Assembly (NCBI GenBank): GCA_902522465.1
Contig: CABYVV010000011.1
Location: 1-46,643 of the forward strand
Source of the DNA: an uncultured Alphaproteobacteria bacterium
GTDB taxonomy: Bacteria > Pseudomonadota > Alphaproteobacteria > Methylaequorales > Methylaequoraceae
Length of the DNA: 46,643 bases
Direction: 5' to 3'
Under the pieces are notes generated by a model. That model was not told the DNA's origin, made no database searches, and saw only the letters and a program-made list of their open reading frames with translations. The translations under genes and the position numbers were made by a program. Within the stretch, counting starts at the first letter, position 1. Each line of letters begins with the position of its first letter. Of the stretch, positions 1 through 46,643 are shown piece after piece.

Positions 1-2
1 AA

Positions 3-1535
3 AATTTGTATTTATGCTTTAAAGATCTAAAAATCGGTATTTACCATAGTTCTCTTTCAAAAAAAGTGAGAGAAGAAACTGAAACAAAAATAAAAAACGA
101 TAAAATTAATTCTGTAATAAGCACATCATCATTAGAAATGGGTATAGATTGGAAAAATATCGATAAAATAATAAATATAGGCGCTCCAAAAAGTGTAAAT
201 AAAATAATTCAAAGAACAGGGAGGTCTAATCATCAGCACGATGGAATTTCCGAAGCAATTCTAATTCCTACAAATAAATTTGAATATCTAGAATGTTTGG
301 CATTAAAGAATCTAATTTCTAACAACGAATTTGATAAGATAAATGAAAAAAAAGGATCTAAAGATGTTTTATGCCAGCATTTATTATTAATTTCATGTAA
401 TTCCAGTTTTTCACCAGAATCAGTTTACAAAAGTATTGTTAAAACGTATCCATACAAAAGCCTCAAAAGAGAAGAATTTTATCAAATTTTGCAGTTTGTA
501 TACAATGGTGGATATGTGTTAAAAAGTTATAAAGATTGGGCAAAATTAAAAAAACTTAAAAACGGAAACTATATTGTTAAAAACAATAGTTTAAAAACCA
601 ATATTCTTATTAATTCTGGAACCATAATAGATTCTAGTAATGTTAAAATTAAAACAGTAAAGGGAAAAATTCTGGGAACTGTTGAAGATAGTTTTATAAA
701 TACATTAAAAGAACAAGATTATTTTATTTTTGCAGGAATGACACTTTTTTGTAAAAAAATTAAAAATGACGAAATTTTAGTTGAGCCTAGGCAAAGAAAA
801 TCAAATAAAGTACCAGTTTATTGGGGAGGTACCATGCAAATAAAATCTAATTTATCTAACGAAATATTAAAAATATTTAATAACAAGCAAGTTTGCAAAC
901 TTCCAAGTCAAATTGAAGAATTTCTGTATCTTCAAAAAAAAAAATCCGATCTTCCTGAAAAAAATAAAATTCTAATAGAAACTTTTCCCTACGATAATGG
1001 TGAATATGTTTTTTTTCATACTTTTCTAGGAAAGGAGGCTAATCAAACACTATCCAACATTCTCATAAGTTATTTAAACGAAAAAAAGATTTTAACTCTT
1101 ACATATATTTTAAATGATTATTCATTTGGTCTTTATTTTGATAAAAAAACAAATTTAAAAATTAAGGATTTTCAGAAGTTTTTTAATTTAAACTTAAAAA
1201 AAATCAACTCTTTAGATACAGCCATTGCAAAAAGAATTTTTAAAGAAATTTCCATGATAAGCGGACTGATTAGAAAAAATAGTCTTACAACAAAGTTTAG
1301 CAATAAAACCTTTGTTAACAGTGATATTATTTTTGATACTATTCGTAAATATGAGCCAAACCACATAATATTAAAAATTACTCAAGAGGAAATAGAAAAA
1401 TATTTTGTTCATGCAAGTCAAATTATAAATTTAAAGTTTGTTAAATTCAAACATGTTAAACTTGATTCTCAATCAGAATTTTCAAGAGCTTTAATAATGG
1501 AAAAGGAAAAGATAAGAATTAATAGTCCATTATGA
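3..1535 (+). CDS. Lhr-type (ligase-associated) DEXH helicase, C-terminal part, cut by window start
   Basis: The reading frame is open to the first bases of the window, so the N-terminal helicase lobe with the Walker motifs lies outside. What remains starts in the second RecA-like lobe: the motif V region SLEMGIDW and the motif VI region QRTGRSNH are visible within the first 75 residues. They are followed by a long C-terminal part of the kind seen in Lhr-like helicases (about 800 residues when complete). The stop codon overlaps the start of the next gene, a PdeM phosphoesterase. In many proteobacteria that helicase-phosphoesterase pair belongs to the 'ligase-associated' DNA repair set, which also includes an ATP-dependent ligase and an exonuclease. 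Those two partners would have to lie to the left of the window. The helicase call is firm; the ligase-associated subtype rests mainly on the neighbour. Confidence 0.85.
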   Translation, partial: NLYLCFKDLKIGIYHSSLSKKVREETETKIKNDKINSVISTSSLEMGIDWKNIDKIINIGAPKSVNKIIQRTGRSNHQHDGISEAILIPTNKFEYLECLALKNLISNNEFDKINEKKGSKDVLCQHLLLISCNSSFSPESVYKSIVKTYPYKSLKREEFYQILQFVYNGGYVLKSYKDWAKLKKLKNGNYIVKNNSLKTNILINSGTIIDSSNVKIKTVKGKILGTVEDSFINTLKEQDYFIFAGMTLFCKKIKNDEILVEPRQRKSNKVPVYWGGTMQIKSNLSNEILKIFNNKQVCKLPSQIEEFLYLQKKKSDLPEKNKILIETFPYDNGEYVFFHTFLGKEANQTLSNILISYLNEKKILTLTYILNDYSFGLYFDKKTNLKIKDFQKFFNLNLKKINSLDTAIAKRIFKEISMISGLIRKNSLTTKFSNKTFVNSDIIFDTIRKYEPNHIILKITQEEIEKYFVHASQIINLKFVKFKHVKLDSQSEFSRALIMEKEKIRINSPL

Positions 1536-2215
1536 ATAACTATTTTATATCCAAAAAAATCCTAAATCATGAATTTTTATTTGACATAACAGGTTCAATT
1601 TTTTTTAAAAGATATAAAACTTTAATTTTAGCTGATTTACATCTAGGCAAAAGTATATCTTTAAATGACAGTGGAAATATTCTTCCTCTCTACGATTTTA
1701 ATGAAACAATTTTAAATCTAAGAAAACTTATAAACAAATTCAATCCTTCCACAATAATTTCACTAGGTGATAGTTTTCATAATAATAATACGCTTTTAAA
1801 TATGACTGAAGAACAAGTAAACGATGTTAACGAACTTACACGCAAAATACGATTTATATGGATAAATGGTAATCATGATTATAATCTCTGTAACAAAGAG
1901 AAAATTGGTGGTGAGTTTTGCAATTACTTAGAATTTAGAAAATTTATTTTTAGACATATTAAAACTACGCAAATAAAAGATAAATTTGAATTTTCGGGTC
2001 ATTATCATCCTAAGACTCATTTGAAAATAAATAGAACTAAATATTACTATAAATGTTTTGTTGTTGGTAAAAATTTTTGTATCTTACCCTCTTTTGGTCA
2101 CTACACTGGAGGATTAGACATTAGATCAAAAGAATTAAAACCAAAAATTGATAGAAATGATAAAATTTTGGTATTAGGTAAAAGAAAAATAATACAACTT
2201 GATTTTCAAAAATGA
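1532..2215 (+). CDS. pdeM: Ligase-associated metallophosphoesterase PdeM
   Basis: This is a calcineurin-like metallophosphoesterase of 227 residues, the usual size for PdeM. The metal-binding motifs appear in order: D35-x-H37 (ADLHLGK), G79-D80 (LGDSFH), G113-N-H-D116 (NGNHD) and H157-x-H159 (GHYHP). PdeM proteins are predicted to be DNA end-processing nucleases or phosphoesterases that act with an Lhr-like helicase and an ATP-dependent DNA ligase. The start ATG overlaps the helicase stop (ATGA), and the stop overlaps the rhomboid start the same way, so translation is probably coupled. The family assignment rests on the motifs and the helicase neighbour. The biochemical substrate is not shown by the sequence. 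Confidence 0.85.
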   Translation: MNNYFISKKILNHEFLFDITGSIFFKRYKTLILADLHLGKSISLNDSGNILPLYDFNETILNLRKLINKFNPSTIISLGDSFHNNNTLLNMTEEQVNDVNELTRKIRFIWINGNHDYNLCNKEKIGGEFCNYLEFRKFIFRHIKTTQIKDKFEFSGHYHPKTHLKINRTKYYYKCFVVGKNFCILPSFGHYTGGLDIRSKELKPKIDRNDKILVLGKRKIIQLDFQK

Positions 2216-2910
2216 TTCCTTTAAAAGATGATAATCCGACCAAAAAAAGATCTTATATAAGACTTTCAATTTTGATTATTTGTAGTTTTGTTTTTATACT
2301 TCAAATTTCGAGCAAAAATACAGATTACTATAATTTCTTGTTTGGGTTTAAACCAGCGACCTTATTTACAGAAACTAATATCCCCACATTCTTTGCTCCC
2401 CTTACGCTTATAACTTCAATTTTCATGCATGGAGGTTGGATGCATTTTATAGGAAACATGCTATATCTTTGGATTTTTGCAGACAACGTTGAAGACGTCA
2501 TGGGTAAAAAGAAATTTATATTTTTCTATATCTTTGCAGGGATTGTGGCATCTTTTACTCAAGCATTGATTGATATTAACTCAACAATCCCTATGATTGG
2601 TGCTTCTGGTTCAATCGCAGGTATTTTAGGTTCTTATCTTTACCTATTTCCTAGAGCTAAAGTACTAGTATTAGTTCCTTTTTTTATTTTCTTTACAATG
2701 AGAATATCAGCCTTGTATTTATTAATTTTCTGGTTTATATACCAATTCTTGAATTTAGGTATTCAGGGCTCCAATGTAGCTTGGTTTGCTCACATAGGTG
2801 GATTTGTGTTTGGGTTTTTATATTCATTATTTTTTGTTAATAAACCTAGAAGTATTAACATTAAAAAAGGCAAGTCCGTATTTTTAAAAAAAAAAGGACC
2901 ATGGGATTAG
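2212..2910 (+). CDS. Rhomboid-family intramembrane serine protease
   Basis: This 232-residue membrane protein carries the rhomboid signature. The HxxxxHxxxN region is at H73, H78 and N82 (MHGGWMHFIGN), the catalytic serine is S132 in a GASG motif, and the partner histidine is H194 in AHIGGF. About six hydrophobic segments can be seen. Such proteases cut membrane proteins within or near the bilayer; the substrate cannot be guessed here. The start ATG overlaps the pdeM stop. The tail is basic and ends in a lysine-rich stretch encoded over an A10 run. Its 3' end overlaps the convergent CoA-transferase gene by 4 bp. Confidence 0.92.
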   Translation: MIPLKDDNPTKKRSYIRLSILIICSFVFILQISSKNTDYYNFLFGFKPATLFTETNIPTFFAPLTLITSIFMHGGWMHFIGNMLYLWIFADNVEDVMGKKKFIFFYIFAGIVASFTQALIDINSTIPMIGASGSIAGILGSYLYLFPRAKVLVLVPFFIFFTMRISALYLLIFWFIYQFLNLGIQGSNVAWFAHIGGFVFGFLYSLFFVNKPRSINIKKGKSVFLKKKGPWD

Positions 2911-4064
2911 CTTACTCCTAAAAGTTTTAATATTTCATCCTCATTCTCATTTAAGTCAGGTGCCAAAGTAATTTGTGACTTTTCTTTTATAAAATCAAAT
3001 TTAAAGGGAGAAGAAGTAACTTTCATTGAGTCCAAGTTATTATCTAAATATTCTAAAATTATCTCACGACTGATTACTTGTTTATTTTTTAAAACCTCAC
3101 GAATTGTATTTATTTTTGCGGATGGTATTTTTTCTTTCTGAAATTTTTGTAACCAAAAGTTACTTTTTTCTTTCAATAAATTTTTTTCAATTCTTAACCT
3201 TAATTTTTTTATATTTTTATTTCTGTTTTCATTTGAATTAAATCTTTCATCTTTACTGATATCTGCATCATTAATTACTTCACAAAAAACTCTAAACATT
3301 TTTTCATTACCAATAGCAATCACAACCTCTCCATCTTTGGTTTTGAATGCGCCAAAAGGTGTGATTGATGGATGGTCTGTACCCATTGGAATAGGATTAT
3401 TTTTTGTTAAAGAGTATCTAGTTATTGCGTTTTCTAGTATTGAAACTTGACAATCAAGCATACTTAAATCCATTTTTGAACCAGTTTTAGTGTTATTTCT
3501 TCTTATTAATTGACTTAAAACTCCTATGACACAGAATAATCCCGCCGCGATGTCACCAATTGAAGTTCCTACTCTGACAAAATCATTTTTATTTCCAGTA
3601 ATACTCATTAAACCACTCATTGCTTGAACAATGATGTCATAGGCTGGAAGATCTTTCAATGGACCTGTCTCCCCAAAACCACTAATCTTACCGTGAATTA
3701 ATTTTGGATATTTTTTTGATAGATAATCCCAGTCAAATCCATACTTTTCAAGAACGCCTGGTTTATAATTGTCTATCAGAATATCACTTTTATTTAATAG
3801 TTTTTCAAAAGTTTCTCTATCTTTTTTAATTTTAAGATCTAATACGATACTCTTCTTACCTCTGTTTAAAGAAATAAAATAAGATGATTTCCCATTATTA
3901 AATGGTCCATATTGTCTTGAATCGTCCCCCATAGGTTTTTCTACTTTAATTATCGAAGCACCCAATTCAGCCAATATAAATGTCGCAAAAGGACCCGATA
4001 AAACATTTGTAAGATCGAGAACGACAATTCCATCTAATGGAAGTTTATTTAATTTTTTTTCCAA
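2907..4064 (-). CDS. Class III (CaiB/BaiF-family) CoA-transferase
   Basis: The protein has 385 residues, the normal length for formyl-CoA-transferase-type enzymes. The N-terminal family block is clear (VVLDLTNVLSGPFAT, then GASIIKVEKP with GDDSR). The region GTSIGDIAAGLFCVIG places the expected catalytic aspartate, which forms the acyl-aspartyl anhydride, at D171. These enzymes move CoA between carboxylic acids; the substrate pair cannot be read from the sequence. The gene stands alone on its strand between the rhomboid gene (4 bp tail overlap) and clpB (divergent, 42 bp gap). A beta-hydroxyacid dehydrogenase lies beyond clpB, so a role in organic-acid catabolism is plausible but not shown. 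Confidence 0.9.
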   Translation of the reverse strand: MEKKLNKLPLDGIVVLDLTNVLSGPFATFILAELGASIIKVEKPMGDDSRQYGPFNNGKSSYFISLNRGKKSIVLDLKIKKDRETFEKLLNKSDILIDNYKPGVLEKYGFDWDYLSKKYPKLIHGKISGFGETGPLKDLPAYDIIVQAMSGLMSITGNKNDFVRVGTSIGDIAAGLFCVIGVLSQLIRRNNTKTGSKMDLSMLDCQVSILENAITRYSLTKNNPIPMGTDHPSITPFGAFKTKDGEVVIAIGNEKMFRVFCEVINDADISKDERFNSNENRNKNIKKLRLRIEKNLLKEKSNFWLQKFQKEKIPSAKINTIREVLKNKQVISREIILEYLDNNLDSMKVTSSPFKFDFIKEKSQITLAPDLNENEDEILKLLGVS

Positions 4065-4106
4065 TAAAAGACTTGAGATTTATATTAATTATAATCAAAA
4101 TAAACC
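4065..4106. promoter_or_regulatory. 42 bp divergent space between CoA-transferase gene and clpB
   Basis: A TATAAT at 4090-4095 lies 11 bp before the clpB ATG on the plus strand. A TTGAGA at 4073-4078 is only 11 bp upstream of it, too close for a standard sigma-70 promoter, and I could not fit an alphaproteobacterial RpoH promoter at normal spacing. There is no Shine-Dalgarno sequence for clpB. Confidence 0.35.
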
Positions 4107-6689
4107 ATGAATTTTGATCAATTCAATGAAAAAAGTAAAAAAATCATAAATGATGCTCAAAAAAAATCAATCTCACTAAATCATCAGCAGGTCACCTTAT
4201 ATCATATAATTTATTCAATAATTTTTGATGAAGATGATTATATAAAAAATGTAATTAAATCATGTTGTTCTAATCAAGATTCTCTTAAAAAAGAAATTAA
4301 TGAAAATCTTATGAAAATTCCCACGGTCTCAGGAGATAATTTGAATATATTTTTATCTGAAGAATCACTTCAAACACTTGAAAATTCAAAAAATTATCTT
4401 AAAGAATTTAATGATTCATACATATCACCAGAAATTATATTATATTCTTCACTTAATAATGAAAAATCTGATACATCAGAAATTTTAAAAAGATATAATA
4501 TTAGCAAAGAAAACCTCAAACTTGCTATTATAAAACATAGAAAGGGACAGACAATCAACGAAAGTAATTCTAAAATAGATTCAAATGTTCTTGAAAAGTT
4601 TTCAATTAATCTTACTGATTTAGCAAAAACTGGAAGACTAGACCCAGTAATTGGAAGAGAGGAAGAGATAAGAAGGAGTATTCAGGTTCTTTCAAGAAGA
4701 ACAAAAAATAATCCAGTTTTAATTGGTGAACCAGGAGTTGGGAAAACTGCTATTGTGGAGGGATTAGCTCTTAGAATAATTAATAATGATGTGCCAGACT
4801 CTCTTCAAAACAAACAAGTTATTTCATTAGATCTTGGTTCAATAGTTGCTGGTGCAAAATTTAGAGGTGATTTTGAAGATCGATTAAAAAAAATATTAAA
4901 AGAAGTAAGTAAAAACCAAGAATCTCTAATATTATTTATTGATGAAATTCATACATTAGTTGGAGCAGGAAAATCAGAAGGAGCGATGGATGCCTCAAAT
5001 TTGCTTAAACCTGCACTTGCTAGAGGAGAATTACATTGTATAGGAGCTACTACTCTAAATGAATATAGAGAAAATATTGAAAAAGACGCAGCCCTTGCAA
5101 GAAGATTCCAACAGATTCTTATAGAAGAACCCACTTCTGATGACGCAATTTCAATTTTAAGAGGTCTAAAAGAGAAGTACGAAGTTCATCATGGAGTAAA
5201 AATACTTGATTCAGCCATTGTATCTGCAGTTGAATTATCAAAGAGATATATTAATGATAGATTTCTTCCAGACAAAGCAATTGATCTAATGGATGAAGCA
5301 GCCTCAAGAATAAGACTGCAAATAGATTCAAAACCTGAAAAACTTGATAGTATAGAAAGAAAACTATTACAAAACAAAATTGAATACGAAAGCCTAAAAA
5401 AAGAAACTGATAAAAAATCAATTGATAGAGCAAAAAGCCTGAAGGTAGAAATTGATAAAATTCAAAAAGAATTTAGTGATTTCAATGAAAATTGGAAAAA
5501 AGAAAAAGATATAATCTTAGATATTCAAAAATTAAAATCTACTATTGATCATTTTAAAAACAAACTTTCTATTTTACAGAGAGAGGGTAGACTTTCTGAG
5601 GCTGGAGAATTGGCTTATAGTAAAATACCAGATTTAGAAAAAAAACTTAAATCACTAGATTCAAGGAAACAAGAAGAAATACTCAGCAAGTCAGTTACAT
5701 CGGACCATATTGCTGAAGTAATATCAAAATCAACCGGAATCCCAATTGATAGAATGCTTGAAGGAGAAAAAGAAAAAATCATAAAGATGGAGGAAGAACT
5801 TAAAAAAAAAATAGTGGGACAGGAAGAGGCTATAAAATTAATTTCTAAATCTGTACTTAGGTCAAGAGCAGGCATTCAGGACCCTAACAGGCCAATTGGT
5901 ATTTTCTTATTTCTTGGACCCACTGGGGTTGGAAAGACTGAATTAACTAAAATTTTGTCTGAATTTCTTTTTAATAATTCTCAATCCATGTTTAGGTTGG
6001 ATATGTCTGAATATATGGAAAAACATTCAGTTTCAAAACTCATTGGTTCTCCACCTGGATATGTAGGTCATGAAAGTGGAGGAATTCTTACAGAAAGTAT
6101 TAGGAGAAAACCATATCAATTGATTTTATTAGACGAGATAGAAAAAGCACATGCTGATGTTTTTAACTTATTACTTCAAGTATTTGATGAGGGAAGATTA
6201 ACAGATTCTCAGGGAAGATTAGTAAATTTCAGGAATACTATTATTGTTATGACGTCAAATATTGGAGCAAATTTAATAAATTTTTCAGAAGAACAAGAAA
6301 ATACTATTGAAATTTTTACACAAGAAAAAATAAAAGATGAAGTAAAAAAAAATTTCAAACCAGAGTTTTTAAATAGAATAGATGATTTAATAATATTTAA
6401 CAGACTTACTAAAGACGAAATGAATAAAATAATAGATATTCAAATTGATAGCTTAAGAAATATTTTAAAACAAAAAAAAATTTATATTGATTTAGATTCA
6501 AAGGCAAAAAACTGGATAACAAATGAAGGGTTTTCTCCAACATATGGTGCAAGACCATTAAAAAGAATTATTCAAACAGAAATTGTTGATAAAGTAGCTT
6601 ATTTGATTCTAAGTAATAAAATCAAAGAAGATTGTAACGTGAGAATAACCTCAGATAATGAAAATAATTTAGTACTAAATTATGATTAA
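4107..6689 (+). CDS. clpB: ATP-dependent disaggregase ClpB
   Basis: The 860-residue protein has the full ClpB plan. There is a Clp N-domain (about 1-145), a first AAA+ module with Walker A GEPGVGKT at 207-214 and Walker B LFIDEIH, a coiled-coil middle domain (about 400-530) that separates ClpB from ClpA and ClpC, and a second AAA+ module with Walker A GPTGVGKT at 604-611 and Walker [10 protein letters not shown]. The small C-terminal domain contains the usual YGARPLKR block. ClpB works with DnaK to rescue aggregated proteins in the cytoplasm. I see no clear heat-shock promoter in the 42 bp upstream and no Shine-Dalgarno sequence. A TATAAT lies 11 bp before the ATG. Confidence 0.97.
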
Positions 6690-7563
6690 AGATATTGGAT
6701 TTATTGGTTTAGGTGTAATGGGGTACCATATGGCATCCCATTTGATAAAAAAAAAAAAGAGAATTCATATAATTAGAAGAAATTCAAATAAAACAAAAAA
6801 TTTTATAAAAAAATATACAAATTCTGGTTTATTAAAAAAATATGATTGTCTTAAAGAACTAGCATCAAATACAAAATTAATGATTTCTTGTGTTGGCAAT
6901 GATAAAGATCTAGAAGATATATATTTATCAAAAAGTGGTATAATTAAAGGAATTAATCCTAATACAATAGTAGTTGACCATACAACTGCATCTCCTGAAA
7001 TATCAAAAAAACTATATAAAATGTTTCTACAAAAAAAATCATTTTTTTTTGATGCTCCAATGAGTGGCGGAGAAATTGGAGCAAAAACTGGTAGATTATC
7101 ACTAATGGTAGGTGGTAATAATAAAAAGTTTAAAATTTTGGAATCAAATTTAAATATTTATTCTAAATCAATTATATATATGGGCAAAAGTGGTAATGGA
7201 CAGTTGACAAAAATGGTTAATCAAATATGTGTTGCATCAGTAATTCAAGGATTATCAGAAGCTTTGTATTTTGCAAAGAGAAAAAAATTGAATGTGAACA
7301 ATTTAGTAGAAGTAATCAAAAATGGTGCAGCACAGTCATGGCAATTAGAAAATCGTGCTAAAACAATGTGGAATTATAGTTTTGATTTTGGGTTTATGAA
7401 TAAATTAATGTTAAAAGATTTAAATTTAATTTTTAATGAAACCAAAAACTCAGAAAAAACAAATTTACAAATAACAAGATTAATCAAAAATAAATATAAA
7501 AAGTTAGTTAAACTTGGGTTTGAAAAAGAAGATACATCCAATCTAATTCGATTATTGAAATAA
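6682..7563 (+). CDS. NAD(P)-dependent beta-hydroxyacid dehydrogenase (3-hydroxyisobutyrate dehydrogenase family)
   Basis: The 293-residue protein has the family layout. An N-terminal Rossmann motif GLGVMG is at 9-14, the substrate-binding block DAPMSGGEIGAKTG contains SGG at 128-130, and the catalytic lysine is K177 in GNGQLTKMVNQ. The C-terminal helical domain includes the KDLN stretch. Members oxidise 3-hydroxyisobutyrate, or reduce tartronate semialdehyde or succinic semialdehyde; the sequence does not decide which. The start overlaps the clpB stop by 8 bp, so it is likely co-transcribed with clpB. An A12 run at 6747-6758 encodes a lysine stretch just after the Rossmann motif. The 3' end overlaps hflX by 12 bp on the other strand. 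Confidence 0.88.
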   Translation: MIKDIGFIGLGVMGYHMASHLIKKKKRIHIIRRNSNKTKNFIKKYTNSGLLKKYDCLKELASNTKLMISCVGNDKDLEDIYLSKSGIIKGINPNTIVVDHTTASPEISKKLYKMFLQKKSFFFDAPMSGGEIGAKTGRLSLMVGGNNKKFKILESNLNIYSKSIIYMGKSGNGQLTKMVNQICVASVIQGLSEALYFAKRKKLNVNNLVEVIKNGAAQSWQLENRAKTMWNYSFDFGFMNKLMLKDLNLIFNETKNSEKTNLQITRLIKNKYKKLVKLGFEKEDTSNLIRLLK

Positions 7564-8658
7564 AAAATTGGTTTCTTCATTGATTTTTAATTTATCCTTA
7601 ATAGTTCTCATAAGAAGATTAATTCCAGTTTTGTTCTTAGCTGAAATCATTATTGAATTTTTATTCATTTGGTTGTGAAAGTTTTTGATATCTGCAACTG
7701 TATCAATTTTATTTATCACCTCAATTATTCTATTATCGTCCTTATACACTCCAATATCTTGCAAAATTTTAAGTACCTCTTTTTTGTGAATAAGATATTG
7801 CGTATCTGAAATATCTCTTACATGGAGTATCAGATCAGAATTAATAATTTCATCCAATGTTGATTTAAAAGCATCTATTAATGTAGTTGGCAAATCCCTT
7901 ATAAAACCAACAGTATCAACAAATAAAAAGTTGGAGCCATTATAATGACCGTTTCTTATTGTTGAATCAAGAGAAGCAAAAAGCATGTTTTTGGACATTA
8001 CAGAGGATTTTGTAATTAAATTAAACAATGTTGATTTTCCAGAATTTGTATATCCAACAAGAGAAATGATCGGAATTTTATTTTTAACTCTTCTATATCT
8101 CTGATTTAGCCTTGTATTGTTAATTTTTAAAATTTTTTTTTTTAATTTGTTAATTCTCTCTGTTAATTGTCTTCTATCTGATTCAATTTGTTTTTCTCCT
8201 GGACCACCCATAAAACCAGCACCACCTCTTTGTCTTTCTAAATGAGTCCATGATCTAACTAATCTACTTTTCTGGAAGTTTAGACTTGCTAATAAAACAC
8301 TAAGCTTTCCTTCATTAGATTTTGCTCTAGAACCAAATATTTCTAGAATCAATCCAGTTCTATCTATTACTTTGCAATTTACATCTCTTTCTAAATTTCT
8401 TTGTTGAATAGGTGAAAGATTAGTATTAATAAATATTAAGTTAACTCCTAAATCTAAAACCTTATTTTTTAAAAAAAAAACATAACCTGAGTTAAGATAA
8501 GTTTTTGGATTAACTTTATCAATTCCTGCTATTCCTGAAAAAACACATTTTAAATCTATTGCTTTAACTAAACTTATTGCTTCATTCAGTAAAAGTTCTC
8601 TATGTTCTCTTGATTTTTTTAAATGTGGTTGAATAACCAATATATCAGTTCTTTGCAT
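7552..8658 (-). CDS. hflX: Ribosome-associated GTPase HflX
   Basis: HflX splits or rescues stalled ribosomes. The 368-residue protein has the N-terminal HflX domain, then the family-specific glycine-rich block (GGAGFMGGPGEKQIE, about 145-159), a coiled region, and a G domain. The G1 motif GYTNSGKS is at 202-209, DTVGF at 248-252, and NKID at 316-319. It is the last gene of the long leftward operon and overlaps the upstream aminotransferase by 14 bp. Its 3' end overlaps the convergent dehydrogenase gene. Position after trkA and a class IV aminotransferase is common in Alphaproteobacteria, where hfq often lies nearby; no hfq is present here. Confidence 0.96.
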   Translation of the reverse strand: MQRTDILVIQPHLKKSREHRELLLNEAISLVKAIDLKCVFSGIAGIDKVNPKTYLNSGYVFFLKNKVLDLGVNLIFINTNLSPIQQRNLERDVNCKVIDRTGLILEIFGSRAKSNEGKLSVLLASLNFQKSRLVRSWTHLERQRGGAGFMGGPGEKQIESDRRQLTERINKLKKKILKINNTRLNQRYRRVKNKIPIISLVGYTNSGKSTLFNLITKSSVMSKNMLFASLDSTIRNGHYNGSNFLFVDTVGFIRDLPTTLIDAFKSTLDEIINSDLILHVRDISDTQYLIHKKEVLKILQDIGVYKDDNRIIEVINKIDTVADIKNFHNQMNKNSIMISAKNKTGINLLMRTIKDKLKINEETNFLFQ

Positions 8659-9505
8659 TGATTTGATTTTTCAAATAATCGTTATATTTTTTAATAAGTA
8701 CTTTGGTTATTTTTCCGGGTTTACCATCATTTATGGTTTTATTTTCAAATTTCACTACAGGAAGTACACCGACTGTTGTACTTGTTAGGAATGCTTCTTC
8801 ACAACTATCAAGATCTGTAGTTGTAAATCCATTTTCAATTACAGAAAATTTATTTTTTTTTGCAATCTCAATAACAGAATCTCTAGTCACACCTCCTAGT
8901 ATAAAATTATTTGATGGATGAGTTCTTATTTTATTATTTTTATTAACAATGAAGGCATTTGAAGTAGACCCTTCCGTTATAAGATTATCTCTAATCTGCC
9001 AGTATTCATAAAAACCATTTTCAAATGCTTTTTGTTTCTCCAGTACATTGGGTAATAACGATATTGATTTGATATCGCATCTACTCCATCTAAGATCGTT
9101 TGTAAGTCCAATCTCTACACCTCTCAGTATATTTGTATTATCAACTTCTAAAGAAAAAGTAAATATTACAATATTAGGTATAATTATATTAGGAAACAAA
9201 TGGTTTCTTTTTGCATTACCTCGTGTAATTTGCAAATAAATATAACCATCGTTTAGTCTATTTAAATTAATTAACTTTTTTAATATTAATTTTAAGGACT
9301 TTTTGTTAGCCAAAGGTAAAGGTATTTGTAATTTTTTAAGTGAATTATCTAGTCTTTTTAGATGTTTAGAAAAATTAAGAATTGTGTTATTGCAATAAGC
9401 CATAACTTCATAAACGCCATCAGAAAAGTTAAAACCTCGATCTTCTATCGAAATCATTGCTTCTGATTTTTCTTGAAATGATCCGTTAATATAACAAAAT
9501 ATCAT
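8645..9505 (-). CDS. dat: Class IV aminotransferase, probable D-amino-acid transaminase
   Basis: This PLP-dependent fold-type IV aminotransferase has 286 residues. The likely Schiff-base lysine is K146 in RCDIKSISLLPNVLEKQ, which closely resembles the corresponding block of D-alanine transaminases. E178 in ITEGSTSNAF is the usual glutamate near the PLP ring nitrogen. The RG-to-H stretch (R95 to H102) matches the substrate carboxylate-binding region of D-amino-acid transaminases rather than branched-chain enzymes. The likely role is interconversion of D-alanine and D-glutamate for the cell wall. A broader class IV function cannot be excluded. The start touches the end of trkA. Confidence 0.83.
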   Translation of the reverse strand: MIFCYINGSFQEKSEAMISIEDRGFNFSDGVYEVMAYCNNTILNFSKHLKRLDNSLKKLQIPLPLANKKSLKLILKKLINLNRLNDGYIYLQITRGNAKRNHLFPNIIIPNIVIFTFSLEVDNTNILRGVEIGLTNDLRWSRCDIKSISLLPNVLEKQKAFENGFYEYWQIRDNLITEGSTSNAFIVNKNNKIRTHPSNNFILGGVTRDSVIEIAKKNKFSVIENGFTTTDLDSCEEAFLTSTTVGVLPVVKFENKTINDGKPGKITKVLIKKYNDYLKNQINAKN

Positions 9506-10887
9506 CAGAAAAACTCAATATTCACTTCTGAATATTTTTCTATATCCTTAATGGATGATGGTTCCGAAAAAATTATTAATTTATCCTTAACAAAAATAGT
9601 TGTATTTTCTTCAGGAAAAATTACTTTTTTATCCCTGACGATACCTCCAATTACAACTCCTTCTGGCATGTCCAAATCAGAAATTTTCTTATCTGCAAAC
9701 TTGGTAGTCGGAAGTATTTCTATTTCCATAATTTCTCCTCTTTCATTCCCAAAATCATGTACTTCTTTGACTTTTCCTCTTCTTACGTACTGGAGAATAG
9801 CAGATGTTGTTATATTACCAGGATTAATGAGAACATCTAAATCAAGTTTTTTAGATAAATTTCTATAATTTGAATTGTTTACAATTGCCATTGTTCTTTT
9901 ACATCCTAGGTCTTTTGCTAATAATGATGAAAATATATTTACTTCATCATCGTCCGTTACTGTTATTATAGCTTCAGCATTACTTGCACCAGCTTCTTTT
10001 AGTAGATTAGAATCTGTGGCATCTCCAAACAGAATAGTATTTTGTTTTGAAAGCATAGAAGATATTTCTTTTGTCCTTTCTAGGTTATTATCTATAATTT
10101 TACAATTAATATCAGGATAATCTTTTTCAAGAATTTTTAAGATATTCAAACCAATATTACCCGCTCCAACAACAATAAGTTTTCTATTCTCTTGTGGTTT
10201 AATTCCAAAGACCCTTAAAGCTCTGAGTATATCTTCGTTTCTAATACAGATATAAATATCATCACCTGGATAAAGTTCTACTTTTCCAGTTGGGACTACA
10301 ATTTTATTTTTCCTAAAAATTGAAAGTATCTTGACTTCTAATCCAGAGAAGATACCTGGAAGCATCCTTAGTGGAGTATTAATTATTGGGCAATTTTCAT
10401 TAATAGAAATTCCTACAATTCTAGCTTTTTTATCACCTAAATAAAAAGAATCAAAAGCTCCGGGAGTATTAAGTTTTCTAATAACATCTTTTGCCACTTC
10501 TAACTCAGGTGAAATGATTGCATCGACTTCAATTTTACCTGAGGAAAATAACTTTTTAGTAAAATGTGGATTTAAATATTCTGATTCTTTAATTCTTGAC
10601 ACCTTAAGTGGAATTTTAAATAAATGATTTGCCATTTCGCATGAAATAATATTAATTTCATCACTATCCGATACTGCAATTATCATATCTGCTTCATCAG
10701 CTCCAGCCTTTTCTAAAATAGCTGGATGAGAGGGTTTTCCACAAATACTTTTTAAATCGACACTTTTATTTAATAGTCGCAGTAAAGATTCTGATTCATC
10801 AATAATTGTAACATCATTATCTTCGTAAACTAATTGTTTTGCGATATTTGAACCTATTTCACCAGCCCCACAAACTATTATTTTCAT
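9505..10887 (-). CDS. trkA: Trk potassium uptake regulatory protein TrkA
   Basis: The 460-residue cytoplasmic protein has the duplicated TrkA architecture: RCK-N, RCK-C, RCK-N, RCK-C. The first NAD-binding glycine motif is at the N-terminus (CGAGEIG) and the second is near residue 235 (VGAGNIG). It gates the TrkH/TrkG membrane potassium channel in response to nucleotides. The channel subunit is not in this window. It follows ntrX by 2 bp, and this ntrX-trkA linkage is conserved in many Alphaproteobacteria. Confidence 0.95.
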   Translation of the reverse strand: MKIIVCGAGEIGSNIAKQLVYEDNDVTIIDESESLLRLLNKSVDLKSICGKPSHPAILEKAGADEADMIIAVSDSDEINIISCEMANHLFKIPLKVSRIKESEYLNPHFTKKLFSSGKIEVDAIISPELEVAKDVIRKLNTPGAFDSFYLGDKKARIVGISINENCPIINTPLRMLPGIFSGLEVKILSIFRKNKIVVPTGKVELYPGDDIYICIRNEDILRALRVFGIKPQENRKLIVVGAGNIGLNILKILEKDYPDINCKIIDNNLERTKEISSMLSKQNTILFGDATDSNLLKEAGASNAEAIITVTDDDEVNIFSSLLAKDLGCKRTMAIVNNSNYRNLSKKLDLDVLINPGNITTSAILQYVRRGKVKEVHDFGNERGEIMEIEILPTTKFADKKISDLDMPEGVVIGGIVRDKKVIFPEENTTIFVKDKLIIFSEPSSIKDIEKYSEVNIEFF

Positions 10888-10889
10888 TG

Positions 10890-12254
10890 TCAGATATCCA
10901 TGTTAATTTTCAATAATTTTAATTTTCTATACAAGGCAGTTCTTTCCATACCTATTTCAGATGCCATTTTTGATACGTTATATTCAAATTTTTTCAAATT
11001 GTATATAAGATAATTTCTCTCAAACTCATCCCTAGCATTTTTAATTTTTAGGTTCATGGAATCTTTAAAATATTTTTTACTCGAATCCATTTTATTTATA
11101 CCCAATGTGTGTATGTCATTCTTAGAAATCTCAGTTTTATTATTATCATTTATCATCACCAAAATCCATTCAACTAATTTTTTTAATTGTAAAATATTTT
11201 TTAAAATTTCTAAATTATTTAAATATGACAATGCATCAGAGGAAAAAGTTTTAAACTTAATTCCTTTTTCCATTGAGATTTTCATTGAAAAAATTGAAAC
11301 AAGTTCTTCTATATCTTCTTTTCTATTATCAAGTGCTGGTATTACTATTTTTGTAAAATTTAGTAGTTTAATCAAGTCTGCCCTAAGATTAATTTCATTT
11401 AATTCACTTTTTGAGGATGCTAAAATTCTTAAATTAAGATTATTAGAATTTAAGGCACCTATTCTATAAAATTTTTTTTCGTCTAAAATTCTTAATATTT
11501 TCCCTTGCATTTTTTTTGATAAAGAATCAATGTTTTTTAAGTATAAGGTTCCATTATTAATCTCATCTAAGATTCCAAAAGATTTGATAACTTGATTCTC
11601 CTCCAGACCAAACAAATCAACTTCCAAGGTATCTTGATTCATTCTACAATCTAGAGACTTAAAGTTTTTTTTTGACCTATGTGATAAGTTGTGTATTTTA
11701 TTAGCGACAAACTCCTTTCCTGATCCCTCACCACCAATAATATAAATATTTGAATCAGTTTTACTCACATTATCTATATTTTTTTTTAATATTTTAGATA
11801 ATTTAGAATTTGCAACAAACTCAGAATTTGTTCCTTGATTTGCAAAATATTCAATTTTTTTTTTTAATACTAAATTTTCCAATGCTTTCCTAATTTTAAA
11901 AATAAGCAAATCTGCATCAAATGGTTTTTCAATAAAATCATAAGCCCCTTTTTTAATTGAATTTACTGCAGTTTCAATATTTCCATGTCCACTTATCATA
12001 ATTACTGGAATTTTATTCTCAATTGATTGAAACTTCTCAAGTGCTTGAAAACCATCAAATTTTGAATTATTAAGCCAAATATCAAGTAAAACTAGCGAAA
12101 TATTTGTTTTTCTAAAAATTTCAATACCTTGCTCTGATGAAGTTGAATATACGCAATCATATCCTAAATCACTAAGCAAACCTGATAATTGATTACAAAT
12201 GTCTATTTCATCATCAATTATTAATATTTTTGTATCCCTATCAATCATACTCAA
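10890..12254 (-). CDS. ntrX: NtrX-type response regulator with a degenerate AAA+ domain
   Basis: This is the response regulator partner of the adjacent NtrY kinase. The receiver domain looks functional: acidic pair D14-D15, phospho-acceptor D58, and K110 in FIEKPF. The central AAA+ domain is abnormal. Walker A is GGEGSGKE (174-181). The sigma-54 contact loop GAFTGA is absent, because after DLFG the chain runs LEENQVIKSFG. The Walker B block reads GTLYLKNI, so the Asp-Glu pair is replaced by K240-N241. The arginine-finger region is also altered (RADLIKLL). The C-terminal Fis-type helix-turn-helix is preserved. The protein therefore probably binds DNA and acts without sigma-54 remodelling. Loss of GAFTGA is, to my knowledge, common in alphaproteobacterial NtrX; loss of Walker B is less expected. 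Confidence 0.92.
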   Translation of the reverse strand: MSMIDRDTKILIIDDEIDICNQLSGLLSDLGYDCVYSTSSEQGIEIFRKTNISLVLLDIWLNNSKFDGFQALEKFQSIENKIPVIMISGHGNIETAVNSIKKGAYDFIEKPFDADLLIFKIRKALENLVLKKKIEYFANQGTNSEFVANSKLSKILKKNIDNVSKTDSNIYIIGGEGSGKEFVANKIHNLSHRSKKNFKSLDCRMNQDTLEVDLFGLEENQVIKSFGILDEINNGTLYLKNIDSLSKKMQGKILRILDEKKFYRIGALNSNNLNLRILASSKSELNEINLRADLIKLLNFTKIVIPALDNRKEDIEELVSIFSMKISMEKGIKFKTFSSDALSYLNNLEILKNILQLKKLVEWILVMINDNNKTEISKNDIHTLGINKMDSSKKYFKDSMNLKIKNARDEFERNYLIYNLKKFEYNVSKMASEIGMERTALYRKLKLLKINMDI

Positions 12255-12262
12255 AAGAAAAT

Positions 12263-14386
12263 TTAGGTTATAAAGAGTTTAACTCTTACACAAGCTCCAC
12301 CTAGTTTTTCGCTATCTAACAAGCTAATTTCTCCACCATGATCCTCAATAATTTTTTTACAAATAGCAAGTCCTAGGCCAGTACCATTTTTTTTATTAGT
12401 TATGTATGGTTCAAAAAGCTTGTCTCTATTTTCTGAAAAACCATGTCCATTATCTTCAAAATTTATAACAACATTATTTTTAATTTTATTTACTTCAACT
12501 TTTATTAACTTATTTTTTTTTGTAATAGATTCATAAGAATTCTTTAAAATATTTAGAAAAACTCTTCCAATTTGATTTTTATCACATTTAATTTTTAAGT
12601 CTTTAAATGAATTATTATTTATAATTTTAATTTTATTATCTAAAATAGAAATAGAATTTATTTGAGTTTCAATTATTGAATGTAACTTAACTGTTTTAAA
12701 TTCACTTTCTGGCATTCTTGCAAAATTTGAAAATTCAGTAACTAATGTTTGTATGTTATTAACCTGTCTCTTTATCGTATCTGTACAGTTAATCAATATA
12801 TTTTTATCATCTTTAGTATTGTCAAAAATATTCTCTAATCTTTGTGCAGAAAGTTTTATAGGTGTTAATGGATTTTTTATTTCATGAGCCATATATCTTG
12901 CAACACTTGACCAAGCAGCATGTTTTTGTGCAGATATTAGTTCTGTTACATCATCTATACTAAGAACAAATCCTTTTATTTTTTTCTTTTCTACTAATTC
13001 AGATAATTTTATATTTAAAAATTTTATTTTTTCATTAACAGGAAATTTAATTTGATATTCATTATTTTTTAATTTATTTAGTTTGAAACTTTTTAAAATA
13101 TTACTTAAAGAAATATTTTCAGAAATAAAGTTTTTTTTTACTTTATTATCAAAAATTTCCTGAGAACTTTTATTTGACAACAAGACTTTATCATTTAAAT
13201 CAACATAAATTATACCAGTATTTACATTATTAATTATTTTTTCGGTAAATTTTCTTCTAAGATTTATTGTCTCTTTTGCTTTTAATAATTTATTTCTTTG
13301 CAGACTTAAAATATCAAGCATTTTGTTTAGTACGTTAGATAAAATATTGAATTCATGATTCCCAACAAAGACTCTGATTCGTTTAGAAAAATCTTCATTT
13401 ATAATTTTTTCGGAATCAATAATAATTTGCATAATAGGTTCTATTATTTTATTAGCAAACCTGAGCCCAAACCAAACGGATAATAATATCATCAAAAAAT
13501 TTATAGCAACAAATAATTGATTGAATTGATATTGAAAGTTATCAAGTCTTTGATTGATGTTTAAATAATCACTAGCTGCATCATCTACTGATTCTACTCT
13601 GTTCAAAACATTAGAGTCAACATCTTTACCTATAAAAAGATAAGTAGGTATTGCTCTTTGAACTTTAATTAAAGCCCTCACTTTGGTTTTATTATTATTT
13701 GGAAAAACAGCAATATCTCCATCATCTGCAATTAAAAATGACCACAAGGGTGGTGCTGTTTCTGATTCAATTAGAAAACTCCCAACTTTAGCCAGTAATT
13801 GACCAGAACTTTCGAAGATAATAGCTTCATCTAAATCTTTTATTTGCACAAAGTAACTAAGAAATTCTGTTAACCTGTCTTTATTAGTAAAATAAACTAT
13901 TTTTTCGTTATTAATTTCGCTTCTTATGAATAAAATATCGTTTTTAATATTCTTGGTATGTTCATTGAAATATGATTCAGAAATTTTTTTTGAACCATTT
14001 ATTACACTCGCTATTTTATCATTAAACCAAATCTTAATTCCTTGATCAAAAAAAATTAAGGAGAACACTGTTATAAGGGTAGTTGGGATAAGAGTAATAA
14101 AAATAAAAAAAAGTGTGAATTTAATTTTCAGTTTTGACTTCAATTTCTCCTGCTTAAAATTATCCTTAATTTTTTTAAATGAAATTAATATTAGGATTAC
14201 AATAAGGCCAAAATTAATTGAGATTAAGTTTGAAACATTATCTATTTCCTCTAAATTTGATAATTTTCCAGATAATGATAGAAAAATTATTAAACTAATA
14301 ATAAAAGCAGATAAAAAAATTAGTAAAAAGAAAAAGTTTAAGGTATTTTCCTTAATCGCAAACTCTTTAAATTTTGAATCAATCAT
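12263..14386 (-). CDS. ntrY: NtrY sensor histidine kinase
   Basis: The 707-residue membrane kinase has several N-terminal transmembrane helices (around 15-40, 45-65 and 85-110), a periplasmic region of about 170 residues, a further helix near 290-310, then HAMP and PAS-like regions. The kinase core follows. The phospho-acceptor is H501 in AHEIKNPLTPIKLSAQRL, with a later N-box (FLNILKNSYESI) and G-box (GTGLGLAICKKI). NtrY responds to nitrogen or redox state in studied Alphaproteobacteria and phosphorylates NtrX. The start overlaps the ntrC stop (ATGA). Both partners are encoded in one operon. Confidence 0.95.
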   Translation of the reverse strand: MIDSKFKEFAIKENTLNFFFLLIFLSAFIISLIIFLSLSGKLSNLEEIDNVSNLISINFGLIVILILISFKKIKDNFKQEKLKSKLKIKFTLFFIFITLIPTTLITVFSLIFFDQGIKIWFNDKIASVINGSKKISESYFNEHTKNIKNDILFIRSEINNEKIVYFTNKDRLTEFLSYFVQIKDLDEAIIFESSGQLLAKVGSFLIESETAPPLWSFLIADDGDIAVFPNNNKTKVRALIKVQRAIPTYLFIGKDVDSNVLNRVESVDDAASDYLNINQRLDNFQYQFNQLFVAINFLMILLSVWFGLRFANKIIEPIMQIIIDSEKIINEDFSKRIRVFVGNHEFNILSNVLNKMLDILSLQRNKLLKAKETINLRRKFTEKIINNVNTGIIYVDLNDKVLLSNKSSQEIFDNKVKKNFISENISLSNILKSFKLNKLKNNEYQIKFPVNEKIKFLNIKLSELVEKKKIKGFVLSIDDVTELISAQKHAAWSSVARYMAHEIKNPLTPIKLSAQRLENIFDNTKDDKNILINCTDTIKRQVNNIQTLVTEFSNFARMPESEFKTVKLHSIIETQINSISILDNKIKIINNNSFKDLKIKCDKNQIGRVFLNILKNSYESITKKNKLIKVEVNKIKNNVVINFEDNGHGFSENRDKLFEPYITNKKNGTGLGLAICKKIIEDHGGEISLLDSEKLGGACVRVKLFIT

Positions 14387-15819
14387 TTTTTTCCGTATTT
14401 TAATGGAATTTGAAGTTTTTTTATCTTAGCTCTTAACGTATTTCTATTTATACCAAGTATTTTGGCAGCTTTAATTTGATTCCCTCTACAAAATTCTAAA
14501 GTTTTAAGTATCAATGGTTTTTCAAATTCATTTATAAACTTTTCATGCAAACCAATTAATTCAACATTGTCATCTAAGGTTTTATAAAAATTATTTAAGA
14601 AGCTATTTAAATAAGTTCTTAGATTTTCTTTTTCTGACTTATTTTTTATTTTGTTGACATCATCATAATTTAACTTTTCTTCAAAATCTATATGATCTTC
14701 AAGAAGAAATGAATTAACAACTGATTCATGGGTAAGCACTGAAATTCTTTTTAACAGATTTTCTAATTCTCTTATATTACCTGGCCAATTATAATTTTTT
14801 AAGAAACTTATTGCTGTACTGTCAAATTGTTTTTTTCCATCGGAATAAAGTGATAGATAATGTCTAGCCAATGAAATAATGTCATTTTCTCTCTCTCTTA
14901 AAGGTGGTAATGATATATTAATGACATTTAATCTGTAATAGAGATCATCTCGAAATTGATTGTTTTCTACCGCATTTTGTAAATTTTTATTTGTTGCTGA
15001 TAAAACCCTTACGTCTGTTTTAATTGAACTTCTTCCTCCAACTCTAGTAAATTCACCAAACTGTAAAACTCTTAACAGTCTAGATTGAATATCATAAGGC
15101 ATATCACCAATCTCATCCATAAAGAGTGTCCCACCAGAAGCCTTTTCAAAAAATCCAGCAGTTTGCTTTTCAGCTCCAGTAAATGCTCCTTTTTCGTATC
15201 CAAAGAGTTCACTTTCTATTAGGTTTTTTGGTAAAGAGGCCATATTTATTACAACAAAAGGTTTCTTAGATCTATCACTAAAGTTATGTATTGTCTTTGC
15301 AACTAACTCCTTTCCAGTACCAGACTCACCGTTAATCAATACTGAAAAATTTGTTTTTGTAATCTTTGCAATATTTCTATAAACAACTTGCATAGCTGGA
15401 GATGTTCCAATCATTGGAAGGTTTTCTTCAATTTGAAAATGATCACTTGTTGATGACTTTTTTTTTAAGGATCTATCAACAGAAATAATTAAGTCATTCA
15501 AATCTAAAGGTTTGGGAATATACTCAAAAACATCTAATTGATCTGCTTTAATTGCAGTTAAAATATTATTTTGGGCACTAATAATAATAAACTCCAAAGA
15601 ATCAAATTTTTTTTTTAATTTTTTTACCAATTCAAGACCATCTCCGTCAGGTAATACAACGTCACATATTACCAAGTCAAAATGCTCTTTTTCTAATATG
15701 AACCAGCCTTCAGATATACTTGATGCTGTCTTAATATTAATCTTTGACGTACTTAATGCTTTGACCATTAAAAGTTTGAGAGAATGATCATCATCAATTA
15801 TAAGTATTTTTTTTTGCAT
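14383..15819 (-). CDS. ntrC: Nitrogen regulation response regulator NtrC (sigma-54 activator)
   Basis: The 478-residue protein has all NtrC modules intact. The receiver has phospho-acceptor D53 and K103. The AAA+ domain has Walker A GESGTGKE (164-171), the sigma-54 contact motif GAFTGA (211-216) and Walker B TLFMDEI (D235, E236), followed by RDDLYYRLN. The C-terminal Fis helix-turn-helix ends in AAKILGINRNTLRAKIKK. It activates sigma-54 promoters for nitrogen assimilation genes under nitrogen limitation. Conservation of every catalytic element implies that the genome still encodes RpoN, which is not in this window. It overlaps ntrY by 4 bp and follows ntrB by 7 bp. Confidence 0.97.
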   Translation of the reverse strand: MQKKILIIDDDHSLKLLMVKALSTSKINIKTASSISEGWFILEKEHFDLVICDVVLPDGDGLELVKKLKKKFDSLEFIIISAQNNILTAIKADQLDVFEYIPKPLDLNDLIISVDRSLKKKSSTSDHFQIEENLPMIGTSPAMQVVYRNIAKITKTNFSVLINGESGTGKELVAKTIHNFSDRSKKPFVVINMASLPKNLIESELFGYEKGAFTGAEKQTAGFFEKASGGTLFMDEIGDMPYDIQSRLLRVLQFGEFTRVGGRSSIKTDVRVLSATNKNLQNAVENNQFRDDLYYRLNVINISLPPLRERENDIISLARHYLSLYSDGKKQFDSTAISFLKNYNWPGNIRELENLLKRISVLTHESVVNSFLLEDHIDFEEKLNYDDVNKIKNKSEKENLRTYLNSFLNNFYKTLDDNVELIGLHEKFINEFEKPLILKTLEFCRGNQIKAAKILGINRNTLRAKIKKLQIPLKYGKK

Positions 15820-15826
15820 AATAATC

Positions 15827-16879
15827 TTAAAACGGTAGGTTTATTTTAACAGAGGTTGTCCCATTCTCCGACTCTACTGTTATAGTGCCCCCATGTTCAT
15901 TTATTATTTTTTTTACCAAAAACAAACCGATTCCTGAACCCCTTTTTTTGGTAGAAAAAAAAGGAATAAATATTTTATCCATTATTTCTTTAGAAATACC
16001 TACACCATTTTCTGATATTATTATACTTAAAGAGTTCTTTTTAATATAGTTTTTAATATTTGGTATCTTAATCCTTTCCCCAACCATAAATCTAGTTTGA
16101 ATTTTTAGATATGATGAATCTATAAAATTAGATGATTCATATGAATTTATGAAGATATTATCTAATGCCTGGATTATTAAATCTCTATTTAATTTAATTA
16201 ATGGTAGAGATGGATCGAATTCCTCAATTATTTTGATTTTATTTGGCATTTGCTTTATTTTAAATAAACACAGTCTTATTATCTCATGAATATTTTCTTC
16301 AGTTGTTCTTGTAATATTTTTCAATTCAGTAAGGTTGAAATTAGAAAATAATCGACTAATCCGTAAGGCCTCGGATTTTATTATGTTAATTAACTCTTTA
16401 TCAACCATACTGTAGTTTTTCTTTATTAATTCAGATGCAAGTTTAATAGAAGATATTGGATTATTTACTTCATGAGAAAGCATAGAAAAGGTTTCATTAA
16501 AAAAATCTAAACTTTTATCTCCTGTTTGATATTTATCCTTTTCAACATTTTTCAAAACTAGAATTAAATTACTTTTTATTTCTTCACTATTAATGCATTT
16601 AATTTCAAAGATTGAGTCGGCGAACTTTAATCTGTCTTTAATAACAAAAGTACCTTGTTTTTTAGTGATTTCTTTAATATTTTCAAAAAAATAATGTTCA
16701 GTTATGAAAATTTGATTTATTTTTTTTCCTAATAAATATTCATTACTTTTTTTTAGCAAATTTTGAGTTTCTTGATTACAAGTAACAACTTTTAATTCTT
16801 TTTTATCTAAAATAAGAATTGGATCCGGAAAAATTTCAAAAATAACATTAAATGGAATCTTATCTGTTTTTTTTGACAT
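15827..16879 (-). CDS. ntrB: Nitrogen regulation sensor kinase NtrB
   Basis: This soluble histidine kinase/phosphatase has 350 residues, with no membrane segment. It has an N-terminal PAS domain (about 10-110), then the phospho-acceptor H136 in SMLSHEVNNPISSIKLAS, and a C-terminal ATPase domain with GSGIGLFLVKKIINEHGG. NtrB senses nitrogen status through the PII protein and controls NtrC phosphorylation; no PII gene is present here. The gene lies 9 bp after dusB, matching the conserved alphaproteobacterial nifR3-ntrB-ntrC order. Confidence 0.93.
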   Translation of the reverse strand: MSKKTDKIPFNVIFEIFPDPILILDKKELKVVTCNQETQNLLKKSNEYLLGKKINQIFITEHYFFENIKEITKKQGTFVIKDRLKFADSIFEIKCINSEEIKSNLILVLKNVEKDKYQTGDKSLDFFNETFSMLSHEVNNPISSIKLASELIKKNYSMVDKELINIIKSEALRISRLFSNFNLTELKNITRTTEENIHEIIRLCLFKIKQMPNKIKIIEEFDPSLPLIKLNRDLIIQALDNIFINSYESSNFIDSSYLKIQTRFMVGERIKIPNIKNYIKKNSLSIIISENGVGISKEIMDKIFIPFFSTKKRGSGIGLFLVKKIINEHGGTITVESENGTTSVKINLPF

Positions 16880-16888
16880 TAAAAAATT

Positions 16889-17836
16889 TTAAAAGAAATC
16901 ATTTATAAAACACTTTAATTTTGTTTTATCTGTGCATTGATTAATTTTAGATCTGAATTCATTAGAATTTTTTATACTTTTTGAATACCAACCTAAATGT
17001 TTTCTGAATGATTTAATACCCACATCTAAACCATAATGTTGAAGACTTAGTTCAAAATGGTTCAAAATAATTTCTTTTTTTAATTTCGATGAGTTTTTTT
17101 TCTCATCAAATTTTTGTTTTGATCTTAATTCTTCAAAAATCCATGGTTTACCATATGATCCTCTTCCTATCATTACACCATCAGCATTAGATTGATTTAT
17201 AGCTAGATCAAGATCATTATCATTGTTAATGTCTCCATTAACCAAAACTGGAATATTTACACTGTTCTTAACATTTTTAATAAATTTCCAATCTGATTTT
17301 CCTCTGTACATTTGACATCTTGTTCTACCATGTACGGTGATCATTTTTATTCCAGACTCCTCTGCAATCTTTGCAATTCTTGGTGCATTTAAGTTATTAT
17401 CATCCCACCCTTTTCTCATTTTTAAGGTAACTGGAATCCTTACCGAAGATGAAACAGACTCAAGTATTTTTGTTGCTAATAATTCATTTTTCATTAAAGC
17501 TGATCCAGCATAACCATTAACAACTTTTTTTACTGGACAACCCATATTTATATCAATGAGGTCTGCTCCACTATCTTCACAAATTTTTGCAGCATCACTC
17601 ATCACGTCTGGCTCACAGCCTGCTATTTGTATTGCAGAAATGTAGTTATCGGTTTTCTTAATCATTTTCATTGTTTTCAAATTCTGAGATATCAATGCAC
17701 GACTAGCAATCATCTCTGAAAAAACTAGTCCTGGTTTAAATCTTTTAACAATTTCTCTATAAGGATAATCTGTAACCCCTGACATGGGAGCTAATAGAAA
17801 ATTACTCATAATATTTAAATTATCAATTTTCATCAT
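16889..17836 (-). CDS. dusB: tRNA-dihydrouridine synthase DusB
   Basis: This FMN-dependent TIM-barrel enzyme has 315 residues and reduces uridine in tRNA. The N-terminal LAPMSGVTDYPYR block, the active-site region DINMGCPVKKV with its catalytic cysteine and the following GSALM stretch, and ITVHGRTRCQMY are all present. Further on come the FMN phosphate-binding VNGDI and DGVMIGRGSYGKPWIF. It is the classic nifR3 gene at the head of the ntr operon in Alphaproteobacteria. Two adjacent ATG codons open the frame. The first ATG shares one base with the stop of the upstream ypjD-like gene, so the two are likely translated from one message. Confidence 0.96.
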   Translation of the reverse strand: MMKIDNLNIMSNFLLAPMSGVTDYPYREIVKRFKPGLVFSEMIASRALISQNLKTMKMIKKTDNYISAIQIAGCEPDVMSDAAKICEDSGADLIDINMGCPVKKVVNGYAGSALMKNELLATKILESVSSSVRIPVTLKMRKGWDDNNLNAPRIAKIAEESGIKMITVHGRTRCQMYRGKSDWKFIKNVKNSVNIPVLVNGDINNDNDLDLAINQSNADGVMIGRGSYGKPWIFEELRSKQKFDEKKNSSKLKKEIILNHFELSLQHYGLDVGIKSFRKHLGWYSKSIKNSNEFRSKINQCTDKTKLKCFINDFF

Positions 17837-18642
17837 TATGCTAACAACTTAAGCCCAAAATAAGAAAATCCCATTAAAAAATAAGATAGTAAAATCATCT
17901 TAAATATCATTTGACCAGTTAATCCTCTTACAATTCTTAATGAAATAATAATTAGTATTAAAAATAGTGTTATTAAGCTAAAAATTACTTTTTCATTGAA
18001 AAAATAAATTAATTCCTCGCCACTTTCAATAAAATAATAAAGACCTGATAAAAGGGATATTATAAGAAAAATTATAGTAAAATATAAAAATCTAATAGCC
18101 AAAAGTTCGCTCTCATATATTGAAGGTAAAAAGTCATTTATTATTTTATTAAATTTCATTTTTTTTATGTAAAAGCTTTGAACATATAAACAAAAAGAAG
18201 TAACTAAACTTATTGTTAATAAAGAATAAGATAACAAAGAAGTTAAAATGTGTATTACCAAATATTCATTATCAAATAATTTAACAGTATAGTTTTTATC
18301 ACTTGAAAGAATCCCAAGGGTAAAGCGAAAAATCAATATAATAAGAAAAAAAGGTATAAACAGAACTCTATATCTTATAAATTGATAAGATAATACAGAC
18401 ATTATGAAAAAAATAAAAAAAGTAATTACAATTAGTAATGAAGTGACAACTGTTAAATTATTTGATACAAAATTTAATACAAAAAAATAGTGAAAAAGGC
18501 TAATTATTCCAAGAAAAAATAAATTAAAAATATAGACTATTTTATTTATATCAGAACTGTTTTCTAACCTTGTAAAACAAGTTAGAGCAAATAATATGAA
18601 ACACAAAAATGATACTATTTCAATGAAAATATATAAATCCAT
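17836..18642 (-). CDS. YpjD/CcsA-like polytopic inner-membrane protein
   Basis: This very hydrophobic protein of 268 residues has about eight transmembrane segments. The spacing and content resemble the cytochrome c assembly (CcsA/YpjD-like) family: an HILTSLLSYSLLTIS stretch with a histidine in a membrane helix, then LPSIYESELLAIRFLY, then a KVIFSLITLF helix, and a C-terminal helix ending in FGLKLLA. The tryptophan-rich WWD haem-handling loop of true CcsA or CcmC is not seen, so haem handling is unproven. It leads the dusB-ntr operon and diverges from ispDF across only 24 bp. The family call is from pattern recognition and could be wrong. Confidence 0.55.
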   Translation of the reverse strand: MDLYIFIEIVSFLCFILFALTCFTRLENSSDINKIVYIFNLFFLGIISLFHYFFVLNFVSNNLTVVTSLLIVITFFIFFIMSVLSYQFIRYRVLFIPFFLIILIFRFTLGILSSDKNYTVKLFDNEYLVIHILTSLLSYSLLTISLVTSFCLYVQSFYIKKMKFNKIINDFLPSIYESELLAIRFLYFTIIFLIISLLSGLYYFIESGEELIYFFNEKVIFSLITLFLILIIISLRIVRGLTGQMIFKMILLSYFLMGFSYFGLKLLA

Positions 18643-18666
18643 AGTTTATCTATACTACAAAAATTT
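18643..18666. promoter_or_regulatory. 24 bp divergent promoter space between ypjD-like gene and ispDF
   Basis: The whole space between the two opposing start codons is 24 bp. A TATACT at 18651-18656 could be the ispDF -10 (10 bp before the ATG). The overlapping TATAGA on the other strand (18654-18649) could be the -10 for the ypjD-dusB-ntr operon (6 bp before its ATG). No convincing -35 elements were found; they would have to lie in coding sequence. Confidence 0.35.
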
Positions 18667-19824
18667 ATGCAAAAGAATAACCTAGCAATAATACTTAGTG
18701 GTGGATTAGGCAATAGATTTGATTCTAAAGTCCCTAAGCAATTTTTCAAAATTAATAATATGACTATTATCGAAGAAAGTGTAGAAAAGTTTATTTCATC
18801 AAACCGTTTTAATAAAATTATCATTGTAAGTCATAAAAATTATTTAAAAAAAACAAAGGATTTACTTAAAAATGACAAACTTAAAATCATTTCAGGTGGT
18901 AAATCTAGACAAGAATCAGTTTTTCTTGGATTAAAAGAAGCTAAAAGATTTAATCCAGATAATGTTATTATTCATGATTCAGTAAGACCTCTATTCTCAA
19001 AAGATTTAATTGATATAATTTTAAATGGGTTAAAATCTTATAACGGAATCATACCTTCAATGAATGCAGATGACTCGGTTAGAATTTATAAAAAAGGAGT
19101 CTTTGAAGATATTCCCAGAACAAATTTAAAACTAATCCAAACCCCTCAGGGTTTTAAGTTTAATTCGATATTTAATGCTCATCAGAAGCTCAAAAACAAA
19201 ACATTCACTGATGACTCTATTATGCTTTATCAGTTTGATAGAAAAATAAAGATAATTAATGGTGAAAAGCTAAACTTTAAAATTACTACTAAAGATGACC
19301 TTGAATTAGCAAAAATTATAGAAAGGAAAACAAATATGAATAATATAAGGGTTGGCAATGGATTTGACGTACACAAATTTAAAAAAGGAGACAAACTAAC
19401 AATTTTTGGAGTAAAAATTCCATTCAATAAAAGCCTTTCAGGACACTCTGATGCAGATGTAGGTTTTCATTCAATTGTAGACGCAATTCTTGGTGCACTA
19501 TGTAAAGGTGATATAGGCAATCATTTCTCACCTGATGATAACAAATGGAAAGATAAAGATTCAATTATCTTTATGAAATTTGCAAAAAAATTATTGAGTG
19601 AGGAAAATTTTAAAATAAATAATCTGGATATAACACTTATTTGTGAAAAACCAAAAGTATCAAAATATAAAAAGCTTTTTTTAGAAAGCGTATGCAGATC
19701 TCTTGAGGTAGATAAATCTTTGGTAAATATTAAAGGAACAACAACAGAAAAACTTGGTTTTCTAGGAAGAGAAGAAGGAATTGCGTGTCAAGTTTCAGTT
19801 ACTATATCTAAAAATGAAAAATAA
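18667..19824 (+). CDS. ispDF: Bifunctional IspD/IspF isoprenoid enzyme
   Basis: This fusion protein of 385 residues catalyses two steps of the MEP pathway. Residues 1 to about 222 are IspD (2-C-methyl-D-erythritol 4-phosphate cytidylyltransferase), with the nucleotide-binding SGGLGNRF and the VPKQF block. Residues 224-385 are IspF (MECDP synthase), beginning MNNIRVGNGFDVHKF, with metal ligands D234 and H236 and the SGHSDADVGFH motif. The fusion is typical of Alphaproteobacteria. Another MEP gene, dxr, lies at the far end of the window. It diverges from the ypjD-like gene and overlaps pgpA by 11 bp. Confidence 0.97.
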   Translation: MQKNNLAIILSGGLGNRFDSKVPKQFFKINNMTIIEESVEKFISSNRFNKIIIVSHKNYLKKTKDLLKNDKLKIISGGKSRQESVFLGLKEAKRFNPDNVIIHDSVRPLFSKDLIDIILNGLKSYNGIIPSMNADDSVRIYKKGVFEDIPRTNLKLIQTPQGFKFNSIFNAHQKLKNKTFTDDSIMLYQFDRKIKIINGEKLNFKITTKDDLELAKIIERKTNMNNIRVGNGFDVHKFKKGDKLTIFGVKIPFNKSLSGHSDADVGFHSIVDAILGALCKGDIGNHFSPDDNKWKDKDSIIFMKFAKKLLSEENFKINNLDITLICEKPKVSKYKKLFLESVCRSLEVDKSLVNIKGTTTEKLGFLGREEGIACQVSVTISKNEK

Positions 19825-20272
19825 TTTACAAAAAAAAACTGCCTATTTTATTTGTTCTGGCTTTGGAGTAGGTTATTTTACCATCTTTCCTGGCACCTTA
19901 GCTTCTTTCATAATATTACCTTTACTATGGATTCTTAAAGATACCTTGTCGTTAAATATGATAGTTATTTTAATTTTTATTTACACAGTAATTTGCTATT
20001 TCTTGTTAAAAATTATACTTCATAAAAAAAAACACATCGACCCAAGCTATGTTGTTTGTGATGAATATGTAGGACAATCATTGGCATTGTTATTTTGTAA
20101 TCAGAATATTTTTGATTATTTTATGGCTTTTTTAATTTTTAGATTACTAGATATTTTAAAACCATTTCCAATAAACTATATTGATAACTTAAAAACTACA
20201 TCAAGTATACTACTTGATGATATTTTGGCAGGATTGATAACTGCAGGTTGTTTTTTTATATATAATGGTTAG
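19814..20272 (+). CDS. pgpA: Phosphatidylglycerophosphatase A
   Basis: PgpA dephosphorylates phosphatidylglycerophosphate to phosphatidylglycerol in the inner membrane. Family blocks are visible in order: GVGYFTIFPGTLAS, CDEYVGQ, RLLDILKPFPI and LLDDILAG, with hydrophobic segments between them. I chose the ATG at 19814 (152 residues). A TTG 33 bp upstream in frame would add 11 residues lying wholly inside ispDF and not resembling the family start. The 3' end overlaps pncC by 8 bp. Confidence 0.9.
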   Translation: MKNNLQKKTAYFICSGFGVGYFTIFPGTLASFIILPLLWILKDTLSLNMIVILIFIYTVICYFLLKIILHKKKHIDPSYVVCDEYVGQSLALLFCNQNIFDYFMAFLIFRLLDILKPFPINYIDNLKTTSSILLDDILAGLITAGCFFIYNG

Positions 20273-20750
20273 AAAACAAAAAATAGAAAAATTATTTGCT
20301 ATACTTCTTAAAAATAAAATAAAAATTTGTGTTGCTGAATCAATTACAGGGGGAAGATTTACTAGTGAAATAATTAAATTTCCAGGGGCTTCAAAAATTA
20401 TTGATTATTCAATAGTTTGCTACTCAAATGAATCAAAAAAAAAATTTTTAAAAATCGATAAACAAATAAAAAAAAATGGAGTTGTTAGCAGTGAAGTTGC
20501 AAAACTGATGGTCAAAAATTTAACTCAATTTTCTAAATCAAAAAAAATATTAGCAATTTCATGTACTGGGTATGCGGGACCAGTTAAGAACAACATTAAA
20601 GACAAAGTCGGAAATGTATTTATTGGAATAAAATTTAAGAAAAAAATATTTACAGTAGAAAAGAATTTTAAATTTAATAATAGATTAAAGATCATAAATG
20701 CAACAACTAAAGAAATGATAAACATAGCTTTAGATACTATTCAGGAATAA
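20265..20750 (+). CDS. pncC: CinA C-terminal domain protein, nicotinamide-nucleotide amidohydrolase
   Basis: This stand-alone CinA C-terminal domain has 161 residues; the N-terminal CinA domain is absent, as usual for PncC. The active-site block VAESITGGRFTSEI and the following PGASKIIDYSIVCYSN are clear, and GYAGP appears further on. PncC deamidates nicotinamide mononucleotide to nicotinate mononucleotide in NAD recycling. It overlaps pgpA by 8 bp, and its 3' end overlaps ftsB on the other strand by 14 bp. Confidence 0.9.
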   Translation: MVRKQKIEKLFAILLKNKIKICVAESITGGRFTSEIIKFPGASKIIDYSIVCYSNESKKKFLKIDKQIKKNGVVSSEVAKLMVKNLTQFSKSKKILAISCTGYAGPVKNNIKDKVGNVFIGIKFKKKIFTVEKNFKFNNRLKIINATTKEMINIALDTIQE

Positions 20751-21027
20751 TTTTATATCTAAGAACTTTTTCATCTTTAGCTTTGTAAAATAATTTTTCC
20801 TTAATTATAATTTCTCTAAACATTGACAAATTATTAAAATTTTCTAGAAAAGAATCTAAAACAATCGATCTCTCTTCAATTTGTTTTAAATGCATTTTTT
20901 TTTCTGACAAAACTTTATGATTATTTAAAAAATTAAAAATATTTTTTTCACTAAATAAAATTTCAAATAACAGAAAGAAAAAAATAAGAAAATATGAAAG
21001 AGAAATTATGTTATTTTTTAATTTCAT
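20737..21027 (-). CDS. ftsB: FtsB/DivIC-like septum formation initiator
   Basis: This small bitopic protein has 96 residues: a short basic N-terminus, one transmembrane helix at about 8-27, then a charged stretch likely to form a coiled coil (about 40-65). FtsB bridges FtsL and FtsQ in the divisome. Sequence similarity alone is weak, but placement immediately after enolase with an ATGA overlap is the widely conserved eno-ftsB arrangement. It is the last gene of the tpiA operon. Confidence 0.78.
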   Translation of the reverse strand: MKLKNNIISLSYFLIFFFLLFEILFSEKNIFNFLNNHKVLSEKKMHLKQIEERSIVLDSFLENFNNLSMFREIIIKEKLFYKAKDEKVLRYKIIPE

Positions 21028-22304
21028 AATTTAAATTTTTGAAATGATTTAAACCCACTAAATTCAATACTATTGTCCCTATCTTCGATACGAAGCAATT
21101 GATTGTACTTTGCAACACGTTCTGAACGACACAAAGAACCAGTTTTAATCTGTCCAGAAGATGTGCCAACAGATAAATCAGAAATGAAAGTATCCTCTGT
21201 TTCACCTGATCTATGTGAAATAATTGTATTGAAATTACTTTTTTTCGCTAGCTCTATAGCTTCTATTGTCTCAGTTAGAGTACCTATTTGATTAAGTTTA
21301 ATTAAAATAGAATTCCCACATCCTTTCTCTATTCCTTTCTTAAGTCTATCGATAGAAGTTACAAATAAATCGTCACCAACTAATTGACATTTATCTCCAA
21401 TTTCAGATGTTATCATTTTCCAACCATCCCAATCATTTTCATCTAAAGCATCCTCAATTGAAATAATAGGATAACTTTTTATTAGTTCACCATAATATTT
21501 TATAAGACCATCGCTGTCCAGACTAAGGGATTCTCCTGACAGATTGTACTTTTTGTTTGAGAAGAATTCCGATGCTGCTATGTCTAAAGCTATAAAAATA
21601 TCTTCTCCTGGCTTATAGTTAGATTCTTCTATTGCATTCATGATCAGATTTAAGCATTCTTTGTTAGATGAGATGTTTGGTGCAAAACCTCCCTCATCGC
21701 CAACTGACGTTGAATAATTTTTTCTTAGTAAAATATTTTTTAATGAATGAAATATCTCACACCCAGCTCTTAAAGAATCTTTAAATGTTTTAAAATTTGC
21801 CGGTATTATCATAAATTCCTGAAAATCTAAATTATTACTGGAATGACAACCACCATTCATTATGTTCATCATCGGTGTTGGTAGAGAATTATGAATACCT
21901 CCTATGTATTTATACAATGGAATATTTAAAAGATTAGAAGAGGCCTTTGCACATGCCAGCGAAACAGCTAATATTGAGTTAGCACCAAGTCTCTTTTTAT
22001 TTTGAGAACCATCAAGTTCAACGAGGTTTTCATCAATTTCTTTTTGTTTAGTAGCATCAAACCCCAATATTGTTTGCTGGATTTCTGTATTTATTAATTT
22101 AACAGCATTTTTAACCCCTTTGGAAAAAAATCGCTTCTTATCTCCATCTCTTAATTCGTGTGCTTCAAAAGATCCTGTAGATGCTCCTGAAGGCACAGAT
22201 GCAGTTCCAAAATGACCAGTAGAGAGTTTTATTTCAACTTCTATTGTAGGCACACCTCGACTATCTATAATTTCTCTAGCGAAAATAGATTTGATATATG
22301 ACAT
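21024..22304 (-). CDS. eno: Enolase
   Basis: Enolase (2-phosphoglycerate to phosphoenolpyruvate) of 426 residues, full length. Visible motifs are SGASTGSFEAHELRDGD near the N-terminus, SVGDEGGFAPN, the metal ligand region ALDIAASEF, SIEDALDENDWDGW, LVGDDLFVT, and the C-terminal ISHRSGETEDTFISDLSVG with IKTGSLCRSERVAKYN. The start abuts the end of kdsA and the stop overlaps ftsB, in the conserved pyrG-kdsA-eno-ftsB row. Confidence 0.98.
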   Translation of the reverse strand: MSYIKSIFAREIIDSRGVPTIEVEIKLSTGHFGTASVPSGASTGSFEAHELRDGDKKRFFSKGVKNAVKLINTEIQQTILGFDATKQKEIDENLVELDGSQNKKRLGANSILAVSLACAKASSNLLNIPLYKYIGGIHNSLPTPMMNIMNGGCHSSNNLDFQEFMIIPANFKTFKDSLRAGCEIFHSLKNILLRKNYSTSVGDEGGFAPNISSNKECLNLIMNAIEESNYKPGEDIFIALDIAASEFFSNKKYNLSGESLSLDSDGLIKYYGELIKSYPIISIEDALDENDWDGWKMITSEIGDKCQLVGDDLFVTSIDRLKKGIEKGCGNSILIKLNQIGTLTETIEAIELAKKSNFNTIISHRSGETEDTFISDLSVGTSSGQIKTGSLCRSERVAKYNQLLRIEDRDNSIEFSGFKSFQKFKL

Positions 22305-23137
22305 TAATTAAAGTCCTCACTTTTGGATAGATTATCATAAAGTTTTAGTGATTGTATTAAATTTCCTAAATCCTTCAACGGCACCATATTCGAGCCATCT
22401 GATGGAGCTTTTATAGGGTTATCATGTGTTTCCAAAAAAATTCCAGAAATTCCTGTAGTTACAGCAGCTTTAGCTAAAACACTTACAAACTCATATTGTC
22501 CATTAGATGCGTTGCCTTTACCACCAGGTAGTTGAACTGAATGCGTTGCATCAAAAACAACTGGGAATCCTGTTTTTTTCATAATCGGCAATGATCTCAT
22601 ATCTGACACCAAATTATTATAACCAAAAACAGTTCCTCTTTCAGTAAGAAGCAAATTTTTATTCCCTGTTGATAAAACTTTTTGTATTATGTTTGGGACA
22701 TCCCAGGGTGATAAAAACTGGCCCTTCTTTATATTTAGTGGAAGCATTGTTTTTCCTGCTTCAACAATTAGATCTGTTTGTCTACATAAAAAAGCAGGAA
22801 TTTGAATTAAATCTAAGTGTTCTTTGACTAACTCACATTGCGAAAGGTCATGAATATCAGAAGTAACTGGACAATCATATTTTTGCTTGATTTCAGATAA
22901 AATGTCTAAACCTTTTTCAATTCCGACACCTCTTTTGCTCTTATAACTGGTTCTATTAGCCTTGTCATAGGAACTTTTAAAAATGAAACTAAAATTTAGT
23001 CTCTTCGATAGTTTATATATTTCATCACAAATATCAAAGGCATGTTGCCTACTCTCTATTTGACAAGGACCGAGAATAAATTTAATTTCACTAAGATTTG
23101 ACATAAAAAAATCATTTTTAATTCTAATTTTTTTCAT
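22304..23137 (-). CDS. kdsA: 3-deoxy-D-manno-octulosonate 8-phosphate synthase
   Basis: KdsA condenses PEP with arabinose 5-phosphate to make KDO-8-phosphate for the lipopolysaccharide core. The 277-residue protein shows FILGPCQIESRQHA, the KSSYDKANRTS substrate block, PVTSDIHD, QIPAFLCRQTDL and FDATHSVQLPGG. The chosen ATG shares a base with the pyrG stop (TAATG), which favours coupled translation. An in-frame ATG 11 codons later (MSNLSEIKF) is an alternative start closer to the usual N-terminus. It fits with the LPS genes at the right end of the window. Confidence 0.96.
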   Translation of the reverse strand: MKKIRIKNDFFMSNLSEIKFILGPCQIESRQHAFDICDEIYKLSKRLNFSFIFKSSYDKANRTSYKSKRGVGIEKGLDILSEIKQKYDCPVTSDIHDLSQCELVKEHLDLIQIPAFLCRQTDLIVEAGKTMLPLNIKKGQFLSPWDVPNIIQKVLSTGNKNLLLTERGTVFGYNNLVSDMRSLPIMKKTGFPVVFDATHSVQLPGGKGNASNGQYEFVSVLAKAAVTTGISGIFLETHDNPIKAPSDGSNMVPLKDLGNLIQSLKLYDNLSKSEDFN

Positions 23138-24759
23138 TACTGATAATTTTTCAAAAGTGCTTTGATATAAGAATTAAAAATTGGATGTGGTTTAAATGGA
23201 GTGGACTTAAGTTCAGGATGAAATTGGACTCCAATAAACCAAGGGTGATCGTTTCTTTCCATAATTTCAACAAGATTTCCATCTGGAGACATTCCTGACA
23301 AACTTACACCACTCATTTCTATCTCTTTTTTAAAATTATAATTTACCTCATACCTATGCCTATGTCTTTCATTGATTTTGTTTTTTTTATAAATTGAAAA
23401 AACCTTAGATCCTCTTTTTAAAACAGATGTGTATGATCCAAGTCTCATACTACCGCCGAGATTACTAGTATCATGTTTGAAAGTTTGATTATTTTTTTTC
23501 CATTCGTGCATCATTGATATAATAGGTAACTTAGTTTTACCAAATTCTGTCGATGAAGCATTTTTAAAACCTTTTAAATTACTAATTGATTCTAATATCG
23601 CTAGTTGCATTCCAAAACATATACCCAAAAAAGGAATTTTAAACTTTTTCGCTATTTTAATTGCATTCAATTTTCCTGTGGTACCGTCCTTTCCAAATCC
23701 TCCTGGCACAAGAATACCATCAAAACTTTTGAGAAGTTTTTCACATTTTTTTATATCTCCTATATCTTTAGAATCAATCCAATCTATCTCTACTTTAGTA
23801 TTATGAAAAATACCACTATGAAAAAGAGCTTCGTTTAACGATTTATATGATTCTGATAAGTTCGTGTATTTCCCAACTATGGCAACTTTTACACTTTTTT
23901 TAATTTTATAAAATTTATCTAAAAAGTCCTCCCATAATCTTAAATTAACATTTTTCTTTGTAGGCAAACCAAAATTAGAAAAAATTTGCTTTAATATTCC
24001 CTGTTTAAAAAGTTTCAAGGGCACCTCGTAAATCGTTGAAGCATTTTCAATTAAGATAACAGACTCTAAAAATAAATTACAAAATAAGGATATTTTACTT
24101 CTTGCCTTTTTATCAAATTTTCTTTCAGCTCTACATAAAAGTAAATCTGGTTGTATGCCCAAACCAAGCAACTCCTTTACAGAATGCTGTGTTGGTTTGG
24201 TTTTAAATTCATTTGCAGACGATAGATAAGGTACTAATGTTAAATGTACAAATAATGTTTTGTTTTTTCCCAACTCATTTCTAAGTTGTCGTATTGCTTC
24301 AAGAAAAGGTAAACTCTCAATATCACCAACAGTTCCTCCAATTTCACAAATTACAAAATCTTCTTTATTAAGATCCCTTTTAATAAACTTTTTAATTTCA
24401 TCAGTTACATGAGGAATTACTTGAACAGTAGAGCCTAAATAATCACCTCTTCTTTCTTTTTTTAACACTTCTGCAAAAATCTTTCCTGAAGTAATGTTAT
24501 CACTTTTTTTTGAAATAATTCCGGTAAACCTCTCATAATGACCTAAATCCATATCAGTTTCTGCTCCATCATCAGTGACAAAAACTTCGCCGTGTTGAGA
24601 CGGATTCATGGTACCTGGATCAATATTGAGATATGGATCAAGCTTTCTTACCCTTACTTTGTATTTACACAATGTCAATAAAGAAGCTATTGAAGAAGAT
24701 ACGATACCCTTACCAAGTGATGATACTACTCCACCGGTAATAAATATAAATTTAGTCAT
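23137..24759 (-). CDS. pyrG: CTP synthase
   Basis: The 540-residue protein has an N-terminal amidoligase domain (FITGGVVSSLGKGI, then DPYLNIDPGTMNP and EIGGTVGDIESLPF). The C-terminal class I glutamine amidotransferase domain has its nucleophile cysteine in FLGICFGMQ and the His-Glu pair in VQFHPELKSTP. It converts UTP to CTP with glutamine nitrogen. It follows secG by 33 bp and is coupled to kdsA. Confidence 0.98.
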   Translation of the reverse strand: MTKFIFITGGVVSSLGKGIVSSSIASLLTLCKYKVRVRKLDPYLNIDPGTMNPSQHGEVFVTDDGAETDMDLGHYERFTGIISKKSDNITSGKIFAEVLKKERRGDYLGSTVQVIPHVTDEIKKFIKRDLNKEDFVICEIGGTVGDIESLPFLEAIRQLRNELGKNKTLFVHLTLVPYLSSANEFKTKPTQHSVKELLGLGIQPDLLLCRAERKFDKKARSKISLFCNLFLESVILIENASTIYEVPLKLFKQGILKQIFSNFGLPTKKNVNLRLWEDFLDKFYKIKKSVKVAIVGKYTNLSESYKSLNEALFHSGIFHNTKVEIDWIDSKDIGDIKKCEKLLKSFDGILVPGGFGKDGTTGKLNAIKIAKKFKIPFLGICFGMQLAILESISNLKGFKNASSTEFGKTKLPIISMMHEWKKNNQTFKHDTSNLGGSMRLGSYTSVLKRGSKVFSIYKKNKINERHRHRYEVNYNFKKEIEMSGVSLSGMSPDGNLVEIMERNDHPWFIGVQFHPELKSTPFKPHPIFNSYIKALLKNYQ

Positions 24760-24792
24760 TCGTTATATGAGGTACCAATCCCACTTACAATT

Positions 24793-25149
24793 TTATTCAA
24801 CAGGAACACTTACACCCTCTTCTTGTGGGATTTCCACATCAAATTCTTCAGGGATTAAGTCAAGTCTATCAATAATTGAGTCTTCTCCCGAGTCAATAAT
24901 TGATTCTTTTTTATAATTTTTATTAGCAATTATTACAAGCGAAATACTGGTTAAGAAAAAGCAAAATGCAAGAACAGATGTGGTTTTTGTTAAAATATTT
25001 GATGTACTTCTTGCTGACAGAAAATCACCTAAACCGCCGCTATTAGATTGACCTATGCCAAGACCTCCACCCTCAGATTTTTGTAAAAGAACAAAGAAAA
25101 CTAGGAAAATGCATATCAATATATGAATAGATAAAACTACAGCAAACAT
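24793..25149 (-). CDS. secG: Protein translocase subunit SecG
   Basis: The 118-residue protein has two transmembrane helices (about 4-22 and 55-75) joined by a glycine-rich loop (LLQKSEGGGLGIGQSNSGG), which is the SecG signature. The C-terminal tail is acidic (DSGEDSIIDR, then a glutamate-rich end). SecG supports SecYE during protein export. It lies between tpiA and pyrG, the usual alphaproteobacterial position. Confidence 0.95.
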   Translation of the reverse strand: MFAVVLSIHILICIFLVFFVLLQKSEGGGLGIGQSNSGGLGDFLSARSTSNILTKTTSVLAFCFFLTSISLVIIANKNYKKESIIDSGEDSIIDRLDLIPEEFDVEIPQEEGVSVPVE

Positions 25150-25180
25150 AATTGATACAATAGTTTAAAATAATAAAAAA

Positions 25181-25912
25181 TCAACAAAATGTAAGAATTT
25201 TATTCATTTCAATTATTTTTAGACTAGACCCACCAATTAATGCTCCATCTACCTTTGTATCATTCATTATTTCATGAAAATTCATTGAATTTACTGATCC
25301 GCCGTATAAAAAATTTACCTTATGAATTCTTTTTTTACTTTTTAAAAAATTGTAGGTGAATTTTTTCATCTCTAAAATTTCTTTATTGGTCGGAACCTGT
25401 CCAGTACCTATAGACCAGATTGGTTCATAAGCTATTACTACATTATTATAGTCATTAGGAACACATACATCTAACTGCTTTTCAATAATATTTAAATAGT
25501 TATTACTTTTTCTATCTTCAATAGATTCGCCAACACATATGATAGGTTTCAATCCCTCAGATATTGCTAAGAAAACTTTTTTCTTAACTAATTCGTTGGT
25601 TTCTGAATGATAGTCTCTTCTTTCTGAATGACCTAGAATAACATATTTACAATTTAATTCTTTCAGAATTTGTACACTTGTATCGCCAGTGTAAGCACCA
25701 ATTTTTTCATGATGACAATCTTGAGCTCCAAGGGTTATTTTGCTTTCTTTTATTAATCTAGAAACAGATGGTATTAATGCAAACTGCGGACAAACAACAT
25801 GTTCTATTGAATTGTTATTAGAAAATTTAATAAGATCCTTTATTAGTTTTTTTGAATCTGAAACATTTAGATTCATTTTCCAATTTGAAACAATTAATTT
25901 AACTTGACACAT
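25181..25912 (-). CDS. tpiA: Triosephosphate isomerase
   Basis: Triosephosphate isomerase of 243 residues interconverts dihydroxyacetone phosphate and glyceraldehyde 3-phosphate. Motifs present: VSNWKMN with catalytic K12, GAQDCHHEKIGAYTGD, the catalytic-histidine region ILGHSERR, the catalytic glutamate in IAYEPIWSIGTG, the loop end YGGSVN, and the phosphate-binding DGALIGGSSL. It is first in the leftward tpiA-secG-pyrG-kdsA-eno-ftsB operon and diverges from ppiD across 33 bp. Confidence 0.98.
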   Translation of the reverse strand: MCQVKLIVSNWKMNLNVSDSKKLIKDLIKFSNNNSIEHVVCPQFALIPSVSRLIKESKITLGAQDCHHEKIGAYTGDTSVQILKELNCKYVILGHSERRDYHSETNELVKKKVFLAISEGLKPIICVGESIEDRKSNNYLNIIEKQLDVCVPNDYNNVVIAYEPIWSIGTGQVPTNKEILEMKKFTYNFLKSKKRIHKVNFLYGGSVNSMNFHEIMNDTKVDGALIGGSSLKIIEMNKILTFC

Positions 25913-25934
25913 AATTATGATATAGAATTATAAA
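25904..25934 (+). promoter_or_regulatory. Probable ppiD promoter
   Basis: A perfect TTGACA at 25904-25909, lying within the first codons of tpiA, is followed after 19 bp by TATAAA at 25929-25934 (or after 18 bp by TTATAA). Transcription would begin about 5 bp before the ppiD ATG, giving a very short or absent leader. This is the best -35/-10 pair I found in the window. It would probably drive ppiD and the trp-moaC-moeA genes. Confidence 0.5.
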
Positions 25935-25955
25935 ATAAAAATATTATGCTTACAA
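25927..25955 (-). promoter_or_regulatory. Probable tpiA promoter overlapping the ppiD promoter
   Basis: On the minus strand TTGTAA (25955-25950, inside the ppiD start region) and TATAAT (25932-25927) are 17 bp apart. The -10 uses the same TTATAA bases as the opposing ppiD promoter, so both polymerases would compete for one site. The tpiA ATG is 14 bp downstream of the -10. Confidence 0.45.
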
Positions 25956-27832
25956 CTTTAAGAAACAGTTCAAAAAACTCAATATTAAAAATAATATTTG
26001 GTACTTTACTAACAATCTTAATCATAAGTTTTGGTATGTGGGGTACTGAAGATTTAGTTGGTGTTTCACAGAAACAGTCTAGCGTTGCAACTGTCGGAAA
26101 AATTGATATTTCTTCAAGAGAATTTTATTCTCTTTATTCAAGACAAACTGAAGAAATAAGAAAACTCTTAGGATCATCACTTGACATTAAAAAATCAAGA
26201 GAGTTTGGGTACGTAGATAGAGCCCTAAGTTCGTTAATCAACAGAGCATTATTTAACAATGAAGCATCCGAACTTGGTTTATCGGTTAGTGATATTAATG
26301 TAAGGGATAAAATACTAAAAGATGATGCATTTAAGGATGATCTTGGACAATTTAGTGAATTAGTATTTAGACAGTTGATATCCGAATCAGGTTATACTGA
26401 AGATTCCTACGTTGAGGGAACAAGACAAGATCTTGCAAGAGAACAAATGGTAGAAACTATAAGTTCCAGCCTTATAATTCCAGAAGTGATGAAAAAAAAA
26501 TTATCTGAGTATAATCTTGAAGAAAGATCTGTTGACTACATTACAATTATAATTGAAAATGAAAAAGTTAATCCTCCAAGCGAAGAGCAAATAAAAAAAT
26601 TTTATGACGACAATAAGAAACTATTTCTATCCAAAGAGTTTCGAACTGCTCAAACTTTATTACTAGATGCAAAAGAATACGCTAAAAAACTTACTGTTAC
26701 AGAAGAAGAGATAAAATTACTATATGAAGAACGGAAAGAATTATTAGTTGAACCTGCTCAAAGATTCCTGCATCAAATAATTGTAGATGAAAAAGAACTT
26801 ATAGATTCGATAAAGAAAAAAATAAACTATAAAAATTTTAGTAAAATTGCAAGTAAGGAAGCAAGCCTAAGTGAAGAGGATATAAATTTAGGTTGGAACA
26901 CAAAAAATGAGTTGCCTGATGAAATAGTAGAAAAGGTCTTTAAGCTTAAAAAAGGTGACGTTTCTAAACCAATTAAAAGTAGTTTTGGATGGCACATAAT
27001 CAAGGTTATAGACTCAAAAAATAGAAATGAGATAAAATATGCAGAAGTAAAAAATAAGTTTAAGAACGAGATTTTATTAGATAAGGGAAAAGAAGCAGTT
27101 TTTGATTTGCAGGATGAGCTTGAAGATCTACTAGCTTCCGGGAGCACTTTTGAGGAAATTTCAAAAATTCTAGATGTTCAATTAATTAATGCAAAAAAAA
27201 TAGACAGGAATGGATTATCTGCAAACGGAAAAATAAATAAAGATTTTCAAGACGAAAGAATACTTAGAACTATTTTTAATCAAAAATTAAATGAGGAAGG
27301 CAATATAATTGACATAGACAAAGATGAGGGTCTTGCAATAAGTTTGGTTAATGAAATTATCAATCCAAGACAATTATCTCTTGAAGAAGCAAGAACTAAA
27401 GTTGTTGATCAATTAACCTTTAAACTAAAGCAAGAAAATGCTTCAAAGAAGGCACAATCTATTCAAGTAAGAGTAAATAACGGTGAAAAATTTACAGATA
27501 TTGCAAGTGCACTAAATTTAGAAATAAAAGGTGTAAAGCCATTCACAAGAGTTCTACCAGATAGTAGTGAATTGCCAATTCCATTAATTAGTAAAATTTT
27601 TGATTCAAAAATTGGTGAAATCAATATCGAAAAAAAAGGTGAAAATGAAATTATTATCTCTCAAACGGCAGAAATTTTAGACAATCTAGCTACTAACAAC
27701 AAGGAAATCAAAGAGTTTTCTCAAAAAATAAAGGATGATCTTACTATCGATTTATTAGCACAATTCTCTGAAGCTTTAAGAAAAAAATATAAAATAACGA
27801 TTAATGACGATGTAATTGATCAGCTTAATTAA
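25946..27832 (+). CDS. ppiD: PpiD/SurA-type periplasmic peptidyl-prolyl isomerase
   Basis: The 628-residue protein is anchored by one N-terminal helix (about 14-33, ILKIIFGTLLTILIISFG). It has a SurA-like chaperone region and a single parvulin (rotamase) domain in the middle (about 270-355, from QRFLHQIIV to KSSFGWHIIKV), followed by a long C-terminal part. PpiD helps newly exported proteins fold at the SecYEG exit. Placement opposite tpiA-secG and before trpE is a conserved alphaproteobacterial pattern. trpE begins one base after its stop codon, so the trp genes probably use this promoter. Confidence 0.92.
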   Translation: MLTTLRNSSKNSILKIIFGTLLTILIISFGMWGTEDLVGVSQKQSSVATVGKIDISSREFYSLYSRQTEEIRKLLGSSLDIKKSREFGYVDRALSSLINRALFNNEASELGLSVSDINVRDKILKDDAFKDDLGQFSELVFRQLISESGYTEDSYVEGTRQDLAREQMVETISSSLIIPEVMKKKLSEYNLEERSVDYITIIIENEKVNPPSEEQIKKFYDDNKKLFLSKEFRTAQTLLLDAKEYAKKLTVTEEEIKLLYEERKELLVEPAQRFLHQIIVDEKELIDSIKKKINYKNFSKIASKEASLSEEDINLGWNTKNELPDEIVEKVFKLKKGDVSKPIKSSFGWHIIKVIDSKNRNEIKYAEVKNKFKNEILLDKGKEAVFDLQDELEDLLASGSTFEEISKILDVQLINAKKIDRNGLSANGKINKDFQDERILRTIFNQKLNEEGNIIDIDKDEGLAISLVNEIINPRQLSLEEARTKVVDQLTFKLKQENASKKAQSIQVRVNNGEKFTDIASALNLEIKGVKPFTRVLPDSSELPIPLISKIFDSKIGEINIEKKGENEIIISQTAEILDNLATNNKEIKEFSQKIKDDLTIDLLAQFSEALRKKYKITINDDVIDQLN

Positions 27833-27833
27833 A

Positions 27834-29336
27834 ATGGATATTAATAAACCTGATTTTAAGAAATTTCAAAAAAATTATAACTCAGGCAAAAATCAACTCT
27901 TATATCATTCTTTTGCAGCAGATGTTCACACACCGGTTTCTGCTCTAATAAAACTTAAAAATGAAAAATACACATTTTTATTTGAATCTGTAGAAAAAGG
28001 CAGTCAAAAAGGTAGATACTCGGTTATTGGTTTAAAACCAGATTTAATTTGGGAATGTAAAGATAACATTTGTAAATATACAAATATAAATATTTCAAAA
28101 AAAAAAGAAAATTTAAAAACTAATCCTTTAAAAAGTCTTATAAAGCTTATGCAGAATAATAAACTTGACTTACCAGCAAACATTCCGTCAATTTCAACTG
28201 GACTATTCGGATATATGGGTTATGAAATGATTCAATTCTTTGAAAATATAAAATTAGAAAAAAATAATTATCTTAATATACCTGATTCTATTTTCATAAG
28301 ACCTTCTATTACATTAGTCTTTGACAATGTAAATGACAGACTCTTTGTTAGCAAACTAGTATGTAAAACTAATTTAAATGCAAAAGATTCTTTTCTGAAA
28401 GCTAACAATGAAATTAAAAGAATCATTAATAAAATCAACAAACCTATGCCTATAAAATATTTCAATTCACCATATTCAAAAAAACAGAAATTAAAAATAT
28501 TTAAGGGTGTTCATTCCAATACAACTTATTCTGAATTTAAACAAATGGTTAATAAAGCCAAAAAATATATTTTTGAAGGCGAAATCTTTCAGGTTGTTTT
28601 ATCAAGAATTTTTAGAAAGAAAATTAAAACTGAACCTTTTTCTGTATATAGAGCATTAAGATACTTAAACCCTTCTCCTTATTTATTTTTTATGAACTTC
28701 AAAGAATTTTCTATTGTAGGCTCGAGTCCAGAGATTTTAATAAAATTAGATAACAAAAAAGTAACAATCAGACCAATAGCTGGCACAAGAAGAAGAGGAA
28801 AAAATAAATTAGAAGACGATAAACTCAAAGATGAACTAATCAATGATCCAAAAGAAATATCTGAACATCTTATGCTTCTTGATTTGGGAAGAAATGATAT
28901 AAGTAGAGTTACAAAACCTGGATCAGTGAAGGTAACAGATAAGATGTATATAGAATATTTCTCACATGTAATGCACATAGTTTCAAATATTGAAGGTGAT
29001 ATTGATGGTAGTAAAAATCAAACTGATGTTCTATTTAGTGGTTTCCCAGCTGGAACAGTTACTGGCGCTCCAAAAATAAGAGCAATTCAAATTATAGACG
29101 AACTCGAAAAAAACAGAAGAAATGTTTACGCAGGATCTGTAGGATATATTTCAGCAGACGGAAATATTGACACTTGCATTGCGCTAAGAACTGCTTTGAT
29201 AAAGGATGATTTTATATATATTCAATCTGGAGCCGGTATAGTTGCTGACAGCAAACCAGAAAATGAGTTTAAAGAAACTGAAAATAAAGCTTTAGCACTA
29301 TTAACAGCATGTGAAGAAGCAAGAAATTTTAAATAA
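27834..29336 (+). CDS. trpE: Anthranilate synthase component I
   Basis: TrpE makes anthranilate from chorismate using ammonia from TrpG. The 500-residue protein carries a tryptophan-binding feedback block (FLFES, about 48-52), the chorismate-binding region (FEGEIFQVVLSR), PIAGTRRRG, LLDLGRNDISRV, SGFPAGTVTGAPK and IQSGAGIVADS. I chose the ATG at 27834, one base after the ppiD stop; an upstream in-frame TTG lies inside ppiD and is less likely. With only one base between the genes there is no space for a leader peptide or attenuator. Confidence 0.97.
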   Translation: MDINKPDFKKFQKNYNSGKNQLLYHSFAADVHTPVSALIKLKNEKYTFLFESVEKGSQKGRYSVIGLKPDLIWECKDNICKYTNINISKKKENLKTNPLKSLIKLMQNNKLDLPANIPSISTGLFGYMGYEMIQFFENIKLEKNNYLNIPDSIFIRPSITLVFDNVNDRLFVSKLVCKTNLNAKDSFLKANNEIKRIINKINKPMPIKYFNSPYSKKQKLKIFKGVHSNTTYSEFKQMVNKAKKYIFEGEIFQVVLSRIFRKKIKTEPFSVYRALRYLNPSPYLFFMNFKEFSIVGSSPEILIKLDNKKVTIRPIAGTRRRGKNKLEDDKLKDELINDPKEISEHLMLLDLGRNDISRVTKPGSVKVTDKMYIEYFSHVMHIVSNIEGDIDGSKNQTDVLFSGFPAGTVTGAPKIRAIQIIDELEKNRRNVYAGSVGYISADGNIDTCIALRTALIKDDFIYIQSGAGIVADSKPENEFKETENKALALLTACEEARNFK

Positions 29337-29920
29337 TGTTGATATTAATTGATAATTACGACAGTTTTACTTACAACCTAGTACATTACTTTCAAGAAAT
29401 AGGTGAAAATGTTAAAGTTTATAGAAATGATGAGGTAACAGTAAATCAAGTGTTGGAACAAAAACCTGATTATATTGTTATTTCACCTGGACCAAGTGTC
29501 CCTAGTAACTCCGGTATTTGCATGGAACTTATTTTAGAAAACTCTAAAAAAAAAAAAATAATACCAACACTAGGTGTTTGCCTCGGTCATCAAGTTATTG
29601 CTGAATGCTTTAACTCAAAAGTTGTGCAGAGTGGAAAACCAATACACGGTAAAGTTAGTAAGATATATTATGAAAAATCATTACTATTCGAAAGAATGAA
29701 TAATCCATTTGAAGCTACAAGATACCATTCACTTATAGTTGAACATAAGTCACTGAGTAATGATCTTATTGTTACAGCAAGTACTAAAGACAAGGTGATT
29801 ATGGCTCTAGAACACATAAAATTTCCTATTTTTGGAGTCCAATTTCATCCAGAAAGTATAGCTACAGAGGATGGGCATAAATTATTAAAAAACTTCTTAA
29901 GACAAAAAGGAAAGCTCTAG
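29336..29920 (+). CDS. trpG: Anthranilate synthase component II (glutamine amidotransferase)
   Basis: The 194-residue class I glutamine amidotransferase supplies ammonia to TrpE. The oxyanion block SPGPSVPSNSG, nucleophile C82 in LGVCLGHQ, and H171/E173 in QFHPESIATE are present. Its ATG shares a base with the trpE stop (TAATG). An A13 run at 29546-29558 encodes a lysine stretch (residues 71-74) just before the nucleophile. No fused second domain is present. Confidence 0.96.
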   Translation: MLILIDNYDSFTYNLVHYFQEIGENVKVYRNDEVTVNQVLEQKPDYIVISPGPSVPSNSGICMELILENSKKKKIIPTLGVCLGHQVIAECFNSKVVQSGKPIHGKVSKIYYEKSLLFERMNNPFEATRYHSLIVEHKSLSNDLIVTASTKDKVIMALEHIKFPIFGVQFHPESIATEDGHKLLKNFLRQKGKL

Positions 29921-29939
29921 TTTAGTAAAAATAATAAAA

Positions 29940-30947
29940 ATGATAGATAAATTTTCCATTATCCAAAAACTTCATAACAAACTCGACCTTGATGAGAAGG
30001 AATCCGACTATTTAGCTAATAATATTATTAATGAACACTATGATAATAACCAAATATCAAGCATTCTGACATTTTTATCTGTAAAAGGTGAAGGTTTCAA
30101 AGAAATTTATTCTTTTGTAAAACTTCTTAGAAAAAAAATGAAAAGGTTATCTTTGACTGGTGATATTATGGATACTTGTGGTACTGGAGGGGATCATAAA
30201 AACAGTTTTAATTTCTCGACCGCAACATCAATTCTTTTATCTTCATGTGACGTAAAAGTAGCTAAACACGGTAATAGGTCAATAACCTCAAAATCAGGTA
30301 GCTTTGACGTACTTGAATCCCTTGGGATCAAAATTAACTTAAATACTGATCAAACAAAAAAATTTTATCAAACAAACGGTATTTGTTTTTTGTTTGCACC
30401 TAGGTATAACTCAATTTTAAAAAATTTTGCTGAGATCAGAAAATCTTTAGGATTCAAAACCATATTCAATTTGTTAGGACCACTATTGAACCCGTGTGAT
30501 TTAAAATTTCAACTGTTAGGCGTTAGTAACAAGGAAAATTTAAAAACACACTCGAATTGTTTAGCAAAATTAAAGCTTAAAAATGCTTGGGTTGTATATA
30601 ATATTGATGGTTATGATGAATTAACAACTACTTCTAAAAATTTAGTGATTGAAATTAAAAATGGTGTAATAAAAAAGGAAAAAGTTTTAGATCCGAGTGA
30701 ACTTGGATTTGTAAAAAGTATGGAAAAAGAATTAAAAGGTGGTTCGGCAAAAGAAAATGCATTTATGATGAAAAGAGTTTTTGATGGTGAGACTGGTCCC
30801 ATTAGGGATAATTTAATTCTTAATACCGCAGCTGGTCTTTTAGTCTCAGAAAAAGTTAAAACATTGATGGAAGGTATTGATTTAGCAAGAAATAAGATCG
30901 ATAATGGTTTAGCATCAAAAAAACTATTTTCATTACTAAAAAAATAA
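29940..30947 (+). CDS. trpD: Anthranilate phosphoribosyltransferase
   Basis: TrpD transfers the phosphoribosyl group from PRPP to anthranilate. The 335-residue protein shows the PRPP-binding GTGGD in DTCGTGGDHKNSFNFST, KHGNRSITSKSGSFDVLE, and later NLLGPLLNP. It follows trpG by 19 bp and precedes trpC by one base. Confidence 0.97.
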   Translation: MIDKFSIIQKLHNKLDLDEKESDYLANNIINEHYDNNQISSILTFLSVKGEGFKEIYSFVKLLRKKMKRLSLTGDIMDTCGTGGDHKNSFNFSTATSILLSSCDVKVAKHGNRSITSKSGSFDVLESLGIKINLNTDQTKKFYQTNGICFLFAPRYNSILKNFAEIRKSLGFKTIFNLLGPLLNPCDLKFQLLGVSNKENLKTHSNCLAKLKLKNAWVVYNIDGYDELTTTSKNLVIEIKNGVIKKEKVLDPSELGFVKSMEKELKGGSAKENAFMMKRVFDGETGPIRDNLILNTAAGLLVSEKVKTLMEGIDLARNKIDNGLASKKLFSLLKK

Positions 30948-30948
30948 A

Positions 30949-31722
30949 ATGAATATTCTAGAAAAAATATGTCACCAAAAAATTATTGATGTCACTAAAA
31001 AAAAAACAAAAATAGATTATGAAAAAAAAATTAAAATTCAGAAAAGAAGAAAATTTTTAGATAAATTACTTATTAATAATAAAGACAAATTTAATCTTAT
31101 AGCCGAAATTAAGAGAGCATCTCCAAGTAGAGGTGAAATATGCAAAAAATTCGAATTAAATGAAATTGCTTTAGACTATGCAGAGGCTGGAGCTTCGTGT
31201 TTGTCCATATTGACTGAGGAGAATTTTTTTTTAGGAAAGCTTGAATACCTAAGTTTTGTTAGGAATATTGTTGACCTTCCTCTGCTTAGGAAAGATTTTA
31301 TAATTGACGAGTGGCAAATATATGAGAGTTACTTTTTTGGAGCTGATTGTATACTTCTAATTCTTGCAATTATAGATGACAATCAAGCATCTCGATTTTA
31401 TGAAGTGGCAAAAGATTTAAATCTTGATGTAATAGTTGAAATTCACAATTATGATGAACTTCAAAGAGCTTTGAAATTAAAAGTAGAATGCATAGGAATT
31501 AATAATAGAAACCTGAAAACACTTAAAATCAATTTAGATACTTTTAAAAAGTTATCAAAAAAAATTCCTAAAAATATTATTAAATTATGTGAAAGTGGAA
31601 TTAAAAACAATACTCAGGTTAGAAGATTTTCTAAAGAAGGTGCAGATGGATTCTTAGTAGGTGAATCTTTAATGGTATCTAATAATATCAAAAAACAAAC
31701 TGAAGAATTAATAAAAAAATGA
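30949..31722 (+). CDS. trpC: Indole-3-glycerol phosphate synthase
   Basis: This single-domain TrpC barrel has 257 residues and is not fused to TrpF. Active-site blocks are LIAEIKRASPSRGEI, LSILTEENFFLG, LLRKDFIIDEWQIYES, GINNRNLKT, CESGI and GFLVGESLM. It closes the indole-glycerol phosphate ring. The trpF, trpB and trpA genes needed to finish tryptophan are not in the window. The 3' end overlaps moaC (ATGA). Confidence 0.96.
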   Translation: MNILEKICHQKIIDVTKKKTKIDYEKKIKIQKRRKFLDKLLINNKDKFNLIAEIKRASPSRGEICKKFELNEIALDYAEAGASCLSILTEENFFLGKLEYLSFVRNIVDLPLLRKDFIIDEWQIYESYFFGADCILLILAIIDDNQASRFYEVAKDLNLDVIVEIHNYDELQRALKLKVECIGINNRNLKTLKINLDTFKKLSKKIPKNIIKLCESGIKNNTQVRRFSKEGADGFLVGESLMVSNNIKKQTEELIKK

Positions 31723-32195
31723 AATTTTCACACCTTAAAAACAATAAAGAGATAAGAATGGTAGATATTTCAAAAAAAAAAGTTACTGAACGAAAAGCGC
31801 AAGCTATAGCAATAGTAAAATTCAAAAAAAAAACATTTGAAAAAATACTCTTAAATGAGACTCAAAAAGGTGAGATTTTTAATACTGCAAGAATTGCAGG
31901 CATAATAGGCGCGAAAAAAACATCAGATCTAATTCCACTTTGTCATAATATTAATATAAACTCTATTAAAATTGACTTTAAAATAAAAAGAAATCATTCA
32001 ATCGAAATTACTTCAGAGGTAAAGAGTAGTAATAAAACAGGTGTTGAAATGGAAGCATTAACGGCTTGTTCTGTAACATGTTTGACAATTTATGACATGT
32101 GTAAAAGTTTAGATAAGACTATAGTAATAAGTGAAATTAAATTACTTTCAAAGAGTGGTGGCAAGTCCGGAAACTATAAGTATGATTCAATTTAA
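31719..32195 (+). CDS. moaC: Cyclic pyranopterin monophosphate synthase accessory enzyme MoaC
   Basis: MoaC works with MoaA to form cyclic pyranopterin monophosphate, the first molybdenum-cofactor intermediate. The 158-residue protein shows MVDISKKKVTERKA, then ARIAGIIGAKKTSDLIPLCH, then TGVEMEALTACSVTCLTIYD and a C-terminal LLSKSGGKSG. The trpC-moaC-moeA order is a standard alphaproteobacterial arrangement. It overlaps trpC by 4 bp and moeA by 14 bp. Confidence 0.96.
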   Translation: MKFSHLKNNKEIRMVDISKKKVTERKAQAIAIVKFKKKTFEKILLNETQKGEIFNTARIAGIIGAKKTSDLIPLCHNININSIKIDFKIKRNHSIEITSEVKSSNKTGVEMEALTACSVTCLTIYDMCKSLDKTIVISEIKLLSKSGGKSGNYKYDSI

Positions 32196-33372
32196 AAAAG
32201 CCATTGATATAATAAAAAAGAATGTGATTACTTCTCAAACTAGCGAAGTTATACATACCTATGATTCTCACAAGCGAATTTTAAATAAAAGTTATATTTC
32301 AAAATGCAATATACCAAATGTTAATACTTCATCAATGGATGGAATTTTAGTATTAGAAAAAAATAAATCGAAGTTTCTGAAAATTATTGGAGAGAGCAAG
32401 GCTGGCGATTCAAAAGGCAAAAAATTAAAAGAAGGTGAATGTATTTTAATATTCACTGGTGCTCCAATAGCTGGAAATAATAAAAAAGTAATTCCCAATG
32501 AAAATTTTATAATAAAAGACGGAATTGTAAAAATTAAACTAAACCCCAAGCATAACTTTATAAGAAAAATTGGAACTGATTTAATCAAAGGTAAAGTTTA
32601 TTTAAAAAAAAATTCTATAATCACAATAAGATCTCGAGTCTTAGCTGAATCAATGAAATTGACAAAAATAAAAGTAAAAAAAAAGCCAAAGATTTTTATT
32701 ATTTGTACTGGTGATGAAATTGTACCAAGAGTTAACAAAAAAAGTATTTTAATTTCAACAAATAATATTTTTATGAAATTTTTTGTTGAGCTTTTTGGAG
32801 CGGAAGTTATTAAAGTTGCATATTCAAGAGATAATGAAGAAGAGTTTGAAAAGATTTATAAATCTCAAAAAGAGTTTGATTGTCTTATAACAAGTGGAGG
32901 TATTTCAAAAGGAAAGTATGACATAGTTAAATCAACGTTAGTAAAAAATGATTTGCAAATTTTGTTTGACAGAGTAGCTATAAAACCCGGAAAACCTACC
33001 ACTTTTGGTAAATTTTCAAAAAATAAATATTTTCTTGGGTTACCTGGAAACCCAGTATCATGTTTTATGTCAATAATTAATTTTTTACCTATATTTATTA
33101 ATTCATTTTACGGAATAGATTTCATAAAGACATCATTTAGACTACTTAACTCAAAGAAATATATCAAAGAAAATAATTCACTGATGCATTTCCAAAGAGT
33201 TTCAGTTAAAAATAGATCCTTCGATGTATTTAAGAATCAAGACAGTTCTTTATTAAATACATTAAATTTATCAGATGGTATTTTAATTAGGAAACCAGAT
33301 GCCAAATCAATAAAATCTGGTGAAAAAGCTGAAATAATGGTTTTTAAAGATATAAATAATGATCAAATATAA
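32182..33372 (+). CDS. moeA: Molybdopterin molybdenumtransferase MoeA
   Basis: MoeA inserts molybdate into molybdopterin-AMP. The protein of about 396 residues keeps the MoeA blocks: a SSMDG stretch where the family usually has AMDGYA, FTGAPIA, IICTGDEIV, TSGGISKGKYD, KPGKPTTFGKF and LGLPGNPVSCF. I chose the ATG at 32182, giving MIQFKKAIDIIK, because the longer frame from 32131 adds 17 residues that lie inside moaC. It is rather divergent at the active-site SMDG block but looks intact. Confidence 0.93.
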   Translation: MIQFKKAIDIIKKNVITSQTSEVIHTYDSHKRILNKSYISKCNIPNVNTSSMDGILVLEKNKSKFLKIIGESKAGDSKGKKLKEGECILIFTGAPIAGNNKKVIPNENFIIKDGIVKIKLNPKHNFIRKIGTDLIKGKVYLKKNSIITIRSRVLAESMKLTKIKVKKKPKIFIICTGDEIVPRVNKKSILISTNNIFMKFFVELFGAEVIKVAYSRDNEEEFEKIYKSQKEFDCLITSGGISKGKYDIVKSTLVKNDLQILFDRVAIKPGKPTTFGKFSKNKYFLGLPGNPVSCFMSIINFLPIFINSFYGIDFIKTSFRLLNSKKYIKENNSLMHFQRVSVKNRSFDVFKNQDSSLLNTLNLSDGILIRKPDAKSIKSGEKAEIMVFKDINNDQI

Positions 33373-33375
33373 CAC

Positions 33376-33404
33376 TTGACTTTATAGTAGAACTTATGTA
33401 GAAC
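33376..33404 (+). promoter_or_regulatory. lexA promoter region with alphaproteobacterial SOS (LexA) box
   Basis: The direct repeat GAAC-TTATGTA-GAAC occupies 33390-33404, an exact match to the GAAC-N7-GAAC form of the alphaproteobacterial LexA site. It ends 6 bp before the lexA ATG. A TTGACT hexamer at 33376-33381 could be the -35 element; a -10 at the right spacing is weak (TAGAAC at 33399-33404) and would lie inside the box. LexA bound there would block its own transcription. Confidence 0.85.
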
Positions 33405-33410
33405 ATTCAT

Positions 33411-34028
33411 ATGTTAACTATTAAACAAAAACAGTTATTAGATTATTTAAAACTATACTATTCAAAAAAAAATATATTTCCTACTTTTGATGAGATGAAG
33501 AAAAATCTAAATATCAAATCAAAGTCAGGTATCCATAAACTCTTATCAAGCTTGGAAGAGAAAGGTTTCATAAAAAGACTACCTCATAAGGCAAGGGCAT
33601 TAATGTTAAATCAGGAACCTGACCATAAACTTTTTGATAATGAAACAGAAATACCCTTTCTTGGAAGAATTGCTGCTGGAAATCCTATTGAAGCAATTAC
33701 AGGAAGTTTTGAACAAATTTCAGTTCCTAATTATTTGATTAACAATACGGATGAACATTTTACTCTTGAAGTAAATGGGGATTCAATGATAGATGAAGGC
33801 ATTTTTGATGGTGATATTGTCGTGATAAAAAAAACAAACAATGCATTAACTGGTGATATCATTGTTGCTCTGATTGATGACAACGAAGTTACATTAAAAA
33901 AGTTTAGATCCTTCAAAAATTCTATTGCTCTAGAACCAGCTAATAAAAATTATAAAACTAGAATTTTTGGTGAAGGTAGAGTAAGAGTACAAGGAAAATT
34001 AGTTGGTCTAATAAGAAAGTTTAAATAA
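33411..34028 (+). CDS. lexA: SOS repressor LexA
   Basis: The 205-residue repressor has an N-terminal winged helix-turn-helix (about 1-65). The C-terminal self-cleaving domain has the Ala-Gly cleavage site at A89-G90 (GRIAAGNP), the nucleophile S125 in NGDSMID, and the general-base lysine K163 in EVTLKKF. All elements needed for RecA-stimulated autocleavage are present. An SOS box just upstream shows autoregulation. No Shine-Dalgarno sequence is visible. It could also drive gltX and gltA, since only 16 and 4 bp separate these genes. Confidence 0.97.
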   Translation: MLTIKQKQLLDYLKLYYSKKNIFPTFDEMKKNLNIKSKSGIHKLLSSLEEKGFIKRLPHKARALMLNQEPDHKLFDNETEIPFLGRIAAGNPIEAITGSFEQISVPNYLINNTDEHFTLEVNGDSMIDEGIFDGDIVVIKKTNNALTGDIIVALIDDNEVTLKKFRSFKNSIALEPANKNYKTRIFGEGRVRVQGKLVGLIRKFK

Positions 34029-34031
34029 GTT

Positions 34032-34037
34032 TATAAT
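34032..34037 (+). promoter_or_regulatory. Possible -10 element immediately upstream of gltX
   Basis: A perfect TATAAT ends 7 bp before the gltX ATG, inside the 16 bp lexA-gltX gap. If used, the transcript would start at or next to the A of the start codon. No -35 is visible at 16-18 bp, and in DNA this AT-rich the hexamer may be chance. Confidence 0.25.
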
Positions 34038-34044
34038 ATATATT

Positions 34045-35400
34045 ATGGCTACTGTAACTAGATTTGCCCCCTCTCCTTCTGGATCATTACACCTAGGTGG
34101 AGCAAGAACAGCATTATTTAATTACCTTCACGCAAAAACAAATAATGGTAGTTTTAAATTAAGAATTGAAGACACAGATAGTTTAAGGAGCACAGAAAAA
34201 TCTTCTAACCTAATATTAGAGGGGTTAAGTTGGTTGAATTTAAAGTTTGATAGTAATATTGTACACCAAAGTAAAAACATTAATGAACATGTTGCAGTAG
34301 CACGTTCACTTTTGTCTAATGGACTTGCATACAAATGCATTCACGATAAAGAGTTTTTAAATAAACATAAAAACTCGAACACAAAATTTGTTAGCGAATG
34401 GAGAGATAAACAAGATAAAATCCCTAATAATACGCCGTTCTGTGTAAGAATTAAAGCTCCTATTTCAGGAAGTTATGTTTTGAATGACAAAATTCAAGGG
34501 GAAGTAAAAGTTAATTTCAACGAAATTGATGATTATATCATTCTTCGAGAGGATGGAACACCAACCTTTTTACTGTCATCAGCAGTAGATGATTATAATA
34601 TGAAAGTAACTGATATTATAAGAGGTGATGATCACTTAACAAATTCTTTTAGGCAAAAATTAATTTTTGACTTTCTAAATTATAAACCCAATTTTTGTCA
34701 TATTTCACTTCTTCACAACGAAAATAACCAAAAAATGTCAAAAAGAGATGGTACGCCTTCAATTTTATCTTACAGAGACAATGGTTACTTACCAGAGGCC
34801 ATCATCAATTATTTAGTTAGGTTAGGATGGTCCCACGGAGATCAAGAAATATTCTCAATAGAAGAAATAGAAAAATTTTTCTCTATTGATAAAGTTGGAA
34901 AATCTCCCGCAAAATTTGATGCTAAAAAATTAGATTACCTTAATAATTATTTTATAAAAAAAAAAAATAATGAAGAAATAATTAATTATATTAAAAATAA
35001 TCAAAATCTAAAAATTAACATAGATAATGACTTTTTTTCAGATTATTTGAGTTTGTATAAAGATAGAGCAAAATCAATTTCTGAACTAATTGAAAGTATA
35101 ACAAAAATTTATGATGGAAACTTTAATTATTCGGACGAAGAAATTGTTATTTTAAAAGAATTTGAAAAATTTAAAAACTTAATAATCTCAAAGCTTTCTG
35201 ATATAATTGATTGGAATTCAGATAACGTAGAAAAAGTAATAAATGAGGTAATCGTTAAAGAAGAGTTATCTTTTAAAAAAATTGCTCAACCATTAAGATT
35301 AATTATAACTGGATGTACTTTTGGTCCATCAATTTTTAAAATAATAGAAATTTTAGGTAACAAAGAAACTTTAAAAAGAATAAAAAACATCAATATTTAA
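34045..35400 (+). CDS. gltX: Glutamyl-tRNA synthetase
   Basis: The class I synthetase has 451 residues. The N-terminal [20 protein letters not shown] contains the HIGH-type motif HLGG (16-19), and the KMSKR loop is near 230-234. The C-terminal anticodon-binding region is present but short. Alphaproteobacteria often carry two GltX copies, one of which charges tRNA-Gln for the transamidation route; which copy this is cannot be told here. A TATAAT at 34032-34037 ends 7 bp before the ATG. Confidence 0.96.
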
Positions 35401-35404
35401 ACTA

Positions 35405-36736
35405 ATGAGCAACAAAACACTTACAATAACAGATAACAGGACGGGAAAAACATTTGATTTTGAGATCAAAAATGGATCATGTGGTCCAGCTGTAGCTGAT
35501 TTAACAACCTTTTATGATAAAACAGGAATGTTTGTTTATGATCCTGGTTTTAAATCAACAGCAAGTTGCTCATCTGGTATTACATTTATTGATGGAGAAA
35601 AAGGGATTCTTCTGCATAGAGGCTATAATATAGAAGATCTCGCTGAAAATTCTGATTATCCAGAAGTTTGTTATTTACTTTTAAATGGCGACCTTCCTGA
35701 TTTACAGAATAAAAAAAAATTTATTAAAATCCTAACCCATCATACGATGCTTCACGAACAGATTTTAAGATTTTACAGTGGTTTTAGGCGTGATTCACAC
35801 CCCATGGCTGTCATGGTTGGAATTGTGGGAGCATTATCTTCATTTTATCCAGAAAAAACATATGACTTTTCATCTGAAAAAGGTAAATGGGTTGCTGTTA
35901 GTCGGCTGTTAGCAAAAATGCCAACCATGGCAGCAATGGCATATAAATACTCACTTGGTCAACCATTTATCTATCCAAAAAACGAATTATCATACAGCGA
36001 GAACTTTCTTCATATGCTTTTTTCTACACCTAGTGGAGAATATAAACCAAGCAAAGCAAGCGTTGCTGCATTAGATAAACTTCTAATACTTCATGCTGAT
36101 CACGAACAAAATGCATCTACATCTACTGTAAAAATTGCTGGTTCCTCCGGTGCAAACCCTTTTGCGTGTGTGGCTGCAGGAGTTGCTTCTTTGTGGGGAC
36201 CTGCCCACGGAGGTGCTAATGAATCTGTAATTAGAATGTTAAATATTATTGGTGATGAAAAAAATATTTCACAATTTATTAAAAAAGCTAAGGATATAAA
36301 TGATCCTTTTAGATTGATGGGGTTTGGTCATAGAGTTTATAAAAGTCATGACCCGAGAGCTAACGTGTTAAGGAAGTATTGTCATGATCTTTTAAATGAA
36401 GTGGAAAGTTTTAACGCTCCTCTATTCAAGTTAGCTACAAAACTTGAAGAAATAGCACTTAACGATGAATATTTTATAAAAAAACAACTTTATCCTAATG
36501 TTGATTTCTATTCAGGTATAATCTTAAAAGCTTTAGGGCTTCCTGAATCAATGTTTACAGTAATTTTTGCTGTTGCCAGAACTGTTGGTTGGATATCTCA
36601 ATGGAAGGAAATGACAGAAAGTGAAAATAGGATTAGTCGTCCAAGGCAATTATATAACGGTAAAGAAATAAGACAATTTATAAAAATCAATAAAAGAAAA
36701 AAAAATGAATCTATGTTTCCAGAACATATTGAGTAA
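35405..36736 (+). CDS. gltA: Citrate synthase
   Basis: Citrate synthase condenses acetyl-CoA and oxaloacetate for the TCA cycle. The 443-residue protein is of the type II Gram-negative kind with an N-terminal extension before the CS core. Visible blocks: [25 protein letters not shown], the catalytic-histidine region [24 protein letters not shown] and the catalytic aspartate in [10 protein letters not shown]. It follows gltX by 4 bp and converges on lpxB with only 4 bp between the stops. Confidence 0.98.
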
Positions 36737-36740
36737 ATAT

Positions 36741-37829
36741 CTAGATTTTCAAATACTTCACTATTAACTCTGAAGGGTTTTTTTGGTTATCAAGCATTAA
36801 ATTTGAAAAGCGATCAAAATGTTTTAACTGTTCATTTTTTTTTTTTTCATTTGTTAAAAATTCATTCATTTTATAAATTAAATTATTGGTATTAAATTTT
36901 TCAAAAAGAAACTCTGGTATTATTTCTTTTCCGAAAATTATATTTATCATTGAAGCAAATTTTACTTTTACTAGTAATTTAAGTAATATTTTGGTTATCC
37001 AGTGTGTGTTGTAAAATACAATCGTTGGAGTTTTAAAATTAATTAACTCTAATGTAACTGATCCGGAGGCGGCAACAGCCAAAGAAGCTTCTTTCATAAG
37101 TTTTTCTTTAATTTTTAAATTTGTTTCAATGTTTACGTTTATAGGATCATGTAAGTTTCTGAATAAATCCTTGTGTTGATCATAGGTAAGAATGCATAAT
37201 TTATAACTTTTAAAAGACCTTTTTGATTTTTCAATAACAAATTTTAATTTTTTCATATTATTTTTAATTTCTATAGATCTTGAACCGGGCAAGAATACGA
37301 TTATTTTTTTCTTTTTTACTTTTTTAACTTGTTTAAAAAATATTTGATGACCTACGAATTTGGTATTTAAACCGTATTTCAAAAAAAACTTGGGTTCAAA
37401 TTTAAATAAAGTGAACATTTGATCATAAATTCCTGAAAATAGTTTTGCTCTATATGATTTCCACGCCCATACAGTGGGTGCAACATAATGAACAAATGAT
37501 GTCTTATTTCTTAAATTTTGTAATTTCTTAACAACTCTATAACTAAAACTAGGTGAATCTATTGTAATAATTAAATGTGGTTTGTATTCTTTAATTTTTT
37601 TTTCGATAAAATTCATAATTTTAATAAATTTAAATATTCTAATTAGCACCTCATAAATCCCAATTGCATTGAAATTTTTTATTGAAACCCAAGAATTTAT
37701 TCCCTCTTTTATCATCAATTCTCCTCCAATTCCTTTAATCTCGATTTCACGTCTTCTTTTTAAAACTTTAATTAGTTCTGATCCAAGGTAATCTCCAGAT
37801 GCTTCAGTAGCTAGAATTACAACTCTCAT
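36741..37829 (-). CDS. lpxB: Lipid-A-disaccharide synthase
   Basis: LpxB joins UDP-diacylglucosamine and lipid X into the lipid A disaccharide. The 362-residue protein has ATEASGDYLGSELI at the N-terminus, IGIYEVLIR, a region reading APTVWAWKSYRAK, FLPGSRSIEIKNN and AAVAASGSVTLELI-like text (SLAVAASGSVTLELI). It is the last gene of the long leftward envelope operon. A T13 run (36835-36847 on the given strand) encodes lysines near its C-terminus. Confidence 0.96.
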   Translation of the reverse strand: MRVVILATEASGDYLGSELIKVLKRRREIEIKGIGGELMIKEGINSWVSIKNFNAIGIYEVLIRIFKFIKIMNFIEKKIKEYKPHLIITIDSPSFSYRVVKKLQNLRNKTSFVHYVAPTVWAWKSYRAKLFSGIYDQMFTLFKFEPKFFLKYGLNTKFVGHQIFFKQVKKVKKKKIIVFLPGSRSIEIKNNMKKLKFVIEKSKRSFKSYKLCILTYDQHKDLFRNLHDPINVNIETNLKIKEKLMKEASLAVAASGSVTLELINFKTPTIVFYNTHWITKILLKLLVKVKFASMINIIFGKEIIPEFLFEKFNTNNLIYKMNEFLTNEKKKNEQLKHFDRFSNLMLDNQKNPSELIVKYLKI

Positions 37830-37833
37830 TTAA

Positions 37834-38646
37834 TTAAATTCCATATAAAAATATTTTATTTAAATTACAAAAATCTATTATCTCATTTTTATCTACAAAT
37901 AATGTTTTATTAGCTGTATATGCAATTCCTTCAATTGAGTTTGCCTTACAATTTTTTAAAGTTTTAAGACCTATTGTTGGCAAATCTACTTTCAAGTTTT
38001 GTTTTTTCTTAACCAATTTTATTAGAATATTATCTTTTGAATTATTTTTTAATAAAGAGCACGATTTAATTAAATAATCAGTTCCATGGATAGTTTCTAT
38101 CCCAATTACATTTCCATTTCCAATAACTAATGATTGACCAATATCAAATTTTGAGATTGTATCTAATATCAATTTACCCTTTTTTATATCTTGTTTATTA
38201 GTCTTTGATAAATTAGTTATTGTCTGATTTCCTTTTCCTAAAAAATTATTAGGCAAAATGTCCCTCATATCCAGAATAACGAATCCCATTTTCTGCAATT
38301 TATTTATTACAAAATTTAGTAAATAATTGTCACCACCATTTAATAATGTTTTTGTAAATTCTGGAATTAGTTTTATTGAATTTAAATCTGGTTTGATCTC
38401 ATAAATTTTTGGTCTGTAAAGATTTCCAATCATAATAATTTTCTTAAATCCATTTTTTTGCAACTTTTTAAGTTCTGTAATAACCTCACCAAAATTAATT
38501 ACTTTATGATTCTTCCTATTTATATTTTTAGGAATTGGATTTTTTTCAAAAGTAATGCAAAAAGTTGATATTTTTTTATTTTTAAAACTTTCTATTACTT
38601 GATTTGGTAAATCTCCACCACCTGCTAATATTATAATTTTTTTCAT
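37834..38646 (-). CDS. lpxI: UDP-2,3-diacylglucosamine pyrophosphatase LpxI
   Basis: LpxI hydrolyses UDP-2,3-diacylglucosamine to lipid X and replaces LpxH in most Alphaproteobacteria. The 270-residue protein starts with IIILAGGGDLPNQVIESF, has MIGNLYRPKIYEIKPDL and GGDNYLLN, and ends with the AYTANKTLFVDK region. Its place between lpxA and lpxB supports the call. It is 4 bp from lpxB. Confidence 0.94.
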   Translation of the reverse strand: MKKIIILAGGGDLPNQVIESFKNKKISTFCITFEKNPIPKNINRKNHKVINFGEVITELKKLQKNGFKKIIMIGNLYRPKIYEIKPDLNSIKLIPEFTKTLLNGGDNYLLNFVINKLQKMGFVILDMRDILPNNFLGKGNQTITNLSKTNKQDIKKGKLILDTISKFDIGQSLVIGNGNVIGIETIHGTDYLIKSCSLLKNNSKDNILIKLVKKKQNLKVDLPTIGLKTLKNCKANSIEGIAYTANKTLFVDKNEIIDFCNLNKIFLYGI

Positions 38647-38655
38647 TTTCTAATA

Positions 38656-39432
38656 TTAAGGTGAGCAGAATGACCTTTTTGTTTCACTTTCCAAGAAACT
38701 TAAAATTTTATTTATTGTATAATAATTATATTTTGTTTTTTTGATCTTTTTTAAACGGTAATCCAATGTTTTTTCTGTACTATAAAAAAGATATTTAAAT
38801 AATTTTCTAAGTTCATTTATTTCTTTTTTTTCATAATTACTTCTTTTCAAACCCACCAAATTTAAACCACTTAATTTCGCTCTATTTCCCATGACGGTTG
38901 TAAATGGCACTACATCTGCTGTAACTCCTGACATTCCTCCTATCATTGAACCTTCACCTATTCTACTAAATTGGTGGATTGCACTCAATGCACCGACTAC
39001 AACGTTTTTCTCAACTATAACATGACCAGCTAGCGTCGAATGATTTGCAAAAATGACATTGTCATTTATTATGCAGTCATGAGCAATATGAGTTCCAATC
39101 ATGAGCAAGCAATTGTTTCCAACAGTTGTAACTCCCCCTCCTCCTAAAGTTCCTAGATTAATAGTTACATATTCTCTAATTTTGCAATTTTGCCCGACAA
39201 AGATTTTAGTCTTTTCACCTTTATATTTTAAATCTTGTGGTGTTGATCCAATAGTTGCAAAAGAAAATATTTCAGAACCTCTACTAATTACGGTATTTCC
39301 ATCTATCACAACATGACTATGAAGTTTGCAATCATCTTCAATAATAACATTTTCTCCTATATAACAAAAAGGACCTATCTTTACATTTTTACCTAATTTA
39401 GAATTCTTATGAATGACTGAATTACTATTCAT
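38656..39432 (-). CDS. lpxA: UDP-N-acetylglucosamine acyltransferase LpxA
   Basis: LpxA catalyses the first step of lipid A synthesis. The 258-residue protein is mostly a left-handed beta-helix of hexapeptide repeats (about 1-190). The active-site histidine region MIGTHIAHDCIIND is present, and the tail is helical. The ATG at 39432 is preceded by the longest non-coding gap of the window, with a TATAAT on this strand 12 bp upstream, so an internal promoter for lpxA-lpxI-lpxB is possible. Confidence 0.96.
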   Translation of the reverse strand: MNSNSVIHKNSKLGKNVKIGPFCYIGENVIIEDDCKLHSHVVIDGNTVISRGSEIFSFATIGSTPQDLKYKGEKTKIFVGQNCKIREYVTINLGTLGGGGVTTVGNNCLLMIGTHIAHDCIINDNVIFANHSTLAGHVIVEKNVVVGALSAIHQFSRIGEGSMIGGMSGVTADVVPFTTVMGNRAKLSGLNLVGLKRSNYEKKEINELRKLFKYLFYSTEKTLDYRLKKIKKTKYNYYTINKILSFLESETKRSFCSP

Positions 39433-39500
39433 AATATCTTATAAATTATAATATAAACTCAAACAAATAATAAATAATTACAAATTATTACAAATAAATA
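39433..39500 (-). promoter_or_regulatory. AT-only spacer upstream of lpxA, possible internal promoter
   Basis: This 68 bp spacer is the longest non-coding stretch in the window and is almost entirely A and T. On the minus strand a TATAAT lies at 39450-39445, 12 bp before the lpxA ATG, but no good -35 sits at normal spacing. Two copies of ATTACAAAT (39477-39485 and 39487-39495) repeat with a 10 bp period, about one helical turn. No G+C hairpin of terminator type is seen. In such AT-rich DNA the -10 match may be chance. Confidence 0.3.
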
Positions 39501-39950
39501 TTAAATATAATTTATAATAGCTGATACTTCAGCTTCAGCAACTAGTTCATCATTAACGAATGAAGAACATTTAAATTTCCATATGTTTTTAATGTTTTGT
39601 TTCTTTTCTACTTTATTATACAAGGTATCTCCAGGACAAACAGGCTTTCTGAATTTAGCTTTATCAACTGTAAGTAAATAGACAGAGATATTTTCTTGAT
39701 TTTTTTTTAAGCTAAACATAACTAAAGTTCCAGCTGATTGAGCCATTGATTCAATGATTAGCGCTCCTGGCATAACCGACATGGATTCAAAATGACCTTG
39801 AAAAAAATTTTCGTTAAATGTAACATTTTTAATACCTGTTGCACTTTTTTCAGGTTCTATATCAATCAATTTATCTATTAATAGAAATGGATACCTGTGT
39901 GGTATTAATTTTTTAATATCTTCAATATTCAGTTCATTTTTTTTTTCCAT
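39501..39950 (-). CDS. fabZ: 3-hydroxyacyl-[ACP] dehydratase FabZ
   Basis: FabZ dehydrates 3-hydroxyacyl-ACP in fatty acid elongation. The 149-residue hot-dog protein has PHRYPFLLIDKL near the start and the catalytic block FFQGHFESMSVMPGALIIES with its histidine and glutamate. It competes with LpxA for 3-hydroxyacyl-ACP, and its place between lpxD and lpxA is conserved. It overlaps lpxD by 17 bp. A GAGG at 39955-39958 (minus strand), 4 bp before the ATG, could serve as a ribosome-binding site. Confidence 0.96.
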   Translation of the reverse strand: MEKKNELNIEDIKKLIPHRYPFLLIDKLIDIEPEKSATGIKNVTFNENFFQGHFESMSVMPGALIIESMAQSAGTLVMFSLKKNQENISVYLLTVDKAKFRKPVCPGDTLYNKVEKKQNIKNIWKFKCSSFVNDELVAEAEVSAIINYI

Positions 39951-40941
39951 ATTTCCTCAAGTTTTTTAAAATAATAGTATTTCTATGCCAGTCTTGAATT
40001 TTTTCAGATGGATATCCCGCAATTACATTGTTGTCTTCTATATCTTTCATTACGCCAGTTTTAGCAGCAATTGTCACATTATTTCCAATTTTAATATGTC
40101 CACTAATTCCAACTTGTCCTCCAATTATAACATTGTTGCCAATGGTAGTACTACCTGAAATTCCAGTCATTGCGGCAATTATGCAATTATTTCCTAATTT
40201 AACATTATGACCAAGATGAACTATATTATCAATCATACATGAATCACCTATTTCTGTATCACCAATTGATCCTCTATCAACAGTTGAATTAGCACCAATT
40301 TCAACATCATTACCTACAATCACTCGACCAAGTTGAGGTATTTTTTTAAAATTATTTTTATTCATGATGAAGCCAAATCCTTCACTCCCTAACTTAACTC
40401 CTTGATAAATTTTTACATTATTTCCTATAAGAGAAAAATAAATAGAAACATTATCACCAATTAAAGAATTTCTTCCAATTACAACTCCAGGACCTATTAT
40501 TGTATTATATCCTATTTCTGATTTTTCACCAATTTTTGCACTTTTGTGAATAAAAGAACTATCTGATACTTTTATGGATCTATCAACTTTTTTTAATTTG
40601 TGTTTGTCTGAAAAAAAAAAACTTGGATATTCTGTGTTTGGGTAGAATAAGGAAGCTACTTTAGCCATATCAAAATGAGGGTTAGTGGAGAAAATTAAAT
40701 TTTTTTTTTTTTCATTCAAACCTTCTTTATCATTAGTGATAAAAGCACCAGCTTTAGATTTGTTAAAGTATTCTTTGTATTTATTAACCAGAAAACAAAT
40801 TTCAGAAGAATTTGCATGTTCTATAGTAGAAATATCTTTAATTATTTTATTCTTATCTCCATGCAAGTCGCAACCAATCTTGTTAGAAATACATTCTAAT
40901 GTAAAAGGTCCTTTATTATCGTAGAATGAATGATCAACCAA
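39934..40941 (-). CDS. lpxD: UDP-3-O-acylglucosamine N-acyltransferase LpxD
   Basis: LpxD adds the second acyl chain to the lipid A precursor. The 335-residue protein has a uridine-binding N-terminal domain (NKGPFTLECISNKIGCDL) and a long hexapeptide-repeat beta-helix with the active-site region VHLGHNVKLGNN. The start appears to be TTG at 40941: the frame has a stop 15 bp upstream, and there is no ATG near the family's normal N-terminus. A T13 run at 40700-40712 (given strand) encodes lysines in the N-terminal domain. Confidence 0.95.
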   Translation of the reverse strand: MVDHSFYDNKGPFTLECISNKIGCDLHGDKNKIIKDISTIEHANSSEICFLVNKYKEYFNKSKAGAFITNDKEGLNEKKKNLIFSTNPHFDMAKVASLFYPNTEYPSFFFSDKHKLKKVDRSIKVSDSSFIHKSAKIGEKSEIGYNTIIGPGVVIGRNSLIGDNVSIYFSLIGNNVKIYQGVKLGSEGFGFIMNKNNFKKIPQLGRVIVGNDVEIGANSTVDRGSIGDTEIGDSCMIDNIVHLGHNVKLGNNCIIAAMTGISGSTTIGNNVIIGGQVGISGHIKIGNNVTIAAKTGVMKDIEDNNVIAGYPSEKIQDWHRNTIILKNLRKYGKKK

Positions 40942-40958
40942 TTCACAATTCCATTAAA

Positions 40959-41513
40959 TTATTTTCCAAGTGAAATTTTAGGGAGAACTTTGTTAAGTTC
41001 CTTAATAGCATCGTCAGTGAGGTCTATATCTTTTCCAACTAAAATCACTTGACTTTTTGCAAGTACAAGATTCAAATTTTTTGTATTCGCAATAATTGAC
41101 AAAACATCAACCAATGCTCCTTGAATTTTATTTGTAGATCTCTCAAATGAAGACTCGAATTTTTTTGCTTCATTAGCTTGCTTTTGCTTCAATTCATTTA
41201 TTTTTTTTCCAAGAGCCTTAACTTTCTCAGCGTATGCCTCTTTTGACAAAACATTCTTTTGCTTTAAAAGTTCGCTTTCTTCATCTCGTATAACATCCTC
41301 TTGTTTTGTAAAAGTATTTCTGTGTTTTCTTCTTACATCCTCAAATTGATCAACTAAACTTTGATAGGCTTTAGATTGTGCAAGTATTTTTTTCATATCA
41401 ACGACACCAATATTTGTACTAGATGTCGCGGGTTTGTTGATAACTTTAGTTTCTTGGGCATGTAAATTAGCGAAAAGTAAACAAAGTCCTAATATAATTG
41501 ACAAGTATTTCAT
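40959..41513 (-). CDS. skp: OmpH/Skp-family periplasmic chaperone
   Basis: The 184-residue exported protein has a signal peptide (about 1-19, cleavage likely after LHA). The mature region is highly charged and helical (about 60-130), with the KLGKKINELKQKQ-type pattern forming the long tentacles of Skp. Skp holds outer-membrane proteins in the periplasm on their way to BamA, whose gene is just upstream in the operon. A strong AAGGAG ribosome-binding site precedes the ATG, which is unusual for this window and may mean higher expression. Confidence 0.92.
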   Translation of the reverse strand: MKYLSIILGLCLLFANLHAQETKVINKPATSSTNIGVVDMKKILAQSKAYQSLVDQFEDVRRKHRNTFTKQEDVIRDEESELLKQKNVLSKEAYAEKVKALGKKINELKQKQANEAKKFESSFERSTNKIQGALVDVLSIIANTKNLNLVLAKSQVILVGKDIDLTDDAIKELNKVLPKISLGK

Positions 41514-41517
41514 ATTT

Positions 41518-41523
41518 CTCCTT
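41518..41523 (-). promoter_or_regulatory. Strong Shine-Dalgarno site for skp
   Basis: On the minus strand the sequence AAGGAG lies 4 bp before the skp ATG. It is the clearest ribosome-binding site I found next to any start in the window, where most genes have none or start by overlap with the previous gene. Confidence 0.7.
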
Positions 41524-41531
41524 ATAAATAT

Positions 41532-43883
41532 TTAATATGTTGTACCAAAACTAAACCTAAAAATCTCTTTTTTATCATAATTTTCTTTTAAAAATGGTTT
41601 CGAAAGGAAAACTTTTACTGGTCCAAAGGGAGAAATCCATGTTAGTCCAACTCCAGCTGCTGCCCTTAAATTAGTTTCGTCTTTTATTGATGAACCAGTT
41701 CCGTTTGTATTATAAATAGTACCAATATCGACGAAAGCCAAACCACTCAATCCTAAGTCATCTGGAAGTCCTAAAGGAAAATTTAATTCATTTCTAGCCA
41801 AATAATAAATTTCTCCACCTAATGAATCACCAGTTCCTATGTCTCTTGGACCAATACCTAAATTCTTAAACCCTCTAATTCTATCTCCATTTAAAAAGAA
41901 TCTATCATTAATTTTAACTTCTTTTATAGAAGCAATATAACCAGCTTCTAGGAATGAACCTAAAAAGAATCCAGCTGAATCAGTAAATCTGTAAAAGTTT
42001 GCTATTTTTAATTCAGTTTGAAAATGTTCAGAGTCACCAATTAATCCATAATAATCAAAATCTAGTCTGACTCTCACTCCATCTGTTGGATTTAGCCTAT
42101 CATTGAGTTTATCATATTGAAATGCCTGTCCAATAATTGAATTGGTTCTTTTGCCTTCTTGTTCTCGGATCAATAAGGATGTATTATTATCAATATCATG
42201 GATCTTATCTCTCCTAAGTGTATAGCTAGAGATATGTCTGAGATTATCAATGATTTCGTAACCACTCCTCAATTTAAAACCAATTATGTTTTGTTTGTAT
42301 CCACTATATGTTTTATTATTTCTTCTAATGTTAAAAATATCAACTCCGAACGCCACATCTGAATCAAGGAAATACGGATCTGTATAACTTAAATCAATTG
42401 ATGAACGTCTTGTAGAAAGTCCAAGATCTAATGCTATTTCTTTCGCTTGTCCGAAAGCGTTGGATTCTTTTATTCCAATATTACCCAGTGCACCATCAAG
42501 TGAAGAAAAACCAGCACCTACAGAAAACTCACCAGTTGATCGTTCTATTACTTCGATGTCAACTGTTGATTTATTAGTTCCGCTTAATTCATCAACTTTA
42601 AGATTTACATTTTCAAATAATCCGGAAGATCTTAGGTTCTTTTCACTTTGTCTTAATTTTAAAGAACTAAATGGATCTCCTTCTACAAGCTCAACCTCTC
42701 TTCTAATTACTTTATCCTCAGTTTTAATATTTCCTGTAATATTTATACGATCAATATATATTTTTGAACCCTGATCAATATCAAAGGTTATGTCAATTAG
42801 TTGTCCCCCTATTTTTTTAATTCTTGGAATAACCTCTACGAATGCATATCCAATTTCAGCTGTAACCTCGTTAATTTTTTTTATAGATTTATCAATATCA
42901 TCAGAACTATACCAATCACCAGACTCAAATGACAAAAAATCTGATAATTGCTTGGATGAGAGTTTTTTTATAGATGACCTTACACCAAGTTTATTAACTT
43001 TGTATCTTTTACCCTCAGATAAATTAAAATTTACAATAAAATCTTTTTTATTTTTTACTAGGCTAGAATTCGCTGAGATTACTCTAAAATCAATATAACC
43101 ATTTTTATAATAATATTCTTTTAGTAAATCTTTATCATAATTAATTCTGTCTCTATCAAATCTGTCGTTAGATCCCCAAAATTCATACCATCTAAATTCC
43201 GATGATGAAATCACATCTCTAAGTGTTGAATCTGAAAAAACTTGGTTGTTTATGAAATTAATTTTTTTTATTGTAGCTTCCTTTCCTTCAAATACTTCGA
43301 AAACCAAATTAACTCTATTTTGATCCAATCTAATATATTTTGGTTCAACAAAAGTGGAAAAATAACCTCCCCTTTTGTATATAGTCTGAATTTTTTTTAC
43401 ATCGTTTTTTATAACATCAGTAGAATAGACACTTCTTGCTTTAGACTCTAGCTCTGCTAAAATTAGTTCATCAGATATTTCACTATTACCCTCAATAGAA
43501 ATTTGATCAATTAATGGATTCTCTTTAACAGTTATAAAAATAGTATTATCTTTTTTAAAAATATTAACATTTTCAAAATATCCGGTTTTGTAAAGATTTT
43601 TAATTGCATAACTAAGATCTTTTGGTTTAGTGTTATCGATGTCTATCAGAGAATCTCTAATTACAACAGACGAATCAAGGCGAGTATTTCCCTGGACTAC
43701 GATTTGATTCTGCCTAGGAATCACAATTGGGTTTTTTTCTTCCTTAACTTGATTTTTATTGTAATATTTATTTGAGTAGCTAGATGATGGACTTGCTGGA
43801 GAGTTTTCTTGACCAAAAGAATCTTTAAATAAAAAAATACTACTTAATAGTAAAAGAAATGAAAAAGATTTAAGAAAACACAC
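41532..43883 (-). CDS. bamA: Outer-membrane protein assembly factor BamA
   Basis: The 783-residue protein has an N-terminal signal peptide (about 1-24, cleavage before QENS), a polar linker, then five POTRA domains over roughly 60-430 (for example IVVQGNTRLDSSVV and IDQISIEGNSEI), and a 16-strand barrel. The barrel carries the conserved region DGVRVRLDFDYYG and the RGF motif in DRIRGFKNLGIGPRD. It ends in an aromatic residue (RFSFGTTY), as barrel proteins do. BamA inserts outer-membrane proteins. The start is a GTG at 43883, five bases after the rseP stop, and gives the signal peptide directly. Confidence 0.97.
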   Translation of the reverse strand: MCFLKSFSFLLLLSSIFLFKDSFGQENSPASPSSSYSNKYYNKNQVKEEKNPIVIPRQNQIVVQGNTRLDSSVVIRDSLIDIDNTKPKDLSYAIKNLYKTGYFENVNIFKKDNTIFITVKENPLIDQISIEGNSEISDELILAELESKARSVYSTDVIKNDVKKIQTIYKRGGYFSTFVEPKYIRLDQNRVNLVFEVFEGKEATIKKINFINNQVFSDSTLRDVISSSEFRWYEFWGSNDRFDRDRINYDKDLLKEYYYKNGYIDFRVISANSSLVKNKKDFIVNFNLSEGKRYKVNKLGVRSSIKKLSSKQLSDFLSFESGDWYSSDDIDKSIKKINEVTAEIGYAFVEVIPRIKKIGGQLIDITFDIDQGSKIYIDRINITGNIKTEDKVIRREVELVEGDPFSSLKLRQSEKNLRSSGLFENVNLKVDELSGTNKSTVDIEVIERSTGEFSVGAGFSSLDGALGNIGIKESNAFGQAKEIALDLGLSTRRSSIDLSYTDPYFLDSDVAFGVDIFNIRRNNKTYSGYKQNIIGFKLRSGYEIIDNLRHISSYTLRRDKIHDIDNNTSLLIREQEGKRTNSIIGQAFQYDKLNDRLNPTDGVRVRLDFDYYGLIGDSEHFQTELKIANFYRFTDSAGFFLGSFLEAGYIASIKEVKINDRFFLNGDRIRGFKNLGIGPRDIGTGDSLGGEIYYLARNELNFPLGLPDDLGLSGLAFVDIGTIYNTNGTGSSIKDETNLRAAAGVGLTWISPFGPVKVFLSKPFLKENYDKKEIFRFSFGTTY

Positions 43884-43888
43884 TATAT

Positions 43889-44938
43889 TTACTCAAAAAA
43901 CCTTGCGATATCGTTGTAAGTTGCGAATACCATCAGTGAAATCAGCACAATAAAACCAAAAGTATGAGCTAATTCTAAATATTTTCTTTTAAGTGGAGCA
44001 CCATTTACAAATTCAACAAAATTTAAAAGTAAATGCCCCCCATCCAGCATAGGAATAGGAAATAAATTTATTAAACCCAGATTTAACGATATAATCATCA
44101 TGAACCAAAGCGTACTGTGCAAACCTTTACTCCAAAAATCTGCAGATAGTTCTGCAATTCTTATTGGACCTCCAAGTTCATCTGTCCCTCTTGAACCTGT
44201 AAGAATTTCATAAACTCCTACAAGGGTAGCTTGGGTGAAATAAACTATCTGATTGAATGATTCTACAATTGAATCAGGTAGATTTAATTTTTTATTTTCA
44301 ATTGTTCCCCTAACACCAATTTTTTTATCAATAACGTCTACTTTAATTTCATTTACAATTCCGTTTCTACTGTAAAGTAAATTTACAAAACTATCATTTT
44401 TTTTCTCTATAAATATTCTCAATTCACTAAATTTTTCAATTTTATTACCATCAACCTCCAAAATCAAATCGCCTTCCTTTAAACCTGATTTATAAGCAGG
44501 CTTGTTATTTTCAACAGAACTTATAATTGGTTTGTCAAGTGAAATACCAAAATAAGAATTTATGAAGATTAAAAGAAGAAAAGAAAACAAAAAGTTTGCA
44601 GCTGGACCAGCAAATAAAATCATTGACCTTTGCGAAACAGATTTTTCATGAAATGATTCTTCTATATTAATTTTAGTTGACTCATCTTTTTTACTACTAG
44701 CTTCATCAAGATCTCCGTGCATTTTGACATAACCACCGAGCGGTATAAGAGAAAATTTCCAACGTGTACCAGAGCTATCAGTATACCCAAAAATCTCTTT
44801 ACCAAATCCAACTGAAAATACTTCTACTTTTACTCCATTTTTTCTAGCTACTAAATAATGACCAAGTTCATGAACAAAAACAAGTATTGTTAGGATTATG
44901 ATAAAAGGAAAAATATTATTAATTATTAAATCTAGCAT
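43889..44938 (-). CDS. rseP: RseP/MmpA-type site-2 zinc metalloprotease
   Basis: This intramembrane metalloprotease of 349 residues has HELGH at 23-27 in the first transmembrane helix (H23, E24, H27), one PDZ domain in the middle (about 125-200), and the second metal-binding region NLFPIPMLDGGHLL near the C-terminus. RseP-type enzymes cleave anti-sigma factors or membrane remnants. I chose the ATG at 44938 over a TTG 9 bp upstream that overlaps the dxr stop. It sits between dxr and bamA as is typical. Confidence 0.96.
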   Translation of the reverse strand: MLDLIINNIFPFIIILTILVFVHELGHYLVARKNGVKVEVFSVGFGKEIFGYTDSSGTRWKFSLIPLGGYVKMHGDLDEASSKKDESTKINIEESFHEKSVSQRSMILFAGPAANFLFSFLLLIFINSYFGISLDKPIISSVENNKPAYKSGLKEGDLILEVDGNKIEKFSELRIFIEKKNDSFVNLLYSRNGIVNEIKVDVIDKKIGVRGTIENKKLNLPDSIVESFNQIVYFTQATLVGVYEILTGSRGTDELGGPIRIAELSADFWSKGLHSTLWFMMIISLNLGLINLFPIPMLDGGHLLLNFVEFVNGAPLKRKYLELAHTFGFIVLISLMVFATYNDIARFFE

Positions 44939-44943
44939 CGTTA

Positions 44944-46104
44944 TCAATATAAACCTTGATTTATTAAATCTTCAGTTACATTTCTTGACTCTTTGTCTAT
45001 TTCAATTACATCTTTTATACTATTGATGTTGGAAATTGAAGACTTATTTAAAGTTTTTTCAACAACCTTTGGTATAGAAAGAAATTTGATCTTTTCATCT
45101 AAAAAAGCCTGAACTGCAACCTCATTTGCTGCATTAAGTATTGTAGGAGCACTTTTTTTAAGTTTAAGTGAGCAATATGCTAATTCTAGACACGGATACT
45201 TATTTAAATCTGGCTTGAAAAATGTTAACTTTTGAATCTTACAGAGATCTAATTTTTCCACATTAGTAGGTATCCTTTCTGGATAAGCAAGTGTATAAGA
45301 TATTGGTGTTCTCATATCAGGCTGGCCCATTTGGGACAACATTGACCCATCCATATATTCAACACATGAGTGTATTATAGATTCGGGGTGTATTACTACA
45401 TCAATTTGGTTCTCTGGAATATTAAATAAGAAGAATGCTTCAATAAGTTCTAATCCCTTATTCATCATAGTAGCAGAGTCAATTGAAATTTTTTTTCCCA
45501 TAGACCAATTAGGATGCTTTATTGCTTGCTCTGGCTTAATATCTTTTAATTCAGAAAGTTTTGTATTTAAAAATGGTCCACCTGAAGCAGTTAAAATCAA
45601 CCTTGATATTTTTGATTTGTTTCTAGAATCAAGAACTTGATAAATTGCATTATGCTCAGAATCTACAGGAAGAATCTTTGCATTATTTAACTTTGCCATG
45701 GAGGTTATAAGTGAACCAGAACAAACTAAACTTTCCTTATTAGCCAAAGCAACTGACAAACCTTTTTCTAAAGCAAAAACAACAGGTAATAATCCAGCTG
45801 AACCGGTTATTGCTGCCATGACTAAATCTGTATTAAAGTCTAAAATCTCTTCATAGCAATCAGTACCATTGGTAACTTTTAAATTTTTATTATCGTTTAA
45901 CTCTTTAAATTTTTTAAATGATTCTTTATTATTCAAAGATACGATTTTTGGATTGAATATACGTACTTGTTCAAGAAGTTTTTTGTAATTTTTATCGGCA
46001 GATAACCCAACTATTTCATATTTATCAGGATGATTCTTGACTATATCTAATGTGGATTCACCAATTGATCCCGTTGAGCCAAAAATAGTAATCTTTTTTT
46101 TCAT
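44944..46104 (-). CDS. dxr: 1-deoxy-D-xylulose 5-phosphate reductoisomerase
   Basis: Dxr makes 2-C-methyl-D-erythritol 4-phosphate, the substrate for the IspD half of the ispDF product at 18667. The 386-residue protein has the NADPH-binding FGSTGSIGESTLDIV, ANKESLVCSG, the metal and substrate region PVDSEHNAIYQ, SIDSATMMNKGLELIEA and HPESIIHSCVEYMDGS. It is 3 bp downstream of cdsA and 5 bp upstream of the rseP ATG. Confidence 0.98.
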   Translation of the reverse strand: MKKKITIFGSTGSIGESTLDIVKNHPDKYEIVGLSADKNYKKLLEQVRIFNPKIVSLNNKESFKKFKELNDNKNLKVTNGTDCYEEILDFNTDLVMAAITGSAGLLPVVFALEKGLSVALANKESLVCSGSLITSMAKLNNAKILPVDSEHNAIYQVLDSRNKSKISRLILTASGGPFLNTKLSELKDIKPEQAIKHPNWSMGKKISIDSATMMNKGLELIEAFFLFNIPENQIDVVIHPESIIHSCVEYMDGSMLSQMGQPDMRTPISYTLAYPERIPTNVEKLDLCKIQKLTFFKPDLNKYPCLELAYCSLKLKKSAPTILNAANEVAVQAFLDEKIKFLSIPKVVEKTLNKSSISNINSIKDVIEIDKESRNVTEDLINQGLY

Positions 46105-46107
46105 AAT

Positions 46108-46643
46108 TTAATATACTATAAAAAAGAAATTATAACCAAATAACTTCATCATTGAAACAACTATGATTAGTAAAAAAATACTATCAAGCCTATCAAGTAT
46201 TCCTCCATGACCAGGTATCAAATTACTACTATCTTTTACACCACAATATCTTTTGAATTTTGATTCCACTAAATCACCAGCTTGAGATATAAATGAAAGA
46301 AAAGAAGAAAGGATTATTATACTAATAAAATTGTTATCGTTAGCAAAAATTAACAAACATAATAAAACAGGAATAATTACTCCAGCTATTGCCCCAGAAA
46401 TAGTTTTACCAGGACTAATATTAACTGCTAATTTTATACCTCCAATTTTTTGTCCAACAACAAATGCTGCTATATCAACAGTCATTGCAAATAAAACTAA
46501 AAATAGAAAACACTCAACAAAATTACCATCATGTCTTAACTTAACTAAAAAGTAAAAAGCTAAACTTGTATAAAATAAAAAAAGAAACTTTTGTAAATCA
46601 TTTTTGTTGATCATAAGAAATAAAATCAATAATAGAATTACAA
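46108..46643 (-). CDS. cdsA: Phosphatidate cytidylyltransferase CdsA, 5' end cut by window edge
   Basis: CdsA makes CDP-diacylglycerol from phosphatidic acid and CTP. The visible part (about 178 residues) contains several transmembrane helices and the complete family signature near the C-terminus: SKFKRYCGVKDSSNLIPGHG followed by G-I-L-D-R. The frame stays open to the right edge with no stop, and full-length CdsA has some 80-100 more N-terminal residues, so the true start lies outside. It heads the visible part of the dxr-rseP-bamA-skp-lpx operon. Confidence 0.95.
   Translation of the reverse strand, partial: VILLLILFLMINKNDLQKFLFLFYTSLAFYFLVKLRHDGNFVECFLFLVLFAMTVDIAAFVVGQKIGGIKLAVNISPGKTISGAIAGVIIPVLLCLLIFANDNNFISIIILSSFLSFISQAGDLVESKFKRYCGVKDSSNLIPGHGGILDRLDSIFLLIIVVSMMKLFGYNFFFIVY

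Follow-up and report, generated by a model that had tools for sequence, protein, structure and literature searches.

An alphaproteobacterial NtrX with Lys-Asn in place of the Walker B Asp-Glu pair suggests a rebuilt ATPase site

What becomes of an NtrX response regulator when the Walker B Asp-Glu pair of its AAA+ domain is replaced by Lys-Asn, while the NtrC encoded in the same operon keeps every element of its motor? We address this question in the window, that is, the whole stretch of 46,643 nucleotides analysed here (contig CABYVV010000011.1 of GenBank assembly GCA_902522465.1; G+C content 27.6%), which comes from the genome of an uncultured alphaproteobacterium (1.33 Mb, 35 contigs, 87% complete). 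The passage from an AAA+ motor to a plain regulator is usually seen as end states only; NtrX gives a graded series across Alphaproteobacteria.

Locus and domain architecture

The gene sits in a standard ntrB-ntrC-ntrY-ntrX-trkA operon, all on the minus strand, and adjoins ntrY:

9505..10887, minus strand: trkA, downstream of ntrX
10890..12254, minus strand: ntrX, 454 aa from TTG or 452 aa from ATG, with receiver (REC), AAA+ (Sigma54_activat), lid and HTH_8
12263..14386, minus strand: ntrY sensor kinase, HisKA and HATPase_c found
14383..15819, minus strand: ntrC, with GAFTGA, Walker A/B, Arg fingers and sensor II all intact
15827..16879, minus strand: ntrB-like sensor kinase, by profile matches

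The minus-strand frame at 10890–12254 is open over 454 amino acids, and the plus strand there is full of stops. Translation probably begins at the ATG at 12248, two codons after the TTG, a start that we favour because the NtrX of a genus-mate (L004, MIDKETR...) begins there; residue numbers given here keep the TTG-based count of an earlier note on this DNA and are lower by 2 in the ATG count. Pseudogene status is ruled out by the open frame together with the purifying selection described below.

Pfam recognizes a receiver, a sigma-54 activator AAA+ domain, a lid and a Fis-type helix-turn-helix in the protein. The top NCBIfam match is NtrX at 389 bits, against 197 bits for NtrC; this score lies below the 600-bit naming cut-off of NF051870, which is an annotation rule and not a biological criterion, and the shortfall would be due to divergence of the AAA+ domain. 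In a tree, the window protein clusters with NtrX, apart from three NtrC of its order used as outgroup (branch 100). The earlier note had read the receiver Asp and Lys and the Fis-type domain as kept, and all are in place; their positions are given here with their state in the clade of NtrX from the window's order that shares the Lys-Asn pair (the KN clade):

12081..12083, minus strand: receiver phosphoacceptor Asp58 (GAT), invariant across the KN clade
11925..11927, minus strand: receiver Lys110 (AAA), invariant across the KN clade
10917..11033, minus strand: Fis-type helix-turn-helix, residues 408–446 (HTH_8, 1.1e-8)

Together with D14, D15 and S88, which are likewise invariant across the KN clade, D58 and K110 make up the complete residue set of a phosphorylatable regulator.

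The gene for sigma-54, rpoN, was found in the window's own genome and, across its order, in 24 of 32 genomes, many of them incomplete. The operon NtrC, which had been described as fully intact, indeed has GAFTGA, Walker A, Asp-Glu, both Arg fingers and sensor II, and NtrC is intact in 24/24 order members read, one of which has GSFTGA. One order NtrC match (L214, G017:C6:74624-76045), with a GSFTGA loop, contains a TGA inside. In two genomes of the order, G025 (92% complete) and G026, NtrC carries GAFTGA, yet no rpoN match was found, which would reflect either an assembly gap or NtrC persisting after sigma-54 loss. Two more sigma-54 activators, in which no receiver was matched, lie back to back on opposite strands elsewhere in the window genome (G000:C5:26887-29267) and are possibly further RpoN users; a similar pair was seen again in other genomes of the order.

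The AAA+ nucleotide site

The sites that bear on ATP hydrolysis and on contact with sigma-54 are as follows:

11712..11735, minus strand: Walker A, residues 174–181 (GGEGSGKE); Lys180 is Arg in 5/21 KN-clade members
11649..11651, minus strand: Asp202, at the place of the glutamate-switch Asn (PspF N64); Asp in 19, Glu in 1 and Asn in 1 of 21 KN-clade members
11565..11615, minus strand: shortened loop 1, residues 214–230, the GAFTGA site; GAFTGA absent
11532..11537, minus strand: Walker B pair Lys240 (AAA)-Asn241 (AAC), replacing Asp-Glu
11382..11384, minus strand: Arg291, first Arg finger kept (PspF R162-like); 22/22 in the KN clade
11364..11366, minus strand: Leu297, second Arg finger lost (PspF R168-like); Arg in 1/22 KN-clade members
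11184..11207, minus strand: lost sensor II motif (WPGNVR-like), residues 350–357; sensor II Arg in 0/22 of the KN clade

The earlier note had placed the Walker B pair at K240-N241, and three approaches agree with it. HMMER alignment with Brucella abortus NtrX (5m7n) sets 'gtlylkni' on 'gilyldev'; MAFFT alignment with class NtrX and the window's NtrC gives the same placement; and in an AlphaFold model (mean pLDDT 85.2; 94 for the block 231–240 and 91 for 241–250) K240 ends the Walker B strand (236–240), just as D202 ends the strand 198–202. The alignment and structure prediction proposed as checks thereby rule out a misplacement. The modelled AAA+ domain superposes on FlrC, FleQ, NtrC1 and PspF at 2.1–3.6 A; the full-length model is nearest to Brucella NtrX (5m7o/p/n), but at an rmsd of 10–12 A over the whole length, and it therefore confirms the domains only and not their arrangement.

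Seen as a sigma-54 enhancer-binding ATPase, the window NtrX lacks GAFTGA, as had been noted, in a loop that is also shortened, and lacks the Walker B Asp-Glu; of the two Arg fingers and the sensor II Arg (here L355), one of three is kept. The description of the arginine-finger segment as altered thus stands for the R168-like residue (L297) but not for the R162-like one (R291). The nearest solved structure, that of the orthologous B. abortus NtrX (PDB 5m7n, 5m7o, 5m7p; Fernandez et al. 2017, as cited in PMC5892882), has the same domains and is also without GAFTGA, and the titles of its PDB entries report ATP and ADP complexes; where the window NtrX has Lys-Asn, Leu and Leu, the Brucella protein aligns with an intact Walker B Asp-Glu (LDEV), second Arg finger and sensor II Arg. 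Residue by residue, this supports the conclusion that the window NtrX would be unable to reach sigma-54 through GAFTGA or to hydrolyse ATP in the ordinary way, the latter because it has lost both Walker B acids along with its second Arg finger and sensor II Arg.

Hydrolysis might nevertheless persist through relocated chemistry with Asp202 as the base, given that an acid occupies position 202 in 20/21 KN members and that the P-loop glycines are kept. We find this scarcely credible: the Mg-binding Asp has become Lys, the second Arg finger and the sensor II Arg are lost, and even with its Walker B intact the Brucella protein reportedly binds ATP and shows no ATPase activity.

Walker B and GAFTGA in the order and the class

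The window's order is represented in our sample by one family, 12 genera and 32 genomes, among them the genus-mate G008 (isolate AG-908-F15, recognised by an identical stretch of 2,500 bases), which from the style of its isolate name we take to be a marine single-cell genome. NtrX was obtained from 25 of the 32, with Walker B reading KN in 22/25, DQ in 3/25 (genera g2, g4 and g10) and DE in 0/25. When the columns of these traits were masked, the KN rows still grouped as a single clade in the NtrX tree (SH-aLRT 99), and the NtrC tree separates the same genera (100). The DQ members keep the Asp (and the sensor II Arg in 3/3) and have Lys as second Arg finger in the two readable rows, and the KN members are altered at both Walker B positions (the Mg-binding Asp and the Glu) as well as at sensor II and the switch Asn. 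On the basis of this pattern, loss of the Glu and of the second Arg finger probably preceded the changes at the Asp, sensor II and the switch Asn, which would date to the ancestor of the KN genera; the tree behind this staging leaves the rooting among the DQ rows unsettled.

For the class, we drew 191 genomes, of which 160, including 3 of the window's order, gave a match to the window NtrX with an E-value of 1e-38 or lower; the 157 NtrX from outside the order (27 loci, 120 stretches and 10 more) were all read. GAFTGA, sought as GxFTGx, occurs in 0/157 of these, in 0/25 of the order and in 0/80 named loci, and a looser pattern sought in the NtrX loop found none either. Since it is missing from 157/157 class NtrX read, its absence is a class-wide NtrX trait and not news. 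The proposal that this NtrX had turned sigma-54-independent therefore survives in part: there is no GAFTGA route, but neither is there a change particular to this protein. Mapping Walker B on a tree, a further check proposed in the earlier note, confines KN within the order to one clade.

Walker B is another matter. Outside the order it reads DE in 131/157 class NtrX, and the other 26 show 13 different pairs (DN, DH, NE, EE, KE, DQ, TD, RE, DD, LN, SS, ED and EN). A FastTree tree of 183 rows, which joins long branches at the base, gives 11 changes from DE as a rough minimum only. The 80 named loci comprise 74 DE, 3 KE, 2 DD (Brevundimonas) and 1 KN, the last from the genus-mate of the window genome. 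KE was read in L267, L281 (Reyranella), L295 (Alphaproteobacteria bacterium 65-37), G090 (5.4 Mb) and G051 (1.1 Mb), and Asp-to-Lys change therefore arises outside the window's order, in a large genome too. Genomes of 2.0 Mb or less account for 20/26 non-DE against 33/131 DE cases (Fisher p 1e-6, kinship ignored). rpoN was found in 16/26 non-DE against 110/131 DE genomes (Fisher p 0.014, uncorrected); among genomes up to 2 Mb, non-DE pairs occur in 10/32 with and 10/21 without rpoN. By these counts, loss of rpoN is weak as a driver of Walker B loss, and the window genome itself has rpoN. In six small genomes of 0.7–1.2 Mb (loci L313 in G079, L309 in G187, L193 in G122, L194 in G052, L179 in G168 and L314 in G086), Walker A residues or sensor II are missing from NtrX as well, and the helix-turn-helix is kept. 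The NtrX match of one MAG (RS797; L265:3001-4359) has one stop codon inside, from a sequencing error or a broken gene.

A second, denser view of Glu loss comes from the order of genome G118 (families f88 and f136), which looks SAR11-like: f88 genomes measure 1.0–1.5 Mb, and two loci of this order have 26% G+C. SAR11 has only sigma-70 and sigma-32, and the NtrY/NtrX pathway is one of the four two-component systems named for it, according to the accessible part of a paper on the SAR11 strain HTCC1062 (PMC13198564). A search for rpoN in 117 genomes of the SAR11-like order gave 0 matches over the cut-off; three matches under it (E 3.5e-4 to 4.2e-4, frames of 843–874 aa) were not taken as rpoN. NtrX is present in 95/117 of these genomes, and 69 were read besides that of G118 (loci L308 and L318-L386; G215 is also in the class sample). 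Walker B in f88 (n=44) reads DE in 18, DQ in 19, DN in 6 and DH in 1, so that the Glu is lost in 26/44, and it is an intact DE in 25/25 of the sister family f136. Like the window NtrX, these 26 proteins have lost the Walker B Glu; unlike it, all f88 proteins keep the Asp, the Walker A Lys, the second Arg and the sensor II Arg (44/44). Glu loss in f88 would thus be parallel to, and independent of, that in the window's order, given that f136 and 18/44 of f88 still have DE. A 49-row tree contains two rows of the SAR11-like order, which fall together with the window's order (92); these rows are AT-rich and the grouping may be an artefact, and the argument for independence therefore depends on those SAR11-like members that still have DE.

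Across Alphaproteobacteria, the series thus runs from an NtrX in which GAFTGA is absent (157 sampled), through repeated loss of the Glu in small genomes, probably including SAR11, to the replacement of the Asp by a conserved Lys. In the literature searched, which left subscription papers mostly outside, we found no description of Walker B loss in NtrX or of SAR11 NtrX. What is new here is the conserved Walker B replacement; sigma-54 independence is already ordinary for NtrX.

These distributions also bear on the idea that NtrX is a non-catalytic partner of NtrC in mixed rings or dimers, tuning NtrC and lending Arg291 to its active site. The shared operon with an intact NtrC, the presence of rpoN in 24/32 order genomes and the invariance of R291 are all compatible with such a role; the window NtrX has, however, lost its second Arg finger along with loop 1, and NtrX without the Glu persists in the SAR11-like order too, with rpoN over the cut-off in 0/117 genomes. 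On what the residues and genomes tell us, we regard such a partnership as very improbable.

Constraint and possible function of the Lys-Asn site

We compared 232 AAA+/lid columns and found 140 in which the residue most frequent among the 131 DE proteins, whether or not it is strongly conserved across the class, occurs in <20% of the KN clade; of these, only K240 and N241 are invariant in 22/22 KN sequences. Of the 60 columns conserved in >=90% of DE proteins, the KN clade keeps 28 and has lost 20, and among the lost ones again only K240 and N241 became invariant, in a comparison whose reference proteins were picked as DE, so that the full class conservation of that pair is by construction. The pair had been singled out by the earlier note before any alignment. 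Codons at both positions vary synonymously among the 22 KN sequences (K240, AAA 14 and AAG 8; N241, AAT 17 and AAC 5), and the invariance is therefore not for want of time.

The domain as a whole is under purifying selection. In 10 close, partly overlapping pairs, dN/dS over AAA+ and lid is 0.11–0.23 in NtrX against 0.04–0.09 in NtrC, or about twice the NtrC value for the AAA+ domain. Mean identities within the order, taken from 22 genomes with both proteins, are alike for NtrX and NtrC in the receiver (0.72 versus 0.71) and the helix-turn-helix (0.70 versus 0.69) and diverge in the AAA+ domain (0.51 versus 0.79) and lid (0.39 versus 0.57). Constraint has thus been relaxed across the AAA+ domain and lid, and the invariant Walker B pair marks where it has been set anew.

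The main rival explanation is passive decay under AT pressure, in which a protein without the sigma-54 loop can dispense with ATP turnover; its pocket would then drift in small genomes with AT-biased mutation, and Lys-Asn would simply be the pair that came to be fixed. The excess of non-DE pairs in small genomes, the variety of substitutes outside the order (13 pairs) and the preference of AT-rich DNA, such as that of the window, for Lys (AAA) and Asn (AAT) codons all speak for it. Plain decay nevertheless fits poorly, because K240 and N241 alone became invariant while their codons varied and because dN/dS stays at 0.11–0.23; R291, moreover, is kept in 22/22. We therefore consider decay rather unlikely, and the pattern of residues suggests instead an ATPase site rebuilt for another job. 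The description of the AAA+ motor as dead would hold for hydrolysis, judged from sequence, but not as a statement of decay. The accompanying view that the domain serves only for oligomerisation or as a scaffold may be too strong, because the P-loop glycines, Lys or Arg at position 180 (Lys 16 and Arg 5 of 21 KN members) and R291 are kept; the Arg in those five members can mean that their pocket is empty.

The glutamate switch has changed as well. In PspF, E108 of Walker B touches N64 and also R162' from the neighbouring subunit, and R162' in turn touches D164', as set out in the available text of PMC4132715. In the KN clade the place of N64 is acidic in 20/21, that of E108 is Asn, and that of D164 (D293) is Asp in 21/22 and Glu in one; the pair thus looks reversed and the contact with the neighbour preserved, the roles of K240, N241 and D202 being read from alignment and secondary structure. 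Outside the order, an acid at the switch position accompanies 4/17 NtrX without the Glu and 0/139 with it (Fisher p 1e-4, kinship ignored; 156 rows, fragment L316 left out), an association that is not significant, with too few pairs, in a tree-corrected independent-pairs test; in f88 the acid is found in 1/26 NtrX without the Glu. These counts rule out an acidic switch as the general companion of Glu loss, and since the acid is rare after Glu loss elsewhere, we claim the reversal for the KN clade only.

Taken together, these observations lead us to consider it probable that the window NtrX is a sigma-54-independent, phosphorylation-driven regulator whose AAA+ domain would be a non-hydrolysing module with a rebuilt nucleotide site. 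NtrY would phosphorylate the receiver Asp, and phospho-NtrX, in the form of a dimer or small oligomer, would bind DNA at its sites and act without sigma-54 and without ATP turnover, the AAA+ domain being retained, we suggest, because it still folds and packs against its neighbours. Lys240 may fill the place of Mg2+, such that a nucleotide is held in the absence of Mg2+ and never turned over, or such that the pocket is permanently closed; Asp202 and Asn241 may form a reversed glutamate-switch pair that faces the retained Arg291 of the next subunit. A more specific version, which we put forward tentatively as the less likely course, is that K240-N241 and D202 represent a new, selected nucleotide-site chemistry, in which Lys supplies the Mg2+ charge and the reversed switch holds a permanently liganded or closed, hydrolysis-free lock that fixes the oligomeric state and leaves control to phosphorylation alone. 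Were this lock real, a SAR11-like family in which our search found no rpoN would be taking the first step on the same way, loss of the Glu. A functional Lys-Asn site would also offer a natural test of the role of an enhancer-binding AAA+ domain without hydrolysis.

Regulators that resemble parts of this picture are known. The PspF variant E108Q hydrolyses ATP more slowly, has a higher ATP affinity and keeps its switch pair engaged (the accessible text of PMC4132715; PDB 4qnm, 4qnr, 4qos); the same Glu-to-Gln change occurs in the three DQ members of the window's order and in 19/44 of f88. PspF E108Q keeps the Mg-binding Asp and GAFTGA, however, whereas the window NtrX has lost both. As far as the consulted portion of PMC10274813 goes, the NtrC proteins of Caulobacter and Rhodobacter capsulatus, which are without GAFTGA, act at sigma-70 promoters, the former needing Walker A and B residues and the latter ATP binding but not hydrolysis, and Vibrio VspR, also GAFTGA-less, acts at sigma-70-type promoters and is said not to need ATP. 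On that account, the window NtrX is like all three in lacking GAFTGA and unlike the two NtrC proteins in that Walker B itself is replaced.

In Sinorhizobium meliloti, NtrX phosphorylated at D53 binds CAA-N3-5-TTG sites, according to the accessible part of PMC9223101. A count of this motif over the window proved uninformative (87 copies versus 45 in 20 simple shuffles that preserve nothing beyond single-base content). Among the few operon stretches inspected, two copies of the motif lie within 250 bases of the ntrB start.
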